64,000 nt of DNA, from assembly GCA_017649645.1 (NCBI GenBank), contig JAGCGK010000042.1, forward strand, positions 31,043 to 95,042, given 5' to 3'. The notes beneath the pieces are model-generated. The model did not search any database. It was not told where the DNA came from and saw only the letters and a list, made by a program, of their open reading frames with translations. This stretch comes from Clostridiales bacterium (GTDB lineage Bacteria > Bacillota > Clostridia > Saccharofermentanales > Saccharofermentanaceae). The position numbers and the translations under genes were made by a program. This document shows positions 1 through 64,000 of this stretch, in pieces. How positions within the stretch are numbered: position 1 is the first letter of the stretch; each line of letters starts with the position of its first letter.

Positions 1-2
1 AA

Positions 3-455
3 GTTGTTGACGGTTTTATCAATTCTACTGAGTGGTGCAACATCTGTGCTACATACGGAGTTAAATCCGGAGCTACAAGGGCTAAGGCTTCTATCGCTTC
101 TAAGAATGCAATTGCGTTTGCCACAAGACTTTATACAGAATGTCTCGGCAGAGAACCAGAAGAAGACGGTCTCAAATTCTGGAGCTTAGGACTTACAAAT
201 CTTGAACTTACCGGTAAACAGGCTGCACATGAGTTCTTCTTCTCTAAGGAGTTCAATGACTTTAATCTTAATAATGAAGGACTTCTTACGAGAATGTATA
301 AGACATTCATGGGTCGTGAACCTGATACTGACGGTATGAATTTCTGGCTCAATGAAATGAGTAACGGAATGACAAAAGAACAGGTGTTCAATAATTTCGT
401 TAATTCAGCAGAGTTTACTCAGATCTGTAAAGACTACGCAATCGACAGAGGTTGA
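3..455 (+). CDS. DUF4214 domain protein, C-terminal part (5' truncated by window edge)
   Basis: The open frame enters from the left edge (first full codon at base 3) and ends with TGA at 453-455, leaving 150 residues. It holds about two DUF4214-type units, recognisable by the repeating pattern LYxxxLGREPxxDGLxFW followed about 30 residues later by an F-N-S-x-E-F block. DUF4214 units are common in secreted or surface proteins of Clostridia, often as C-terminal repeats; their molecular role is not established. The same units occur in the transglutaminase-like protein at 48.3-49.9 kb. The N-terminal part, and so the enzymatic or structural function, lies outside the window. Confidence 0.8.
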   Translation, partial: VVDGFINSTEWCNICATYGVKSGATRAKASIASKNAIAFATRLYTECLGREPEEDGLKFWSLGLTNLELTGKQAAHEFFFSKEFNDFNLNNEGLLTRMYKTFMGREPDTDGMNFWLNEMSNGMTKEQVFNNFVNSAEFTQICKDYAIDRG

Positions 456-475
456 TAATTTACTTAATTTGAACT

Positions 476-502
476 GAAAGGAGTCACTAAGTGGCTCCTT
501 TC
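476..502. terminator. Bidirectional rho-independent terminator
   Basis: Hairpin with arms GAAAGGAGTCAC and GTGGCTCCTTTC around a TAA loop, between two convergent genes. T-rich sequence follows on the plus strand. Confidence 0.75.
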
Positions 503-1558
503 TTATTTCTGCTTTCTTTTCATTGATTTTCTTTGAATGAAGTATCCGATTATCATTATTATGATCGATAATGCTATACAACAGTAGAAGGATATCCCAC
601 GGCTGACAAGTTCGAGATTTGCAGGGCTTTGTACATCTGGAATCTGATCTAATCCGTTGATAAGGATATAGTCTGCGACTCCGATTCCGCCAGGTACTAC
701 CGGGATACTGTATACACCGATCAGAACCATTGACTGCACATTTATTACTTCATTTACGTTTGTGATACTACCGCCAAATGCAAGATATACAAAGACAGTT
801 GTTCCAATCGTTGACAGTCTTTGAAAGATATTCATGATCAAAGCTGAAAGCATATATTTCTTTTCAGTATTAATGAGTTGGACACTGTTTTTATATTGCT
901 CGATCGAATGTTCAACACGATTCAACTTTGCTTCTTTTTTTCGAATAAGATGAAGTCTAACACCGATATTTATAAAAAAGATAACAATCTTTTTAACCCA
1001 TTGTTCTTTTTTCAATATGAGTACAAAGATGACACATAAACTTATGATAAAAAGACTTCCTATAACGATCAAAACCTTGGCCGGAGTGTCAAAATCCCAG
1101 AAATTATGAGGGCTGCTGACAAATCCGAACAGACCAATAATGGCAAGCGAGATAGTATAAAGAAGCATGTTTGAGAGAAGAACAACTGCAGATTGTGCCA
1201 TTGTGATACCGTCGCGACTCATAAAATAAGCGCTGGCAGGTTGTCCTCCCGATGCAGAAGGGGTAATAGCGGAAAAATAGATATCAGCAGATGAATAAAG
1301 TAATCCGTGACTTTTGATCGGTTCATGCTTCTCAGACTTATTCAATGCTGAGATCAATATATCCAGAGCCTTTCCTTCGAAAAAGATGTTAAGGAATATC
1401 GTTGAACATGCAACAAATAGCCAGGGTAGATTTGCATTCTTCAATGTGTCGATCAAAAGTTCCAAAGAATAGCTTCCGCTCTTGGCCATGATAACCCAAA
1501 TACTGACTATCATTAAGACCAGAAATAATATCATCCATGGAATCTTTTTCTTAAACAT
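503..1558 (-). CDS. Integral membrane protein of the LPG synthase TM / UPF0104 family
   Basis: A 351-residue polytopic membrane protein. It resembles the flippase half of MprF-type lysylphosphatidylglycerol synthases and the UPF0104 family. Family landmarks are TPSASGGQPASAYFM near residue 90 and VPVVPGGIGVADYIL near 290, separated by several hydrophobic segments. The C-terminal aminoacyl-transferase domain of full MprF is absent, so it probably moves or modifies a lipid-linked substrate at the inner membrane rather than aminoacylating lipid; the substrate is unknown. The ATG at 1558 is preferred: GAGG lies about 10 bases upstream, while an in-frame TTG at 1567 sits directly on that motif. 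It stands alone, divergent from the amidohydrolase operon. Confidence 0.75.
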   Translation of the reverse strand: MFKKKIPWMILFLVLMIVSIWVIMAKSGSYSLELLIDTLKNANLPWLFVACSTIFLNIFFEGKALDILISALNKSEKHEPIKSHGLLYSSADIYFSAITPSASGGQPASAYFMSRDGITMAQSAVVLLSNMLLYTISLAIIGLFGFVSSPHNFWDFDTPAKVLIVIGSLFIISLCVIFVLILKKEQWVKKIVIFFINIGVRLHLIRKKEAKLNRVEHSIEQYKNSVQLINTEKKYMLSALIMNIFQRLSTIGTTVFVYLAFGGSITNVNEVINVQSMVLIGVYSIPVVPGGIGVADYILINGLDQIPDVQSPANLELVSRGISFYCCIALSIIIMIIGYFIQRKSMKRKQK

Positions 1559-1752
1559 CAAAAACAAGCCTCAAACGATTTATTTGTCTATTTTACATTT
1601 AAGTTTCTTAAGATACCATCTTCTTTTATCTTAATTTTTCATTAAGAAATCAAATGTCATTCCAAGAAATGCCTTTATATCAGGCTATTCGACATATAAA
1701 GAACGTAATGATAGAATCTTTTCTATATAAATAATATAAAAGAAGGTTTGGT

Positions 1753-3009
1753 ATGAGATATAGATTATATAATTCAAAGATCCTTTCCATGGAAGACAGA
1801 AATGTCATCGATGGTGAGATTTGGGTTAACGGATCAGAGATAGAGTATGTAGGAAATAGTAAAGAAGGAAGCGGATTTGATGAGGAGATCAATTGTGAAG
1901 GCAATCTTTTAATGCCTACACTTAAAAATGCTCATACTCATTCTGCTATGACTTTTTCAAGGTCATTGGCAGATAATCTTCCTTTGGACGTTTGGCTTAA
2001 CACTAAGATATTCCCGATGGAAGCCAAACTTAAGGATGAACACGTTTATTGGTTCTCCAAACTTGCTATTCTTGAGTACCTGAAAAACGGTATATCTCTT
2101 GCTTGCGACATGTATTTCTTCAGAGATGCCAGTAACAGAGCATCTGATGAGTCCGGATTCAGATTCTGTTATATCTCCGGTGCCAATGATTACGGCGGAG
2201 TAGATGATCTTGAAGAACAGTATCATATTCATAATGAGTATTCAGATCTTGTAAGCATGCATCTTGGCTGTCATGCTGAATATACAACGAGCAAAGAAAA
2301 CCTTATGAAGATCTCTGCTCTTGCCGATAAGCTCAAAGCACCTGTTTTCATGCATAATTCCGAGACCAGGAAAGAAGTAGAAGGATGTATCGAGAGATAC
2401 GGTAAGACTCCAACACAGATACTTGATGAACTCGGCATGTTTAACTACGGTGGTGGCGGATACCATTGTGTTCATTTTGATGATAAGGATTATGAGATCT
2501 TCAAGAAGAGAGACATGCTTGCAGTATTTAATCCTTGCTCTAATCTTAAGCTTTCATCCGGAATCGCTGATATTAAACGCTTTATTGATGAAGGTATCAG
2601 TGTTTCAGTAGGAACTGACGGAGCTGGCAGTAACAATAGCCTGAATATATTTAGAGATCTTTATCTTGCATGTGTTCTTCCTAATGTAAGAGGTGAGGGC
2701 GAAGCAAATATCGATCCGTATGTTCTTCTCAAAGGTCTTACATCTGTTGGTCCTAAGCATATGGGACTAGATAAGATCTGTTACCTTAAGGAAGGTCAGA
2801 AGGCGGATATCATGATGGTAGATATGACCGATCCTTCGATGCAGCCGATTAATAATATTATCGAGAATATCGTTTTCAGTGGTTCTCCTGATATCGTTAA
2901 GATGACAATGATCAACGGTAAGATCGTTTATAAAGACGGTGAATATCTCACTTTGGATAAGAAAGAGATATATGACCGTTGTAATTCTTTGATGCAGGAT
3001 CTCAGATAA
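1753..3009 (+). CDS. Amidohydrolase, SAH/MTA/5'-deoxyadenosine deaminase-like
   Basis: A 418-residue metal-dependent hydrolase of the amidohydrolase superfamily. The composite beta domain is at the ends and the TIM barrel between. Metal and catalytic residues in place are H61-x-H63 (NAHTHSAM), H201 with E204 (MHNSET), H238/H241 (YHCVH) and D289 (GTDGAGSNN). The MHxxET and GTDGxxSNN signatures are typical of S-adenosylhomocysteine, methylthioadenosine or 5'-deoxyadenosine deaminases, so deamination of an adenosine derivative is the likely reaction, though guanine or other amidine substrates cannot be excluded. A purine-rich AAGAAGG precedes the ATG. The TAA stop overlaps the next ABC gene's ATG by one base, implying translational coupling. 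Confidence 0.8.
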   Translation: MRYRLYNSKILSMEDRNVIDGEIWVNGSEIEYVGNSKEGSGFDEEINCEGNLLMPTLKNAHTHSAMTFSRSLADNLPLDVWLNTKIFPMEAKLKDEHVYWFSKLAILEYLKNGISLACDMYFFRDASNRASDESGFRFCYISGANDYGGVDDLEEQYHIHNEYSDLVSMHLGCHAEYTTSKENLMKISALADKLKAPVFMHNSETRKEVEGCIERYGKTPTQILDELGMFNYGGGGYHCVHFDDKDYEIFKKRDMLAVFNPCSNLKLSSGIADIKRFIDEGISVSVGTDGAGSNNSLNIFRDLYLACVLPNVRGEGEANIDPYVLLKGLTSVGPKHMGLDKICYLKEGQKADIMMVDMTDPSMQPINNIIENIVFSGSPDIVKMTMINGKIVYKDGEYLTLDKKEIYDRCNSLMQDLR

Positions 3010-4679
3010 TGAAGTTTATTCTCGAATACATGAAAAAATACAAGATTCAATGCCTTATCGGTCCGCTGTTTAAGGTGTTTGAAGTTGTATTCGAATTATT
3101 GGTGCCGTTGATAATCAAGAATATAATCGATAAGGGTATCGGCAATAATGATTCATCGTATGTTAAGCAATCAGTTATCCTTCTTATTGTATTTGCGATC
3201 GTCGGTTTTTCATGCACGCTTTTAGCACAATACATGAGTGCTTTTTCTGCTATCAATATCTGTTCAGATATGCGAGAAGATACTTTCTCGAAAGTATTGA
3301 GTTTCAGGTCAAAGGATATCGATAAGCTCGGAACATCAAGGCTTTTGACCACGCTTACATCTGATATCAATCAGATCCAGGTTGGAATCAATCTAGCGTT
3401 ACGACTTCTTCTAAGATCGCCTTTTGTAGTGCTTGGTGCTGTCATCATGGCATTTACAATCGATATGAAGATCTCACTTCTTTACGTTGCTGTCGTTGCT
3501 ATACTTGCAGTTATCATTGCTCTGAATTTCAGAAGATCTTTGCCGGCCTATAAAGCTGTTCGCTCTGAACTGGATAATGTTGTAACTGAGACGGATGACG
3601 GTCTTAACGGTGTTCGTGTTATCAGAGGTTTTACTCAGACAGATAATGAGACAAAGAACTTTAAGGTTCATACTGATAAGCTTAATAAGCTTCAGAGAGC
3701 TTCTGCCAAGATAACCACGATACTTAACCCTCTGACATTTCTTATCGTAAATCTTTTTCTATGCATTCTCATCTACACGGGTGCAATCGAATTCGGTAAC
3801 GGTAATCTTTCCCAAGGTGAGATCATAGCTCTTTATAACTACATGGGTCAGATCCTTGTCGAGCTTATTAAGCTTACTAATCTTATTGTTCAGATCAGCC
3901 GAGCTCTTGCTTGCTCTAACCGTGTTTCATCTGTTATCGAGACTCCTGTAAGCTCTGTAATCGATACATACGGTGCATCTGAGGAACTTCTTAATTTCAA
4001 TAAAGTCTCATTCTCATACAATGATGATGATTCGTATGCTCTTAAGGATATCTCTCTTTCTCTTCGAAAAGGCGAGAGTATCGGCATTATTGGAAAGACC
4101 GGTTCAGGCAAATCCACTCTCGGTGCTCTTATAGCTAGGTCGTATATGCCATCAGAAGGTGAGATCACATATGCTGACGGTACTCCTCCGAAGATCGGTT
4201 ATACGATGCAGAAGACGAGACTTTTCTCAGGAACAGTCGAATATAACATAAAACTCGACAGGGAAGACATTACAAGTGAAGATGTTGATCTTGCTATTGA
4301 CATCTCATGTGCCGGTGATTTTGTTAAGTCCAAAGATATGGAACTTACTGAAAGCGGGAAGAACCTTTCAGGTGGTCAGCGTCAGCGTCTTAATATCGCC
4401 AGGGCAGTTGCTTCAAAGCCTCAGATACTTATCCTTGATGATGCATCCGCAAGCCTTGATGCCATAACCGAAAACAAGCTTATAGAGAAGATCAATTCCA
4501 TGACTGAGATGTCAAAGGTAATAATCTCCCAGAAGATCAAATCTGTTAAGAACTGCGACAAGATCATTGTTCTTGACGAGGGTTCGATCGTTGACTGCGG
4601 AGATCATGAGACACTTCTTAAGAACAGCGATATCTACAAAGAGATGTATGCTCTCCAGACAAAGGAGGCTACAGTATGA
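3009..4679 (+). CDS. ABC exporter half-transporter, subunit 1 (degenerate ATPase site)
   Basis: A 556-residue fusion of a six-helix ABC exporter membrane domain (about residues 1-320) and a nucleotide-binding domain. Walker A is GKTGSGKS at 362-369 and the signature is canonical LSGGQ at 453-457. At the position of the catalytic glutamate after Walker B there is Asp (LILDD, D478), and the H-loop histidine is replaced by Gln (IISQK, Q508). Together with the partner gene this fits the asymmetric heterodimeric exporter pattern (TM287/288, BmrCD type), where this subunit supplies the degenerate Walker site and the good signature. The likely role is multidrug, lipid or peptide export. Coupled at both ends to its neighbours (1-base overlap before, ATGA overlap after). 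Confidence 0.9.
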   Translation: MKFILEYMKKYKIQCLIGPLFKVFEVVFELLVPLIIKNIIDKGIGNNDSSYVKQSVILLIVFAIVGFSCTLLAQYMSAFSAINICSDMREDTFSKVLSFRSKDIDKLGTSRLLTTLTSDINQIQVGINLALRLLLRSPFVVLGAVIMAFTIDMKISLLYVAVVAILAVIIALNFRRSLPAYKAVRSELDNVVTETDDGLNGVRVIRGFTQTDNETKNFKVHTDKLNKLQRASAKITTILNPLTFLIVNLFLCILIYTGAIEFGNGNLSQGEIIALYNYMGQILVELIKLTNLIVQISRALACSNRVSSVIETPVSSVIDTYGASEELLNFNKVSFSYNDDDSYALKDISLSLRKGESIGIIGKTGSGKSTLGALIARSYMPSEGEITYADGTPPKIGYTMQKTRLFSGTVEYNIKLDREDITSEDVDLAIDISCAGDFVKSKDMELTESGKNLSGGQRQRLNIARAVASKPQILILDDASASLDAITENKLIEKINSMTEMSKVIISQKIKSVKNCDKIIVLDEGSIVDCGDHETLLKNSDIYKEMYALQTKEATV

Positions 4680-6415
4680 GAAAGAATAAAGGTTCCATCT
4701 CAGCTCTTATAAGACTTCTTAAGATGTCCAGAGGAAGCGGTCCTAAGCTGGTATGTTCTATCATCCTTGCTGCGATAACATCAGTTCTTACTTTGTTGAT
4801 CCCGTATTTCTTCGGTAAGATCGTTGACCTTTTTGTCGGTGATCTTGATATGGGTCAGGTTACAAAATATCTTTTGTTCATCGTATCATTTATCATTACT
4901 ACTGCGATCCTGACTTACATAATGAATACTCTGAACTACAAGATCTCGTATGATACAGTTCAGAAACTTAGAGACAGCGCTTATGAGAAGATCAACAGAC
5001 TTCCTGTTTCTTATATCGAGAAGACATCAGTCGGTTCTATAGAGAGCCTTGTTATTAACGATTGTGAGACAGTAAGTGACGGTCTTCTTATGTCCCTTAA
5101 TCAGTTCTTTACGGGTATCGTAACGATCGTTGTCGTATTCATTATCATGTTTATCATTAACTGGAAACTTGCTTTGCTTATTGCAGTTATCACGCCGGTT
5201 ACTTTGCTGATCACTGCAGTATTCCTGTCATCGATCAATAAGCATCTCAAGGCTCATTCTGCAGCTAAGGGTAAGCAGACAGGTTTTCTTAACGAGATGA
5301 TCAGTAACTTAAGAGAGATTGATAATTTCGATATCGAAAAGAGTATCGACGGTAAGCTTAAGAATATCGATAAGGATTATCGTAAGATCGCTGTTAAGGC
5401 TACATTCCTTTCGTCTCTTGTTAATCCTTCGACAAGACTTTTTAACGGCTCGATATACGCTATAGTTGCTCTTTTAGGTGCATTAAGTGTTATCTCAGGA
5501 GGAATGACTGTCGGAGCATTATCGAGCCTTTTGGCTTATGCTACGACATATATGAAGCCTATTAACGAGATCTCCGGAGTTTTTTCAGAGTTATCGGATT
5601 CTCTTGCATGTGCATCGCGTATTTTCGAGTATCTTGATGAGGAAGAAACGGAGAGATTTGATAAAGAATGCTCAGTTGAATTTGAAGGCAATATCGAACT
5701 TAAGGATCTCGTATTTTCTTATGACGGCAAGCGTAATGTTATCGACGGTATGAACCTTAAGATCCCTTCAGGAACAAAGGTAGCAATCGTTGGTACTACC
5801 GGATGCGGTAAGACGACACTTATTAATCTTCTGATGAGGTTTTATGAGCCAAGGTCTGGTCAGATCTTGGTTGACGGTAAGCCTATTACTGATCTTTCAA
5901 AGAATGAGCTTCGTTCTCATGTCGGTATGGTCCCGCAGGATACATGGTTTAAGACTTCGACCATTAAGCGTAATATCCTTTACGGAGTACATGACAGGGA
6001 AGTTTCCGATGAAGAGATCGAGAAGACCTCCAGACTTTTGGGAGTACATTCGTTTGTTAAGCATCTGCCAAATAAATACGATGAGCTTATTACGAGTAAG
6101 CGTGAGGATATCTCTGATGGCCAAAGGCAGCTTCTGAGTATTGACAGAGCATTTATGAGCGATCCGGAGATCCTTATCCTGGATGAAGCTACTTCCTCAG
6201 TCGATGCGATCACTGAGAATAAGATCACATCTGCGGTCCGCGTGCTCTGTGAGGGAAGAACTTCAATTATCATTGCACACAGGCTCTCGACGATCATTGA
6301 TGCCGATATGATCGTTGTTATGGATCAAGGTAAGATCATCGAACTTGGCGATCATAAGACTTTGGTCAACAAAGGCGGCTATTATTCAAGACTCTACGAT
6401 TCATTTATGCAGTAA
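4676..6415 (+). CDS. ABC exporter half-transporter, subunit 2 (catalytic ATPase site)
   Basis: A 579-residue ABC exporter half-transporter, partner of the preceding gene. Six membrane segments are followed by a nucleotide-binding domain with Walker A GTTGCGKT (373-380), a Walker B ending in LILDE (catalytic E504) and H-loop H535 (IIAHR). The signature is altered to ISDGQ (480-483 for SDGQ). The complementary defects of the two subunits predict one active and one degenerate ATP site in the heterodimer. The ATG is preceded by AAGGAGG seven bases upstream and overlaps the previous stop as ATGA. The substrate is unknown; the deaminase-like enzyme first in the operon hints at a nucleoside-related or detoxification link, but that is only inference. 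Confidence 0.9.
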   Translation: MRKNKGSISALIRLLKMSRGSGPKLVCSIILAAITSVLTLLIPYFFGKIVDLFVGDLDMGQVTKYLLFIVSFIITTAILTYIMNTLNYKISYDTVQKLRDSAYEKINRLPVSYIEKTSVGSIESLVINDCETVSDGLLMSLNQFFTGIVTIVVVFIIMFIINWKLALLIAVITPVTLLITAVFLSSINKHLKAHSAAKGKQTGFLNEMISNLREIDNFDIEKSIDGKLKNIDKDYRKIAVKATFLSSLVNPSTRLFNGSIYAIVALLGALSVISGGMTVGALSSLLAYATTYMKPINEISGVFSELSDSLACASRIFEYLDEEETERFDKECSVEFEGNIELKDLVFSYDGKRNVIDGMNLKIPSGTKVAIVGTTGCGKTTLINLLMRFYEPRSGQILVDGKPITDLSKNELRSHVGMVPQDTWFKTSTIKRNILYGVHDREVSDEEIEKTSRLLGVHSFVKHLPNKYDELITSKREDISDGQRQLLSIDRAFMSDPEILILDEATSSVDAITENKITSAVRVLCEGRTSIIIAHRLSTIIDADMIVVMDQGKIIELGDHKTLVNKGGYYSRLYDSFMQ

Positions 6416-6425
6416 TAGCTTGATC

Positions 6426-6462
6426 AACTTACTTGACATCATCAAGTTAAGTTTGATATTTT
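6426..6462 (+). terminator. Weak terminator after the ABC operon
   Basis: An imperfect hairpin (ACTTGA/TCAAGT core extended by AACTT and AAGTT) is followed by a broken T tract. It ends just before the TTGACA (6464-6469) that may be the -35 element of the leuA leader. Confidence 0.45.
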
Positions 6463-6509
6463 ATTGACATATAGTAAACGCGTTGATAAGGAATATTACC
6501 TCTATCTTA

Positions 6510-6743
6510 GTCGCACAGAGAGTTGACGGTCGGTGTAAGTCAACGGACAGAGATCTTGGGAACTCACCTTTGAGCGGTCGAACAGAAAGCATCAGTGATT
6601 AAGTTCGAACGGAGAAGTCCACCGTTATCGGGACAGAATATCAGGAATCAATCCTTGTATTCGGTGAGTGCATCCAATGACGGATGAATTAGAGTGGTAC
6701 CGCGAACGCCCCTTCGTCTCTATGTAGATGAAGGGGCTTTTTG
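6510..6743 (+). promoter_or_regulatory. T-box riboswitch leader of leuA (leucine specifier CTC)
   Basis: About 230 bases upstream of leuA with T-box features in order: a stem I region containing GGTGTAAG, a specifier region GGGAACTCACC in which CTC (6563-6565) would be the leucine specifier codon, and the conserved T-box AGAGTGGTACCGCGAA at about 6691-6706. The intrinsic terminator follows at 6708-6743. Uncharged tRNA-Leu(GAG) should pair with CTC and the T-box and permit read-through. The specifier matches the leucine biosynthetic gene downstream, as in other Firmicute leu leaders. Confidence 0.9.
6708..6743 (+). terminator. T-box-controlled intrinsic terminator
   Basis: Hairpin GCCCCTTC.../...GAAGGGGC followed by TTTTTGTTT. 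Its 5' arm lies directly after the T-box motif, so the antiterminator and terminator are mutually exclusive. The leuA Shine-Dalgarno (GGAGG, 6747-6751) comes right after. Confidence 0.88.
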
Positions 6744-6759
6744 TTTGGAGGTATCAACA

Positions 6760-8424
6760 ATGATGAATTACGGTAAGTACAAAAGACCGCCGATGGTCCC
6801 GATAAAGGACCGCAAGTGGCCGTCAAATCAGATGACCAAGGCTCCGATCTGGTGCTCTGTTGATCTTCGTGACGGTAACCAGGCACTCGAGATCCCGATG
6901 AATCTCGAGCAGAAGGTCTATTTCTTTTCTTATCTCGTAAGGATCGGATTTAAGCAGATCGAGATCGGTTTCCCGGCAGCATCGGAGACTGATTACAATT
7001 TCACTCGTTATCTTATCGAAAACAATCTCATACCTGACGACGTAGCTATCCAAGTGCTTACACAATCCAGGGAACACATAATCGCGAAAACAATGGAAGC
7101 CGTCAAAGGTGCTCCGAATGTTATCGTGCATCTTTATAATTCGACGAGTACTCTCCAAAGAGAAGTGGTCTTCGGATTTGACAGGAAAGACTGCGTTAAT
7201 CTTGCTGTTGAGGGTGCTAAGCTCATCAAGGAATATATCGCGAAAGATACTTCCGATACTAACTACATCCTTGAGTATTCTCCTGAAAGTTTCTCGGGAA
7301 CTGAAGTCGATTTCTCAGTCGAGATATGCGACAGCGTACTTGATATATGGCAGCCGACACCTGATAACAAGGCTATCATCAATCTTCCTGAGACAGTTCA
7401 GCTTTCTACTCCGAACGTGTATGCTGATCAGATCGAATACTTCTGTACAAATACCAGATGGAGAGATTCTATACATGTTTCTTTGCACACACATAACGAC
7501 AGAGGTACAGGTATCGCATCATCCGAGCTCGGTATCCTTGCAGGAGCTGACAGGGTAGAAGGTACTTTGTTCGGTAACGGTGAGAGAACAGGAAATGCCG
7601 ATATCGTTACTCTTGCTATCAACATGATGATGAACGGTATAGATCCTATGCTCGATTTCTCTGATATAGATGAAGCGATCCATATCTATGAGACATCCAC
7701 GAGCATGCTTATCGATGACAGACATCCGTGGGCCGGTAAACTTGTATACTCAGCTTTTTCAGGTTCTCACCAGGATGCCATCAAGAAGGGTATGGAGCAT
7801 CTTAAGAAGTCCGGTTCAAAGATCTGGGAAGTTCCGTATCTTCCTATCGATCCGATGGATGTCGGACGTAACTATGAGCCTATCATCAGGATCAACAGTC
7901 AGTCCGGTAAGGGCGGAGTTGCTTATGTTATGGAGCAGTATTTCGGCTTAAGACTTCCGAAGAGCTTCTTGATCGATTTCCTGCCTATCATCAAGGATGA
8001 GACTGACAGGAACATGAAGGAACTTACTCCTCAGCAGATATTCGACATTTTCGATGATACATATATAAATGTTGTGACACCATTCAGACTTGTTTCATTT
8101 TCTGAAATAGCTCATGATGATAAGCATTCAGAAGTTGCTGCCAAGATCATGTATCGCGGTGAACTTAAGAGGATCAAAGGTAAGGGAACAGGTCTTTTGG
8201 ATGCTTTTGTCAACGGCTTTACATCAGCTTTTGATATCAGCTTTACGATCAGCATGTATAACGAGCATGCTATGAAGAGTGGTACAGATTCTGCAGCTAT
8301 CACATATATCGAGATCAAGAAGGATAAGGAGCGCAATGTCTACCTTGGCGCAGGCGTCTCAAGTTCCGTAACGAAATCATCCGTTAGAGCGATCATAAGT
8401 GCAGTCAACAGAATGATCAAATGA
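6760..8424 (+). CDS. leuA: 2-isopropylmalate synthase
   Basis: A 554-residue enzyme condensing acetyl-CoA with 2-oxoisovalerate, the first committed step of leucine synthesis. The HMGL-like TIM barrel shows WCSVDLRDGNQAL near residue 30 (metal and acyl site) and the SLHTHNDRG metal-binding HxH. The C-terminal third is the regulatory LeuA dimer domain. Length and the N-terminal KYKRPP...PIKDRKWP block place it in the longer type 2 LeuA group also found in yeast and actinobacteria. The start is ATG at 6760 with GGAGG eight bases upstream; in-frame triplets further up lie inside the T-box and terminator and cannot be the start. It stands as a single gene between terminators. Confidence 0.93.
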   Translation: MMNYGKYKRPPMVPIKDRKWPSNQMTKAPIWCSVDLRDGNQALEIPMNLEQKVYFFSYLVRIGFKQIEIGFPAASETDYNFTRYLIENNLIPDDVAIQVLTQSREHIIAKTMEAVKGAPNVIVHLYNSTSTLQREVVFGFDRKDCVNLAVEGAKLIKEYIAKDTSDTNYILEYSPESFSGTEVDFSVEICDSVLDIWQPTPDNKAIINLPETVQLSTPNVYADQIEYFCTNTRWRDSIHVSLHTHNDRGTGIASSELGILAGADRVEGTLFGNGERTGNADIVTLAINMMMNGIDPMLDFSDIDEAIHIYETSTSMLIDDRHPWAGKLVYSAFSGSHQDAIKKGMEHLKKSGSKIWEVPYLPIDPMDVGRNYEPIIRINSQSGKGGVAYVMEQYFGLRLPKSFLIDFLPIIKDETDRNMKELTPQQIFDIFDDTYINVVTPFRLVSFSEIAHDDKHSEVAAKIMYRGELKRIKGKGTGLLDAFVNGFTSAFDISFTISMYNEHAMKSGTDSAAITYIEIKKDKERNVYLGAGVSSSVTKSSVRAIISAVNRMIK

Positions 8425-8433
8425 AATAATATA

Positions 8434-8483
8434 GGGGATGTCACAAAAGTAATTGAACTCACTTGGGACATCCCCATTCTTTT
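8434..8483 (+). terminator. Terminator of leuA
   Basis: Perfect 9-bp stem GGGGATGTC (8434-8442) / GACATCCCC (8467-8475) with a 24-base loop, then ATTCTTTTT. The same stem sequence is reused in the terminator at 48200-48240. Confidence 0.85.
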
Positions 8484-8484
8484 T

Positions 8485-8646
8485 GAATTCCCGTTATTTG
8501 TACAGTTCTATAGCGGTACAGATGACTGTATTTTAGGAAGAATTCCCGTTGCTTGTACAGTCCTATAACGGTACGAATGACTGTAATTTTGCCGTTTTTC
8601 CCGTGATAAGTACAGTTTCTTAGAACTGTACAGATGACTGTAATTT
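8485..8646. repeat. Three tandem ~50-bp repeats rich in TACAG/CTGTA half-sites
   Basis: Three direct copies start near 8485, 8540 and 8595, with a period of about 55 bases. Each reads CCCGT...GTACAG...GGTAC or TGTAC...ATGACTGTA. Nine TACAG or CTGTA half-sites occur (8501, 8517, 8526, 8556, 8581, 8611, 8626, 8629, 8638), several as dyads such as TACAG-ATGA-CTGTA. Copies 1 and 2 can also pair CCGTTA or CCGTTG with TAGCGG or TAACGG, and copy 3 has an 8-bp palindrome GTACAGTT/AACTGTAC. No open frame is supported. It may be an operator array or structured RNA. Confidence 0.7.
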
Positions 8647-8686
8647 ATTGAAGACAAAAGGAAAGGTCTCATTAAAATGCCTTTGA

Positions 8687-8836
8687 AATCCAGTAATCTA
8701 TCCCTATTCACAGAGACTAAATACCGGATTTTCTTGTAAAATACAGCAAAAAGTTCCTGGTTATAGGGATTACTAACTGGATTCTAGCCAAAAATCCAGT
8801 ATTTTCTCCCTATCGTCAGGGAGAAACAACTGGTGT
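8687..8836. repeat. Four copies of a bipartite motif CCAGT-N6-TCCCT arranged as two inverted pairs
   Basis: Copies A (8687-8707, plus) and C (8793-8813, plus) and copy B (8763-8783, minus) share AATCCAGT-N6-TCCCTAT exactly, with unrelated 6-base spacers. Copy D (8818-8833, minus) keeps the core CCAGT-N6-TCCCT. A faces B across about 55 bases. C faces D directly and forms a strong hairpin with 14 of 16 bases paired and a 6-base loop. Fixed arms and fixed spacing with a free spacer suggest recognition by a protein dimer, a recombinase or an RNA-binding factor. Nothing coding is visible. Confidence 0.75.
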
Positions 8837-8841
8837 TTCAT

Positions 8842-8895
8842 GGCAGGGTTTCGCAGAACAAAAAGCAGATCCACTTCAGTGTGAACCTGCCTTTT
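8842..8895 (+). terminator. Terminator-like hairpin, plus strand, far from any gene end
   Basis: GGCAGGGTTTC near 8842-8852 can pair with GAACCTGCC (8883-8891), followed by TTTT. It lies more than 350 bases beyond the leuA terminator, and the minus-strand reading has no T tract. It may therefore end a separate plus-strand transcript through the repeat region. Confidence 0.45.
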
Positions 8896-8932
8896 ATGAT
8901 CCGAATTATGTTTTGAGACATCCTAAATTTAT

Positions 8933-10411
8933 TTACAGCATTTTCGATTTATTTCTGAAGTTTCTGTCTTTTCGTTTGATGTTTCTTCTTCTGAAGATAA
9001 AGATCGCTGCGATAAGGATTACCGCGAGGACTGATACTCCCAAGACTGTGATGATGAGCTTTTTGAGCTTGCCCCAGAATTTACTGGAGGACTTTTCCGG
9101 AGTGATCTCAGACAGACGTTCTTTGGATTCTATAAGAAGATGAATGGTTCCGACTTCATATGTATAATTGTCACTGTACCTTCTGTAAAGAGGTATATCA
9201 AATGACTGCGATGTTATATTCGGATTTATTACTACTCCTGAAAGCTCGATTACAGCCGTATAGCCTCCGAGAGCTCTGGACGTCAGGGTAGTGTGGTACG
9301 GATTAAGATTGATCGTATAATCAACGATCTTAAGGTCTGTATCAACAAGAAGCTGATTGATCTGAACTTCGGTATTATCCTTAAGGGTCGTATAATCTGC
9401 TTCATCAATTGCAACAGTAGTAAATTTGTTATATCCGTACTCGAAAAGTTGGATGATATCGGAATACCTGATCTCTGAATCTTCTGCTCCGAAGATAGCA
9501 GCAACAAGGATTCGACCATTTTTATTAGCAGCTGCTACGATCGTGTTTCCGGCTGCTTCGGTAAATCCTGTCTTACCTCCGATGTAATACTCGTATGCGT
9601 ACATCTGCGTCGAGATGAATCGGTTTGCATTGAGGACAGTTCTCTTATCATTGTATTTATTGGTCTCAGGAATCTCGTATTGCGTTGATGTAGCGATCTC
9701 ACTGAATTCAGGATAAGCAAGACAAGCCTCCAGGATCTTACACATATCGCTTACAGTAGTAAGATTAGGTCTTTCCGGATCTGAAAGACCGTAACTGGAT
9801 GTGAAATTTGTATTAGTGCAACCAAGTTCCTTTGCTCTGTCATTCATCAGAGTGCAGAAATCAGCTTCAGATCCTCCGATATGGATCGCGAGAGCCAAGG
9901 TAGCATCATTACAGGATTTGAGGATCGCAGCATTAACGAGGGCTTCAACAGTGAATTCTTCACCCTCTGTCATTCCAAGCCTTACATAATCATCAGGAAT
10001 TCCTGCAAACATCATTGGTGTAATGGTTACCGTATCGCTCATATCACAGTTCTCAAATGCCAGAAGAACGGTCATAAGCTTAGTAGTTGAAGCAGGCTCC
10101 AAAGCAGTATTAATATCCTGACCATAAAGATATATCTGGGATTGAGCATCGAAAAGTACGAATGACTTACCGTTTATCTCAGGTGCTTCAGGATTTGTCT
10201 CATTAAGGAAAGCTGTCTTAGCATCGTCAGTTGATACTACGATCTGATCATCAGCCGCTGATGCTGTAGTTTCCAGGGAAAAAGTTGTCTCTTCTGAGGT
10301 CGATTCTCCATCTCCTTCGGGATCAGGATCAGCATATACATTATCAAAAATACCAAATACCAGTATCAGTGCCATGAGCACAGATAAGATCTTGGTGAAT
10401 GAGTTTTTCAT
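8933..10411 (-). CDS. D-alanyl-D-alanine carboxypeptidase (serine-type, PBP5/DacF-like)
   Basis: A 492-residue exported penicillin-binding protein that trims the terminal D-Ala from peptidoglycan pentapeptides. There is an N-terminal signal peptide (about residues 5-27) and then an acidic Ser/Thr linker. The peptidase S11 domain has S108-T-T-K111, S166-C-N168 and K280-T-G282. The C-terminal PBP5-type domain is followed by a membrane anchor around 450-475 and a basic tail, so the enzyme is held on the outer face of the membrane. The start is ATG with CGGAGG upstream. A promoter TTGTGA-16-TATAAT lies just upstream on the minus strand. Confidence 0.92.
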   Translation of the reverse strand: MKNSFTKILSVLMALILVFGIFDNVYADPDPEGDGESTSEETTFSLETTASAADDQIVVSTDDAKTAFLNETNPEAPEINGKSFVLFDAQSQIYLYGQDINTALEPASTTKLMTVLLAFENCDMSDTVTITPMMFAGIPDDYVRLGMTEGEEFTVEALVNAAILKSCNDATLALAIHIGGSEADFCTLMNDRAKELGCTNTNFTSSYGLSDPERPNLTTVSDMCKILEACLAYPEFSEIATSTQYEIPETNKYNDKRTVLNANRFISTQMYAYEYYIGGKTGFTEAAGNTIVAAANKNGRILVAAIFGAEDSEIRYSDIIQLFEYGYNKFTTVAIDEADYTTLKDNTEVQINQLLVDTDLKIVDYTINLNPYHTTLTSRALGGYTAVIELSGVVINPNITSQSFDIPLYRRYSDNYTYEVGTIHLLIESKERLSEITPEKSSSKFWGKLKKLIITVLGVSVLAVILIAAIFIFRRRNIKRKDRNFRNKSKML

Positions 10412-10449
10412 TGTGCCTCCGGTTACGGTTTGAGTGATTTAACAGATAT

Positions 10450-10477
10450 ATTATAGCAATAACTGTTTTGTTCACAA
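10450..10477 (-). promoter_or_regulatory. Promoter of the carboxypeptidase gene
   Basis: Minus-strand TTGTGA (10472-10477) and TATAAT (10450-10455) are separated by 16 bases, about 40 bases upstream of the start codon. Confidence 0.65.
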
Positions 10478-10532
10478 ATATACACTTTTTTGTTATATTA
10501 TTTTTATTAAAAAATAAGGATGAACTACAAAA

Positions 10533-11993
10533 ATGCCGATAAATAAGGTTACTGATGCGGAGTTTAAGGTTATCGACGCAGCTGTTGACGAGTTAAGAAG
10601 TTACTTTTCGAATAAGGCCGATGAACTCGGTCGCCCTTTAACATATTTGATCAAAACATACGGATGTCAGTTAAACGAATCCGACAGCGAGAAACTTTCA
10701 GGTTATCTGGAAGAAATGGGACTTATCGAATCCAATACGGATAAAGCTGATGTTATATTTTTCAATACTTGCTCTATAAGAGAGAATGCCGATGACAGGC
10801 TCTTTGGAAATCTCGGTGTATATAAATCCGTCAAGCGTGAGAATAAAGACATGATCATTGCGGTCTGCGGCTGTATGATGAAGGTCGAAAAGAACGTAGA
10901 AAAGATCAAGAAGAGCTATCCGTTCGTGGATCTTGTTTTCGATCCTCAGCAGCTTCATCTGATGCCGCTTCTTCTGCAGAAGAGCTTGAGTTCCAAGAAA
11001 CTTGCCGTTGATATCGATAATATAGACTATATTGCTGATGATAACAGGATGCCTATAGCCCGTAAGCGTAAGTTCAGGGCTTTGGTTCCGATCATGTACG
11101 GATGTAATAACTTCTGTACTTACTGTATTGTGCCGTTTTCGAGAGGAAGAGAACGTTCAAGAGATTTCGATGAGATCATTAATCAGATGAAGCAGCTAGC
11201 GAGTGAAGGCTATAAAGAGGTTATGCTCCTTGGCCAGAACGTTAACTCTTACGGTAAGGATCTCGGCGAGAATAAGAGTTTTCCGGATCTTCTCGAGGCT
11301 TGTGCTCAGATCGAAGGTTTTTCCAGGATCAGGTTCATGACTTCGCACCCTAAGGATCTTTCCGACAGGGTTATTGATATCATGGCTAAGTATGATTCCA
11401 TCGAGACTCATCTGCATCTTCCGTGTCAATCGGGTTCTGATGCCGTTTTGAAGCGTATGAACAGGCATTATACAAGAGAACAGTTCTTAAGGACTGCTAA
11501 GTTATTCAGAGAAAAGGTTCCGGACGGTGCTATCTCCACTGATATTATCGTCGGATTTCCGGGAGAGACAGACCGGGATTTCGAAGATACATTGTCGCTC
11601 GTAAGGGAGTGCCGATTTGATTCTGCATTCACATTCCAATATTCGAAAAGACCCGGCACCAAAGCTGCCGAGTTCGAAGACCAGGTTTCTCAGGATGTCG
11701 TAACAGAAAGATTCTCGAGACTTCTGGATCTTCAGAATGAACTTGTTTTCGAATCAAATAAGAATCTTGTCGGAAAGACGATGGAGATCCTTATCGAAGG
11801 CGAGAGCAATACTGCTCCTGATATCCTTACGGGTAGGACCAAGTGTAATCATCTCGTGAATTTCACTATTCCGTCTGAGCTTGGTATCTCTATTAAACCA
11901 AATGAACTTGAAGGTAAGCTCGGTATGGTCAAGATCACTGCTGCTAAGCCTTATTCCGTTGAAGGTGTATTGGAGTGTTTGATCAATGACTGA
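10533..11993 (+). CDS. miaB: tRNA-2-methylthio-N6-dimethylallyladenosine synthase
   Basis: A 486-residue radical-SAM methylthiotransferase that adds the 2-methylthio group to i6A37 of tRNAs reading UNN codons. The UPF0004 domain carries the auxiliary cluster cysteines C45 (YGCQLNES), C80 (NTCSIRENA) and C114. The radical-SAM motif is C191-NNF-C195-TY-C198. A TRAM domain ends the protein. The modification needs the prenyl group made by MiaA, encoded last in this operon. The 3' end overlaps mutS by 8 bases. Confidence 0.95.
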   Translation: MPINKVTDAEFKVIDAAVDELRSYFSNKADELGRPLTYLIKTYGCQLNESDSEKLSGYLEEMGLIESNTDKADVIFFNTCSIRENADDRLFGNLGVYKSVKRENKDMIIAVCGCMMKVEKNVEKIKKSYPFVDLVFDPQQLHLMPLLLQKSLSSKKLAVDIDNIDYIADDNRMPIARKRKFRALVPIMYGCNNFCTYCIVPFSRGRERSRDFDEIINQMKQLASEGYKEVMLLGQNVNSYGKDLGENKSFPDLLEACAQIEGFSRIRFMTSHPKDLSDRVIDIMAKYDSIETHLHLPCQSGSDAVLKRMNRHYTREQFLRTAKLFREKVPDGAISTDIIVGFPGETDRDFEDTLSLVRECRFDSAFTFQYSKRPGTKAAEFEDQVSQDVVTERFSRLLDLQNELVFESNKNLVGKTMEILIEGESNTAPDILTGRTKCNHLVNFTIPSELGISIKPNELEGKLGMVKITAAKPYSVEGVLECLIND

Positions 11994-14682
11994 TAATAAA
12001 GACCTTCTTCGACTTGATACAGTAAATACCGATGATCTGTCACCGATGATGAAGCAGTATGTCGAGCTTCGTAAGACATTGGGCGACACGATCCTTTTCT
12101 ATCGTCTTGGCGACTTTTACGAGATGTTCTTTGACGATGCTATCCTTGTATCGAAAACGCTGGAGCTTACTCTTACCGGAAGAGACTGCGGTAACAATAT
12201 GAGAGCACCGATGTGCGGTGTTCCTTTCCATGCTTATTCGACATATGCCAATAAGCTTTTAAATCTCGGATTTAAGATCGCGATCTGTGAGCAGCTTGAA
12301 GATCCTGCAACATGTAAGGGGCTTGTTAAACGAGGGATCATCCAGGTTCTTACACCGGGTACACTTACTGATAACAACGGCCTCGAGGATCGTAAGAATA
12401 ACTTCCTCATGAGTATCTATTCCGTTGGTTCACAGTACGGTGTCAGTGTTGCTGATATTACTACCGGAGTATTTGAAGGTACTCAGCTTACATCACTTAA
12501 TAACGATGAACATCTTATTAATCTCATCGGAAAATATACTCCGTCTGAGATCATCTATAACGAGTCATTTGAATCCACGAAGATCTTTAAGGCTCTTAAG
12601 ACATATTTCCAGACTGCATTCACTTCCAAAAGCGACAGATTCTTCTCATCTGCCAGATCCGAAGAACGTAAGAATGAAGGCAAGAGTGCCGTTAATATCG
12701 ATCAGTTCAAAGATCCTGAACTTTTAAACTGTGCAGCAGGCGGTCTTTTGAACTATGCTGATGAGACACAGGCAGGTAAGATCTACCATCTTGATGCACT
12801 TAATGTTTTCAAGATCTCGGATACGATGGAGCTTGATTATTCCACCAGAGCTAATCTGGAATTGACATCAACCATCAGGTCCAAGTCTAAGAAAGGTTCA
12901 CTTCTTTGGGCTATCGACAGGACAAAAACTGCTATGGGCGGCCGTCTTATCCGTAAGTGGGTCGAAGAACCTCTCGTACACGTATCTTCGATCAATGCGA
13001 GACTGGATGCCGTTCAGGAAGCCTATGATAAGTTCATGCCCAGACAGGAGATCATTGAAGCTTTGTCAGGTCTTTACGATATCGAGAGACTCATCTCCAG
13101 AGTCGCTTTGGGAAATTGTAATGCCAGAGAGCTTATATCTCTTAAGTATGCTTTGGGTAAGATACCTTATATAATCGACCGTACAAAAGAGTTTTCGAGA
13201 GGCGTATTCAGACAGATTAATCAGGACCTTGATCCTCTTACGGATGTATATGAGATCCTTGATGCTGCTATCGCGGAAGAGCCGCCGATCGGCATCAAAG
13301 ACGGAGATATCATCAAGAAGGGCTATTCCAAGGAATGCGACGAACTTGCCGAGATTTCTTCAAATGCCAAGGCTTTCATCATGAAACTCGAGAATGATGA
13401 GAAAGAAAAGACCGGCATCAGGACCTTGAAGATCGGCTATAACAAGGTCTTCGGTTATTATATCGAAGTCAGCAAGAGCTTTGCCGAGCAGGTTCCTGAG
13501 CATTACATCAGAAAACAGACGCTGGTCAATGCAGAAAGATATATTACACCTGAGATCAAGGAATTGGAGGACAAGATCCTCGGAGCTTCCTCTAAGCGTA
13601 ACGCTCTCGAGTACGAGATCTTCTGCGACATAAGACAGAAAGTATCCGATCAGCAAAGAAGGATATTCGCGACAGCCAAGGCTGTAAGCATCCTTGACGT
13701 TATCACATCTCTTGCAGAGCTCGCATCAACAGACAATTATGTAAGGCCTAAGGTCGATGATTCCGAGGTTATCGAGATAGAAGAGGGAAGACATCCGGTA
13801 GTTGAACAGATGCTTAGAAACGAGCGCTTCGTTCCGAACGATACTGACCTTAATTCCAAGGACAGACTTATGGTCCTCACAGGCCCTAACATGTCCGGTA
13901 AATCCACATACATGAGACAGATCGCGCTCATCGTGCTTCTTGCTCAGATCGGTTCATTTGTTCCTGCAAAGTCTGCTCACATCGGCCTTGTCGACAGAAT
14001 TTTCACCAGGATCGGTGCTTCAGACGACATCTCTCTCGGTCAGTCGACTTTCATGGTCGAGATGAGCGAAGTTTCAAACATCCTTAATAATGCTTCTCGA
14101 AAAAGCCTTCTGCTCCTTGATGAAGTCGGCAGAGGTACAAGTACATATGACGGATTATCCATTGCATGGGCTGTTATCGAATACATAATCGATCCGAATA
14201 TCCTTTATGCAAGGACGATCTTTGCGACTCATTATCACGAATTAAATCAGCTTACAAAACTTAATCAGGGTGTTTTCAATTGCCACGTAGACGTTAAAGA
14301 GAAGGAAGATGGAGTAGTGTTCCTTCATAAGATCGTTTCGGGCGGTACATCTGACAGTTACGGTATCGAAGTAGCCCGCCTGGCAGGCATCCCTGATGAC
14401 GTTTTGAGACGAAGCAAAGCTATCCTTTCAGAACTCGAGAGGATCGGCAATTTCAAAGTAAATGCTAACGTAGATATCGAAAATGGCGATAAGGTACCTA
14501 CTGCCAAGGCCATGCCTGGACAAGACTCACTATTCAATCCGGAAAATGTCTATTATCAAAAAGAAGACAAGCTCCGTAAACATATTAGAGATATAGATAT
14601 CACTAAGATCACGCCTCTTGAGGCCATGAACATTCTTTATGAGCTGACAGAGATAGTTAACAAGGAGAATCAAATTGAGTAG
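11986..14682 (+). CDS. mutS: DNA mismatch repair protein MutS
   Basis: An 898-residue mismatch recognition ATPase. The N-terminal mismatch-binding motif FYE is at 44-46 (GDFYEMF). Connector, lever and clamp domains follow. The ABC-type ATPase has Walker A GPNMSGKS at 633-640, the LLLDEVGRGTSTYDG Walker B region and the ATHYHEL switch. A C-terminal extension after the ATPase matches the tetramerisation and beta-clamp-binding part of bacterial MutS1. It is translated from an ATG inside the end of miaB and overlaps the TTG start of mutL, so the repair proteins are made together. Confidence 0.97.
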   Translation: MTDNKDLLRLDTVNTDDLSPMMKQYVELRKTLGDTILFYRLGDFYEMFFDDAILVSKTLELTLTGRDCGNNMRAPMCGVPFHAYSTYANKLLNLGFKIAICEQLEDPATCKGLVKRGIIQVLTPGTLTDNNGLEDRKNNFLMSIYSVGSQYGVSVADITTGVFEGTQLTSLNNDEHLINLIGKYTPSEIIYNESFESTKIFKALKTYFQTAFTSKSDRFFSSARSEERKNEGKSAVNIDQFKDPELLNCAAGGLLNYADETQAGKIYHLDALNVFKISDTMELDYSTRANLELTSTIRSKSKKGSLLWAIDRTKTAMGGRLIRKWVEEPLVHVSSINARLDAVQEAYDKFMPRQEIIEALSGLYDIERLISRVALGNCNARELISLKYALGKIPYIIDRTKEFSRGVFRQINQDLDPLTDVYEILDAAIAEEPPIGIKDGDIIKKGYSKECDELAEISSNAKAFIMKLENDEKEKTGIRTLKIGYNKVFGYYIEVSKSFAEQVPEHYIRKQTLVNAERYITPEIKELEDKILGASSKRNALEYEIFCDIRQKVSDQQRRIFATAKAVSILDVITSLAELASTDNYVRPKVDDSEVIEIEEGRHPVVEQMLRNERFVPNDTDLNSKDRLMVLTGPNMSGKSTYMRQIALIVLLAQIGSFVPAKSAHIGLVDRIFTRIGASDDISLGQSTFMVEMSEVSNILNNASRKSLLLLDEVGRGTSTYDGLSIAWAVIEYIIDPNILYARTIFATHYHELNQLTKLNQGVFNCHVDVKEKEDGVVFLHKIVSGGTSDSYGIEVARLAGIPDDVLRRSKAILSELERIGNFKVNANVDIENGDKVPTAKAMPGQDSLFNPENVYYQKEDKLRKHIRDIDITKITPLEAMNILYELTEIVNKENQIE

Positions 14683-16567
14683 GATTGAAGTTTTAGATAA
14701 AAAGACCGCCAACGCCATCAAGGCCGGTGAAGTTATCGAACGTCCGGTTTCCGTTGTTAAGGAACTTTTCGATAATGCTGTAGACAGCGGAGCAAGTAGG
14801 ATAACAGTAGAATTCAAAAACGGCGGAATCTCTCTTATCAGAGTTTCCGATAACGGCATAGGAATGGATAGGGAAGATGCCGAGAAAGCATTTCTTATCC
14901 ATGCTACATCAAAGATCAGAACCATAGATGATCTGTCATCACTTTCATCAATGGGCTTCAGGGGAGAAGCGCTTCCTTCGATTGCTGCATGTTCAATTGT
15001 TGAACTTGTTACAAAGCAGGCAGATTCATCCATCGGAACGAAGATCACATATGATGACGGTGAACTTAAGGGCGTAGAAGAATGCAGTGCCGATAACGGT
15101 ACAGTTGTTACAGTTAAAGATCTCTTCTATAACACCCCGGCCAGATATAAGTTCCTTAAAAAGGATTCAACCGAAGGAATGTATATCTGTACTCTTGTTG
15201 AGAAACTTGCGATCGTTAATCCTCATATAACCGTAAAGCTTATAAAAGACGGAACAATGATCTTATCTACTCCCGGAAACGGATCCATGCTTGATACGAT
15301 CTATTGCATATACGGTAAACAGATCGCCAATCAGCTTGTTCCGGTTGATTATACTTACGAGGACATAAGAGTATCCGGTTTTACAGCTAAGCCTGATCTT
15401 ACAAGAAGCAACAGAAGCCTTCAGTTGTTCTATGTTAATGAGAGAACCGTTAAGTGCCTGACAGCTCAGGCTGCCGTTGAAGAAGCATATAGAAACAGCG
15501 TTATGAAGGGTAAATTTCCGGTTTGCTTTCTTAACATCTATGTTGAACCTTCAAATGTTGACTGTAACATCCATCCTCAGAAGATCGAAGTAAAGATCTC
15601 GAATGATTCATCTTTATTCAGAGCTGTTTATCACGGAGTTAAAAATGCTCTTGAATCACTTCGTCCGAAACAGGAAGAGATCAAAGATGAGATATTCGAA
15701 TATATCGATGAAAAACCTGAAACTAAAAGCTTAATACCAAATGAATCAACATATGACAGACATTCCACTGCTGGTGAAGGCTTCAGAGATCTCGAGAAAG
15801 TTTCCAAACCTTCTCAGGTAGAGATCAGAGCAGCTAATAATATACTGAATATCCTATCCGGAATCGATTCAGTTGAAGAAGTCAAAGAAGAGCCCGTAGA
15901 GAAAGAACCGGAGTTTATAGAGCCTGTCCTAAGTACTTCCGATGATTTTAATAAGAAGAGAAATTCTGATATCGAGATCCTTTTGAATTCTAAGATCGTT
16001 GGAGCTTTATTTGCTACATTCATAGTATTCCAGTCTAACGATTGTGTTTATCTTTTAGATCAGCACGCGGCACACGAGCGTGTGCTTTATGAAGAATTTC
16101 TAGCCAAAGCATTAGATAAAGAAGGAACCAAAGATTTCATCGAGACACTTCTAGTACCTGATATAGTCTCCTTGTCTTCCGCTGATTATGTATTCGCTTT
16201 GGATCATAAGGACGAATTCAAGAAATACGGATTCGATATCGAAGCAATGGGTGACAGGGAGATAGCAATTCGTACCATACCATCAGTTAAGAATATGGTC
16301 ATTAAGCCTTCGGTTATGTTTAATGATCTTTTGGATGATCTAAAAAAAGATCTTCCTGTCGGAGATAATGCGTGGTACTTAAAGATAGCTACAGCTGCAT
16401 GTAAAGCTGCAATAAAGGGAAGAGATATCATCTCTGCTGACGAGATCAAAGCTCTTCTTACCAGCATGCTGACGCTTGATGATCCGTATCATTGTCCGCA
16501 CGGAAGACCTACATTCATCAAACTTACGGAAACAGATATCGATAAGATGTTTAAAAGGATAGTCTGA
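14675..16567 (+). CDS. mutL: DNA mismatch repair endonuclease MutL
   Basis: A 630-residue GHKL ATPase and mismatch-repair matchmaker. The N-terminal ATPase has VVKELFDNAVDSGA (catalytic Glu of the KE pair and Mg-binding Asn present; the residue before Asn is Asp instead of the usual Glu), DNGIGM and GFRGEAL. A variable acidic linker (about 330-430) leads to the C-terminal endonuclease domain with DQHAAHERVLYEE beginning at D462, an ACKAAIK block and CPHGRP. This is the nicking form used by bacteria lacking MutH. The start is TTG at 14675 with AAGGAG seven bases upstream, overlapping the mutS stop; no nearer ATG fits. The stop overlaps the miaA start. Confidence 0.96.
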   Translation: MSRIEVLDKKTANAIKAGEVIERPVSVVKELFDNAVDSGASRITVEFKNGGISLIRVSDNGIGMDREDAEKAFLIHATSKIRTIDDLSSLSSMGFRGEALPSIAACSIVELVTKQADSSIGTKITYDDGELKGVEECSADNGTVVTVKDLFYNTPARYKFLKKDSTEGMYICTLVEKLAIVNPHITVKLIKDGTMILSTPGNGSMLDTIYCIYGKQIANQLVPVDYTYEDIRVSGFTAKPDLTRSNRSLQLFYVNERTVKCLTAQAAVEEAYRNSVMKGKFPVCFLNIYVEPSNVDCNIHPQKIEVKISNDSSLFRAVYHGVKNALESLRPKQEEIKDEIFEYIDEKPETKSLIPNESTYDRHSTAGEGFRDLEKVSKPSQVEIRAANNILNILSGIDSVEEVKEEPVEKEPEFIEPVLSTSDDFNKKRNSDIEILLNSKIVGALFATFIVFQSNDCVYLLDQHAAHERVLYEEFLAKALDKEGTKDFIETLLVPDIVSLSSADYVFALDHKDEFKKYGFDIEAMGDREIAIRTIPSVKNMVIKPSVMFNDLLDDLKKDLPVGDNAWYLKIATAACKAAIKGRDIISADEIKALLTSMLTLDDPYHCPHGRPTFIKLTETDIDKMFKRIV

Positions 16568-17517
16568 TGAAAGAGCTTACCGAATACAATTCTTCATATA
16601 GATATATTCCTATAATCGCAGGACCGACTGCAAGCGGAAAGAGTTCGCTTGCTATTAAACTTGCCTTAAAGATCAACGGCGAGATCATATCCTGTGATTC
16701 CATGCAGATATATAAAGGTCTTGATATCGGTACTGCTAAAGTTACAAAGGAAGAACAAGCTCTTGTTCCTCATCACATGATCGATATAGTAGAACCTGAT
16801 GCTGTGTTTTCTGTAAATGACTTTGCCTTAAGGACTATTAACGTTATTGAAGATATCCTGAAAAGAGGGAAGATGCCTGTTCTTTGCGGTGGAACCGGTC
16901 AATATGTAACAGCCCTTTACGAGGGCATCAAATACGTTGACGAGCCTGTTGATAAGAAGATTATTGATGATCTGTATGCAAAGTTCGATAAAGACGGAAT
17001 AGATGACATATATAGTAAGCTTGAATCGGTTGATCCTGTAGCTTCAGCCAAGATCCATAAGAATAATACCAGAAGAGTCATAAGAGCATATGCGGTTTAT
17101 CTGTCGACTGGTAAAACCTTTACCTGGTGGAATGAGAACTCAAAAAAGGAAGGTCCTTCTTATCCTTTTAAACTTTTCACTTTGGATTATGACAGAAGTA
17201 TCATCTATGATCGCATTAACAAAAGAGTTGATCAGATGATCGATGAAGGTCTTATCGAAGAAGCTAAAGCACTCCATGATTCCGGAAAACTTCAAAAGTC
17301 CACGGCCAAACAGGCAATAGGCTATAAAGAGTTGTTTGATTATTTCGAAGGAAGATGTTCGCTTGATAAATCAATATATGAGATCAAGCTTCGCTCCAGG
17401 CATTATGCCAAAAGACAGCTAACCTGGTTCAGATATATGGAAAAAAGGCACATCATTGATATAAATGACGTGCCCACAACTCTTAATTATATCATCGATC
17501 AGATCTCTGAAAAATAG
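16567..17517 (+). CDS. miaA: tRNA dimethylallyltransferase
   Basis: A 316-residue enzyme that transfers dimethylallyl from DMAPP to A37 of tRNA, giving i6A, the substrate of MiaB. The P-loop GPTASGKS is at 19-26, followed by ISCDSMQIYKGLDIGTAK, which carries the catalytic Asp and prenyl-acceptor contacts. The IDIVEPD and KQAIGYKEL family blocks are present. The ATG overlaps the mutL TGA by one base. It ends the miaB-mutS-mutL-miaA operon and is convergent with lexA; no clear terminator separates them. Confidence 0.95.
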   Translation: MKELTEYNSSYRYIPIIAGPTASGKSSLAIKLALKINGEIISCDSMQIYKGLDIGTAKVTKEEQALVPHHMIDIVEPDAVFSVNDFALRTINVIEDILKRGKMPVLCGGTGQYVTALYEGIKYVDEPVDKKIIDDLYAKFDKDGIDDIYSKLESVDPVASAKIHKNNTRRVIRAYAVYLSTGKTFTWWNENSKKEGPSYPFKLFTLDYDRSIIYDRINKRVDQMIDEGLIEEAKALHDSGKLQKSTAKQAIGYKELFDYFEGRCSLDKSIYEIKLRSRHYAKRQLTWFRYMEKRHIIDINDVPTTLNYIIDQISEK

Positions 17518-17630
17518 ACTTCGCAAATATTGAGACTAACAGTAAACATTGTGTTAACTAAACGTTTTGCTTATTAAAAACCGGCAATTTCCTTGATAGA
17601 GTATAAAAAAACTTTAGGGACAAGGAGGTG

Positions 17631-18302
17631 TCAGTTTATAGTATATCTGTGAAGTCCGACAACTTTTCCGAGGATCCTGCATTCGGCAGTATCAAAAGGT
17701 ATCGGTTGATAGAAATCATTTTCAGGGAAAAGATAAGGCTTTCCATTCATATTTCCAAATCTCTTTACAGTAGCTTCGTCACCGATCAATGCAGCAACGA
17801 TATCGCCCTCTTCACATGAGTTTTGTTTCCTGATGATAAGGTAGTCACCATCACAGATATGTGCACCGATCATACTGCTTCCGCTTACTTTAAGTAAGAA
17901 GCACTCAGAGCTTCCGATAACAGATCTGTCTACATAGAATGAATCACTTCTGTCTTCGTGAGCGTAGATTGGTACACCGGCAGTTATTTTTCCTAAACAA
18001 GCTAGTTTAACAACATCAGCACGAGAATCTTTCATAATACCGATTTCAGAACCGTCATCAATTGACGAATCAGTATTCTTGATGATTATCGCTCTGCGCA
18101 TACCTGGTCTATATTCGATCTTTCCCATAGCATCGAGTTTTTTGAGATAGGTATGAACTGAAGAAGTAGATTTAAGTCCTGATCCAATACAAATATCTCT
18201 TACAGATGGAGACATCGCATTATCGTGAATGTAGTTCTTAACGAAATTATATACACGTTCAATAGATTTATTGCTTTTATTTGATGTTGATTGATCAGAC
18301 AT
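17631..18302 (-). CDS. lexA: LexA repressor
   Basis: A 223-residue SOS repressor and self-cleaving protease. The N-terminal winged helix (SPSVRDICIGSGLKSTSSVHTYLKKL, written here only as landmarks up to residue 55) binds operators. The cleavage site is A108-G109 (KITAGVPIY), the nucleophile S143 (GSSM) and the general base K180 (EATVK). The start at 18302 has GGAGG eight bases upstream; a longer in-frame reading to 18362 would run through the -10 and -35 elements. Upstream there is a consensus promoter whose -35 box overlaps an SOS box, indicating autorepression. Confidence 0.93.
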   Translation of the reverse strand: MSDQSTSNKSNKSIERVYNFVKNYIHDNAMSPSVRDICIGSGLKSTSSVHTYLKKLDAMGKIEYRPGMRRAIIIKNTDSSIDDGSEIGIMKDSRADVVKLACLGKITAGVPIYAHEDRSDSFYVDRSVIGSSECFLLKVSGSSMIGAHICDGDYLIIRKQNSCEEGDIVAALIGDEATVKRFGNMNGKPYLFPENDFYQPIPFDTAECRILGKVVGLHRYTIN

Positions 18303-18333
18303 ATTTCTACCTCCAAACATATTTTCTATTACA

Positions 18334-18362
18334 ATTTTAGAGTAAGTGCTGATTTTTGTCAA
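18334..18362 (-). promoter_or_regulatory. lexA promoter
   Basis: Minus strand TTGACA (18357-18362), a 17-base spacer and TAAAAT (18334-18339), about 30 bases before the lexA start. Confidence 0.85.
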
Positions 18363-18372
18363 ACACTTGTTC
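18361..18372. promoter_or_regulatory. LexA operator (SOS box)
   Basis: Minus-strand GAACAAGTGTTT fits the Gram-positive LexA consensus core GAACRNRYGTTY and overlaps the lexA -35 hexamer by two bases. It also lies 28 bases before the start of the divergent gene at 18401 and could control both. Confidence 0.75.
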
Positions 18373-18400
18373 TTTTTCGTGGCATAAGGAGGTAATGATT

Positions 18401-18904
18401 ATGAATTATGCCGAGTTTAAAAGAAGACTAGAAAACCTTTATATCGATCTCAGATGTTCAAATGTTGAACTCATTTCATTGTTGTTCAGATATAATACGA
18501 CAGTCAGAGAGAGGGAGGCTATAATCCGTCAGCTCTATGATTATCAGTATCTTAACGCCAGAACCGGCAATCTGGAAAGCTTAGGCAGAAGTGCTGACAG
18601 ACATTCACCTGAAGCAGAGATCAGGCGTCTGGAGAAGTATATTACGGGTTTTGACGAATTCGTAAGGAAACAGGAAGTTGAGATCGATACTATGATCGAG
18701 AACAATAAGATCGCAAATAAGATCTTAAATCTTATCCTGTCTATGGATACTGATTTCAGTAATATCCTTTATGCGAAATACGTAAAGAAGATGCCTGATA
18801 AGGACATCATCTACATGCTTTACATTTCCAGATCCACTTACTATAGAAGACTCGGAAAAGCCAGAACGATACTTCTGAACATGTATAATAGCGATGAAGC
18901 TTGA
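18401..18904 (+). CDS. Putative sigma-region-4/ArpU-like DNA-binding protein, divergent from lexA
   Basis: A 167-residue protein of no certain family. The middle (about 60-115) is charged and helical, compatible with a coiled coil. The C-terminal 50 residues (SNILYAKYVKKMPDKDIIYM...SRSTYYRRLGKAR) look like a sigma70 region 4 helix-turn-helix, as in phage late regulators of the ArpU/RinA/DUF1492 type. The ATG at 18401 is chosen because AAGGAGG (18386-18392) is eight bases upstream; the ATG at 18395 is too close. The shared SOS box suggests damage-induced expression. It could be a domesticated phage regulator, but no other phage genes are near. Confidence 0.6.
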   Translation: MNYAEFKRRLENLYIDLRCSNVELISLLFRYNTTVREREAIIRQLYDYQYLNARTGNLESLGRSADRHSPEAEIRRLEKYITGFDEFVRKQEVEIDTMIENNKIANKILNLILSMDTDFSNILYAKYVKKMPDKDIIYMLYISRSTYYRRLGKARTILLNMYNSDEA

Positions 18905-19014
18905 AATAATGCGTCTTTAGGTACTTTTCGCACATAAATGTTCCGCTTTTTTGATTGACTAAACTTCATTTCAAAAGGAAAATACTTAGGCAAAGTTTAA
19001 AATTGAGGTGAAGT

Positions 19015-21537
19015 ATGAAAATCTGTTTTTCTACACTCGCTTGTCCTGACTTTACATGGCAGGAAATATATTCTATGGCAAAGGATTTCGGCTTGGACGG
19101 AATCGAGCTAAGAGGTCTGGGAAATGACATCATTTCTTATAAGGCTTTGCCATTTAGAGACAGCGAGATCGATAACACCGTTGCTAAGCTGAAGTCTCTT
19201 AATCTTGAGATTCCATGTCTTTCATCCGGTGCAGTATTAAGCAGTGATATTGATATTGAAGATGTTATCAATGAAGTGACATCCTATTCAAAGCTTGCGA
19301 AAAAGCTTAATTCCAGCTACATAAGGATCCTGGGCGACAGAAATCCTGCTCCTGAGGGAGAAGTTGATGACGACAAGGTCTATGATGCTTTGATGAAGCT
19401 TGTTCCGATCGCTGAGGAATATAATGTAACTTTACTTGTAGAGACAAATGGTGTTTACGCAGATACTAAGCGTTTGAGAGCTTTGCTCGACAGAGTAGGA
19501 AGCAGAAAGATCGCTGCTCTTTGGGATCTTCATCATCCGTATCGTTTCAATAATGAAGCACCTGAGACAACTGTCGAGAATCTCGGTGAGTACATCAAAT
19601 ATACTCACGTAAAGGATAGTACAGTCGTTGACGGTAAAGTAGTCTACAAGCTGATGGGCAACGGTGATATGCCGCTTGAAGCAATGTTTGCAGCTCTTCA
19701 GTCGATCAATTATATCGGTTATGTCAGCTTTGAGTGGGTCTACAGATGGTCTCACGATCTCTGTGATGCCGGAATCGCTGTTCCTAACTTCGCTTCTTAT
19801 ATGGCTCCATATAAGACACATCATAAGCATTCCTTGCAGAGAAACAACAGAGATACCGGTTACTATGTATGGCCTAAGGAGCGTCTCATCAATTACACAT
19901 TCCCTGACATCCTTGACAGAATGTGCGAAGAGTTCCCTAATCAGTATGCTTTCCGTTATACAGAGCTCGATTATACAAGAACATATCCTGAGTTCCGTGA
20001 TGATGTAGATAACTTCGCCAGAAGCCTTATCGCAATGGGCGTTAAGAAGGGTGATCACGTTGCTATCTGGGCTACAAACGTTCCTCAGTGGTACATCACA
20101 TTCTGGGCTACAACAAAGATCGGTGCCGTTCTTGTAACTGTTAATACTGCTTATAAGATCCACGAAGCTGAGTATCTTTTGAAGCAGTCTGATACGCATA
20201 CTCTCGTAATGATCGACGGTTTTAAGGATTCTGACTACATCTCCATCATGAATGAGATCTGTCCTGAACTTAAGACAAGTGAACCCGGCCGTCTCGTATC
20301 TAAGAGACTTCCATATCTTAAGAATATCGTTACTTGCGGTTCTAAGGTTGACGGATGTTATACATGGCAGGAAGCAAATGATCTTGCTAAGAATGTCTCT
20401 TATACTGAAGTAGAGGCATTGAGAAGAACTATCGATAAGGATGACGTCTGCAACATGCAGTACACATCCGGAACAACAGGATTCCCTAAGGGCGTTATGC
20501 TCACTCACTATAATGTAGTTAATAACGGTAAAGCTATCGGAGACTGTATGGATCTTTCCACGGCAGACCGTATGATGATCCAGGTTCCTATGTTCCATTG
20601 CTTCGGTATGGTCCTTGCAATGACCGCATCAATGACACACGGTGTTACGATGTCTCCTATTACTGCTTTCTCTCCTCGAAAAGGATTGGATTGCATCAAC
20701 AGAGAGAAGATTACATGTTTCCATGGCGTTCCTACGATGTTTATCGCTATGCTCGGTCACGAGAACTTCCCTAAGACTGATTTCTCATACATGAGAACAG
20801 GTATCATGGCAGGTTCCCCATGTCCTATTAAGACAATGGAAGAAGTTATCGAGAAGATGCATATGTCTGAGATCTGTATCACTTATGGTCAGACAGAGGC
20901 TTCTCCTGCAACAACAATGTCTAAGACAACAGATTCCATTGACAAGCGTGTCAATACAGTTGGTCAGGCAATCTTCGGTGTTGAGTGTAAGATCGTTGAT
21001 CCGGAGACAAACCAGGATCTTCCTGATGATGTAGACGGTGAGTTCGTTGCACGTGGCTACAACATCATGAAGGGTTACTACAAGATGCCTGAAGCTACAG
21101 CAGCAGCTATCGACAGCGAAGGATGGCTCCATACAGGTGACCTCGCCAGAAGAACTCCAGACGGATACTATAAGATCACAGGCCGTATCAAGGATATGAT
21201 CATCCGAGGCGGTGAGAATATCTATCCTAAGGAGATCGAGGACTTTATCTATACTCATCCTAAGGTTTCCGATGTTCAGGTTATCGGTGTTCCTGATAAG
21301 GATTACGGTGAAGAGATCCTTGCAGCTATCATCCTTAAGCCGGGTGAAGAGTCCTCTGAGGAAGAGATCAAGGAATATGTTCTTACTCATATGGCTAAGC
21401 ACAAGGTTCCTCGTTATGTAGACTTTGTTAATGAGTTCCCGATGAATGCTGCAGGTAAGATCCTTAAGTATAAGATGAGGGAACAGGCCGTAGAGAGACA
21501 TAATCTCGTTAATGCAAGCAAGATCGTAACAGCTTAA
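19015..21537 (+). CDS. Fusion: TIM-barrel sugar phosphate isomerase/epimerase + AMP-binding acyl-CoA synthetase
   Basis: An 840-residue two-domain protein in one uninterrupted frame. Residues 1 to about 275 form a xylose-isomerase-like (AP endonuclease 2) TIM barrel with all four expected metal ligands: E143 (LLVETNG), D171 (LWDLHHP), H198 (THVKDS) and E240 (SFEWV). From about 290 it is an ANL adenylating enzyme close to medium/long-chain fatty acyl-CoA synthetases, with YTSGTTGFPKG at 483-493, YGQTEASP, LHTGDLA and a C-terminal GKILKYKMRE lysine motif. The ligase should activate a carboxylic acid to its CoA thioester; the barrel's substrate is unknown. GAGGTG precedes the ATG. A terminator follows, so it is probably monocistronic. 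Confidence 0.88.
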   Translation: MKICFSTLACPDFTWQEIYSMAKDFGLDGIELRGLGNDIISYKALPFRDSEIDNTVAKLKSLNLEIPCLSSGAVLSSDIDIEDVINEVTSYSKLAKKLNSSYIRILGDRNPAPEGEVDDDKVYDALMKLVPIAEEYNVTLLVETNGVYADTKRLRALLDRVGSRKIAALWDLHHPYRFNNEAPETTVENLGEYIKYTHVKDSTVVDGKVVYKLMGNGDMPLEAMFAALQSINYIGYVSFEWVYRWSHDLCDAGIAVPNFASYMAPYKTHHKHSLQRNNRDTGYYVWPKERLINYTFPDILDRMCEEFPNQYAFRYTELDYTRTYPEFRDDVDNFARSLIAMGVKKGDHVAIWATNVPQWYITFWATTKIGAVLVTVNTAYKIHEAEYLLKQSDTHTLVMIDGFKDSDYISIMNEICPELKTSEPGRLVSKRLPYLKNIVTCGSKVDGCYTWQEANDLAKNVSYTEVEALRRTIDKDDVCNMQYTSGTTGFPKGVMLTHYNVVNNGKAIGDCMDLSTADRMMIQVPMFHCFGMVLAMTASMTHGVTMSPITAFSPRKGLDCINREKITCFHGVPTMFIAMLGHENFPKTDFSYMRTGIMAGSPCPIKTMEEVIEKMHMSEICITYGQTEASPATTMSKTTDSIDKRVNTVGQAIFGVECKIVDPETNQDLPDDVDGEFVARGYNIMKGYYKMPEATAAAIDSEGWLHTGDLARRTPDGYYKITGRIKDMIIRGGENIYPKEIEDFIYTHPKVSDVQVIGVPDKDYGEEILAAIILKPGEESSEEEIKEYVLTHMAKHKVPRYVDFVNEFPMNAAGKILKYKMREQAVERHNLVNASKIVTA

Positions 21538-21594
21538 TTTTCATATGAAAGTGAAATTGAGACTAAAAAGCCTTGTTTGATACACAAATCCGGT

Positions 21595-21600
21595 TATAAT
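21595..21600 (+). promoter_or_regulatory. -10 element upstream of the 21612 hairpin
   Basis: TATAAT with a possible TTGTTT 16 bases upstream. A transcript from here would enter the hairpin at 21612-21645 almost at once, before the gene at 21674. Confidence 0.4.
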
Positions 21601-21611
21601 CTAAACTACCA

Positions 21612-21645
21612 AAAGGTATCGGAATTGCTTCCGGTACCTTTTTTA
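21612..21645 (+). terminator. Intrinsic terminator
   Basis: Arms AAAGGTATCGGAA and TTCCGGTACCTTT with loop TTGC, followed by a T tract. It ends the 19-21.5 kb gene and may also attenuate the downstream DUF3846 gene. Confidence 0.85.
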
Positions 21646-21673
21646 TTGCTAATTTTCAGGAGGTGACCAGATT

Positions 21674-22267
21674 TTGAAGTATTCAGTTTTCTATTCGGAA
21701 TTGACCAGAGGCCTGTCTTTAAAGACTCAATCCGGGATCTTTGATAAATCATCGATCAAGAGATCATTCGAGGCGGAATGTTTTCGAGATGCAATAGATA
21801 ATGCATCAGAGATATGGGATGAGATCAAAATGACAGGGAGGATACCGGTATTACTTGTTGATCAGTTGGAGGAACCGTATTTCACATCCATAAGGAGTAA
21901 TCTTCACGAATACCGGAGGATCGTAAAAGGTAATATCGAGATGATTACTTGTCCGGATCTTAAGGGAATAGACATCATCTGTAATGAGGAAGGTAAGATA
22001 ATGAGCCTGCCGCTTAACAGAAGCCTTACGGATAATCACGAAGTCTATGATATTGTTGCAGGAACTATGATCCTTGCAGGTAATGATCATGAAGGTGAGA
22101 CCATAGGACTTACTGAAGATCAGTTAGTAGAAGGATATAATTACTTTAAGCTTCCTCAGATATTTGTCCTAAGTGATGAAGAAGGGGAGGTGGAAGTGTT
22201 GGATTGTTCGATCGAGATGGCCAGGATCATGAAACTTAACCTCATTCCGAATGTTTCAATGAAATAA
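21674..22267 (+). CDS. DUF3846 domain protein
   Basis: A 197-residue soluble protein without recognised catalytic motifs. The C-terminal half matches the DUF3846 pattern: PLNRSL, then YDIVAGTMILAGND and GLTEDQLVEGYNYFKLP. The N-terminal 90 residues are less familiar. DUF3846 proteins occur in Clostridia and on some mobile elements; their function is unknown. The start is TTG at 21674 with AGGAGGTG (21659-21666) seven bases upstream and no competing ATG. It lies directly behind a promoter and terminator hairpin and may be co-transcribed with the small membrane protein that follows. Confidence 0.6.
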   Translation: MKYSVFYSELTRGLSLKTQSGIFDKSSIKRSFEAECFRDAIDNASEIWDEIKMTGRIPVLLVDQLEEPYFTSIRSNLHEYRRIVKGNIEMITCPDLKGIDIICNEEGKIMSLPLNRSLTDNHEVYDIVAGTMILAGNDHEGETIGLTEDQLVEGYNYFKLPQIFVLSDEEGEVEVLDCSIEMARIMKLNLIPNVSMK

Positions 22268-22310
22268 AAGTATGTTATTATAATTAAAGTTTAAAAATGG
22301 TAGGTATGAA

Positions 22311-22796
22311 ATGGCTTCTGATAATTCGAAGAACATGAATAGAATAAGAGAGATGGAAGATGAATCTTTTGGAACAAAGATAGCTTCCATATTCGGTTGT
22401 ATTCACAGAACGAATGTAAGAACTATCGTTAATATCCCTACCAAAGTAAAGAGTTTTGTTTTACGTAAGATAAACGATTATAAGAACAAACCAAAAAGAA
22501 CTGAGATCAATAAAGTATATGTGCTTGTCGGATATACGACAAAACAGAATGTAGATAACAGATATAATGATGAACACTTCCTGATCTCCATCAGAAGGAT
22601 ACTATTGTTGCTTATCTTCATTCTTCTCTTGTTCATTACTGTTAAGTGGCTTACACCGCAACTTAAGTTCGACCAGATGAAGCAGATATTCGGTATCCAA
22701 AGTGCCGATGATATGACATCTAATGATCCGTTTGCGGAAGAGACGACCGAAACTGATGAGTCAGGTGATCTTTTGACTCTGGAGAATGACGCATAG
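22311..22796 (+). CDS. Hypothetical single-pass membrane protein
   Basis: A 161-residue protein that I do not recognise. The N-terminal 95 residues are basic and polar, one strongly hydrophobic segment covers about 97-112 (LLLLIFILLLFITV), and the last 45 residues are acidic and Thr/Glu-rich. The positive-inside rule suggests a cytoplasmic N-terminus and an external acidic tail. A GGTAGGT-type ribosome site precedes the ATG, and TATAAT near 22280 could drive it separately. It sits between the DUF3846 gene and gdhA with no informative partner. Confidence 0.55.
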   Translation: MASDNSKNMNRIREMEDESFGTKIASIFGCIHRTNVRTIVNIPTKVKSFVLRKINDYKNKPKRTEINKVYVLVGYTTKQNVDNRYNDEHFLISIRRILLLLIFILLLFITVKWLTPQLKFDQMKQIFGIQSADDMTSNDPFAEETTETDESGDLLTLENDA

Positions 22797-22943
22797 CCTG
22801 TTTTACACTTTCATTTTTGTGTCAAAAACCGCCATTTTTATTTTGTTTTTTGCATAATTTTGCATTATGGCTTTCATACTGTTGCAAAATGGACAATTAA
22901 GTTATAAGATTTTTTTCGTGATATTTTATTTAACAGTTTTATG

Positions 22944-22961
22944 TATATCTTCAAAGATATA
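22944..22961. promoter_or_regulatory. Perfect palindrome in the gdhA leader
   Basis: TATATCTT-CA-AAGATATA, 8-bp arms with a 2-base centre, about 25 bases before the gdhA start codon. It could be an operator or a small leader hairpin. A second dyad CATAAT-N5-ATTATG is at 22853-22869. Confidence 0.4.
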
Positions 22962-22970
22962 ACGTAATAA

Positions 22971-24338
<1,368 letters not shown>

Positions 24339-24361
24339 TACTATCTGAATTAACAAACACT

Positions 24362-24393
24362 AAGGAGTTACCTTTATGGTAGCTCCTTTTTTA
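24362..24393 (+). terminator. gdhA terminator
   Basis: AAGGAGTTACC/GGTAGCTCCTT stem around TTTAT, followed by TTTT. Confidence 0.88.
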
Positions 24394-24408
24394 TTGCTCG
24401 AAAACATG

Positions 24409-24440
24409 AACATCGAAGATCAGATCTTCGGTGTTTTTTA
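24409..24440 (+). terminator. Second hairpin, terminator or attenuator before the surface protein gene
   Basis: ACATCGAAGAT/ATCTTCGGTGT stem with loop CAG, then TTTTTATTTT. It ends about 24 bases before the start codon at 24464, leaving no room for a promoter after it. Confidence 0.75.
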
Positions 24441-24463
24441 TTTTAGAAAGGTGGGATTAAATC

Positions 24464-26857
24464 ATGCGCAATCTAAACAAAAGAATTGTAGTTTCTCTTT
24501 TTGTGATCTTAACTTTATGTTTCTATCAGATCCAATCCGTTATTGCTGTAACTGAACTCGATACCATCACTTTTACAGCATATCATCTTGGCGGATCGGA
24601 AGATGCTCTTAACTATGGTGGCGGATCAGAGTGGGGAAGAAGTGCAGCTACTTTATTCGGCGGAAAAAATGTTGTGGCAACAGATCATACGGTTATCAGG
24701 TTCTCCGTAAATCAGGAATGTCAGCCGTTTTACTGTATAGAACTTGGCGGACATCTGGATCCGGTTAACGGCAGCGAGTATTCCAAGAATGATTCGTCAT
24801 TCTTTGATAATGTCGATAATTCGGTAATATCCGGTTTTCAGATCGGTGATGAACTCGGAAAGATCATGTATTTCGGCTTTCATGATGAGTTTAATTATTC
24901 CGGTGACAACATGTGGAACGTGGATTATGCCGAGAATAAAGATAATATATCAGAATATATTGCAACACAGACTCTTATCTGGGAAACGATCTATGGCTAT
25001 CGTGACGCGGATTTTGATTATGTATCTCATGACGGTTATGACGAGCCATTGGATTTTATAGATGGTGTTCCGGATCATGAAAACATAATGTTTTACTATA
25101 ATAAGATCGTGAGCAATATCAAATATCAGAATTCAATTCCGTCTTTCATGTTTTCGAGCAGGGAAGAAGCATTGAATAATCCTTATGAATTGCCTTTTGA
25201 CTATACACAGGGACTTTTCACATCTACTTATTCAGACAGTAACGGCAAAGTTCAGGATTTTAACTATTATGTTGACGGCAGAACAATGTATTTTGCGAAG
25301 TACGGACCTGATTCATTATGTATTTCTATTCCAAGGAATACTTCAGCAACCAAGACTGATCCGACTCTTCTAATCATAGATCCGTATAGTGCAGGTTATC
25401 AGGCTTCTAATGTAACCGTATGGAGCTGCGCAACAAAACAAAACGGAATAACATGGGGAAAATATAAAGCAATTCCGAACTTTGGATACGCTGCATTTTA
25501 TCCGGGTACATACAAAAAACCGGATAAGGGCTCGATCTCTATAACAAAGACAGGAGAGGCCTTTACAGGTATTAACAAGACAATATCCGGTAAATACGAA
25601 CTTAATATTCCGACATATTCAAAATACACACTTCAGGATGTTGAATTTACTATTAAAGCATATGAAGATATCTATTATGACTATGAGATCTTGTATACAA
25701 AGGGAACAATAATCGAAACCAAGAAAACAAATGAAGAAGGTAAGGTTACTTTTGATAATCTCGGTTATGGAAAATATGAGATCACAGAAACATCAGTAAG
25801 CGGAAACGACTATATAGAGGGCGCTGAGCCGATCATAATAGAGATAAATTATAATACTTCCAATAATACTATTGACAAAATATCAAAAGAAGTTGATAAT
25901 TTGTACCAGAAGGTGAATGTAGGCGGAAAGAAGACCTTTGAGGCTACTGATCCTTCGTTTGATCTTGATATGAACGCCGAAATGAGTCAGGTTCTTATCG
26001 GTCTTTTCTCAGGAGAAGATATCTATGGTAAGAATGATGCAGTTCTTAAGAAAGATTCTCTTATAGCTCTGGCAGTACCTGATCCTGACGGTTCATTTGA
26101 ATTTAATGTTGATCTTCCGAGCGGTGAATACTACGTTAAAGAATTGGAAGGAAGTTCTAACTTTATTCTTGATGATTCAATCCATGTAGTAAGTGCTTCA
26201 TGTGATGAGAAAAAAGAGGTAACTAAGTATAATTCTGATGATGTACAAAATAAGACCGGAAATATAAACGGCATTAAGAGAAATCAAGATGGTGAACCTC
26301 TGGAAGGCGCTACAATAGGGCTTTTCAAGGATCCTGAGTGTACTGATATGATAATGGAAACAATAACATTATCTGATGGTATATTCCTGTTTAAGGATCT
26401 TGTTATAAGTACTTATTATATTAAGGAAACTGCTGCTCCTGAAGGATATCTTATAAGTGATGAGATCTATGCGATCGAGCCGAAGATCATTGAAGATGAT
26501 GAATATATGATAATTATTATCAATGATCTCATCCCAAGTCCGACTCCGAGTCCTACAAATACTCCAACAGCAACACCAACAGTAACTAATACTCCGACAC
26601 CAACTCAGATTCCTCCAAAAGAAGAAACTCCTAAATTGGTTACAACAGTCACTCATGATAGTCCAAAACCAAATGAAGATACATCAACTCCGACTCCAAG
26701 TCCGACTGAAACTCCGACAAGATTAATAACAACAACCGGAGAAAGTAAATCAATAACAACGACAATCGGATTATCGATTTTGTATTCGTTGATCTTAACA
26801 GCTGGAATTGTCTTAACATATAAGAAACTACTGGTTATCTTTTTGAAAAGAAGATGA
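24464..26857 (+). CDS. Thioester-domain / Cna-B repeat surface protein (pilin- or adhesin-like)
   Basis: A 797-residue exported surface protein. The signal peptide is about residues 1-28. An N-terminal thioester domain has the paired residues C91 (YCIELGG) and Q169 (ATQTLIWE) expected to form an internal thioester for covalent host or substrate attachment. Three Cna-B/SpaA-like beta domains follow (about 360-470, 480-590, 600-690; for example GKVTFDNLGYGKYEITE and IKETAAPEGY). Then come a Pro/Thr-rich stalk (about 695-765), a C-terminal membrane helix and a KRR tail. No LPXTG-type sorting signal is visible, so anchoring is probably by the helix. It is preceded by two hairpins and followed by a terminator. 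Confidence 0.82.
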   Translation: MRNLNKRIVVSLFVILTLCFYQIQSVIAVTELDTITFTAYHLGGSEDALNYGGGSEWGRSAATLFGGKNVVATDHTVIRFSVNQECQPFYCIELGGHLDPVNGSEYSKNDSSFFDNVDNSVISGFQIGDELGKIMYFGFHDEFNYSGDNMWNVDYAENKDNISEYIATQTLIWETIYGYRDADFDYVSHDGYDEPLDFIDGVPDHENIMFYYNKIVSNIKYQNSIPSFMFSSREEALNNPYELPFDYTQGLFTSTYSDSNGKVQDFNYYVDGRTMYFAKYGPDSLCISIPRNTSATKTDPTLLIIDPYSAGYQASNVTVWSCATKQNGITWGKYKAIPNFGYAAFYPGTYKKPDKGSISITKTGEAFTGINKTISGKYELNIPTYSKYTLQDVEFTIKAYEDIYYDYEILYTKGTIIETKKTNEEGKVTFDNLGYGKYEITETSVSGNDYIEGAEPIIIEINYNTSNNTIDKISKEVDNLYQKVNVGGKKTFEATDPSFDLDMNAEMSQVLIGLFSGEDIYGKNDAVLKKDSLIALAVPDPDGSFEFNVDLPSGEYYVKELEGSSNFILDDSIHVVSASCDEKKEVTKYNSDDVQNKTGNINGIKRNQDGEPLEGATIGLFKDPECTDMIMETITLSDGIFLFKDLVISTYYIKETAAPEGYLISDEIYAIEPKIIEDDEYMIIIINDLIPSPTPSPTNTPTATPTVTNTPTPTQIPPKEETPKLVTTVTHDSPKPNEDTSTPTPSPTETPTRLITTTGESKSITTTIGLSILYSLILTAGIVLTYKKLLVIFLKRR

Positions 26858-26866
26858 TAGAAGAAG

Positions 26867-26897
26867 GCGGGCATCATTTTTGATGTCCGCTTTTATT
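26867..26897 (+). terminator. Terminator of the surface protein gene
   Basis: Perfect arms GCGGGCATCA and TGATGTCCGC with loop TTTT, except one G-U pair, followed by TTTTATTT. Confidence 0.88.
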
Positions 26898-26972
26898 TCT
26901 ATTTATATCCTGATTCTTATATATTCTTATTCGGTATAATTCCAATTTTACCGAATTGAGAAGGGATAGTTT

Positions 26973-27098
26973 ATGATAATACGTATAATGAATAATCCCG
27001 GGATCGATAATCAGATTGCATTTTCTGCAAATATGCTGATAGTAGACGTTTTCAGAGATCTATCCAATGATTTCTATCTTGATCAAATCTGTATATGA
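26973..27098 (+). CDS. Possible 41-residue micro-ORF or gene remnant
   Basis: ATG at 26973 is preceded by GAGAAGGGATAG and a TATAAT about 33 bases upstream, so expression signals are plausible. The product starts MIIRIMNNPGIDNQ and ends ...FYLDQICI. It matches nothing I know, has no signal peptide or clear membrane segment, and may be the surviving 5' end of a decayed gene, since the sequence after the stop is AT-rich and featureless. Confidence 0.3.
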   Translation: MIIRIMNNPGIDNQIAFSANMLIVDVFRDLSNDFYLDQICI

Positions 27099-27343
27099 CC
27101 ATGGATTATATAATCAACAAATTTATTTTTTGTATTCGGCTAAAAAATTATACAATAATTATATTGGTTACTTTTTCTTTTGATCATTCTTTAAAGCTCA
27201 ATTTTTTCTGTATCTGTAAATTCAATTTCTGTCAAATATAGAACTATACTTTGAACTTTTATTCATCATGATTATGATCATTTATTTTTTTGCATTTGAC
27301 TGTTTTCTTCCTCTCTCCTTTTTTGGGGTCCCACCTCTACACC

Positions 27344-27355
27344 GAACAGTTGTTC
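27344..27355. promoter_or_regulatory. LexA-like operator upstream of the DUF896 gene
   Basis: GAACAGTTGTTC, a perfect GAAC-N4-GTTC dyad, shares the form GAACA-N2-TGTT with the lexA operator at 18361. It lies about 45 bases upstream of the TATAAT (27400-27405) before the DUF896 start. Confidence 0.65.
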
Positions 27356-27432
27356 TTTTTTCGTTCTTTTTATATTTATTCTATTTAATATGATTATGGT
27401 ATAATCCTCAAAGTAATCAGGAGATGAAAACT

Positions 27433-27636
27433 ATGGAATTTGATCAGCTTATTAAAAGAATTAACGAACTTAGCAGAAAATCTAAGACAGAAGGTTTGAC
27501 AGACGCTGAAAAAGCAGAACAAACCGAGCTTCGTAACGAGTACAGGGCTCTGGTCGTTGGTAATCTATCATCACAACTTAACACGATGAAGATCAAGTAT
27601 CCTGACGGCTCGATCAAAGACGTTAAGAAGAGATAA
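27433..27636 (+). CDS. DUF896 / UPF0291 family protein (YnzC-like)
   Basis: A 67-residue cytoplasmic helical protein. The family pattern is clear: ARINEL-type start (LIKRINELSRKSK), GLTDAEKAEQTELRNEYRA and a basic C-terminus. The Bacillus homologue YnzC is encoded in the SOS-induced yneA-yneB-ynzC operon. Its biochemical role is not established. The ATG at 27433 is preferred over 27424 because AGGAG (27419-27423) touches the earlier ATG and is nine bases from the later one. A LexA-like box upstream fits damage control. Confidence 0.85.
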   Translation: MEFDQLIKRINELSRKSKTEGLTDAEKAEQTELRNEYRALVVGNLSSQLNTMKIKYPDGSIKDVKKR

Positions 27637-27664
27637 AAAAAGCGGTTCAGACGAACCGCTTTTG
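27637..27664. terminator. Bidirectional terminator between DUF896 and metY
   Basis: AAAAGCGGTTC-AGAC-GAACCGCTTTT, flanked by A and T runs, between convergent genes. Confidence 0.88.
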
Positions 27665-27684
27665 TGTATCAGTAAAATTCGTTA

Positions 27685-28959
27685 TCAGATCTGATCCAAA
27701 GCCTGTGAAAGATCAGCAATGATATCATCAGCATTTTCGATACCAACCGAGAAACGGATGAGATCAGGTGCGATACCTGCTTCACGGAGCTGATCATCGG
27801 TAAGCTGACGGTGTGTATGGCTTGCAGGATGCAAGAGACATGTATGAGCATCAGCAACGTGTGTAGCGATGATAGCAAGTTTCAAAGAATCCATGAACTT
27901 CTCCTGAGCATCACGATCGCCCTTGATACCGAAGCAAAGAACTCCGCATGATCCGTTCGGCAGATATTTCTGAGCCAGATCATAATACGGGCTGGACTTA
28001 AGACCAGGATAACTTACCCAATTAACCTTTGGATGATTTTCAAGGAATGTAGCAACCTTAAGAGCATTCTCACAGTGACGAGCGATACGTACATGCAAAG
28101 ACTCAAGTCCGGTATTTACATAGAAAGCGTTTTGAGGAGACTGGATGCAACCGAAATCTCTCATAAGCTGAGCTGTAGCCTTTGTGATATAGGCACCCTT
28201 ACCGAATGCTGTTGCATAAGTAAGACCGTGATAGGATTCATCAGGTGTTGTAAGACCCGGGAACTTATCAGCATTAGCCATCCAGTCGAAGTTACCGCTG
28301 TCGATGATAGCACCGCCGACCGAAATGCCGTGTCCGTCGATATACTTTGTAGTAGAATGAGTAACGATATCAACACCAAACTTAATAGGCTGACAGTTAA
28401 CAGGTGTTGCAAATGTGTTATCTACGATAAGTGGTACACCATGGCTGTGAGCCAGATGAGCGAACTTCTCAAAATCAAGAACAGTACATGTTGGATTAGT
28501 GATAGTCTCACCGAATACGCACTTTGTATTAGGCTTAAAGTATTTGGCAAGTTCCTCCTCAGGAAGATTCTGATCAACGAAAGTACACTCGATTCCCATC
28601 TTAGCCATTGTTACGCCGAAGAGATTATATGTTCCGCCGTAGATAGAAGATGAAGCTATAAAGTGATCGCCTGCCTCACAGATATTAAATACCGCAAAGA
28701 AGTTAGCAGCCTGGCCTGAAGATGTAAGCATTGCAGCAAATCCGCCTTCAAGTTCGCAAAGCTTAGCTGCAGCCATATCATTTGTAGGATTCTGAAGTCT
28801 TGTGTAGAAATATCCGGAATCTTCAAGATCGAATAATCTACCCATAGCTTCACTTGAACCGTACTTCCAAGTCGTGCTCTGCCAGATCGGCAATTGTCTC
28901 GGCTCACCGTTTTTCGGCGTATAGCCTGCCTGTACGCATTTTGTCTCAATGCTGCTCAT
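27685..28959 (-). CDS. metY: O-acetylhomoserine sulfhydrylase (aminocarboxypropyltransferase), Cys/Met PLP family
   Basis: A 424-residue PLP enzyme of the Cys/Met metabolism family that makes homocysteine from O-acetylhomoserine and sulfide. The PLP lysine is K205 in HSTTKYIDGHG. SSGQAA near 81 and the YTRLQNPT substrate block near 52 are present. Close relatives include cystathionine synthases and methionine gamma-lyase; length and motif wording favour MetY. The ATG at 28959 has GGAGG nine bases upstream; the in-frame TTG at 28965 is less likely. It follows tldE on the same strand by about 47 bases and may have its own extended -10 promoter. Confidence 0.88.
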   Translation of the reverse strand: MSSIETKCVQAGYTPKNGEPRQLPIWQSTTWKYGSSEAMGRLFDLEDSGYFYTRLQNPTNDMAAAKLCELEGGFAAMLTSSGQAANFFAVFNICEAGDHFIASSSIYGGTYNLFGVTMAKMGIECTFVDQNLPEEELAKYFKPNTKCVFGETITNPTCTVLDFEKFAHLAHSHGVPLIVDNTFATPVNCQPIKFGVDIVTHSTTKYIDGHGISVGGAIIDSGNFDWMANADKFPGLTTPDESYHGLTYATAFGKGAYITKATAQLMRDFGCIQSPQNAFYVNTGLESLHVRIARHCENALKVATFLENHPKVNWVSYPGLKSSPYYDLAQKYLPNGSCGVLCFGIKGDRDAQEKFMDSLKLAIIATHVADAHTCLLHPASHTHRQLTDDQLREAGIAPDLIRFSVGIENADDIIADLSQALDQI

Positions 28960-29000
28960 ATACAATTTCCTCCATAGATTTAACTGAAAAAACTTTTTTG

Positions 29001-29009
29001 ATTATATCA
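29001..29009 (-). promoter_or_regulatory. Extended -10 promoter for metY, overlapping the tldE stop
   Basis: Minus-strand TGATATAAT: the TG of the extended -10 is part of the TGA stop codon of the upstream gene. No good -35 is visible. Confidence 0.5.
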
Positions 29010-30356
29010 CTCTTCGCCTGATACTGATACATCTTTCACGATTATAGAAGGGCAGAACATCTCCCCTTTTCCGCCAGGGTAGGAAGTGAGATCATTACCT
29101 ACGGATGATATCTTTTTAAGGACATTAAAGAAGTTATCTGCCACGGTAATCTGTTCAACAGCACGATCGACTTTTCCATCCTTGATAAGGAATCCTTCGC
29201 AGAGCAAAGAGAAATCACCGCTGATCTCATTTACGCCTGCATGAAGTCCCGCAAGATCGGTAATGTAAAGTCCATCCCCTACTTCTTTACAAAGTTCATC
29301 AAAACTCTTATCACCGGGTTCAAGAACTACGTTAGTAGCTGAAATGGAGCCTCTGTAGCCATTTCCGGTAGACTTCTTCCCTTCTTTATGAGCTGTCTTA
29401 AGGTTATAAAGGGCAGTCTCGAAAACACCCTTGTTAATGAAGCATTTCTCATAGTTAAGAACACCCTCATCATCAAAGTAAGACTTGATAAGTGCTTTCT
29501 CATACATAGGAGATTCCTTAAAAGTTACGATATCAGAAGCTATCTTCTCCCCTTCTTTACCAGCAAGGAGCGATAATCCCTTCTGCATAGCATATGAGGA
29601 GAATACTCCGAAGAATGTGCTGAACATGGAGATAGTAGCTTCATTACCCAAAATGATGTCATATTGGCCTGATTTAATGGATTTAGCACCGAATTTACTG
29701 ACGAGTTTTTTCTTAAGGACTTCTACAAAAGCTTTCTCGTCAAACTTATCGATATCTTTTCCGTACCAGAAATGATCAGCTGTTTTGGTTACACCGTTCT
29801 CTTCGGCTCTCGCTTCAGCAATTATGGTTATCGAATCTGATTCTCTGAAAAGATCGAGACCCTTAGAATTATTAAGAAGGAAAACACCTGTGGAACAAGC
29901 AACTGAAAGATAGTCTACATCCTTGATCCTGGAATCTGATGCAAGGATAGTTTTCTCCAGTGACAGTCCGAGATTTTTAAAGTTCTCATAGTTGTTCTTA
30001 TGATAGTTTCCGCTCAAAAGATCAGCTTTAAGAACGCTGTTATCAGGATCGCAGTAGAAGAAATCCTCATCTTCATCATCCAAAACTTCTGCGTTTGTTT
30101 TCGCTTCCGACAAAAGGAAACTTATACCGTCATCATTGATGTCTGTAGTTGAAGCTGATCCCATCTGACCATTGAGCTTGCCCCTGAAGGAGATTGCCTG
30201 ATCATTACTGTTTTCGAAGCTGCTTACTTCACCATGAAGTATATCAAGTCCCATGGATGAACCGCCTGCAAAGCAGACCTCACACTCTTCGAAATCATAT
30301 GATTTCGATTGGGACATAACTTTTTTCATAAACTCTTTTGCATTATTAATATCCAT
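29007..30356 (-). CDS. TldE/PmbA-like subunit of the TldD-TldE metalloprotease
   Basis: A 449-residue protein of the TldD/PmbA superfamily without the HExxxH zinc motif, as expected for the TldE (PmbA) half. In Escherichia coli TldD and TldE form a heterodimer that degrades unfolded peptides and matures microcin B17 and C-terminally processed peptides. Family features include an N-terminal beta region (FEECEVCFAGGSSMGLDILHG is the landmark up to residue 41) and the late GLHAGVNEISGDFSLLCEGFLI block. AAGGAGGTG precedes the ATG. The gene starts 15 bases after tldD, consistent with an operon. Confidence 0.85.
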   Translation of the reverse strand: MDINNAKEFMKKVMSQSKSYDFEECEVCFAGGSSMGLDILHGEVSSFENSNDQAISFRGKLNGQMGSASTTDINDDGISFLLSEAKTNAEVLDDEDEDFFYCDPDNSVLKADLLSGNYHKNNYENFKNLGLSLEKTILASDSRIKDVDYLSVACSTGVFLLNNSKGLDLFRESDSITIIAEARAEENGVTKTADHFWYGKDIDKFDEKAFVEVLKKKLVSKFGAKSIKSGQYDIILGNEATISMFSTFFGVFSSYAMQKGLSLLAGKEGEKIASDIVTFKESPMYEKALIKSYFDDEGVLNYEKCFINKGVFETALYNLKTAHKEGKKSTGNGYRGSISATNVVLEPGDKSFDELCKEVGDGLYITDLAGLHAGVNEISGDFSLLCEGFLIKDGKVDRAVEQITVADNFFNVLKKISSVGNDLTSYPGGKGEMFCPSIIVKDVSVSGEE

Positions 30357-30371
30357 CAGTACGGCACCTCC

Positions 30372-31754
30372 TTAATCTCTTCCGCCGACGATCATTGAAG
30401 ATACTCTGATAGTCGGTTGTCCGACATTTACCGGAACGCCGCCCGAGAGCGAACCGCAGACACCTGCGGAATGCATAAGATCGTTTCCGACTCTGTCGAT
30501 ATTCATAAGGACTTCGCCACCTTTACCTATAAGCGTAGCACCGCGAACAGGCTCAGCGATCTGACCGTTTCTGATCATATAACCTTCTGTAACAGCAAAG
30601 TTGAATTCACCGGTTGCAGTATCAACTGAACCGCCGCCCATCTTAGCAGCATAAAGACCGTACTCGGTATCGGAAATGATATCCTTAGGATTGTCTTCGC
30701 CGTTCTCGATATAGGTGTTACTCATTCTGGATGTCGGAGCATAGGTATAATCCTGACGACGTGAGCAGCCTGTAGGCTTCATTCCCATACGGCGTGAACC
30801 GAGTTCATCAACAAGATAACCTACGCAGATACCGTCTTTGATGAGCTGGAGATCTGATGATTCATTACCTTCGTCATCATAGTTATATGAACCCCACTCG
30901 CCTTCAAGACGGGCATTGTCTTTTGCAGAGACAACAGTGTTGGCGATCTGCTTTCCGAGTTTATCAGTAAAGCAGGAAGCCTTGATTCCTACTGAAGTAG
31001 CCTCAAGAGCGTGACCGCAGGCCTCATGGAAGATAACTCCGCCAAAGCCGTTGCCGATAACTACTGGCATCTTACCGGAAGGAGCATAACCGCATGTTGC
31101 CATTCTGATCGCAGACTCACAGCACTCTGTAGCCTTGTCAATAATAGGATAATTCTCGATGAAACTGTAGCCGAGTCTGGTTCCAGGGCTAACGCTTCCT
31201 GTCTGCTTCTCATCGCCGTTTGTAGCTACTACAGAAAGAGTCAGTCTGAGCCTTTCGGAAGTCTCACCGATATTAACGCCTCTGGTATTTACGACTCTGA
31301 TCTTTCTTTCGCCGACAGCGATCGAACCTGTTGTCTGTGTGATCATCGGATCAAAGTTAGATGCGTGATCCAGGCCTTTTCGAAGAAAATCAACATAGTC
31401 TTTCTTGGTTTTCGAGAAAGATGAGGTCGTAAGATAAGCCTGGTTGTAATACTTAAGCTTATCCATGAGTTCCATCTTGGCGCCTTCACCTGCATTAACG
31501 GCCAAAGAAGCTTCTGAAGCAAGTTTGATCAATGCATCAACGTCGAAATCATTGGAGAAAACATAAACCGAATTAACTCCGGACATTACTCTGATACCGA
31601 TTCCGCGCTCAATAGATGAACCTGCTTTTATAACCTTGTTATTCAGGAGATTAACGGAACTTCTTTTGGTGTCTTCGATGAAAACTTCTGCGAAATCAGC
31701 TTTTTTGCCTAGCGCAGCTTCAAGGATCAATGAAATATTGTTATCACTTAACAT
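30372..31754 (-). CDS. tldD: TldD-like zinc metalloprotease catalytic subunit
   Basis: A 460-residue peptidase U62 family protein. The zinc-binding motif is H243-E244-x3-H248 (FHEACGHALE), and the conserved TldD C-terminal region RGATLIGKG...GSLSGGVPVNVGQPTIRV is present. It should combine with the downstream TldE-like protein into a cytoplasmic protease. The ATG at 31754 is chosen: AAGAGG lies six bases upstream, whereas ATG at 31760 directly abuts it. An extended -10 promoter lies upstream. No precursor peptide or RiPP gene is visible nearby, so the partner substrate is unknown. Confidence 0.88.
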   Translation of the reverse strand: MLSDNNISLILEAALGKKADFAEVFIEDTKRSSVNLLNNKVIKAGSSIERGIGIRVMSGVNSVYVFSNDFDVDALIKLASEASLAVNAGEGAKMELMDKLKYYNQAYLTTSSFSKTKKDYVDFLRKGLDHASNFDPMITQTTGSIAVGERKIRVVNTRGVNIGETSERLRLTLSVVATNGDEKQTGSVSPGTRLGYSFIENYPIIDKATECCESAIRMATCGYAPSGKMPVVIGNGFGGVIFHEACGHALEATSVGIKASCFTDKLGKQIANTVVSAKDNARLEGEWGSYNYDDEGNESSDLQLIKDGICVGYLVDELGSRRMGMKPTGCSRRQDYTYAPTSRMSNTYIENGEDNPKDIISDTEYGLYAAKMGGGSVDTATGEFNFAVTEGYMIRNGQIAEPVRGATLIGKGGEVLMNIDRVGNDLMHSAGVCGSLSGGVPVNVGQPTIRVSSMIVGGRD

Positions 31755-31788
31755 ATCCATCCTCTTTTCTATAAATATTCTATTGGAG

Positions 31789-31797
31789 ATTATATCA
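31789..31797 (-). promoter_or_regulatory. Extended -10 promoter of tldD-tldE
   Basis: Minus-strand TGATATAAT about 35 bases before the tldD start; the same nonamer precedes metY and araC. Confidence 0.55.
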
Positions 31798-31800
31798 CAA

Positions 31801-32661
31801 TCAGGAATTCTTCCTCTTGTTGCAATTCTGTCTGTAAACACGCGGAGAACAACCTAGTTGCTCTTTGAAAACCCTGTTAAATGCGGTTATAGACTGAAAT
31901 CCGGATTGGAATGCACATTCAGTAATAGATATAGACTCATCAGCCAACAGACCGCTCGCCTTATTGATCCTCAGATGTGCTATATAAGTAGTAAGATTAT
32001 TCTTCAAATACTTCTTGAAAAGTCTGGAGAAATAATAAGGACTCAGACCAACATATTCAGCAACGTCAGTCTGGGTGATACTCTCGCAGAAATGCTCGTC
32101 GATATATGTCAAAGCAGCCTTTATGTGCTTTCTGTCTGATGCTGACTCGATATTGGCAACACGACTGTCACTTTGCTCTCTCATGATATGTTCTGCTATA
32201 AGAATAAATATCTCAAGCATCTTGGCTTTGCACTTTGATTCACTGAAATCTGAAATATTATCATAGCAGTCTCTTATCTCGAACATCCGCTGAGCAATGT
32301 TCTCAGCAAGTCTCGGATACATCTTTGAATCGATCTTATGACAGCTTTTCAGCATCTCGTAATGAGATACGAGATCCAGATTGTTTTCGATAAGTGTATG
32401 TGTGAAATGAACCAACAATGATGAATTATGCGGAACATATATGGATTCATGTACTTCGTTAGGCCATACAAGAAGGATATCATTCTTGTTTAATATGATA
32501 TCTTCGCCTTCAACTCTGTATTTACAGTTATCATTGAGCGCAAGCGTAAACTCACCCGCAGAATGATAATGCGGATCATATTTAGTCATTAACCATCGGT
32601 AATTTACAGATATTCCTCTGACGGTTCTAAATAGTAATTGATCTTTGTTCGGCTTAACCAT
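31801..32661 (-). CDS. AraC family transcriptional regulator
   Basis: A 286-residue regulator. The N-terminal cupin-like sensing domain (about 20-100; HYHSAGEFTLAL and ILLVWPNEVHES) is followed by an AraC-type double helix-turn-helix at about 185-280, with the signatures YVGLSPYYFSRLFKKYL and CAFQSGFQSITAFNRVFKEQLGCSPRVYR. It likely senses a small sugar or metabolite. It lies just upstream of tldD and on the same strand, so these genes or the adjacent acyl-CoA synthetase are candidate targets. Confidence 0.88.
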   Translation of the reverse strand: MVKPNKDQLLFRTVRGISVNYRWLMTKYDPHYHSAGEFTLALNDNCKYRVEGEDIILNKNDILLVWPNEVHESIYVPHNSSLLVHFTHTLIENNLDLVSHYEMLKSCHKIDSKMYPRLAENIAQRMFEIRDCYDNISDFSESKCKAKMLEIFILIAEHIMREQSDSRVANIESASDRKHIKAALTYIDEHFCESITQTDVAEYVGLSPYYFSRLFKKYLKNNLTTYIAHLRINKASGLLADESISITECAFQSGFQSITAFNRVFKEQLGCSPRVYRQNCNKRKNS

Positions 32662-32690
32662 GAATGCATAATAGCAAAAATCGGTTAGAA

Positions 32691-32699
32691 ATTATATCA
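32691..32699 (-). promoter_or_regulatory. Extended -10 promoter of the araC-type gene
   Basis: Minus-strand TGATATAAT about 30 bases before the start codon; no convincing -35. Confidence 0.5.
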
Positions 32700-32785
32700 A
32701 ATTCGCTAATTTTTTATATTTTTTATCTTAATGTATATATAGAATAACTTTGTAAAAGATATGGCTTTTACAAAGGGAAGAAAAT

Positions 32786-32815
32786 AAAAAATGCCGTCAT
32801 AGACGGCATTTTTTA
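32786..32815 (-). terminator. Terminator of the acyl-CoA synthetase gene
   Basis: ATGCCGTC-TAT-GACGGCAT (minus strand) inside A and T runs, 20 bases past the stop at 32835. Confidence 0.88.
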
Positions 32816-32834
32816 TTGTTTTATTGTCATTAAA

Positions 32835-34535
32835 TTAATAACGTTTGATCTTCCTGGAAGTGTTCTTTTCAAATTCTTCCTTACGATATACAGTTTTCTT
32901 GATCTTCTTATAATTGATCAATTTCTCGTTAACTTCATCACAAATCGATTCAAGCAACTTCTGTACATCATCATCGCTCGGGTTAGCACCAAGCTTAGCT
33001 TCAACCTCTTCCATATTCGGGAAGATAGTAGCAGTGATTATGACATCATCTTTTCTGTCGTCATGGACACCAGTTACTACACTTTCCTGAACGATAGGAT
33101 TCTGTGCCAAAAGGTATTCGATCTCCTCAGGGAAAACATTCTTACCATTTTTAGCTATTATGACGTTCTTCTTACGGCCTGTGATAATACAGAATCCGTC
33201 CTTATCGATATAACCCAAGTCACCGGTATGATAGAATCCTTCACTATCAAGTGCAGCCTTAGTAGCTTCTTCGTTCTTGTAGTAGCCGAGGAAGACATTC
33301 TCTCCTCTTCCTGCAAATTCACCGATACCGTCTTCATCAGGATCAAGGATCTTGATCTCACATCCCGGAAGCGGAAGACCAGCGGCATTATTCTTATAAG
33401 TAACATCGCGGTTAAGAGCCAGGATAGGTGCACATTCAGTAAGACCGTAGCCCTGAATGGAATGAATACCGATATCCTGGAAGAACTGTAAGATCTCAGG
33501 ATTGATCGGTGCACCGCCTACGATAAGAAGTCTCAACCTGCCGCCGAAAGTCTCATGGATATCCTTAAAGAGCTTACGTCTTATGTCGATACCGATCTTA
33601 CGAAGACCATTGGAGAGCTTACGACCGGTATTGAACTTCTTAAGGAGCTTAGGATCCGCATTGAGCTTCTTCCAGATAGCCTTGTAGAACATCTCAGCCA
33701 TAGCAGGAACCATAAGGATACATGTAGGCTTACACTCTTTTATATTTGTAGTGATATATCTGAGACCCTCGCAAACAGCAAGAGTTGAGCCTCTGTATAC
33801 CTGACCTAAGAATCCGCAGGTACATTCATATGTATGATGTAACGGAAGTACGGACATAAATACGTCTTTAGGATCGATATAACAGAAAGAATACATGGAC
33901 ATAAGGTTCTTACATATATTCTTCTGGCAGAGCATAACTGCCTTTGATTTAGCCGTTGTACCGGAAGTAAAAAGAAGGATCGTCATCTCCTCAGGATCGA
34001 TGGTCGTATCGATAAAAGTCTTATCTCCTGACGCGATAAGATCTGTACCCTTCTTAACTACATCCCAGAAATATGAATACTTCGGGTCGTCGAGCTTATC
34101 CATACAGATGTAGTGCTTAACCGAAGGAACCTTTCCGTATACAGCTTCAACAGCTTCAAGCTTAACCTTGGAAAAGATAAGGATCTCGACATCTGCTCTC
34201 TCGAGCATGCTCTCTATTTCCTCTGCTGGTAATTCCTTATCAAGAGGAACAACACAACCTGTTCCGTTTGTAACGGCAAGATAGGAAACGAACCATTCGT
34301 ATCTGGTCTCACCCAATACGGCTACCTTGGCACCCTTATTGACTAATGTCATGAGACCTGTTCCGAGTCCGTCTATATCCTTATCATATTTGTCAGGCAT
34401 GATAGGGACATATTCCCCACCCTTCTGCTCTTTAACCAAAAAACACGGGTTTTCAGGATGATCCTTAACTCTCTTTTTAATAAGTTCACGAAGATCTTTT
34501 ATCTGAGTTACTTCATATAAAGGCTTTTCCTTCAT
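32835..34535 (-). CDS. Long-chain acyl-CoA synthetase (AMP-binding, FadD15-like)
   Basis: A 566-residue ANL-superfamily enzyme that activates fatty acids with ATP and CoA. Motifs are LLFTSGTTAKSKAVML (AMP-binding P-loop), SIQGYGLTECAP, YHTGDLGYID with the hinge, GRKKNVII and the C-terminal NTSRKIKRY lysine region. The P-loop variant (TAKSKAV) and the length resemble the bacterial long-chain FACS branch. No signal peptide is present, so it acts in the cytoplasm or at the inner membrane. It is one of three adenylating ligases in the window. AGGAGG precedes the ATG; a terminator follows. Confidence 0.87.
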   Translation of the reverse strand: MKEKPLYEVTQIKDLRELIKKRVKDHPENPCFLVKEQKGGEYVPIMPDKYDKDIDGLGTGLMTLVNKGAKVAVLGETRYEWFVSYLAVTNGTGCVVPLDKELPAEEIESMLERADVEILIFSKVKLEAVEAVYGKVPSVKHYICMDKLDDPKYSYFWDVVKKGTDLIASGDKTFIDTTIDPEEMTILLFTSGTTAKSKAVMLCQKNICKNLMSMYSFCYIDPKDVFMSVLPLHHTYECTCGFLGQVYRGSTLAVCEGLRYITTNIKECKPTCILMVPAMAEMFYKAIWKKLNADPKLLKKFNTGRKLSNGLRKIGIDIRRKLFKDIHETFGGRLRLLIVGGAPINPEILQFFQDIGIHSIQGYGLTECAPILALNRDVTYKNNAAGLPLPGCEIKILDPDEDGIGEFAGRGENVFLGYYKNEEATKAALDSEGFYHTGDLGYIDKDGFCIITGRKKNVIIAKNGKNVFPEEIEYLLAQNPIVQESVVTGVHDDRKDDVIITATIFPNMEEVEAKLGANPSDDDVQKLLESICDEVNEKLINYKKIKKTVYRKEEFEKNTSRKIKRY

Positions 34536-34650
34536 ACAAACCTCCTAATATGTATATCTTTTATCAATATACCATAATGACATGAAGTGCAAAGTATAAG
34601 ATGATATTTGTCACAAAAAGTTTATTTCTTCTCTCTTTTCCTAACCTACA

Positions 34651-35505
34651 TCAGCTCACAGCTGCATTACTGTCGAGGAATGGCGAATACATCATGATCG
34701 CAGAATTATGGATAAGATGTTCATCTGAGATCAGATTATCTTCCAGATCATACTTTAACTGATAAAGATCATTATGTCTGGTAAAGCCGCCCCAGTATTC
34801 ACTACGCATCTCATGATCACGCTCTACTATATCGAATCTGTATAAAGGTTCACTGTTGACCCTGATCTCACCTTCAAGATACTCCTCGCTGACATTAACG
34901 AAGATCTGGAATGTATCCTGAGTGTCATTTTTGAGCATAAGATCACCGTAAGGATAGAAACATGTAGCTCCGCTTCCAAATGGTTGAGTCCTGTTGGAAT
35001 CAGGGAAAACATCATAACCGTGACGGTGACGTTCAATAACTGTAAGAGGTGTATGGATGGCCATCCAGAAAATAAGATTGGATAGCTGACAAAGACCGCC
35101 GCCGACACCGGGTCTGACGGTTCCGTTAACAAGGACCATTCCTTCTTTATAGCCTTTGCGTTTGCTTGGATTTCCGATAAGTTTCCAGTAACTGAATATC
35201 TCACCCGGACGGATTACGATACCGTTGATCTTTTTCGTAGCAATCTTAAGATTTGTGATCTTGTTGATCTGGAGATACATATCTGCATCTTTAAGGTCGC
35301 GGATCAAAGGAGTTTTGTGAGAAAAGTATTGATAGTAAAGATCTTCTTCGGTTATTTTTGTCGCAAAAGATCTATTTAATTTCAACCAAAGGAGTCTGCG
35401 TTTTGTTCCATAGAAAAGTTTGCCTGCCCACAGGCGAAGATCCGACCTCTCGATCGGCTTAACGGATATCTCAGGAATACGTAAAGTACCAGTGCTCATT
35501 AACAT
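34651..35505 (-). CDS. VanW family protein
   Basis: A 284-residue protein with the VanW domain, first seen as an accessory gene of vanB glycopeptide-resistance clusters. Landmarks are VIRPGEIFSYWKLIGNPSKRKGY and GVGGGLCQLSNLIFW, followed by RHGYDVFP. Its biochemical role is unresolved, and most chromosomal VanW genes have no link to vancomycin resistance; none of the vanHAX genes is here. There is no clear signal peptide. The ATG at 35505 follows AAGGA by six bases. It is a single gene between the pyr operon end and the acyl-CoA synthetase. Confidence 0.85.
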   Translation of the reverse strand: MLMSTGTLRIPEISVKPIERSDLRLWAGKLFYGTKRRLLWLKLNRSFATKITEEDLYYQYFSHKTPLIRDLKDADMYLQINKITNLKIATKKINGIVIRPGEIFSYWKLIGNPSKRKGYKEGMVLVNGTVRPGVGGGLCQLSNLIFWMAIHTPLTVIERHRHGYDVFPDSNRTQPFGSGATCFYPYGDLMLKNDTQDTFQIFVNVSEEYLEGEIRVNSEPLYRFDIVERDHEMRSEYWGGFTRHNDLYQLKYDLEDNLISDEHLIHNSAIMMYSPFLDSNAAVS

Positions 35506-35562
35506 CAAACATCCTTAGTTATTCGCACTATCCCGCTGCGTAAACGGATTATAGCACGGGTA

Positions 35563-36165
35563 TCAGTTCAATGTATAGCCCTTGAGCTCACTTCTCAAAT
35601 TTTTATAATTTGGACAATATAATTCGACCAGATTCCAGAATGCAGGCTTATGATGCATATGGATCAGATGGGCATGTTCATGCACCAGAACATAGAAAAG
35701 CTGATCGTCAGTCAGATAACTACAATATGCAGAGATCGATATGACATGTTCATTGGTGCAGCGGCCCCAATAGGATTTGCTGTAAGATACTTTGTACTGA
35801 CTGGCTCTCGGGCCGTCATAATACTTAAGAAGCTCTTCACAACGGTCAAGGAGTTTCTTCTTAAAAGCAGGACTTCTGGAGTCGGAAGGCAATGTAATAG
35901 GCGTCCTCTCGTCTCTCTTGTTCAGCCATTTTTCGAAAAGAGGAGCCTTCGACATCATGAATTCATGGACCTTCTTTTGCGGGATCCTGGAATCAGCCTT
36001 GACGTTGAACTTCCTGTCATTAGGTGAAAAAGTTACTCTTATTCCGGCTTTGTACTTTTCATAATATTCCAGATCATATGAGACACCGATCTCAGGAATG
36101 ACATAAGTCATCACCGGGATCGGCGCTCTTTTGGATCTTTGTTGTTTACGGCCTCGCTTAAACAC
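35563..36165 (-). CDS. YgjP/SprT-like zinc metallopeptidase (DUF45)
   Basis: About 200 residues with the YgjP-like domain. HEHAHLIHMHHKPAFW carries HExxH, and the upstream SKSYWGRCTNEHVISISAY block is typical of this metal-dependent hydrolase family. The substrate is unknown. The start is uncertain: a GTG at 36165 has AAGGG eight bases upstream and overlaps the preceding pyrE-like gene by eight bases, while an ATG at 36111 lacks a good ribosome site. It is the last gene of the pyr transcription unit by position, without an obvious pyrimidine role. Confidence 0.78.
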   Translation of the reverse strand: MFKRGRKQQRSKRAPIPVMTYVIPEIGVSYDLEYYEKYKAGIRVTFSPNDRKFNVKADSRIPQKKVHEFMMSKAPLFEKWLNKRDERTPITLPSDSRSPAFKKKLLDRCEELLKYYDGPRASQYKVSYSKSYWGRCTNEHVISISAYCSYLTDDQLFYVLVHEHAHLIHMHHKPAFWNLVELYCPNYKNLRSELKGYTLN

Positions 36166-37012
36166 TTGCGAAGCCCTTTGAGATAGCAAGCTCAGCTCTT
36201 TCCTTAGCTTTGCCGCCGAGAGCGATCTGCTCTTTGATGAAATTCGGATGATCTTTAAGGAATGAAGCCATGTAATCAGACGGATTATCAAGGAACTTCA
36301 TCGTAAGATCATACTGCTGCTGATTGATGGCGCCAAGCTCGATAGCCTCATCGAAAAGGCTCTTGTCGATGCCCGCAAATGTTGTCATTGAAACACCGAG
36401 TTCCTTAAGGTTAGCTTCACCGTTCTGATGTCTGTCTATAACAGCTACGGTATCTGTGATATCACTGCCGAGGCCTCTGATAGCAGGGATCCATGCGCGT
36501 ACATATGAAGATGCTTCAGTTATAAGGTCAGCAACATGGATCGCCTTGAGGCCCTTAAGATCTACATCAGATGTATTCTTGGTGATCTCGAAGTTCTCCG
36601 TTGAATATACTGTGCTGCCATCCTTGAAGATAGAAAGGTGCGGCTTAGCAAGGAAGTATGAAGGAAGGATCGAGAAGAAGAAATCTCTTCTCTCGCCGCC
36701 CGAGATGTAATCAAATTCATACTCGGAAAGCTTCTGAGTAATGAGATCAGTGATCATCTTAAATGTCTCAGATTCCTCGTAGATCTTAAGAAGGTCAAGG
36801 AAGATCTTCTTAGGGAAACTAGTCTTATCTTCCGCAATGTAAGTCTCGATCTTCTTAAGGATATCGTTTGCAGTAGCCTCATCTCTGATGATGAAATGAG
36901 TATTGATGTAGAAAGGTCCGAGAGTACCTGATGTATACCAGAATGGTGTCTCCTCAGGAGCAACGCGAACTGCATTCGTCTTAAAAAGTGCTTCGATTAC
37001 TTGATTTGCCAT
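36158..37012 (-). CDS. Orotate phosphoribosyltransferase-like protein
   Basis: A 284-residue protein in the pyrE position of the pyr operon. It contains a phosphoribosyltransferase-like core: TSGTLGPFYINTHFII resembles the orotate-site region, and ISGGERRDFFFSILPSYFLAKPHLSIFKDG the PRPP flap region. At the place where orthodox PyrE has the acidic PRPP loop (EDVxTTGxS-like) this protein reads VADLITEASSY, and a separate VAVIDRHQNGEANL follows. It is also longer than usual (about 200-230 residues). Conversion of orotate to OMP is inferred mainly from context, because no other pyrE is in the operon. Confidence 0.65.
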   Translation of the reverse strand: MANQVIEALFKTNAVRVAPEETPFWYTSGTLGPFYINTHFIIRDEATANDILKKIETYIAEDKTSFPKKIFLDLLKIYEESETFKMITDLITQKLSEYEFDYISGGERRDFFFSILPSYFLAKPHLSIFKDGSTVYSTENFEITKNTSDVDLKGLKAIHVADLITEASSYVRAWIPAIRGLGSDITDTVAVIDRHQNGEANLKELGVSMTTFAGIDKSLFDEAIELGAINQQQYDLTMKFLDNPSDYMASFLKDHPNFIKEQIALGGKAKERAELAISKGFASV

Positions 37013-37034
37013 TATTTATCACCTCGTTAATTTA

Positions 37035-37949
37035 TTACCAGAGTTCAAGTGTACCTGTAAGATCTCTGAGATCGAGATCATTTTCTTCGGTATATCTTAT
37101 CAGATCCTCGGTTATCTTGACCGGCAAGGTCGGATGGATAAGCGAACCTGTTCCGATCTCAACAGCGGATGCACCGGCGATCATAAATTCTATTACATCT
37201 TCATAGCTCATGACTCCGCCGCAGCCTATGATCGGGATATCCAATACCTTAGAACATTCAGCGACCATTCTTATTGCGATCGGCTTAATGGCAGGTCCAG
37301 AGTATCCGCCAGTGTTGTTATGAAGTATCGGTCTTCTTGTCTTAATGTTGATGACCATTCCGAGAAGCGTATTGATAAGAACTACCGCGTCAGCTCCTCC
37401 CTCCTGTGCTGCGAGTGCAACTGCCTTGATATCAGTTACATTAGGAGTGAGTTTGATCCATAGAGGAAGATCTGTTTCCTTACGCATCAAAGTAACGATC
37501 TGCTTTACCTGAACCGGATCAGCACCAAGTGTCATACATCCTGCCTTAACATTAGGACACGAAAGATTTATCTCGAGTGCATCGATCTTATCTTTATGAG
37601 CATTAAGCTTTTGGACCATAGCGATATAATCTTCAAATGAGTGACCTGCAGCATTAACGATAACACCTGTGTTAAGTGATCTCATGTAGTCGAGGTCGTT
37701 CTCGATGAAGTAATCCACACCCGGGTTCTGAAGACCAACAGAATTAAGCATGCCTGAAGCAGTCTCAGCTACACGGCATCCCTCATTTCCCTGTCTCGGC
37801 TTAATTGTAAGTCCTTTGGAAGAAAGTCCTCCAAGGATCGAAAGATCGTAGTATTCAGATAGTTCATGTCCGAAGTTACATGTGCCTGATGCCAGGATCA
37901 AGGGGCTCTTAAGATCAACATTTCCTACTTTTACATTAATGGAACTCAT
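37035..37949 (-). CDS. pyrD: Dihydroorotate dehydrogenase, class 1B catalytic subunit
   Basis: A 304-residue FMN-dependent TIM barrel that oxidises dihydroorotate to orotate. Landmarks are LASGTCNFGHE near residue 20, NSVGLQNPGVD, the INLSCPNVKAG active-site loop with the catalytic Cys characteristic of class 1 enzymes, and GCGGVMSYEDVIEFMIAGASAVEIGT for the FMN phosphate. Pairing with PyrK directly upstream identifies the NAD-linked 1B heterotetramer. Its ATG overlaps the pyrK stop by one base. Confidence 0.94.
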   Translation of the reverse strand: MSSINVKVGNVDLKSPLILASGTCNFGHELSEYYDLSILGGLSSKGLTIKPRQGNEGCRVAETASGMLNSVGLQNPGVDYFIENDLDYMRSLNTGVIVNAAGHSFEDYIAMVQKLNAHKDKIDALEINLSCPNVKAGCMTLGADPVQVKQIVTLMRKETDLPLWIKLTPNVTDIKAVALAAQEGGADAVVLINTLLGMVINIKTRRPILHNNTGGYSGPAIKPIAIRMVAECSKVLDIPIIGCGGVMSYEDVIEFMIAGASAVEIGTGSLIHPTLPVKITEDLIRYTEENDLDLRDLTGTLELW

Positions 37950-38713
37950 CAGAAGATCACCTCCTCGAACGGGAATACAGGGCCTTCTTTACAGCAGCGG
38001 ACGTGCTTGAATTCTTCGCCGTTTGCTTCTGCTTTGAGCTTACATACGCAAACGAGGCAGATTCCGATCCCACAGCCCATTCTCTGCTCCATTGATACAT
38101 ATGAAGGGATTCCCTTTTCTGTTGCCCAGTTGCCGCACGCCTTCATCATAGGAAGAGGTCCTACGCAGCAAAGAACAGAATCCTTGACGAAGCTTTCGTC
38201 AAGCGTATCAAGTCCTGCGATGCAGGTTCCTTTTATTCCGATATCTCCCGCATCCGTACAAAGTACATAGTCAGGTTCATTTAATACGACCTGGGATGCA
38301 TTTCGAAAACCCTCTACAACTTTGAAGCTGATATTGTTTTCGCGAAGATACTGTGATGCAAAATTAATAGGAAAAACTCCGGTTCCGCCTGCTACCAAAA
38401 TGTAGTTCTTGGAAGAGTCGAAAGTAAATCCGTTACCGAGAGGTCCTAAAACTTCCACATCCTGGCCTTCTTCGAAAGCAGCGATCTCAACTGTTCCCTT
38501 TCCGACGACCTTTACACCGATATCGAATGTTCCGTTAGCTTCATCAACGGAAGCGATACCGAACGGTCTTTTCAGGAAGCGGGAGCATGAGATATTAACG
38601 AACTGTCCAGGGACAGCCGAAGATGCGATATCAGGACACTTTATCGTGAGATAAGCCGTGTCGCTGTTGAGCATCTTTTTCGAGATTACTTTGCATGAAT
38701 ATTCTTTTTTCAT
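37949..38713 (-). CDS. pyrK: Dihydroorotate dehydrogenase electron transfer subunit
   Basis: A 254-residue ferredoxin-reductase-like subunit that passes electrons from PyrD to NAD via FAD and a [2Fe-2S] cluster. The FAD site shows RPFGIASVD near residue 49, and the NAD domain has AGGTGVFP. The cluster cysteines are C214, C219, C222 and one of the C240/C241 pair near the C-terminus. Gene starts and stops overlap pyrF upstream (4 bases) and pyrD downstream (1 base), which favours balanced synthesis of the complex. Confidence 0.94.
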   Translation of the reverse strand: MKKEYSCKVISKKMLNSDTAYLTIKCPDIASSAVPGQFVNISCSRFLKRPFGIASVDEANGTFDIGVKVVGKGTVEIAAFEEGQDVEVLGPLGNGFTFDSSKNYILVAGGTGVFPINFASQYLRENNISFKVVEGFRNASQVVLNEPDYVLCTDAGDIGIKGTCIAGLDTLDESFVKDSVLCCVGPLPMMKACGNWATEKGIPSYVSMEQRMGCGIGICLVCVCKLKAEANGEEFKHVRCCKEGPVFPFEEVIF

Positions 38714-39657
38714 ACGTACTTACGATCCTTTAAAGCAGCATTGAGCTTGTCTCTCATGTCGATAGCTTCTTCTCTTGTAGCCTTGGCAAAATCCTTAGGC
38801 TCGAGATCTTCACGCTTCTTCCATGCGCACATGAGGCTTCTGGAAGCATTTACGATGGAGCCCTTGCCGTCAGCCGTAAATGATGCAACTGCAGCGTCTG
38901 CACCGGCACCCTGTGCTCCGTAACCCGGAACAAGGATAAGTGTCTTAGGCATTCTCTTACGAGCGTCTACAGCCTGCTCCGGCCATGTAGCACCGACAAC
39001 GGCACCAACTGAAGAGAATCCGCATTCACCGATGAGATCCTTACCCCATTCGTTGACCATGTCAGCCATTGCTTCATAAACTTTTCTTCCGTCCTTGAGC
39101 TCGAGATCCTGAAGATCGCCCGCAGAAGGATTGGATGTTCTTACGAGTGTGAAGATTCCCTTGCCGCCTTCCTTACAGATATCCGTGAAAGGCTTGATAC
39201 CGTCAGTACCAAGATATCCGTTAACTGTTACAGCATCGGAATCAACGACCGGCTTAGTTGAATCGAGGAACTCTGTCTCACCGATCAAGGCCTTTGCGTA
39301 AGCAGTAGCTGTCGTACCGATATCGTTACGCTTAGCATCTGCGATAACTACCATTCCTTTGGACTTAGCATAATCTACAGTCTCGAGGAAAGCCTCAAGT
39401 CCGCAGATACCGTACATCTCGTAATATGCGATCTGTGGCTTGATCGCAGGAATGATGTCGCAAACAGCATCGATCAAAGCTTTATTAAACTCGAAGATCG
39501 CTTCGCAAGCAGCCATCTCCTCATCATCCGGGAAATTCTCCTTAGCTTCATCAATAATGAACTGAGGGATATATTCGAGCTTAGGGTCAAGACCCATTAC
39601 TGTCGGGTTATTAAGTTCAGCAATCTTGCCGCACAAAAGATCAGCAAAGTTTTTCAT
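38710..39657 (-). CDS. pyrF: Orotidine 5'-phosphate decarboxylase (type 2)
   Basis: A 315-residue OMP decarboxylase producing UMP. The catalytic D-x-K-x-x-D motif is DAKRNDIGTTA, and the phosphate-binding end is LVPGYGAQGA. Length and the GLDPKLEYIP opening mark the longer type 2 subfamily rather than the about 240-residue type 1 enzymes. It overlaps the pyrC stop by 17 bases at its 5' end and pyrK at its 3' end, deep in the operon. Confidence 0.93.
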   Translation of the reverse strand: MKNFADLLCGKIAELNNPTVMGLDPKLEYIPQFIIDEAKENFPDDEEMAACEAIFEFNKALIDAVCDIIPAIKPQIAYYEMYGICGLEAFLETVDYAKSKGMVVIADAKRNDIGTTATAYAKALIGETEFLDSTKPVVDSDAVTVNGYLGTDGIKPFTDICKEGGKGIFTLVRTSNPSAGDLQDLELKDGRKVYEAMADMVNEWGKDLIGECGFSSVGAVVGATWPEQAVDARKRMPKTLILVPGYGAQGAGADAAVASFTADGKGSIVNASRSLMCAWKKREDLEPKDFAKATREEAIDMRDKLNAALKDRKYV

Positions 39658-40897
39658 AAGTTACTTTTCCTCCCATGATCGTCAGATATGTCTCACCATA
39701 GAGCTTAAATCCGTCGTACGGCGTATTTCTTCCCTTGGTAAGCATCTTATTCTTATCGAAAACAAACTCATTCTCAAGGTCAAAGACTGCCAGGTCCGCA
39801 TCATCACCGACTTCAAGTCCTCCTCTTCCGAGCTTAAGGATCTTTGAAGGATTGAAGCACATGAGTTCAACGAGCCTATCGACTGTAATGTGACCCGGCT
39901 TTACGAGATAAGTATAACCGAGTGCGAAAGCAGTCTCAAATCCTACAATACCGTTATTTGCGATCTGGAACTCAACGCACTTTTCATCTTCGTGATGAGG
40001 AGCATGATCCGTAGCGATCGCATCGATCGTTCCGTCCTTGATACCTTCGATGATCGCATCAACATGCTCTTTTGTTCTAAGCGGCGGATGCATCTTGAAG
40101 TTGCTGTCGTAAGTTTCGCAGCAGTCATCCGTAAGTGTGAAGTAATGAGGACATGTCTCACATGTAACCTTTACTCCCCTTGCCTTAGCTTCTCTTACCA
40201 TTCTTACTCCGCCCTTAGTAGATACGTGGCAGATATGGATCGGGATATTAAGGTATTCAGCCATGATGATGTCTCTGGCGATCATGATATCCTCGGCAGC
40301 TGTAGGGATTCCTCTAAGTCCGAGGCAAGTGGAGACCGTACCCTCGTTCATGCAGCCGTCGGAAAGAGTCTTTTCTTCGCAGTGGTTAAGGACCGGGATA
40401 TCGAAGTCAGAAGAATACTCCATTACCTTTCTTAAAAGCTCAGCTGTCGCGATCGGCTTACCGTCATCAGAGATCGCAACGATTCCTGCTTCCTTCATAA
40501 GGCCGATCTCCGAAAGGAGCTTACCGTCAAGATCCTTACTGCAGGCACCGATCGGATAAACTCTCGCATATCCTGCCTCTTTGGCTTTCTTAAGGATACC
40601 GTTAACTACTGCAGCGTTGTCGCATACAGGATTTGTGTTTGGCATCGGGCAAACAGATGTATAGCCGCCCTTTGCAGCGCTCATCGTTCCTGTTAGGATC
40701 GTCTCTCTATATTCATAGCCCGGCTCTCTTAAGTGACAATGCATGTCGACAAGTCCCGGGAATACTGTCTTACCTGAAAGATCATAAGTTTTATCTGCAT
40801 CTTTCTTATCGAAAACGTCCGCAAATACACCGTCTTCGATGAACAGATCTTTCTTCTCGCCATTATAGATGGTTGCGTTTTCCAAAACTATTTTCAT
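39641..40897 (-). CDS. pyrC: Dihydroorotase
   Basis: A 418-residue amidohydrolase that cyclises carbamoyl-aspartate to dihydroorotate. Zinc ligands are visible in DMHCHLREPGYE (HxH) and in the NHCEE, HICHVST and ATDHAPH blocks. The length and LREPGxExxE wording place it in the class I (pyrC of Gram-positive, multifunctional-like) group. Its start overlaps the pyrB stop by four bases, suggesting coupled translation with the enzyme of the preceding step. Confidence 0.94.
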   Translation of the reverse strand: MKIVLENATIYNGEKKDLFIEDGVFADVFDKKDADKTYDLSGKTVFPGLVDMHCHLREPGYEYRETILTGTMSAAKGGYTSVCPMPNTNPVCDNAAVVNGILKKAKEAGYARVYPIGACSKDLDGKLLSEIGLMKEAGIVAISDDGKPIATAELLRKVMEYSSDFDIPVLNHCEEKTLSDGCMNEGTVSTCLGLRGIPTAAEDIMIARDIIMAEYLNIPIHICHVSTKGGVRMVREAKARGVKVTCETCPHYFTLTDDCCETYDSNFKMHPPLRTKEHVDAIIEGIKDGTIDAIATDHAPHHEDEKCVEFQIANNGIVGFETAFALGYTYLVKPGHITVDRLVELMCFNPSKILKLGRGGLEVGDDADLAVFDLENEFVFDKNKMLTKGRNTPYDGFKLYGETYLTIMGGKVTYEKLC

Positions 40898-41823
40898 ATC
40901 TGATTTCTCCTTGCCATGAGTAAGTAAAGAACAGCCATTCTAACGGCTACACCGTTTGTAACCTGCTCATTGATAACTGACTGATCACAGTCATAAACTG
41001 CTGTAGGAAGTTCAACGCCGTGGTTACAAGGACCCGGATGCATCAGGAGTGCTCCCGGCTTAGCAAGTTCGAGCATCTCCGGAGTGATCGCATAGAACTT
41101 GGAGTATTCGGCTACAGACGGGAAAAGTGATTTATGCTGTCTTTCGAGCTGAACTCGAAGACCCATAACCGCATCACAATCCTTTACGCAGTCTGCAACA
41201 TTATCTGCAATTCGGCAGCCCAAGTTTTCGATACCGACAGGCATTATTGTCTTAGGTCCGTAGATACTTACGTCTGCACCGAGTTTCTTCATTCCGATCG
41301 CATTGCTTCGTACTACACGGCTGTGGTAGATGTCACCGCAGATAGCGACCTTCTTACCTTCCAAAGTACCGAGCTTCTCGTAGATCGTGAACATATCAAG
41401 AAGTGCCTGAGTAGGATGCTCGTTCATTCCGTCACCTGCATTAACGACTGAAGCATTAAGATGCGGAGCGATGAAATGAGGCGCACCTGAGTGACTGTGT
41501 CTCATGATTATGATATCAGTTGCCATCATGTCGATCGTTCTAGCTGTATCAAGAAGCGACTCACCTTTTGCTACAGAGCTTCCCGTAGCTGAAATATTAG
41601 CACTTGCTGAACCCATGTACTTGGAAGCAAGCTCGAATGAGAGCCTTGTTCTGGTACTGTTTTCGTAGAAAAGAGTAATAACCGATTTTCCCTGAAGATG
41701 GCTGGTCTTTTTGTTACCTGATGTTAAGACCATCTTCATAGTCTTGGCAGTATCAAGGATCTCCATGATCTCATCTGCCGTAAGCTGCTTAAGACCCAGA
41801 AGGTCTTTGTTACGTAATCCCAT
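40894..41823 (-). CDS. pyrB: Aspartate carbamoyltransferase catalytic subunit
   Basis: A 309-residue transferase that makes carbamoyl-aspartate, the first committed step. The carbamoyl-phosphate site is STRTRLSFE, the 80s loop carries VAKGESLLDT, and HPTQALLDM plus GLRVQLERQ complete the family pattern. No pyrI regulatory chain follows, so allosteric control of the E. coli type is unlikely. The ATG at 41823 has AGGAGG seven bases upstream and overlaps the pyrR TAA (TAATG); a longer TTG reading at 41841 is rejected. Confidence 0.94.
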   Translation of the reverse strand: MGLRNKDLLGLKQLTADEIMEILDTAKTMKMVLTSGNKKTSHLQGKSVITLFYENSTRTRLSFELASKYMGSASANISATGSSVAKGESLLDTARTIDMMATDIIIMRHSHSGAPHFIAPHLNASVVNAGDGMNEHPTQALLDMFTIYEKLGTLEGKKVAICGDIYHSRVVRSNAIGMKKLGADVSIYGPKTIMPVGIENLGCRIADNVADCVKDCDAVMGLRVQLERQHKSLFPSVAEYSKFYAITPEMLELAKPGALLMHPGPCNHGVELPTAVYDCDQSVINEQVTNGVAVRMAVLYLLMARRNQI

Positions 41824-42374
41824 TAGTTCTCCTCCTCGCAAAGTAACACTTGATTCTTACCGTCTACCTCATCAAACTGAACCGAGATAAGCTCATGTTT
41901 GGATGTAGGAACGTTCTTACCTATGAAATCTGCTCTGAAAGGCAGTTCTCTGTGGCCTCTGTCTATAAGGATGGCGAGCTCGATCGATGCAGGCCTTCCC
42001 ATATCAAAAATCGCATCGATCGCTGACCTAACGGTTCTACCCGTGTACAAAACGTCATCGACCAATACGATCTTTTTATTGTTGATATCAAATGGAATGT
42101 GAGTTCCGTTAACTACCGGATGTGCATTGAGCTTTGAAAGATCATCTCTGTAGAATGTAATGTCCAGGATTCCTATCGGAACATCGATGCCTTCTACGGA
42201 TTTAAGATTATCTCTTATCTGCTTCGCCATTGGAACTCCCCTACGCTGGATACCGATAAGACAGACATTATCCAATCCGTCATTCTTCTCGATAATCTCG
42301 TGGGAAATACGCATTATTGCGCGTCTCATGTTGGCTTCGTCCATCAGAGTTGCTTTAGTTATGATGTTTTTCAT
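41823..42374 (-). CDS. pyrR: Bifunctional pyr operon regulator / uracil phosphoribosyltransferase
   Basis: A 183-residue PRTase-fold RNA-binding attenuator protein. The PRPP motif is VLVDDVLYTGRTVRSA, with IGIQRRGVPMA and the DRGHRELPFRADFIGKNVPTS C-terminal block shared with Bacillus PyrR. With UMP bound it grips the nascent leader and favours termination. The ATG at 42374 has AAGGAG upstream; the longer in-frame reading would start inside the attenuator. As first gene it regulates itself and the whole operon. Confidence 0.95.
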   Translation of the reverse strand: MKNIITKATLMDEANMRRAIMRISHEIIEKNDGLDNVCLIGIQRRGVPMAKQIRDNLKSVEGIDVPIGILDITFYRDDLSKLNAHPVVNGTHIPFDINNKKIVLVDDVLYTGRTVRSAIDAIFDMGRPASIELAILIDRGHRELPFRADFIGKNVPTSKHELISVQFDEVDGKNQVLLCEEEN

Positions 42375-42394
42375 GATAAAACTCCTTCCCGAAG

Positions 42395-42477
42395 ATAAAA
42401 AAATAGCCGAATCCCTATGATCCGACCATAAATAAGCACAATATTCCATATGAATAATCTTGCTAACCTCACCGGAT
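42395..42477 (-). promoter_or_regulatory. PyrR-dependent attenuator leader of the pyr operon
   Basis: On the minus strand, ATCCGGTGAGGTTAGCAAG (42459-42477) matches the PyrR binding loop. It is followed by an intrinsic terminator (ATGGTCGGATC / GATTCGGCTAT, 11 pairs with wobble, loop ATAGG; 42403-42429) and a T tract (42395-42402). The order binding loop, terminator, pyrR is that of Bacillus-type pyr attenuators. Confidence 0.85.
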
Positions 42478-42539
42478 CAACTTAAAGATTAAATATAGAA
42501 TAGACTTTTACCTTTGGAAATGCAACTCAAAAATTCGTT

Positions 42540-44195
42540 CTAATTCTGCTTATCTTTGTACATTGCGATAAGTTCGTTATAAGCGATCTTTCCTACCAAA
42601 GTACGTGGCATGTGCTCTATAGCGATATACTCTCTCGGAAGAGCATATTTAGCTACATTCTGCTTACATGCTTCCTTGATCTCTGCCAATGCCTTATCTT
42701 TATCTACATCCTGAGACTTAAACTCGATAACGGCCTTACAGATCTCACCCATGATAGTATCAGGAACGCCGACAACGGCACTTGCCAGGACATCAGGATG
42801 AGCATCGATAACGTTTTCGATTATCTGAGGATAGATATTATATCCGCCTGATACGATCATTCTCTTAAGTCTTTGCTTGAAATAAACAAAACCATCCTCA
42901 TCAATATAACCGATATCGCCTGTGTGGAGCCAACGGCGACCCTGTTCGTCAACTTTGATAGTTTTATCTGTTTCTTCCTTATCATTAAGGTATCCGATCA
43001 TGATTGTCGGACCGGTGTAAGTAATCTCACCTACTTCACCGACCGGAACTTCTTCATTGGTCTGAGGGTCGACGATCTTATATGTCATCTCGGAATACGG
43101 AAATCCGCAGCTGCCAGGCTTAGAGATACCGACAGGAAGAAGACAGGAACCAGTTACGCTTTCTGTCATTCCGTAACCTTCACGAACTTCAGAATCACAG
43201 TTACAGGATTTGAGAAGTTCATCAACTTTTTTCTTGGTATTAAGAGATAAAGAATCACCGCCTGAAATTACTACTTTCAAGAAAGACAGATCCTTGCCTT
43301 CCAAGTAATCCTTATTCTTTAACATACTTTCATATATGGCAGGAACAGCTGCGATAAGGTTCGGTCTGTACTTCATAAGGAGTTTATGGAATTCTGAAGC
43401 TTTAAAAGACGGAAGGATTACAGCTACACCGCCCAATACAAAAGCAGTATGAATTCCTACTCCAAGACCGAATCCGTGGAATATCGGCATTATCGCGAAA
43501 AAACGCATGCCTTCTTCAAGTCCTCGGCAGGCTTCAATACTTAAAACTGCCAAAGCATTGAAATTATAGTTGCTGAGCATTATTCCTTTAGGCTTACCGG
43601 TAGTTCCGCCGCTATAAAGGATCGCCGCACAATCATCACCTTTATAATTCTCAAGCTTAACGTCATTTACGGAGTCGGCTCCGGCCATGAAATTTTTCCA
43701 ACTGGTTGCATTTGAAGGAATCTCAGGCTTCTTGGATTTGATGGAATAACCGATACCCAAAAGCAAGGGCATAGACTCTTTAACAGAAACAACTATAAGT
43801 TTCTTCGTATTTGTCTTCTCCATTGCAGCTGCGATCTTTTTACTGACAAGATCAAGACCGATAATGATATCTGATTCAGAAACAGTGAGATAATGGATTA
43901 TCTCATTTTCAGCTGACATCGGATGGATCATGTTGGCAATAGCTCCGATCTTGTTGATCGCATAAAAACTATAGATAGATTCAGGTATATTAGGAAGACA
44001 GATCGATACCTTATCCCCTTTTTTGACACCTGCAGCGATCAAAGCTTTGGCTGTCTTATCGATATTGCTGATGAGTTGTCTATATGAAAACTTTTTACCG
44101 AAATACTCAAGTGCTTCAAGATCCATTCTGGACTCTGATAACTTGACAATAAAATCGTATAAAGAAAGATTTGAATATTCTAAATTGTTGTACAT
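42540..44195 (-). CDS. Fatty acyl-CoA synthetase / AMP-dependent ligase
   Basis: A 551-residue ANL enzyme. Motifs are ILYSGGTTGKPKGIML (P-loop), REGYGMTESV, WLHTGDIGYID, RLKRMIVSGGYNIYP and the C-terminal PRTLVGKIAYNEL with the adenylating lysine. It resembles short- to medium-chain or long-chain fatty acid CoA ligases; substrate length cannot be read from the sequence. It differs from the two other ligases in the window in P-loop and hinge wording, so it is not a recent duplicate. It lies upstream of the pyr leader and 30 bases after the following membrane-anchored gene on the same strand. Confidence 0.87.
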   Translation of the reverse strand: MYNNLEYSNLSLYDFIVKLSESRMDLEALEYFGKKFSYRQLISNIDKTAKALIAAGVKKGDKVSICLPNIPESIYSFYAINKIGAIANMIHPMSAENEIIHYLTVSESDIIIGLDLVSKKIAAAMEKTNTKKLIVVSVKESMPLLLGIGYSIKSKKPEIPSNATSWKNFMAGADSVNDVKLENYKGDDCAAILYSGGTTGKPKGIMLSNYNFNALAVLSIEACRGLEEGMRFFAIMPIFHGFGLGVGIHTAFVLGGVAVILPSFKASEFHKLLMKYRPNLIAAVPAIYESMLKNKDYLEGKDLSFLKVVISGGDSLSLNTKKKVDELLKSCNCDSEVREGYGMTESVTGSCLLPVGISKPGSCGFPYSEMTYKIVDPQTNEEVPVGEVGEITYTGPTIMIGYLNDKEETDKTIKVDEQGRRWLHTGDIGYIDEDGFVYFKQRLKRMIVSGGYNIYPQIIENVIDAHPDVLASAVVGVPDTIMGEICKAVIEFKSQDVDKDKALAEIKEACKQNVAKYALPREYIAIEHMPRTLVGKIAYNELIAMYKDKQN

Positions 44196-44224
44196 AATTT
44201 CCCTCCGCGAATCATTATAACACT

Positions 44225-45226
44225 TTAATCGAATAATTCTTTGGAGTTTAATTTATATACATATTGCGTTCCGAATAACCAACCATACTTAAATCGGGTA
44301 CTTGCGGACTCGAAAATAAGATAAACATTGTTCTTACAGTTTGTAACGCCCTCAGCATTCGGAGGAAGCTTGATCTTTTTTATCAACGCCTTATCTTCGA
44401 AGCAGTATACCGGAATTATCTCACCATGATATTCGTAAGTAGTATTAACAGTCTGAATTACTTCACGGAAATCATATACGTACAAAATGGAATCTTTCCA
44501 TTTGGCTGAGGATGCAGAAAGGTACATCCTACCTGACTTATCCATGCACATTCCCTGAATGGAACTTCCGATAGACAAAGCAAAGACAGCTTTCTCGTTT
44601 ACACCGTATTTCTCTTTTTCGGAAAGAGGATAAGCAAATACCATTGCAGTATTAAAGTTACCGTTAGGAGACATCATATGGTGACTCTTTTTAGTCTTGA
44701 ACTTCTTTAAGTACTGGTATTCTCCGATAAACAGATTGTTACCATATACAAAGCAGAAAGATGAGTTACTGTCTGTATCTATCGTACCGATCGTCTTAAC
44801 TGTATCTTTGGATTCGTCCAAAAGATCATTCTTATCAAGAACGTAGCATTTTCTGTTTCCGCCGGTTACATAAACAAAATCAGAATATGAAGCTATTCCG
44901 CCGGAATGCCATTTAAAAGGTTTCCCTTTTTTATCAACGATCCTTTTTACGAACTGATTTGAGTCCGAGTCGACAACTATGATCTTGGAATAACCGTCAG
45001 GATATGTGTATCCGCTTATCAGGAAGCAGTCCTCTTTCTCGAGATATTCGATACCTTGAGGGATTATGTCCGAAAAAGGCTTAACTGCGAGAAATTCAGG
45101 AGTAGCATAGTAGTAGAAATAAAGATACGGATATAGAAAAGTTCCATAAAAAACTAAAACACTTAATGCAAGGATAAGTGCCAACAGTTTTATTATATTT
45201 CCGTACTTGCTTTTTGATCTTCTCAT
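44225..45226 (-). CDS. Membrane-anchored protein of unknown function, possible beta-propeller
   Basis: A 333-residue protein with a basic N-terminus and one hydrophobic segment (about residues 12-35) with no cleavage motif, so it is probably a signal-anchored extracytoplasmic protein. The rest is rich in short beta-strand-like repeats (for example SKIIVVDSDSNQFVKRIV, DFVYVTGG, GRMYLSASSA, KNNVYLIFESA) that would suit a propeller fold. No enzyme motif is recognised. The start at 45226 has AGAGG close upstream; the TTG at 45262 has no ribosome site. It may share a transcript with the acyl-CoA ligase. Confidence 0.55.
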   Translation of the reverse strand: MRRSKSKYGNIIKLLALILALSVLVFYGTFLYPYLYFYYYATPEFLAVKPFSDIIPQGIEYLEKEDCFLISGYTYPDGYSKIIVVDSDSNQFVKRIVDKKGKPFKWHSGGIASYSDFVYVTGGNRKCYVLDKNDLLDESKDTVKTIGTIDTDSNSSFCFVYGNNLFIGEYQYLKKFKTKKSHHMMSPNGNFNTAMVFAYPLSEKEKYGVNEKAVFALSIGSSIQGMCMDKSGRMYLSASSAKWKDSILYVYDFREVIQTVNTTYEYHGEIIPVYCFEDKALIKKIKLPPNAEGVTNCKNNVYLIFESASTRFKYGWLFGTQYVYKLNSKELFD

Positions 45227-45334
45227 GGTGCCTCTGATTTCATTATAATCATCTGAACTCAATATTGTATCAGTTTTAAAAACTCGCGAAAAAAATTAAA
45301 GAAAAACCTAAAAAAACGTACCAAAAGCCCCTGT

Positions 45335-45363
45335 TTGACAAATAAGTAACCTATGACTATAAT
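45335..45363 (+). promoter_or_regulatory. Consensus promoter of the tRNA-Leu gene
   Basis: TTGACA (45335-45340), a 17-base spacer and TATAAT (45358-45363), both perfect hexamers, 20 bases before the tRNA. Confidence 0.92.
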
Positions 45364-45383
45364 CTATCAGTACACAATCTAAT

Positions 45384-45469
45384 GGGGTTGTGGCGGAATG
45401 GCAGACGCAGCAGACTCAAAATCTGCCGACCTCAAAATCGTGTGGGTTCAAGTCCCACCAGCCCCACCA
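45384..45469 (+). tRNA. tRNA-Leu (anticodon CAA)
   Basis: An 86-base cloverleaf. Acceptor GGGGTTG pairs with CAGCCCC, the anticodon stem is GCAGA/TCTGC around loop CTCAAAA (anticodon CAA, reading UUG), there is a long class II variable arm, the T-loop is GGTTCAAGTCC, and the 3' end ACCA is encoded. It is a single tRNA transcribed from a strong promoter and followed by a terminator. Its A37 is a substrate for the MiaA and MiaB modification enzymes encoded at 10-17 kb. Confidence 0.96.
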
Positions 45470-45482
45470 TTTTTTGTGAAGT

Positions 45483-45511
45483 TACCCCTTGTTTTCAACG
45501 AGGGGTTTTAT
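45483..45511 (+). terminator. tRNA-Leu terminator
   Basis: TACCCCT.../AGGGGTT stem around TGTTTTCAACG, then TTTATT. Confidence 0.75.
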
Positions 45512-45608
45512 TCTGCCCAAAATTATCTATGCATCTGCCAAAATAGGATTTGTAAAAGAATAGTGTTATAATTCATGAAAAATTGAAGATACATTCGGGA
45601 CAGCAATT

Positions 45609-46661
45609 ATGTATGAATTCTCATCGATAAATAAATATCGACGTTTCTTATTCGGAATAGCGACTATCTGGATCGCTTGGTTTCATTCATACATGCTTGA
45701 TTTTTCCCAGCTGGAAGCACTGAGCTTCCTAAACATCGGCGTCCTTGTTGAACTTTTGAAGAAATTAGGCAACATCGGCGTTGATATTTTTCTTTTATTA
45801 TCAGGCATAGGATTGTACTTTTCTTTCTCGAAAAATCCCAACATCCTCCAATTCTATAAAAAAAGGATCATTCGAGTCCTTCCAAGTTCTATTATCCTGG
45901 TACTTATAGTCACATATCTTTCTCACGTTGAGACATGGAAACTGTTCTTTATCAGGGTAACCTTTCTGAATTTCCTGTTCTTCAAAGATGATGATCAGAC
46001 TTTCTGGTATATTCCTGCGATCCTTATACTTTATCTCCTGTTCCCTGTTTTCTATAAAGTCATTCAGAAATTCAAAGTGCCCGGCGCACTGGTTCTTATA
46101 GCCATATCCTGCATTATTACTGTTGCTGCGTTTTTCATAAATTTCGATATGTTCTTCTACCAGTGGGAAATGCTCTTAACCAGGATCCCGGTCTTTATCG
46201 TCGGAATCCTTTTGGCTCCCGTTATCAAGAACGAGAAAAAGATATCCAACGTAACTGCCCTGATACTTTGTCTTTTGGGATTGATATATTTCATCGTCAT
46301 TCATATTATCGACCTTTTTATATCAACAAAATACATATTCATCTGGCATTACATGTATCTTCCTCTTGCCTTATTCCTGGTATTCTTCTTCTCATATATC
46401 AGAAGTCATGTAAGTTTATCGTTTATCGTTAAGCCATTTGAATTTGTGGGCGATTTTTCACTGGAGATGTATCTTATCCATCAGTCATTGTACTTTTTCC
46501 TTCTCGGAAAAATCTCATTTTTCGATAACCATCAGCTTATTTATGCGATAGTGATCATACTTGTATCGATCGTTTTATCCTTCATTTTGAAAACGCTTAT
46601 AAACCTGATATTTAAACTGTTTAAGTCCGATAAAGGTTCAAAAAAGAAAGCAACCGCATAA
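45609..46661 (+). CDS. Acyltransferase family 3 membrane protein
   Basis: A 350-residue integral membrane protein with about ten hydrophobic helices, typical of O-acetyl/acyl transferases that modify surface polysaccharides or lipids. The first helix carries the catalytic-type His (IWIAWFHSYML, near residue 26), and the FLLLSGIGLYFSF, WYIPAILILYLLFP and EMYLIHQSLYF blocks recur in the family. A lysine-rich cytoplasmic tail ends the protein. The acceptor is unknown. It is probably monocistronic, between the tRNA and citrate synthase. Confidence 0.8.
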   Translation: MYEFSSINKYRRFLFGIATIWIAWFHSYMLDFSQLEALSFLNIGVLVELLKKLGNIGVDIFLLLSGIGLYFSFSKNPNILQFYKKRIIRVLPSSIILVLIVTYLSHVETWKLFFIRVTFLNFLFFKDDDQTFWYIPAILILYLLFPVFYKVIQKFKVPGALVLIAISCIITVAAFFINFDMFFYQWEMLLTRIPVFIVGILLAPVIKNEKKISNVTALILCLLGLIYFIVIHIIDLFISTKYIFIWHYMYLPLALFLVFFFSYIRSHVSLSFIVKPFEFVGDFSLEMYLIHQSLYFFLLGKISFFDNHQLIYAIVIILVSIVLSFILKTLINLIFKLFKSDKGSKKKATA

Positions 46662-46801
46662 GAAATTTTCGATCGAATGTCATAAAATTAACAACGATTG
46701 AATTCGAAACAACTTCAAACAACGACATTACCGCAATTTTACATAAGAAAAATTGTTGATTTTTTGATATAATACATAGAAATATGCTATGGAGGGTTCA
46801 T

Positions 46802-48169
46802 ATGGCTGCTTTAAACAACTATTCAAAGATCACCCCTGAAATAGAAGCATTGGCTAAAAAATGTTGTGAGCAAACTATTAAGCCGGAGCTATACAGTAAA
46901 TTCGATGTAAAGCGCGGACTTCGTGATGTCAATGGTAAAGGTGTATTAACAGGTCTTACAGAGATCTCTGAGATCATTTCTTCGAAAATGATCGACGGAG
47001 AATCTATTCCTTGTGATGGCGAACTTTACTACAGAGGTTATGATGTAAAAAAATTGGTTCAGAGCTTCATCGATGATAACAGATTCGGTTTTGAAGAAAC
47101 AACATATCTTCTTCTTTTCAGTGAATTGCCTACTATTGAAGAGCTCCAGTCATTTGAGAAGATCCTAGTTAACTACAGGAACATCATGCCTAAGAACTTC
47201 GTTAGAGATGTAATCATGAAAAAGCCTAGCGAAGATCTTATGAATAATATCGCAAGATCTGTTCTTAACATGTATGCATATGACGGAAATCCTGACGATC
47301 TTTCGATCACGAATGTACTTCGTCAGTCTTTGGAATTGATCTCCATCTTCCCTATGCTTACAGTCTATAGTTATCATGCTAAGAATTACTATCTCGATAA
47401 AGGAAGTCTTATTATCCACAGACCTCAGCCAAATCTTTCAACTGCTGAGAATATCCTTTATATGTTAAGGCCAGATCATAAGTATACCGCTCTGGAAGCT
47501 ATGATCCTTGATCTGGCATTGATCCTTCATGCTGAGCATGGCGGTGGTAACAACTCCACATTTACTACTCACGTAGTTACATCATCCGGTACAGATACAT
47601 ACGCTGCTATCGCTGCTGCATTAAGTTCTCTTAAGGGACCTAAGCATGGCGGAGCTAATATCAAAGTAGTTAAGATGCTCAATGATATCAAGCGTAACGT
47701 TAATGACTGGAATGACGATCAGGAAATCGAAGAATATCTCCGTAAGATACTTCACAAGGAAGCATTTGATAAGGCAGGCGTAATCTACGGCTTAGGTCAT
47801 GCTGTTTATTCAATATCCGATCCTCGTGCACAGATCTTCAAGGGTTATGTAGAAAAGCTTTCGATCGAGAAAGGCAGAACCAGAGAATTCAAGTTGTATT
47901 CAAAGATCGAAAAAATCGCTGCGGAGCTTATTTCTAAGGAAAGAAAGATCTATAAGGGTGTGTCGGCAAATATCGACTTTTATAGCGGCTTTGTTTACAG
48001 CATGCTTAATCTCCCAACAGAGCTTTATACTCCACTATTTGCTACAGCAAGGATTACAGGTTGGTCAGCTCACAGAATCGAAGAATTGACTAATGCAGGA
48101 AAGATCATCAGACCTGCGTATATGTGTGTTCAGGATCACAGGAAGTTTGTTCCGATAACCAAGCGTTAA
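46802..48169 (+). CDS. Citrate synthase
   Basis: A 455-residue citrate synthase condensing oxaloacetate and acetyl-CoA. Active-site landmarks are LHAEHGGGNNSTF (first catalytic His), GPKHGGAN, and VIYGLGHAVYSISDPRA (second His), with a late PLFATARITGWSAHRIEE block. It could support glutamate precursor supply in an organism with an incomplete TCA cycle, complementing gdhA. A methylcitrate synthase activity is less likely from the length. The ATG at 46802 has GGAGGG upstream; the ATG at 46784 would contain that site in its own frame. TATAAT at 46767-46772 is the likely -10. Confidence 0.9.
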   Translation: MAALNNYSKITPEIEALAKKCCEQTIKPELYSKFDVKRGLRDVNGKGVLTGLTEISEIISSKMIDGESIPCDGELYYRGYDVKKLVQSFIDDNRFGFEETTYLLLFSELPTIEELQSFEKILVNYRNIMPKNFVRDVIMKKPSEDLMNNIARSVLNMYAYDGNPDDLSITNVLRQSLELISIFPMLTVYSYHAKNYYLDKGSLIIHRPQPNLSTAENILYMLRPDHKYTALEAMILDLALILHAEHGGGNNSTFTTHVVTSSGTDTYAAIAAALSSLKGPKHGGANIKVVKMLNDIKRNVNDWNDDQEIEEYLRKILHKEAFDKAGVIYGLGHAVYSISDPRAQIFKGYVEKLSIEKGRTREFKLYSKIEKIAAELISKERKIYKGVSANIDFYSGFVYSMLNLPTELYTPLFATARITGWSAHRIEELTNAGKIIRPAYMCVQDHRKFVPITKR

Positions 48170-48199
48170 TTCTTAAGATCAATAATTCAGACTAGCAAC

Positions 48200-48240
48200 A
48201 GGGGATGTCTCTATCTATTATGATTGAGACATCCCCTTTG
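48200..48240. terminator. Bidirectional terminator after citrate synthase
   Basis: Stem AGGGGATGTCTC/GAGACATCCCCT followed by TTTG, between convergent genes; related in sequence to the leuA terminator. Confidence 0.82.
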
Positions 48241-48281
48241 CCATGAAAAAGGGTAAATTGATAGAACTTAAAATGTCTTAT

Positions 48282-49937
48282 TTATCTCGATATACCGTAG
48301 GACTCGCAGACCTTTCCGAATTCTTCCGAACCTGAGAAACCGTAGAAAACAGACTCTCTGGACTCGCCTGCTTCAAGTAATCCTACCCAGTAGTTCAATC
48401 CTCCTTCATCATACTCTCTGTCCATAAAGAGCCTATATAATCTCTTTACGAATTCAGAGTTGGAAACGTTGGCATCTAAGAACTCCTGACTGAAAACGAA
48501 GTTGTAAGCTGCCGTGGTGCCTGTAACCCTTTTTGCCCTAAGTTCACTCGACCAATATTCAAGACCTGATTCTTCAGCATCTCTGCAAAGGATCGTGGTA
48601 TATAATCTGGATGCAAAACCGCTGATCTCATCATTTGTATTTGAAGAACCTGAGATTACAACTGAACCCGGAGCGATTCCGTAGGAATTACATACTTCCT
48701 TCCATTCATTTGAATTGATGAATCCGCCAAGAACAGTGTTACTGGATGTACCTGAGCTAAGTTCACCGAGCCAATAATCTCTTCCGCCCTCATCCATTTC
48801 TCTGTTGAAGAATGTTTTGTATAAGATAGCCAGATATTCTTCATTGCTTAAAGACTTAGAAGAAAACTCAGCACTATCAAAGAAATTCTTTGCTGTAGTA
48901 GCGCCATCTGTCTTCTTGGAATTAAGAAGATCGGACCAATACTTAAGGCCTTCGGACTCTGCTTCTCTTCCGAGAACTACTGTATAAAGCCTGCTTACAA
49001 AAGCCTCTGTTCCGGAAAGTCCATCTTCTTTGACATAGTCTACGGATGAAACATTGTATCCGAGATAGATGCTATCGGAGCCGATACTATGATCATTCTT
49101 GAAACTGCTTGTATTACCGCACATAAAGTACTGATAATTACCATTTGTACCGAGATCCCAAGTAGCATCACAGTTGTAATAGATACCGTCAACATTAACT
49201 ATATTCCAGCAGTGATTATTGGAATAAACTATCCTGTTATCAATTCCCGCTTCAAGGAGCATATCATAGAACAAACCTGCGATTCCCTGACATACCGCTG
49301 TCTTATTATAAAAAGCACTATATGCCGTATATGTGATCGTATCTCTGAGAGACTTTGCCTTCTTGGCATTTGTATAGTCGTACTTAACATTAGTCGTTAT
49401 CCAGCTATAGATCGAGCTGATCTTTTCATAGGCATCCATACCTGAATTCAATATCTTATTATTCAAGGAACTTAAAGAAGCCTTCAGATTGTTTTCCTGG
49501 CTGCCGTTAGTGTAGAAACTGAACTTATAAGTAACCTTGTAAAGATCATTACTGTTATAACCTTTTTCGAAAAAGATATAAGAGTAAGTATAGGATTCAA
49601 AACTCTTGGCAAGATAATCGCCTGCAACAGGATTGCTCTGATCATGCACGAGAGCCTTATTTACCAGATCCTGCCACATCTTGGATTTGTTAGATGAATT
49701 ATTCTTTACATAATAAAAAGTAATCTCGGAATTCCTGGAAATAAGTTCTGACTTAATCTTAGAAACCGCATCCGTTTCATTATCATAGAGATCATACTCT
49801 CCATAATATGTAGATCCGTACTTATGATTGTATTTTCTTGCATCCGCGTTAACTTTATTAGCTGGTAAAACAGCCACAAGATTTACCGCTAAAACAGCAC
49901 TTAGAAATACAACTGCAACCTTTAAAGTGCGCTTCAT
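48282..49937 (-). CDS. Secreted transglutaminase-like protein with DUF4214 repeats
   Basis: A 551-residue exported protein. The signal peptide is about residues 1-31 (ends near NKVNA). A transglutaminase-like cysteine protease domain has C216 (TAVCQGIAG), H242 (NNHCWNIV) and D257 (YNCDATWD). From about residue 310 to the end there are four DUF4214-like segments in two pairs with the pattern LYxxxLxRxAExxGLxYW (TVVLGREAESEG, KTFFNREMDEGG, TTILCRDAEESG, RLFMDREYDEGG). The domain order suggests a cell-surface or secreted peptidase or cross-linking enzyme held by its repeats. GGGGG lies eight bases before the ATG at 49937. Confidence 0.86.
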   Translation of the reverse strand: MKRTLKVAVVFLSAVLAVNLVAVLPANKVNADARKYNHKYGSTYYGEYDLYDNETDAVSKIKSELISRNSEITFYYVKNNSSNKSKMWQDLVNKALVHDQSNPVAGDYLAKSFESYTYSYIFFEKGYNSNDLYKVTYKFSFYTNGSQENNLKASLSSLNNKILNSGMDAYEKISSIYSWITTNVKYDYTNAKKAKSLRDTITYTAYSAFYNKTAVCQGIAGLFYDMLLEAGIDNRIVYSNNHCWNIVNVDGIYYNCDATWDLGTNGNYQYFMCGNTSSFKNDHSIGSDSIYLGYNVSSVDYVKEDGLSGTEAFVSRLYTVVLGREAESEGLKYWSDLLNSKKTDGATTAKNFFDSAEFSSKSLSNEEYLAILYKTFFNREMDEGGRDYWLGELSSGTSSNTVLGGFINSNEWKEVCNSYGIAPGSVVISGSSNTNDEISGFASRLYTTILCRDAEESGLEYWSSELRAKRVTGTTAAYNFVFSQEFLDANVSNSEFVKRLYRLFMDREYDEGGLNYWVGLLEAGESRESVFYGFSGSEEFGKVCESYGISR

Positions 49938-49980
49938 TATCAATTCCCCCAAACACTTCGATCAAAACCTCTATAGGTCC

Positions 49981-50008
49981 ATTCTATCGTTAGAAAACGT
50001 TGTTTCAA
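49981..50008 (-). promoter_or_regulatory. Promoter of the transglutaminase/DUF4214 gene
   Basis: Minus strand TTGAAA (50003-50008), 16-base spacer, TAGAAT (49981-49986), about 45 bases before the start. Confidence 0.6.
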
Positions 50009-50134
50009 CGCGTTTAGAGAAGCTTTCACAAATCATTTAACGGGTCGAAACATTTGCGTTTCTTTGGTTAAAAATCGTTAACAACCGCTTTACATATTTA
50101 CATATTGTACAAATCCGAATGCTTCAGTTTTCTC

Positions 50135-50932
50135 TTATAAAAAACCTTCCTCCTTAATGGCAAAACCGTGGTTCATCGGACCGGATCCTTTGCCCAGATC
50201 AAGCATTGCGGAGAGGGCACCAGAAATATAATTCTTTGCGTGCGACACAGCACTTACCAAATCCTCTCCCTTTGCCAGGTTCGATGCTATGGCACTTGAT
50301 AAAGTGCATCCCGTACCATGTGTATTGGGATTATCTATCCTCTTACCCTTAAACCAAGTAATCTCTCTTCCGTCGTAGAGAACATCATTAGCATCATTGA
50401 TGCTGTGTCCTCCCTTTAAAAGTACCCTGCAGCCGAAGTCCGAATAGATCTTCTTAGCTGCTTCTTCCATCATCCTCTCGCTATCAATAACATCACCAAA
50501 CAATACCATAGCTTCAGGTATGTTAGGGGTAATCACTGTAGCCAAAGGGATCAGATCAGACTTAAGAACCGAAACAGCTTCATCACTTATAAGCTTTGAT
50601 CCGCTCGTTGATACCATTACCGGATCAAGAACGATATTTTTAGCTTCATACTTTCTAAGAGATTCAGATATCACTCTTATCAAGTCAGCGGAAGAAACCA
50701 TTCCAATCTTGACTGCGTCCGGGTATATATCCGTGAATATTGCATCAAGTTGTTCTTGCAAAAACTTAGGTGTAACTTCAAAGATATCAAATACACCAGT
50801 AGTATTCTGAGCAGTGAGAGCCGTTATGGCGCTCATAGCGTAAACCCCGTTGGCAATCATGGTCTTAATATCGGCCTGAATGCCTGCACCGCCGCTGCAA
50901 TCGCTGCCTGCGATCGTTAGTGCCTTGTTCAT
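50135..50932 (-). CDS. thiD: Hydroxymethylpyrimidine/phosphomethylpyrimidine kinase
   Basis: A 265-residue ribokinase-family enzyme that phosphorylates HMP and HMP-P for thiamine synthesis. The opening AGSDCSGGAGIQADIKT is diagnostic, and the late NTHGTGCTLSSAIA block holds the anion hole and catalytic Asp region. TPNIPEA and VLLKGGH are also family blocks. No other thiamine genes or TPP riboswitch are visible nearby, so it may serve pyrimidine or pyridoxal salvage as well. It is a single gene between pnp and the transglutaminase gene. Confidence 0.92.
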   Translation of the reverse strand: MNKALTIAGSDCSGGAGIQADIKTMIANGVYAMSAITALTAQNTTGVFDIFEVTPKFLQEQLDAIFTDIYPDAVKIGMVSSADLIRVISESLRKYEAKNIVLDPVMVSTSGSKLISDEAVSVLKSDLIPLATVITPNIPEAMVLFGDVIDSERMMEEAAKKIYSDFGCRVLLKGGHSINDANDVLYDGREITWFKGKRIDNPNTHGTGCTLSSAIASNLAKGEDLVSAVSHAKNYISGALSAMLDLGKGSGPMNHGFAIKEEGFL

Positions 50933-51043
50933 ATAATTACCTCTTTTTCTATATTTTAATTATCAAGCAGATTTTAGTTTTCATCAATTCGCAATAATTA
51001 TCAAATATCTTTGATGATGAAAGATTGTTGTTAAGATTATTCA

Positions 51044-51074
51044 TAAAAAGAGGCTGCCTTCATAAGACAGCCTC
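51044..51074 (-). terminator. pnp terminator
   Basis: Minus strand GAGGCTG/CAGCCTC with an 11-base loop, followed by TTTTTATG. Confidence 0.85.
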
Positions 51075-51099
51075 AGAAATAATTAATCTAACTGAACGA

Positions 51100-53358
51100 T
51101 CAGAATTCGATCCTTCTGCCCTTCTTCTGATCATCATCACCGGACTCATTGTTGTCCTTACGATCGAAGTTACGTCTCTCTCCGCGATCACGGTTACCAT
51201 TGAAACCACCACGACGGTCACGGTTTCTTGGCTCACGCTTACGTGGCTCTTCTTCAACATATCCTTCCGGCTTTGGAAGAGTATCTCTGATGGAAAGATT
51301 GATTCTGCCCTGGTTATCGATCTCGATTACCTTAACACGAACCTTATCACCCTCATGTACAACATCCTCTACCTTATCAACACGGTTCCAAGCAAGCTTG
51401 CTGATATGTACGAGACCTTCCTTACCAGGAATGAACTCAACAAATGCACCGAAGTCCATAAGTCTTGTTACTGTACCTTCAAACTCAGCACCAACTTCAG
51501 GATCAGCGATGATACCGTTGATGATCTTCTTAGCCTTCTCTGCCTTCTCAAGATCAGGTGTAGAGATATAAAGCTTACCTTCGTCATTGATATCGATCTG
51601 AGCGCCTGTATCAGCAATGATCTTGTTGATAACCTTTCCGCCAGAACCGATAACTTCACGAATCTTATCTACAGGGATCTGCATGGATACGATTCTAGGA
51701 GCAAATGGTGAGAGGTCCTCACGAGGTGCAGCGATTCTAGGAAGGAGGATCTCATTGATGATCTGAAGTCTACCCTTCTTAGTCATAGCAAATGCTGCCT
51801 TGATAATATCGAGTGAAAGACCCTCAACCTTGATATCTACCTGGATGGATGTGATACCTTCTGTAGTACCTGCAACCTTAAAGTCCATATCACCGAAGAA
51901 GTCCTCGATGCCCTGGATATCCATGAATACGAGGAAGTCCTCGTCATTCTCTTCATTAACGATCAAACCGGAAGAAATACCTGCAACAGGTCTCTTGATC
52001 GGAACACCTGCATCCATGAGGGAAAGTGTCGAAGCACAAACTGAACCCTGGGATGTAGAACCGTTACTCATTGTGATCTCGGAAACTGTTCTGATAGCAT
52101 ATGGGAACTCATCCTCAGAAGGAAGAACCGGGATCAAAGATCTCTCAGCAAGAGCACCATGGCCGATCTCACGACGTCCAGGGCTTCTGGAAGCCTTTGC
52201 TTCACCTACGGAATAACCCGGGAAGTTATAGTGGTGCATATATCTCTTTGTGTTGTCTGTATCAAGACCCTCAAGGTTCTGAGCCTCAGACAAAGGAGCC
52301 AAAGTACAGATATTTACAACCTGTGTCTGACCTCTCTGGAACAAAGAAGAACCATGAACTCTTGGAATGATTCCTACATCACAGGACAGAGGACGGATCT
52401 GATCAAGTGCACGACCGTCAACACGAACATGCTCTCTGAAAAGATAATCACGAACTACTTTCTTCTCGAGCTTATAGATAGCATCCGGAGCCCATGAGGA
52501 AAGTCCCTCTTCCTTTTCTTCGAGAAGGTTTACAACCTCTTCCTGAAGTGCTGCAACATTAGCATCTCTTACGCTCTTGTCATCAGAAAGAACTGCCTGA
52601 CGCATCTTGTCCCAGCCATATTCCTTAACCATAGCAAAGATCTCTTCAGGAACATCAGCAGACTCGTATGTGAACTTCGGCTTACCGATCTCAGCAACGA
52701 TACCGTTAATGAACTTACAGATCTCTTTACATACTTCATGACCATCAGCGATAGCCTGGAGCATTACTTCATCAGGTACTTCGTTAGCACCTGCCTCAAC
52801 CATACAGATCTTCTTCTCTGTGCATGCAAGAGTTACATACATATCAGAGATCTTTCTCTGCTCTTCAGTTGGGTTGATAACTGTCTTACCATCGATCAAA
52901 CCGAGAACAACACCTGCAACAGGTCCCTTCCACGGGATATCGGAAATAGCGATAGCGATGGATGTACCGATCATAGCTGTAATCTCAGGAGAACAATCCT
53001 GATCAACAGACAAAACGAGGTTGGATACTACAACATCGTTACGAAGATCCTTTGGGAACAAAGGTCTGATAGGACGGTCAATAACACGGGATGTAAGAAT
53101 AGCCTTCTCGGAAGGTCTTCCCTCACGCTTGATGTAACCGCCAGGGATCTTACCTACAGCATAGAGCTTCTCTTCATAATCAACAGAAAGCGGGAAGAAA
53201 TCGATACCTTCCTTTGGCTTCTCAGAAGCAGTAACTGTGGAAAGAATTGTTGTGTCGCCGTACTTAGCAAGTACTGAGCCGTTAGCAAACTGTGCAAGTC
53301 TTCCTGTCTCAACAACAAAAGGACGACCTGCAATGGTTGTCTCGAAAATCTTTTGCAT
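51100..53358 (-). CDS. pnp: Polyribonucleotide nucleotidyltransferase (PNPase)
   Basis: A 752-residue 3'-5' phosphorolytic exoribonuclease. Two RNase PH domains (about 1-220 and 310-545; SPGRREIGHGALAERSL and MSNGSTSQGSVCASTLSLMDAGVPI are landmarks of the second) flank a helical linker. KH (IREVIGSGGKVINKI, near 560) and S1 (FEGTVTRLMDFGAFVEF, near 630) domains follow, then a low-complexity Arg/Asn/Gly-rich tail. It is a core RNA decay enzyme. AAAGGAG precedes the ATG and may be masked by a leader hairpin. Confidence 0.96.
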   Translation of the reverse strand: MQKIFETTIAGRPFVVETGRLAQFANGSVLAKYGDTTILSTVTASEKPKEGIDFFPLSVDYEEKLYAVGKIPGGYIKREGRPSEKAILTSRVIDRPIRPLFPKDLRNDVVVSNLVLSVDQDCSPEITAMIGTSIAIAISDIPWKGPVAGVVLGLIDGKTVINPTEEQRKISDMYVTLACTEKKICMVEAGANEVPDEVMLQAIADGHEVCKEICKFINGIVAEIGKPKFTYESADVPEEIFAMVKEYGWDKMRQAVLSDDKSVRDANVAALQEEVVNLLEEKEEGLSSWAPDAIYKLEKKVVRDYLFREHVRVDGRALDQIRPLSCDVGIIPRVHGSSLFQRGQTQVVNICTLAPLSEAQNLEGLDTDNTKRYMHHYNFPGYSVGEAKASRSPGRREIGHGALAERSLIPVLPSEDEFPYAIRTVSEITMSNGSTSQGSVCASTLSLMDAGVPIKRPVAGISSGLIVNEENDEDFLVFMDIQGIEDFFGDMDFKVAGTTEGITSIQVDIKVEGLSLDIIKAAFAMTKKGRLQIINEILLPRIAAPREDLSPFAPRIVSMQIPVDKIREVIGSGGKVINKIIADTGAQIDINDEGKLYISTPDLEKAEKAKKIINGIIADPEVGAEFEGTVTRLMDFGAFVEFIPGKEGLVHISKLAWNRVDKVEDVVHEGDKVRVKVIEIDNQGRINLSIRDTLPKPEGYVEEEPRKREPRNRDRRGGFNGNRDRGERRNFDRKDNNESGDDDQKKGRRIEF

Positions 53359-53364
53359 AATTTT

Positions 53365-53388
53365 CTCCTTTATTTAATTGTTAAGGAG
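53365..53388 (-). promoter_or_regulatory. Leader hairpin covering the pnp ribosome binding site
   Basis: On the minus strand CTCCTT (53383-53388) can pair with the Shine-Dalgarno AAGGAG (53365-53370) across a 12-base loop, just before the pnp ATG. This could repress translation. Confidence 0.5.
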
Positions 53389-53470
53389 GTAGCTTGCAGA
53401 TTCACATCTCGACAATGCTATTCGAGGTATCAATCTACACACTACACCCCTTTGCCTATATGACCCATAT

Positions 53471-53498
53471 ATTATATATCAAAATAATGAATTGGCAA
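53471..53498 (-). promoter_or_regulatory. Candidate pnp promoter
   Basis: Minus strand TTGCCA (53493-53498), 16-base spacer, TATAAT (53471-53476), giving a leader of roughly 105 bases. Confidence 0.55.
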
Positions 53499-53627
53499 AA
53501 AAAGATTTTCTCGTTGAAAAAAAGTGAGAAGAAAGTAAAAAATCATAAATTTCTTAGACAAAAATCTTATTTTCAAGTATTGATGTATATAAATAAAATA
53601 ATATAAAATAAGAACGGAGGTTTGGTT

Positions 53628-55268
53628 ATGGCAGTTAGTCACGATCTTTTTATAGAGTTTTTTGATGCCTGCATGTCTTTCAAAGGTAAGCCTTTGACAG
53701 ATTCGGAGGCTGTTATGATGTTCGCAAAAGAACTCGGGATCGCTAAATGTGACTACATAACTTATAAAGACGGTATTCCTTCCGAACCTTCCCTTATCTG
53801 TGAGTTCTCTGAACCACTTTCTAAACAATACCGTTCTTATCATTTCCAGAACATGTTCAGCTCCGCTGAGATCAGGACTTATCTTGGAAGTGATGAATCT
53901 CAGACATGTGAAGATTATGAGTTCCTTTTGAATATTTGGGACAGAACCGTATTCAGAGCTTTAAACTGCTATATCCTCACTACTCAGGCAAGTTATAACC
54001 TGATGCATGACCAGCTTACCGGAATCCATAATCAGAACTATTTTATGAGACATCTCGGAAAGATATGTGCGGCAAAAGCTTCTTCTAATTATGTAGCTTT
54101 CTATATGAACATCAGAAACTGCCGTTTTCTTAATAATGTTTTCGGAAATTATGCTACTGATGAGATAATCAAGCACTTTGCTATCGATCTTGACGGAAGG
54201 CTTGATAAGGAAAACGGAGAGTGTCTTTCAAGACTCGGAGGCGATTTCTTTACTTTTATCGCACTCAAGAAAAATGAAGAAAAGTATATTCAGTTATTGA
54301 ATTCCTTCCCTATCGATTTTACTTTCGGTACTGACAGGATCATATATACTATCTCACTTCGTGCAGGTGTTGCTGAGCTCGACTCTTCTTACGATACACC
54401 TGACAGCATTATGTCTGCTATATGTGCTGCTTTCTCACTGACTAAGAATTCAGCTAACAAACCGTTTGTTTTCTATGATGAAGAAGTAAGCAATCAGATC
54501 ATTAACAAGAATTCTCTAGAAACTGAACTTCGTAATGATCTTGATGACGGTAAGCTTCTTGTATATTACCAGCCGTATATCGATGTTAAGGAAGACAGTA
54601 ATGTTGTTTCCGGAGCTGAAGCTCTTATACGTTGGAGACGCGAAGACAGAATGATCACTCCTGTCGAGATCATCCCTATTGCCGAGCGCAATAAGTTTAT
54701 CTCTGATATTGATTTCTATGTTCTCGAAAAAGTATGCGATAAACTTTCCGAATGGAAAAACGCAGGAATAAAGATCGTTCCTGTTTCCTGTAACTTCTCG
54801 GAGTTCGATCTTAAGATCTCCAACCTTGCTGATAAGATAGTTTCTGTTATCGACAAGTATGGTCTTGATCATTCTTCTATCAAGATCGAGTTTACGGAAA
54901 GTGCATTTAATAACGAGCCTGAACTTACAAGATATATCGTAAATCAGCTCAAGGAATCAGGTGTCAAAGTAGGTCTTGATAACTGTGCGGATGTTTATTT
55001 CTCATATAAGACATTTACGAATTCGGATTTCGATTATATCAAGATCGATTACAGATCTATCGATGTTACCGATAACAAGAAGCTTCTTGTACTTAAGAAT
55101 GCTATTAATCTTGCTATGGAACTCGGTATCGAAGTTATCGTAGAAGGAATCTCCGATGATACACTCATCAAAGAATTGGGCGATATCGGATGTAAGACAT
55201 TCCAGAGCCTTTACTTTGATAAGCCTCTGTCAGAGAGATTTTTCGAAAACAAACTTAAGAATCAGTGA
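53628..55268 (+). CDS. GGDEF-EAL protein with degenerate GGDEF and altered EAL loop
   Basis: A 546-residue cyclic-di-GMP-type protein without membrane segments. Residues 1-120 are an unassigned sensory-like region. The GGDEF domain (about 125-285) has GGDFF at 204-208 instead of GGDEF, so cyclase activity is unlikely. The EAL domain keeps E331 (GAEAL), the Asn of SCNFS, the Glu of IEFTES, the Lys of YIKID and the Glu of VEGIS, but the DDFG loop reads DNCAD (D451-N452), losing the second Asp used for metal binding. It may be a c-di-GMP receptor or a weak phosphodiesterase. The ATG at 53628 follows GGAGG by seven bases. Its end overlaps the convergent rnhB by seven bases. Confidence 0.85.
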   Translation: MAVSHDLFIEFFDACMSFKGKPLTDSEAVMMFAKELGIAKCDYITYKDGIPSEPSLICEFSEPLSKQYRSYHFQNMFSSAEIRTYLGSDESQTCEDYEFLLNIWDRTVFRALNCYILTTQASYNLMHDQLTGIHNQNYFMRHLGKICAAKASSNYVAFYMNIRNCRFLNNVFGNYATDEIIKHFAIDLDGRLDKENGECLSRLGGDFFTFIALKKNEEKYIQLLNSFPIDFTFGTDRIIYTISLRAGVAELDSSYDTPDSIMSAICAAFSLTKNSANKPFVFYDEEVSNQIINKNSLETELRNDLDDGKLLVYYQPYIDVKEDSNVVSGAEALIRWRREDRMITPVEIIPIAERNKFISDIDFYVLEKVCDKLSEWKNAGIKIVPVSCNFSEFDLKISNLADKIVSVIDKYGLDHSSIKIEFTESAFNNEPELTRYIVNQLKESGVKVGLDNCADVYFSYKTFTNSDFDYIKIDYRSIDVTDNKKLLVLKNAINLAMELGIEVIVEGISDDTLIKELGDIGCKTFQSLYFDKPLSERFFENKLKNQ

Positions 55269-55897
55269 ATCACCTTTAAAAAGCTTCTTCTGTGGATCGG
55301 AGTCATTCCGAGTTCTCTTATTGCGGCATAATGATCTTTGGTACCATAGCCTTTGTGCTTGGCAAAACCGTATCCCGGATATTCCTTATCGTAATCTATC
55401 ATCATATGATCCCTTGTAACTTTGGCAAGGATCGAAGCAGCTGCGATAGAATTGGACTTGGCGTCGCCTTTTATTATCGGCTCGATATCAACGCCTGTTC
55501 CCTCAAGCTTAACGGCATCTATAAGCAGAAGGTCGGGTTTTTGTTCCAGATTAGAAACACACTCTCGCATAGCCTGCTTTGTGGCTTCAAGGATATTGAT
55601 CTCGTCTATTACGTCCGGACCTTTTGCAACGACAGCATAACAAAGAGCTTTTTCTTTTATAACTTCGAACAGCTCTTCCCTTTTCTTTTCTGTCAGTTTT
55701 TTGGAATCATCAAGACCAAGGATGAGTTCTTTTGGATCAAGGATACATGCGGCAGCAACAACGGGACCTGCCAATGGTCCTCTTCCCGCCTCATCAATAC
55801 CAGCAACCAGCTTATAGCCGTTCTTCCAGGCCTTGTTCTCATATTCCATCATCGTAACGTACTTTTTTACGAGTTCTTCCTTGGTAAGCTTAGCCAT
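55262..55897 (-). CDS. rnhB: Ribonuclease HII
   Basis: A 211-residue type 2 RNase H that removes ribonucleotides and RNA from DNA. The catalytic DEAGRG motif starts at D35-E36 (AGIDEAGRGPLAGPVVAAA), followed by LDDSKKL, the LLIDAV acidic site and the AKHKGYGT block. It begins two bases from the end of rbgA on the same strand, the usual rbgA-rnhB pairing in Firmicutes. The 3' end overlaps the convergent GGDEF-EAL gene tail to tail. Confidence 0.94.
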   Translation of the reverse strand: MAKLTKEELVKKYVTMMEYENKAWKNGYKLVAGIDEAGRGPLAGPVVAAACILDPKELILGLDDSKKLTEKKREELFEVIKEKALCYAVVAKGPDVIDEINILEATKQAMRECVSNLEQKPDLLLIDAVKLEGTGVDIEPIIKGDAKSNSIAAASILAKVTRDHMMIDYDKEYPGYGFAKHKGYGTKDHYAAIRELGMTPIHRRSFLKVIH

Positions 55898-55898
55898 T

Positions 55899-56768
55899 TT
55901 ACGGAACCTCCAATGTGATCCTGCCGATCCTTGATTGTCTTAAGTCATCCAGGAATACCTTGGCAAATCTGTCTTCGTCGATCCTGCCGCCGGACATGAT
56001 ACATCCGCGCTTTTTTGCCATCTCAAGGAATCTGTCATAGTCATCCTGAATAAAGTCCTCATCATCAGGAGCAGCGATCTTAAATCTCTCACAAAGCTCT
56101 TTCGGATATCTCTCGAGAAGGATCTTGATCGTCTCATAAGCGATCTCAACTGAATCAGTAACTTCCTGCTTAACAGCACCTGTAGCTGTGAGAACGAGCT
56201 GACTTCTTTTTGTCTGGATCTTAGGCCACAGAACACCAGGCATATCCATAAGCTCGATCTGACCGTCTGTCTTGACCCACTTCGGAGCTCTGGTAACACC
56301 AGGCTTATCGCCTGTAACAGCTACCTTACGTCCGCAGAGCGCATTGATAAGAGTTGATTTACCTGTGTTCGGAACTCCGACGACCATAACTCTTATCGGT
56401 CTTCCGATACGGCCTTTTGATGCAGCCTTCTCGAGAATGTCGGAGCACAATCTTCTGGCTTCCTTAATAAGATCGTCGAGACCTTTTTTACGAGTACTCT
56501 CAAGAGCAACGGCTGAAACGCCCTTGCTCCTGAGATGCTCGATCCATGCTTTTGTAACGTTTGGATCGGCAAGGTCAGACTTGTTCAAGATAACAACCCT
56601 TGGCTTGTTGCCGATGATCTTGTCAAGCTCAGGATTCCTGCTCGAAAAAGGTATCCTGGCGTCACAAGTTTCAAATACTATATCTACTAATTTGAGGTTT
56701 TCCTGGACATCATTGAGAGCTTTTCTCATATGTCCAGGAAACCAGTTAATGCTTTTAATGTCGTCCAT
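55899..56768 (-). CDS. rbgA: Ribosome biogenesis GTPase RbgA (YlqF)
   Basis: A 289-residue circularly permuted GTPase for late 50S assembly. Motifs occur in permuted order: G4 NKSD (VVILNKSDLAD) before G1 GVPNTGKST and G3 DMPGVLWP. The N-terminal INWFPGHMRKAL and the C-terminal RNA-binding helical domain are family traits. The ATG at 56768 follows a GTGAG-type site; an upstream GTG at 56780 is less likely. It is coupled with rnhB downstream. Confidence 0.93.
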   Translation of the reverse strand: MDDIKSINWFPGHMRKALNDVQENLKLVDIVFETCDARIPFSSRNPELDKIIGNKPRVVILNKSDLADPNVTKAWIEHLRSKGVSAVALESTRKKGLDDLIKEARRLCSDILEKAASKGRIGRPIRVMVVGVPNTGKSTLINALCGRKVAVTGDKPGVTRAPKWVKTDGQIELMDMPGVLWPKIQTKRSQLVLTATGAVKQEVTDSVEIAYETIKILLERYPKELCERFKIAAPDDEDFIQDDYDRFLEMAKKRGCIMSGGRIDEDRFAKVFLDDLRQSRIGRITLEVP

Positions 56769-56810
56769 AGATAATCTCACTTAGATTTATAGCGAACATT
56801 ATACCATATT

Positions 56811-57698
56811 TCATTTTGCGGTTTGCTTTTTCGAAAATACCGTGATAACGACACCGATGACAATAACAGGAATGATCGGGATAAGCGAAAAAGCTGAAGG
56901 TCCGAGGAGCTGATTGGAGCTTACTGCAGGAATAAGGACCAATGGCATAGAAGCAGCGTTCATAGCTCCGTGTGCAAGAGAAGCTACAAGTATGGATCCT
57001 GACTTCTCATAAAGATAATCGATAAAGATTCCGTATGCCATGAGAGCAACGCAGATCATAATAGGACCGAGTACAGGAAAACCCGGATATTCATTACCGT
57101 AGAAATAACTGCCGATATAAATCAAAGGCCAGTGCCAAATTCCCCAAAGGATACCGCCGACGATCCTTCCTAATGTTGTTCCAAGAAGATCTTTGAGGAA
57201 CGGATATAAAACTCCTCTCCATCCTGCTTCTTCTCCAAGACTCGGCAGGAGCTGCGAGATCGGAAGAGCCGTAAGTGACAGGACTATCATCTCTACAAAA
57301 AGAATTTCAGGACTTAATACTGACGGATCAAATCCTGCTTTGATCTCTGAAGGCAACTGGGAGATTATTCCGTCATAGCTGATCTTAAAAAGATCCGGAT
57401 CAAAAGCAAAGTATATAGCCATACCGATCCAGACAAGGATCTGTGGTCCGACAAGAGCAAGAGGAACAAATCTGAACTTCTTAGGTTTAAACCCGAGCTT
57501 TTTAAAACCAGCTCCTGAGATGATGACAGCGATCAAAGGGATCATAACTGCGACGATCCTGAAAAGGAACATAAACAGTATAGTGTTTCCTTTATTAAGC
57601 ATTACGCCTGCTAGGATCATTGGGATCATGGCAACTCCAAATGCTATAGCCATGAATGTGATGAATTTTATTGTTGTTAGTGTTTTAGGTTCTATCAT
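56811..57698 (-). CDS. CPBP family intramembrane metalloprotease
   Basis: A 295-residue polytopic protein with the CPBP (Rce1-like, ABI) signatures E156-E157-x3-R161 (GEEAGWRG), H189 (GIWHWPL) and H243 (AHGAMN). Several hydrophobic helices precede and follow. Such proteins act as intramembrane proteases in bacteriocin immunity, signalling or lipoprotein handling; the substrate here is unknown. The ATG at 57698 has AGGAGGCG upstream, and the longer in-frame reading lacks a site and is mostly non-family. It is a single gene between pfp and rbgA. Confidence 0.88.
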   Translation of the reverse strand: MIEPKTLTTIKFITFMAIAFGVAMIPMILAGVMLNKGNTILFMFLFRIVAVMIPLIAVIISGAGFKKLGFKPKKFRFVPLALVGPQILVWIGMAIYFAFDPDLFKISYDGIISQLPSEIKAGFDPSVLSPEILFVEMIVLSLTALPISQLLPSLGEEAGWRGVLYPFLKDLLGTTLGRIVGGILWGIWHWPLIYIGSYFYGNEYPGFPVLGPIMICVALMAYGIFIDYLYEKSGSILVASLAHGAMNAASMPLVLIPAVSSNQLLGPSAFSLIPIIPVIVIGVVITVFSKKQTAK

Positions 57699-57813
57699 TT
57701 CAACGCCTCCTATATTTTTTATGATTGGAGGATATGATTTTCGAGAAGAAATATAAAGGACACAAAATGAGCAAATGCCTGAAAACACGATATGGGACAC
57801 GAATGTCTCAAAT

Positions 57814-57850
57814 AAGAACGGAGCCGTCTCATTACTGAAACGGCTCCGGA
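57814..57850 (-). terminator. pfp terminator
   Basis: CGGAGCCGT/ACGGCTCCG stem with a 12-base loop, 25 bases after the pfp stop, followed by TTCTTATTT on the minus strand. Confidence 0.78.
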
Positions 57851-57872
57851 AATTTCTAATTACCGATATCTA

Positions 57873-59531
57873 TCAGGACTTCTCTAGAGCGAGAGTTCTT
57901 GTTGTGATATCACATACGGAAGAAGGACCGTAGTACTGGATAGCACCCGGATATGTGAAGCATGTCTCAACTGCCCACTTCTCTCTGTTAGCCTCGAAGA
58001 ACTTGAACGGCTTACCGTCGAGTTCAACAAGAGCCTTACGGATAACCGGCTTATCAGCACCGTTTCTTCTCTCCATGTTCATCATCTTTGTGATAGGCAT
58101 ACCACCTGCAACCCACTCTTCAGCTGGCTTAGAGATGTTGGATACCTTAGAAAGATAACCTGTGTAACCATACTGGATGAGCATGAAAGCGTTGAAGCCC
58201 AATGAGTAGCAGTAGTCAGCGTCGAAGTTAGATGGGAATGCGCAACGGCCCTCATATCCGAAGAAGTGATGCTGAGCACCGAACTTACCCTTATATGTGC
58301 CTGCTGCCTTTCTCTTAGCAAGCTCAGCCTTAACCATCTCGGAGAAGAGCTTCTCAGACTCGATGAGGGAAACCTGAACGTTACCGTGTGGATCTCTCTC
58401 GAGGAAGAGCTGCTGCTGAATGCCCTGTGGAAGGATATCGAATACCTTGAAGGAATCAGCGGAAAGACCTGCCTTGATGAAGTCGTACTTAGCATTCCAA
58501 TCAGGAAGTGCGTTGAACTCTTCAGTCTTGGAACCTGCGAGGAGCTCGTTGATCTCGGCGATAAGAGCGGAGAACTCAGGTACGAACTCTACGATACCCT
58601 CAGGGATGATAGCAACACCGAAGTTCTCGCCGTTGTTACCACGTGTCTCAACTGCATCTGCGATGTAGTTTGTGATCTGAGCAAGGGACATCTTCTTAGC
58701 TGCAACTTCCTCACCGATGAGGCAGATGTTTGGCTGTGTCTCGAGAGCACACTCAAGAGCAACGTGGGAAGCAGAACGACCCATAACCTTGATGAAGTGC
58801 CAGTATTTCTTAGCGGAGTTAGCGTCACGCTCGATGTTACCGATAAGCTCGGAATATGTCTTTGTAGCTGTATCGAATCCGAAGGAAGCCTCGATATCTT
58901 CGTTCTTAAGGTCACCGTCGATCGTCTTAGGGCAGCCGATTACCTGGATACCTGTGTTCTTAGCAGCCATGTACTCAGCAAGAGTAGCAGCGTTTGTGTT
59001 GGAGTCGTCACCACCGATGATAACGATAGCTGTAAGACCATTGCTCTTAGCATTCTCAGCAACGATGTTAAACTGCTCTTCTGTCTCGAGCTTTGTTCTG
59101 CCGGAACCGATGATATCGAATCCGCCTGTGTTTCTGTATGCATCGATGAACTTATCATCAAACTCAACATAGTCGTTCTTCAAAAGTCCGTCAGGACCGC
59201 CCTTGAATCCAAGGAGAACGTTCTCGCTGTTTGTTGCCTTCAATGCATCGTAAAGACCTGAAATAACGTTGTGTCCGCCAGGTGCCTGTCCACCGGAAAG
59301 GATAACACCTACTACCTGCTTCTTAGCAGCAGATGTGTTGGAACCCTTCTCGAATGTGATCTCAGGCTTACCGTATGTATTTGGGAAAAGAGCCTTGATC
59401 TTGTCCTGATCAGCTACGCTTGCTGTTGCAGCGCCTTCCTTTACGCAGATATCTGCGATACCGTTTCTGAGCATGCCCGGAAGTTTAGGCTGATACTCGT
59501 ATCTTGCTTTCTGAAGTGGTGAAAGATCCAT
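57873..59531 (-). CDS. pfp: Pyrophosphate-dependent 6-phosphofructokinase
   Basis: A 552-residue PPi-PFK that phosphorylates fructose 6-phosphate with pyrophosphate, reversibly. GGDDSNTNA has the Asp that distinguishes PPi from ATP enzymes, PKTIDGDL holds the catalytic region, and [12 protein letters not shown] is the N-terminal phosphate loop. Length matches the long PFP class (plant beta-subunit and clostridial type). Codon usage is strongly biased, suggesting high expression. It implies PPi-linked glycolysis, common in energy-limited anaerobes. It is monocistronic with a terminator. Confidence 0.94.
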
Positions 59532-59633
59532 AGTTAACTCCTTTGTTTTTATTATTAAAATATAACCTTTAAAATGCTAAATCATTATGTGATTAAAGTA
59601 AATAGTAAAATCGAAGCATTTTTGTAGAATATG

Positions 59634-59668
59634 AAAAAAGCACCCACGAATTGCTCGAAGGTGCTTAA
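59634..59668 (-). terminator. Terminator after rplS, end of the ribosomal/SRP cluster
   Basis: Minus strand AAGCACC/GGTGCTT with a 15-base loop and a T run, about 25 bases past the rplS stop. Confidence 0.85.
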
Positions 59669-59691
59669 TTGTCTTAAAACAAAAATCGTTA

Positions 59692-60033
59692 TCAAAGCTT
59701 CTCTGCGATTCTTGCAGCCTTGCCCTGACGTGAACGGAGATAATAAAGCTTCGCTCTTCTGACACGACCCTTACGTACGATGTCGATCTTCTCGATCTTA
59801 GGAGAATGTACAGGAAGAATACGCTCTACACCTACGCCGTAAGAAATACGACGAATTGTCATTGTCTCGGAAATTCCGGAGCCCTTACGAGCGATTACAT
59901 ATCCTTCGAATACCTGGATACGCTCACGGTTTCCCTCTTTGATCTTGAGATGTGCCTTAACGTAGTCACCGATCTCAACTTCGGAGTAGCTATTGCGAAG
60001 ATTCTCACTCTCAACAACTTTAACCAAATCCAT
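59692..60033 (-). CDS. rplS: 50S ribosomal protein L19
   Basis: A 113-residue ribosomal protein at the 30S-50S interface. The pattern [23 protein letters not shown], then [23 protein letters not shown] and [28 protein letters not shown] is unmistakable. AAGGAGGAA precedes the ATG. A structured leader precedes it, separating it from trmD by 85 bases. Confidence 0.97.
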
Positions 60034-60050
60034 CTTTAAGTTCCTCCTTC

Positions 60051-60097
60051 TCTGTTAGATGTTCGTGCATTTCCCTATGTAAATACAGAGGACCATC
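60051..60097 (-). promoter_or_regulatory. Probable L19 ribosomal protein leader
   Basis: Minus-strand RNA just before rplS with GATG/CATC (60094-60097 with 60059-60062) enclosing GTATTT/AAATGC around ACATAGGG, plus CTCTGT (60085-60090) able to pair with ACAGAG (60051-60056) beside the Shine-Dalgarno. The arrangement resembles the Firmicute L19 leader as I recall it; not verified against a model. Confidence 0.5.
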
Positions 60098-60118
60098 CCA
60101 ATTAACCCGTAAATTTTA

Positions 60119-60846
60119 TCAGTTTTGCCTTTTTCTGGCAAGTACTTTTTTCCAATCTTCTTCCGAAAGCTCAAGTTTATCGAACATATCGGGACGTTTT
60201 TCCATCGTTTCAATCAATGAACCGGTCCTGTTATATTCATCTATCTCAGCCTGATTACCGTTCAACAGCACTTCGGGTACTTCCCTTCCGTGCCATACGC
60301 GGGGCTTTGTAAACTGCGGTGCCTCTAATGTTCCGTTCATATGAGATTCGTTCGTATACGCATCTTCATTAGGAAGAACACCATCGATCATACGGGATAC
60401 CGAATCGATGATGGTAACTGCTGCGATCTCACCGCCTGTAAGAACATAATCACCGATGGAGATCTCTTCATCGACTATCTCATCAAGAACTCTGGAATCG
60501 ATTCCTTCATAATGGCCGCATAAGATCGCCACATGATCTTTCTTTGAAAGCTCTTTGACCTTCTTCTGATCCAAAACATTTCCCTTAGGGCTTACGTAGA
60601 TCACATAAGGCTTAGATTCTTTGGATGCATCCTGATAACATCTGAAAACAGGCTCACACTCCATGAGCATACCTGTTCCGCCGCCATAGAGCGTATCGTC
60701 GATCTTTCCGTATTCATTACCCGAGTAATCCCTGATGTTGTAAAAATCAACGGATATGATGCCATTTTCGAGGCACGACCGATAATGCTCTCACTTAGGA
60801 AAGCATCGATCTGGTCCGGAAAAAGAGTCATAACGGAAAATCTCAT
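60119..60846 (-). pseudogene. trmD: tRNA (guanine-37-N1)-methyltransferase, interrupted by a -1 frameshift
   Basis: The two halves of TrmD lie in different frames. The first starts at ATG 60846 (MRFSVMTLFPDQIDAFL...SIIGRA); the second continues as LENGIISVDFYNIRDY...YGGGTGMLMECEP and includes HYEGIDSR and YVLTGGEIAAV (knot and SAM site) to the stop at 60119. The change falls near 60771-60774, where one base is missing (GCCTCG where GC-N-CTCG is expected). The total of 728 bases is one short of 243 codons. TrmD is normally essential, so a sequencing or assembly error, or recoding, is as likely as true loss. It starts one base after rimM. Confidence 0.85.
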
Positions 60847-60847
60847 C

Positions 60848-61375
60848 TTAGTCCTCGTATAATTCATAAAGACCGTCAGGGAGCTTGACCTTAACAACTC
60901 CCATTTCAGGATCTATCTCATAACATACAGCCTTAAGGAAAGGTATCAGAAGATTCTGCTTACCCGTTCTTTTTACTTCAAGGACCTGATTTGCTCCTGT
61001 CTCGAAAACGTCCGTTATCATTCCAAGCTCACCGATAGTATCATCGATTACCTTGGATCCTATAAGATCAGCAATAAAGAATGATCCCTTTTGAAGCTTG
61101 ACCGCATTATCACGATCAACGGAGATGTATGTTCCCTTAAGCTTTTCAGCTTCTGTCCTGTCAAAAAAATCTTTGAAAGCAACAAGTGCATTGGTCTTAT
61201 CGATCCTGGCACCTCTTACTTCAAATTCCTTGATGACCGTGCCGTCTTCTTTAACGATAAAGCACTTCTTAAGCTTAGTAAAACGGCGCACATTATCAGT
61301 AATCGGGAAGACTTTTACCTCTCCCCGAATACCGTGTGCGCCTATAATTTTTCCGATTATTAAGTGATCGTTCAT
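60848..61375 (-). CDS. rimM: 16S rRNA processing protein RimM
   Basis: A 175-residue 30S maturation factor. The N-terminal RimM barrel opens with IIGKIIGAHGIRGEVKVFPITDN, and the C-terminal PRC-barrel includes IGELGMITDVFETGANQVLEV and LLIPFLKAVCYEIDPEMGVV. It binds S19 and helps the 3' domain to fold. The start overlaps the khpA stop by one base, in the conserved rpsP-khpA-rimM-trmD-rplS order. Confidence 0.95.
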   Translation of the reverse strand: MNDHLIIGKIIGAHGIRGEVKVFPITDNVRRFTKLKKCFIVKEDGTVIKEFEVRGARIDKTNALVAFKDFFDRTEAEKLKGTYISVDRDNAVKLQKGSFFIADLIGSKVIDDTIGELGMITDVFETGANQVLEVKRTGKQNLLIPFLKAVCYEIDPEMGVVKVKLPDGLYELYED

Positions 61376-61605
61376 CAGTCGACAATGTCAACGACTACGC
61401 GCTTTCCTTCCTTAAGGTATTTTGCCTTCATGATAGCGCGGATAGCCTGAGCTCTTTTGCCGTTCTTACCAATGATCTTACCCATATCATCAGGTGCTAC
61501 AGAAAGCTCGAAAACGATAGTGTTTCCTCTCTCTGTCTTCTTTACGACAACTTCGTCGGGATTATTAACCAACGACTTTGCCATCGATGTAAGTAATTCG
61601 CTCAT
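61375..61605 (-). CDS. khpA: KH domain RNA-binding protein KhpA (YlqC)
   Basis: A 76-residue single KH domain protein. The GKIIGKNGKRAQAIRAI loop is the GxxG RNA-binding motif. In Firmicutes it pairs with KhpB/Jag to bind small RNAs and affects cell division; KhpB is not in this window. The position between rpsP and rimM is the conserved one. Confidence 0.93.
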   Translation of the reverse strand: MSELLTSMAKSLVNNPDEVVVKKTERGNTIVFELSVAPDDMGKIIGKNGKRAQAIRAIMKAKYLKEGKRVVVDIVD

Positions 61606-61635
61606 TTTTCTCTCCTATATCAAAAAGCTGGTTAA

Positions 61636-61878
61636 TTAGATAATACCCTGATTCTTAAGGAGACTTCTTACTGTATCTGTAGGCTGAGCACCGTTTCCGA
61701 TCCACTTCTTAGCTGCATCTGCATCGATCTTAACCTCTGCAGGATCTGTAAGAGGATTGTATGTTCCGATCTCTTCGATGAAACGGCCATCACGTGGATA
61801 ACGTGAATCTGCTACTACTACACGATAGAAAGGTGCCTTTTTCTTACCCATTCTCTTCAAACGAATCTTAACTGCCAT
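61636..61878 (-). CDS. rpsP: 30S ribosomal protein S16
   Basis: An 80-residue primary assembly protein of the 30S subunit: [26 protein letters not shown] (landmarks to residue 26), then [15 protein letters not shown]. The ATG at 61878 follows GGAGG by eight bases; the extension to 61929 is rejected because the site lies inside it. It follows ffh by about 70 bases. Confidence 0.96.
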
Positions 61879-61948
61879 TTTTTCTTTCCTCCAAAAATTA
61901 TGTTTTGATTTTTTTAATTTATATTTCACATATTGCTATGGGAAAATC

Positions 61949-63328
61949 TTAGAAACCTCTGAATCCGCCGAAACCGCCGAATTTACCTCCGCCTAGCTTA
62001 CCGCCCGGGAATCCCTTCGGAAGCCTGAAGCCGCCTAACTTGCCGCCTTTGAACTGCTTCATCATCTGAGCTGACTGCTCATACTGCTTAATAAGCTGAT
62101 TGACCTGCTGAACAGATGTACCGGAACCTTCAGCGATACGCTTTCTTCTGGAAGCATTCAATATCTTCGGATTCCTTCTCTCTTTCTTGGTCATAGAACG
62201 GATGATAGCCATATTCTTATCGATTATGGTCTCATCAACATCCTCATCTTTGATCTTGCCTGCTGCGCCAGGGATCATACCGAGAACATCTTTCATAGAA
62301 CCCATGTTCTTCAGCTGTTCAAACTGATCGAGAAGGTCATTGAGGTTATAGTCATTACTCATCATCCTCTCGACCTGACGCATAGCCTTATCTTCATCAA
62401 GATTCTGCTGAGCTTTCTCGATAAGGCTCATAACATCGCCCATACCGAGGATCCTGTCAGCCATTCTGCTCGGGTGGAACAATTCGATATTATCGATCTT
62501 CTCACCTACGCAGATGTACTTGATCGGCTTACCTGTCATCTTACGGATAGAAAGCGCAGCACCGCCTCTGGCGTCACCGTCGAGCTTTGTCATGATGAAA
62601 CCGTCCATACCGATCTGCTCTTCAAACGTCTGAGCAACGTTAACGGCTTCCTGACCGATCATACTGTCGACTACGAGAAGCTTCTCATTAGGATTAACAG
62701 CTGAACTTATATCCTTAAGCTCATCCATCATCTCTTCGTCCACTGTCATACGACCTGCAGTATCGACGATGAGATAATTACAGAGCATGTACTTAGCACG
62801 ATCTATAGCTTCTTTACAGATCTTAACAGCATCTTTTTCCTCAGGATGGATATAGCACTGGATCCCGTTAGCCTCGGCAAGAACACGAAGCTGCTCGGCA
62901 GCTGCAGGTCTGTGAACGTCAACAGAAGCTACCATCGGCTTTTTACTGTCCTGCTTAAGAAGCTTAGCAAGCTTAACAGCCGTAGTTGTCTTACCTGCAC
63001 CCTGAAGACCGTAAAGAACGATTACCGTAAATCCCGTAGGAGAAACTGCTATCTTTGCATCTCCTGAACCCAAGAGTTCAACGAGCGACTCATGAACGAT
63101 CTTAACGATCTGCTGACCCGGAGTAATGCTGTGCTCGATCTCGGCACCCTTACACTTCTCGGTCATATCAGCAACGAATTCCTTGGCTACGCTATAGTTA
63201 ACGTCAGCCTCGAGAAGAGCCATACGGATCTCTCGCATCATATCCTTGATATCCTTCTCCGTAACACGGGCCTTGCCGCGCATTGAAGAAGTTATCTTCT
63301 GAAGTTTGGTTGATAAACTCTCAAACAT
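61949..63328 (-). CDS. ffh: Signal recognition particle protein Ffh
   Basis: A 459-residue SRP54 GTPase that binds signal sequences and 4.5S RNA. Domain N is residues 1-90. Domain G has GLQGAGKTTT at 107-116, DTAGR at 189-193 and TKLDGDARGG. The Met-rich M domain (about 300-430) carries GSGTSVQQVNQLIKQYEQ. The C-terminus is an unusual run of Gly, Phe, Lys and Leu (GGKLGGFRLPKG...FGGFGGFRGF), seen in some clostridial Ffh tails. It starts three bases after ylxM. Confidence 0.97.
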   Translation of the reverse strand: MFESLSTKLQKITSSMRGKARVTEKDIKDMMREIRMALLEADVNYSVAKEFVADMTEKCKGAEIEHSITPGQQIVKIVHESLVELLGSGDAKIAVSPTGFTVIVLYGLQGAGKTTTAVKLAKLLKQDSKKPMVASVDVHRPAAAEQLRVLAEANGIQCYIHPEEKDAVKICKEAIDRAKYMLCNYLIVDTAGRMTVDEEMMDELKDISSAVNPNEKLLVVDSMIGQEAVNVAQTFEEQIGMDGFIMTKLDGDARGGAALSIRKMTGKPIKYICVGEKIDNIELFHPSRMADRILGMGDVMSLIEKAQQNLDEDKAMRQVERMMSNDYNLNDLLDQFEQLKNMGSMKDVLGMIPGAAGKIKDEDVDETIIDKNMAIIRSMTKKERRNPKILNASRRKRIAEGSGTSVQQVNQLIKQYEQSAQMMKQFKGGKLGGFRLPKGFPGGKLGGGKFGGFGGFRGF

Positions 63329-63331
63329 TAC

Positions 63332-63661
63332 TTACTCCGTTATCAATTCATCTCTGACAGCCTTAAGAAGTTCCAAAGCACTGTCTTTATCGCCTTTATC
63401 GAGAAGCTTTATGGCTTCGTCGATCTCATTCTTTTCTCTTCGAAAACGTCTTATAAGACCAAGCTTCTCCTCGTATTCCTCAAGAAGATTACCTGCCCTT
63501 CTGACGGTATCGTGTACGGCCTGCCTTGATATTCCGACATCATCGGCAATCTCGGCAAGAGACAGATCATCAAAATAGTAATACTCCATGATCTCTCTCA
63601 TCTTGTCGGTCAAAAGTTTCCCGTAAAAATCAAGAGCAAGACAAGTATTGATCTTATCCAT
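63332..63661 (-). CDS. ylxM: YlxM/UPF0122 family helix-turn-helix protein
   Basis: A 109-residue sigma-region-4-like helix-turn-helix protein (MREIMEYYYFDDLSLAEIA, then ISRQAVHDTVRR). YlxM sits directly upstream of ffh in Gram-positives and modulates the SRP GTPase cycle in streptococci. A consensus promoter precedes it, making it the first gene of the cluster that runs to rplS. Confidence 0.94.
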   Translation of the reverse strand: MDKINTCLALDFYGKLLTDKMREIMEYYYFDDLSLAEIADDVGISRQAVHDTVRRAGNLLEEYEEKLGLIRRFRREKNEIDEAIKLLDKGDKDSALELLKAVRDELITE

Positions 63662-63689
63662 ACATAACCTCCGCCATTAAGACTCACGT

Positions 63690-63718
63690 ATATTATCAAA
63701 ACGGTCACGTCGTGTCAA
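63690..63718 (-). promoter_or_regulatory. Promoter of the ylxM-ffh-rpsP-rplS cluster
   Basis: Minus strand TTGACA (63713-63718), a 17-base spacer and TAATAT (63690-63695), about 30 bases before ylxM. Confidence 0.85.
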
Positions 63719-63845
63719 GTGTTTTTACTTGTCAGCATCTTCTTTTTCGAAAATAATATATTAAAACTGTGATAGAATCAAATATAGGGCAATATATGAG
63801 ATCTGGATCCTTAACTAATTTTAGGTTCGAACTAAGGAGGTCAAC

Positions 63846-64000
63846 ATGAAAAAGTATCTTACAATCTTTTTATCTTTGGCACTTATCTTCTCCCTGACAG
63901 GATGCGATATGCTGTCTTCCCTGAAAAAAGACAATAAGTCAAACAAACGTCATACAAGACACGACGATGACGATGACGAAGATGATGATGATGAGGATGA
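63846..64000 (+). CDS. Acidic lipoprotein, N-terminal part (3' truncated by window edge)
   Basis: 51 residues are visible. A lipoprotein signal peptide (MKKYLTIFLSLALIFSLTGC) has its lipobox LTGC at residues 17-20, so C20 would be lipidated. A Lys/Asn-rich stretch and a long Asp/Glu run (DDDDDEDDDDED) follow. The mature domain lies beyond the window, so the function cannot be named. AAGGAGG is about eight bases before the ATG. Confidence 0.75.
   Translation, partial: MKKYLTIFLSLALIFSLTGCDMLSSLKKDNKSNKRHTRHDDDDDEDDDDED

What the first reader, a model, noticed from the sequence alone, without database searches (positions are those of the whole stretch)
8687..8836. Four copies of a strict bipartite element, CCAGT-N6-TCCCT, between leuA and the carboxypeptidase gene
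Three copies share AATCCAGT-N6-TCCCTAT without mismatch (8687-8707 plus, 8763-8783 minus, 8793-8813 plus), and a fourth keeps the core at 8818-8833 (minus). The arms are conserved and the spacing fixed while the spacers differ, which is the mark of recognition by a dimeric protein, a site-specific recombinase or an RNA-binding factor rather than simple duplication. The copies alternate in orientation: A faces B, and C faces D in a hairpin with 14 of 16 pairs. The element matches no repeat family I know.
Basis: seen in the sequence. Interest (0 to 1): 0.75.

Follow-up and report, generated by a model that had tools for sequence, protein, structure and literature searches.

The report
Mobile element that replaces gene terminators
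The repeated motif is real, but it is half of a 53-base mirror-image repeat unit carried inside a small hitch-hiking mobile element that sits where the gene's transcription terminator stands in a sister species; it is a well-resolved variant of known kinds of mobile DNA, with an open question of what, if anything, recognises the repeats.

Summary
In detail: four exact CCAGT-N6-TCCCT copies lie at the stated places, and the motif occurs 90 times in its own genome against 2 for the reversed control. Each copy is one half-site of a 53-bp tandem palindromic unit, AAT-CCAGT-N6-TCCCT-N6-AGGGA-N6-ACTGG-ATT plus a 9-bp spacer. The window has three units (8687-8836); two partner halves are degenerate.

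In the window the units lie inside a 490-bp element (8434-8923). In the sister species G083 the same leuA/carboxypeptidase gap holds a plain intrinsic terminator; the element stands in that stem-loop's place, with the T-tract kept. Of ten loci queried, eight had a usable orthologous flank in G083: all eight lack the element and seven show a terminator. The element's left 42 bp match the end of an IS1182-family copy of the same genus, a family for which inverted-repeat-replacing transposition is published (IS1272). So it is best read as an IS1182-type MITE carrying a minisatellite and its own terminator.

Unit arms are kept as sequence rather than as covarying pairs, which mildly favours DNA recognition; no recogniser is known. 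The repeat was found in two sister species only.

The parts
8434..8923 (+). MITE-like element (490 bp), absent from the orthologous site in the sister species
   Evidence: Ends located; orthologous flanks in G083 (L173) at 91% and 92% identity on the two sides with a plain terminator between; no end motif or unit anywhere in L173.
8434..8475 (+). Left end: hairpin GGGGATGTC...GACATCCCC followed by a T-rich tail (8476-8484); matches the left end of an IS1182-family copy
   Evidence: -20.0 kcal/mol here, -19.3 to -29.5 at the 17 left ends found in fetched stretches; 42-bp match, 88% identity, to L230.
8488..8652 (+). Three copies of a second, 55-bp palindromic repeat family (TTCCCGT...GTACAGT...ATGACTGTA)
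   Evidence: TTCCCGT starts at 8488, 8543, 8598; a family judged the same by eye stands alone at G000 C33.
8687..8730 (+).
8740..8783 (+).
8793..8836 (+).
8860..8894 (.). Terminator-like hairpin GCAGATCCACTTCAGTGTGAACCTGC with A/T runs on both sides
   Evidence: sequence; fold of the minus strand
8911..8923 (-). Right terminal inverted repeat TTTTGAGACATCC, complement of the family's left end GGATGTCTCAAAA

Best explanation
The four motif copies are half-sites of three 53-bp palindromic units inside a non-autonomous IS1182-family element (MITE). Shown: the element is present here and absent from the sister's orthologous site; it stands where a locus-specific terminator stem-loop stands in the sister, with the host T-tract kept and no target duplication seen at the three loci with both junctions; its left end is homologous to the left end of an IS1182-family copy of the genus; 17 left ends were found in the genome and each folds into a stable hairpin with a T-rich tail. 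Inferred: an IS1182-type transposase moved it in trans by inverted-repeat replacement, as described for IS1272, and it is tolerated because it gives a terminator back. Inferred: the 53-bp units are an older intergenic minisatellite of this two-species lineage that the MITE captured before the two species split. Weak inference: because arms are held as sequence and not as covarying pairs, each half-site may be bound as duplex DNA by an unknown protein (boxes 11 bp apart, one helical turn).
For: Empty sites: 12 flanks from 10 loci queried in G083. Eight loci gave orthologous flanks reaching the site; 8 of 8 lack the element, with no end motif (2 or fewer mismatches) or unit (5 or fewer mismatches in 20) in any of the 12 fetched G083 loci; 7 of 8 show a stem-loop with T-tract (-16.9 to -20.1 kcal/mol); three have both flanks. 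IS1182 link: 42 bp at 88%, E 1.5e-8 in a 13-locus comparison, to L230, which holds part of an IS1182 transposase. IR-replacing transposition without target duplication in IS1272: PMC5678879, abstract and sections 22 and 24 read. 15 of 17 left ends lie 9-45 nt after the stop of an open frame of at least 100 codons in the same direction. Two composites sit at orthologous places in both species (L012/L101, L016/L095). No covariation of arms.
Against: No IS1182-type transposase was found in G000 or G083 (PF13751; NF033551), so no present engine is known there; G000 is a draft (90.4% complete, 6.3% contamination). The NF033551 match in L230 itself is partial and below the curated cut-off (96.8 of 270 bits; 3 of 85 genomes exceed it). 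At one of eight sites (C192) no clear terminator is seen in the sister; a ninth locus (C72) had only a diverged alignment (83%) ending about 200 bp short of the element and was not judged; a tenth (C83) gave no hit. The right end resembles IS1182 ends over only 18-19 bp (E 0.18 and above). No outgroup was used; that the terminators are ancestral rests on the stems differing from site to site. For the binding reading: no protein; arms are not significantly less variable than N6 among element copies (p 0.10; the 0.002 is carried by the loop); G-U exceeds A-C 33 to 17 among arm cells, leaving room for an RNA role.
Confidence: 0.8

Rival explanations
1. The 53-bp units are RNA hairpins of untranslated regions, selected for stem pairing (mRNA stability or termination).
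For: The region folds far better than shuffles on both strands (z -8.1 and -9.5). One-sided changes give G-U more often than A-C in the forward orientation (33 to 17, mainly columns 17/28 and 20/25).
Against: One of 42 units changes both sides of an outer pair; pairs 4/41 and 7/38 are unpaired in 16 and 10 of 42 units; deviations of the two arms are independent; the six N6 pairs are paired in 12-21 of 42 units each, in the range of the slid controls for the whole structure (28-47%). Some standalone arrays lie between divergent genes (L037 and its ortholog L099). A palindrome folds well by construction.
Confidence: 0.2
2. Neutral minisatellite: units are copied by unequal recombination and by the MITE, and no function or recogniser exists.
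For: Unit number changes between species (3 against 4, 3 against 1). Among element copies, arms and N6 differ little in variability (6 of 52 against 7 of 24, p 0.10). The 42-unit set was picked by arm match, which favours conserved arms.
Against: Among old standalone units the inner box is near invariant while N6 is close to free, and no 53-bp step inside a standalone array was skipped at 5 or fewer arm mismatches of 20, so the contrast is not only a picking effect; even copying gives no reason for it.
Confidence: 0.3
3. REP-type palindromes moved by a RAYT (Y1) transposase.
For: Small dispersed extragenic palindromes of limited species range; no ORF of 100 aa or more spans any of 17 arrays examined (12 loci and 5 orthologs).
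Against: No Y1_Tnp (PF01797) match in G000 with 5 of 14 control genomes ringing. Not tested in G083.
Confidence: 0.05
4. Guide-type array: the two N6 blocks are short spacers between conserved edge and loop repeats, as in TIGR arrays.
For: Layout edge - variable - loop - variable in tandem; where an array is retained in both species its N6 blocks are identical.
Against: Six bases rather than the 9 (up to 12; 8-12 in stem-loop arrays) of TIGR (PMC12045711, passages); arrays scattered over many loci with ordinary neighbours (0 Nop hits among 20 flanking proteins at E 1e-5); the block GCAAAT recurs in several units. Nop was not searched genome-wide.
Confidence: 0.03

Closest known systems
IS1272 / IS1182 family insertion sequences (PMC5678879, abstract and sections 22 and 24 read)
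   Same: Inverted-repeat ends; target is an inverted repeat which is replaced; no target duplication; left end homologous to a genus IS1182-family copy
   Different: 490 bp, no transposase gene; carries two minisatellites; brings a terminator-like hairpin in its left end
BrickBuilt MITE of Porphyromonas gingivalis (PMC4596501, abstract read)
   Same: Minisatellite enclosed in a MITE with short inverted ends, intergenic, 19 copies in one strain
   Different: 23-bp unit; the abstract does not mention palindromic units or terminator replacement
BOX elements of pneumococcus (PMC3049150, abstract read)
   Same: Dispersed structured repeats nearly limited to close species; the modular build with a repeated middle unit is recalled from memory
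   Different: No sequence comparison was run; here the repeat unit also exists without the outer modules
REP / BIME (PMC3733652, abstract read)
   Same: Short extragenic palindromes, some families species-specific
   Different: No Y1 transposase found in G000; head-to-tail 53-bp period; GTAG/CGTC tags were not tested

Membership tests
MITE of the IS1182 family | Terminal inverted repeats | tested here: met
   GGATGTCTCAAAA (8436-8448, one mismatch in this copy) and TTTTGAGACATCC (8911-8923).
MITE of the IS1182 family | Ends homologous to an autonomous relative | tested here: inconclusive
   Left end 42 bp, 88%, to L230 (G003), itself a reduced copy with a partial transposase match below cut-off; right end only 18-19 bp, not significant. 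Left end met, right end not.
MITE of the IS1182 family | Present against absent at orthologous sites | tested here: met
   8 of 8 loci with a usable orthologous flank, out of 10 queried.
MITE of the IS1182 family | Inverted-repeat replacement without target duplication | tested here: met
   Three loci with both junctions read by eye: stem-loop gone, T-tract kept, no duplication. Five further loci one-sided; C192 without clear stem.
MITE of the IS1182 family | Transposase present in the host to move it | tested here: not met
   PF13751 and NF033551: 0 in G000 and G083; 11 of 85 genus genomes match NF033551 at E 0.001, 3 over the cut-off. Not defining for a non-autonomous element, but limits claims of current mobility.
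REP (RAYT-moved) | Y1 transposase in the genome | tested here: not met
   (G000 only)
Structured RNA family | Compensatory covariation in stems | tested here: not met
Structured RNA family | Match to a curated RNA family | tested here: not met
   Rfam gathering: only a T-box and a tRNA in the window; one weak below-threshold row in 8400-8960 (16.8 of 47 bits).
TIGR array | Adjacent tas (Nop-domain) gene | tested here: inconclusive
   0 Nop hits in 20 proteins next to arrays; no genome-wide search was left.

The most novel reading that the evidence does not exclude
The 53-bp units are arrays of duplex-DNA docking sites for an unknown, fast-evolving host protein: 5-bp boxes 11 bp apart within a unit and a 53-bp period (close to five helical turns) would put the boxes near one face of the helix. 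Sister species keep or swap whole arrays, at one locus for the 55-bp family, and at least one other species of the genus has an unrelated palindromic array of similar layout, so arms and protein may co-evolve as satellites and their binders do in eukaryotes.
Probability: 0.15. Interest if true: 0.75.

Novelty: new variant of a known kind. Interest (0 to 1): 0.45.

Why it matters
It gives a set of with-and-without sites for inverted-repeat-replacing insertion at terminators, here for a non-autonomous element that carries its own terminator-like hairpin and so may be nearly silent on landing. It also isolates an orphan repeat with many natural copies and orthologous presence/absence pairs, so that the question of what binds it can be tested.

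Tried and rejected
Chance or purely local duplication: rejected (90 copies). Known RNA family: none. RAYT/REP: no Y1 transposase in G000. Phage origin: 0 exact full-hairpin matches in viral contigs. IS with the same ends inside G000: the one pair of end motifs noticed at IS-like spacing (C17) holds ordinary ORFs and a terminator and no transposase by eye. Wide distribution: pattern with up to 2 mismatches in 2 of 115 family genomes; covariance model in 2 of 85 genus genomes, with stricter filters and only 74 candidates scored per genome; exact pattern in genome contigs only in the sister's record, a search that may leave out the window's own genome. Palindromic arrays elsewhere in the genus: a tandem-repeat scan with a palindrome score flagged one non-coding array in G006 (L186) and one in G057 (L194), four more that lie in open frames (L195 and L199 in G057; L210 and L213 in G083), and none in 274 kb from 20 further species; it flagged no non-coding array in 400 kb of G083 either, so it says little. 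L184, L189 and L199 were judged by eye only. The terminator scan of 8380-8960 found none, probably because it wants uninterrupted stems; hairpins were folded instead. Arm constraint among element copies: first counted as arms against N6 plus loop (p 0.002); split on checking, arms against N6 alone is p 0.10 (0.18 for G000 only), so that argument is withdrawn; odds of the binding reading were lowered and of the neutral one raised for this. Paper searches run; none listed this element, and absence from print is claimed no further than those.

Rows dropped: alignment A1 used 42 units: 35 of 44 non-redundant standalone units (9 with an extra base left out to keep it ungapped) plus 7 composite units; units were picked by arm match. 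The 1-in-551 comparison used 4 of 6 orthologous array pairs; the other two differ throughout. The 17 left ends come from stretches fetched for motif or end-motif hits, so 17 is a lower bound.

Full report
OBSERVATION. The chance expectation in the window is 0.10 and the genome holds 90 exact copies against 2 for the reversed pattern. Reading the hits in context shows what was missed: each copy is one half of a palindromic unit AAT-CCAGT-N6-TCCCT-N6-AGGGA-N6-ACTGG-ATT, repeated head to tail every 53 bp, now and then 54, with a 9-bp spacer. The window has three units, 8687-8730, 8740-8783 and 8793-8836. Two of the six half-sites are degenerate, which is why four were seen.

TWO SETTINGS. In this genome the units occur (i) alone, as arrays of 1 to 5 units between genes, at L017, L022, L028, L029, L030, L031, L033 and L037; no ORF of 100 aa or more spans any of the 17 standalone arrays examined in both species (12 loci and 5 orthologs), which stand between convergent, tandem or divergent genes; and (ii) inside a larger, near-identical element, which by eye runs: left hairpin, one to four 55-bp repeats, two to four 53-bp units, right hairpin, right inverted end. 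Many copies of the second kind end contigs, as repeats do in drafts. Seventeen left ends were found in the fetched stretches. In the window the element is 8434-8923, between leuA (PF00682, PF08502) and a D-Ala-D-Ala carboxypeptidase (PF00768) on the other strand.

THE INSERTION. Of 115 family genomes searched, only G000 and one sister, G083 (contigs of record CAMYXL01, uncultured Clostridia bacterium), have the full hairpin with up to 2 mismatches. Twelve flanks from ten composite loci were searched in G083. Eight loci gave a usable orthologous flank; C72 had only a diverged alignment ending about 200 bp short and C83 had none. At the window locus the sister aligns on both sides (91% and 92%) and has, instead of 490 bp, a short stem-loop followed by TATTTATTT. 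At C77/C52 and C117/C201 the two contig ends in G000 prove to be the two sides of one insertion, again with a plain terminator in the sister. C104, C24, C30 and C75 agree on the side that was read; C192 lacks the element but shows no clear stem. None of the twelve fetched G083 loci holds an end motif or a unit. The stems differ from locus to locus, so they look ancestral; no outgroup was used. In each resolved case the stem-loop is gone and the host T-tract remains. Two other composites are at orthologous places in both species (L012/L101 and L016/L095), so insertion began before they split.

WHAT THE ELEMENT IS. Neither genome has an IS1182-type transposase match, but 11 of 85 genus genomes match NF033551 at E 0.001, three of them over the curated cut-off. 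One locus below the cut-off, L230 (G003), is an internally reduced copy whose left 42 bases match the element's left end (88% for the window copy, E 1.5e-8; closer by eye for L026), and several others end in GGGGCTGTCTCAAAAC or GGGGTTGTCTCAAAAGTGA. The right end resembles these over 18-19 bp only, without significance. For IS1272 of that family, replacement of an inverted-repeat target without duplication has been described (PMC5678879, abstract and sections 22 and 24). I therefore read the element as a non-autonomous IS1182-family MITE. All 17 left ends fold to between -19.3 and -29.5 kcal/mol with a T-rich tail, and 15 of 17 follow the stop codon of an open frame of at least 100 codons by 9-45 nt in the same direction. 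The inference is that it removes a terminator and supplies another.

THE REPEAT. Across 42 units the inner and outer boxes are strongly kept while N6 is nearly free. The units were picked by arm match, which favours this; yet no 53-bp step inside a standalone array was skipped at 5 or fewer arm mismatches of 20, while at 4 or fewer the middle unit of several composites was. Pairing is not what is kept: changes on the two outer arms are independent, the covariation score is below the shuffle mean (0.109 against 0.131), and N6 pairs at the level of slid controls. Against this, among 19 and 22 element copies the arms are not significantly less variable than N6 (6 of 52 against 7 of 24 sites, p 0.10; G000 alone 6 of 52 against 6 of 24, p 0.18); the difference first seen (p 0.002) is carried by the loop (8 of 12). 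So sequence-held half-sites are supported by old units only. Boxes are 11 bp apart and the unit is 53 bp, close to five helical turns; I keep duplex recognition as a possibility, not more.

RESULTS THAT FIT LESS WELL. Arrays present with the same units in both species are almost unchanged, N6 included (1 substitution in 551 bp against 57 in 1578 bp of the 200-bp flanks, p 8e-7), while two other orthologous arrays differ throughout (L022/L096, L037/L099). The retained ones were by nature those that align, and their nearest flanks are also quiet, so local recombination between the species cannot be excluded. At one place G083 has two degenerate 53-bp units where G000 has three 55-bp-family units (L164 against C33). 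At another, G083 has three units where G000 has unrelated sequence (L091 against C164). I have no mechanism for the origin of standalone arrays.

NOVELTY AND SCORE. Each part has a known counterpart: IR-replacing IS1182 elements, minisatellite-bearing MITEs, BOX and REP repeats. The combination, a MITE found in terminator positions with its own terminator-like hairpin and a captured palindromic satellite, is a new variant. I score it 0.45; a demonstrated binder would raise that.

Noticed in passing
window 6474-6724: T-box leader (RF00230, 119 bits) upstream of leuA.
   Followed up: no
window 8488-8652; L180 (G000 C33): Second palindromic repeat family, 55-bp period in the window, also standing alone between two terminators at C33, where the sister has 53-bp-family units instead.
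   Followed up: partly
L010 left flank; L202 2294-2520 (G083): Third repeat: spaced copies of CCAACCTTAGGTTGG-like palindromes with T runs, about 41-bp period in L202.
   Followed up: no
L184 1036-1295, L186 16635-16814, L189 9368-9548 (G006); L194 18842-18982 and L199 12875-12992 (G057): Sequence-unrelated tandem palindromic arrays in two other species of the genus; L186 and L189 look by eye like one family with outer arm, spacer, inner arm, loop. Only L186 and L194 passed the palindrome score as non-coding.
   Followed up: partly
L017, L033, L091, L098, L162 and others: Many intrinsic terminators of these genomes carry GTCTC or GAGAC in the stem, resembling the IS1182-type ends; some may be old element ends.
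   Followed up: no
L029/L092, L028/L097, L033/L102: Orthologous arrays are far less diverged than the flanks within 200 bp, N6 blocks included.
   Followed up: partly
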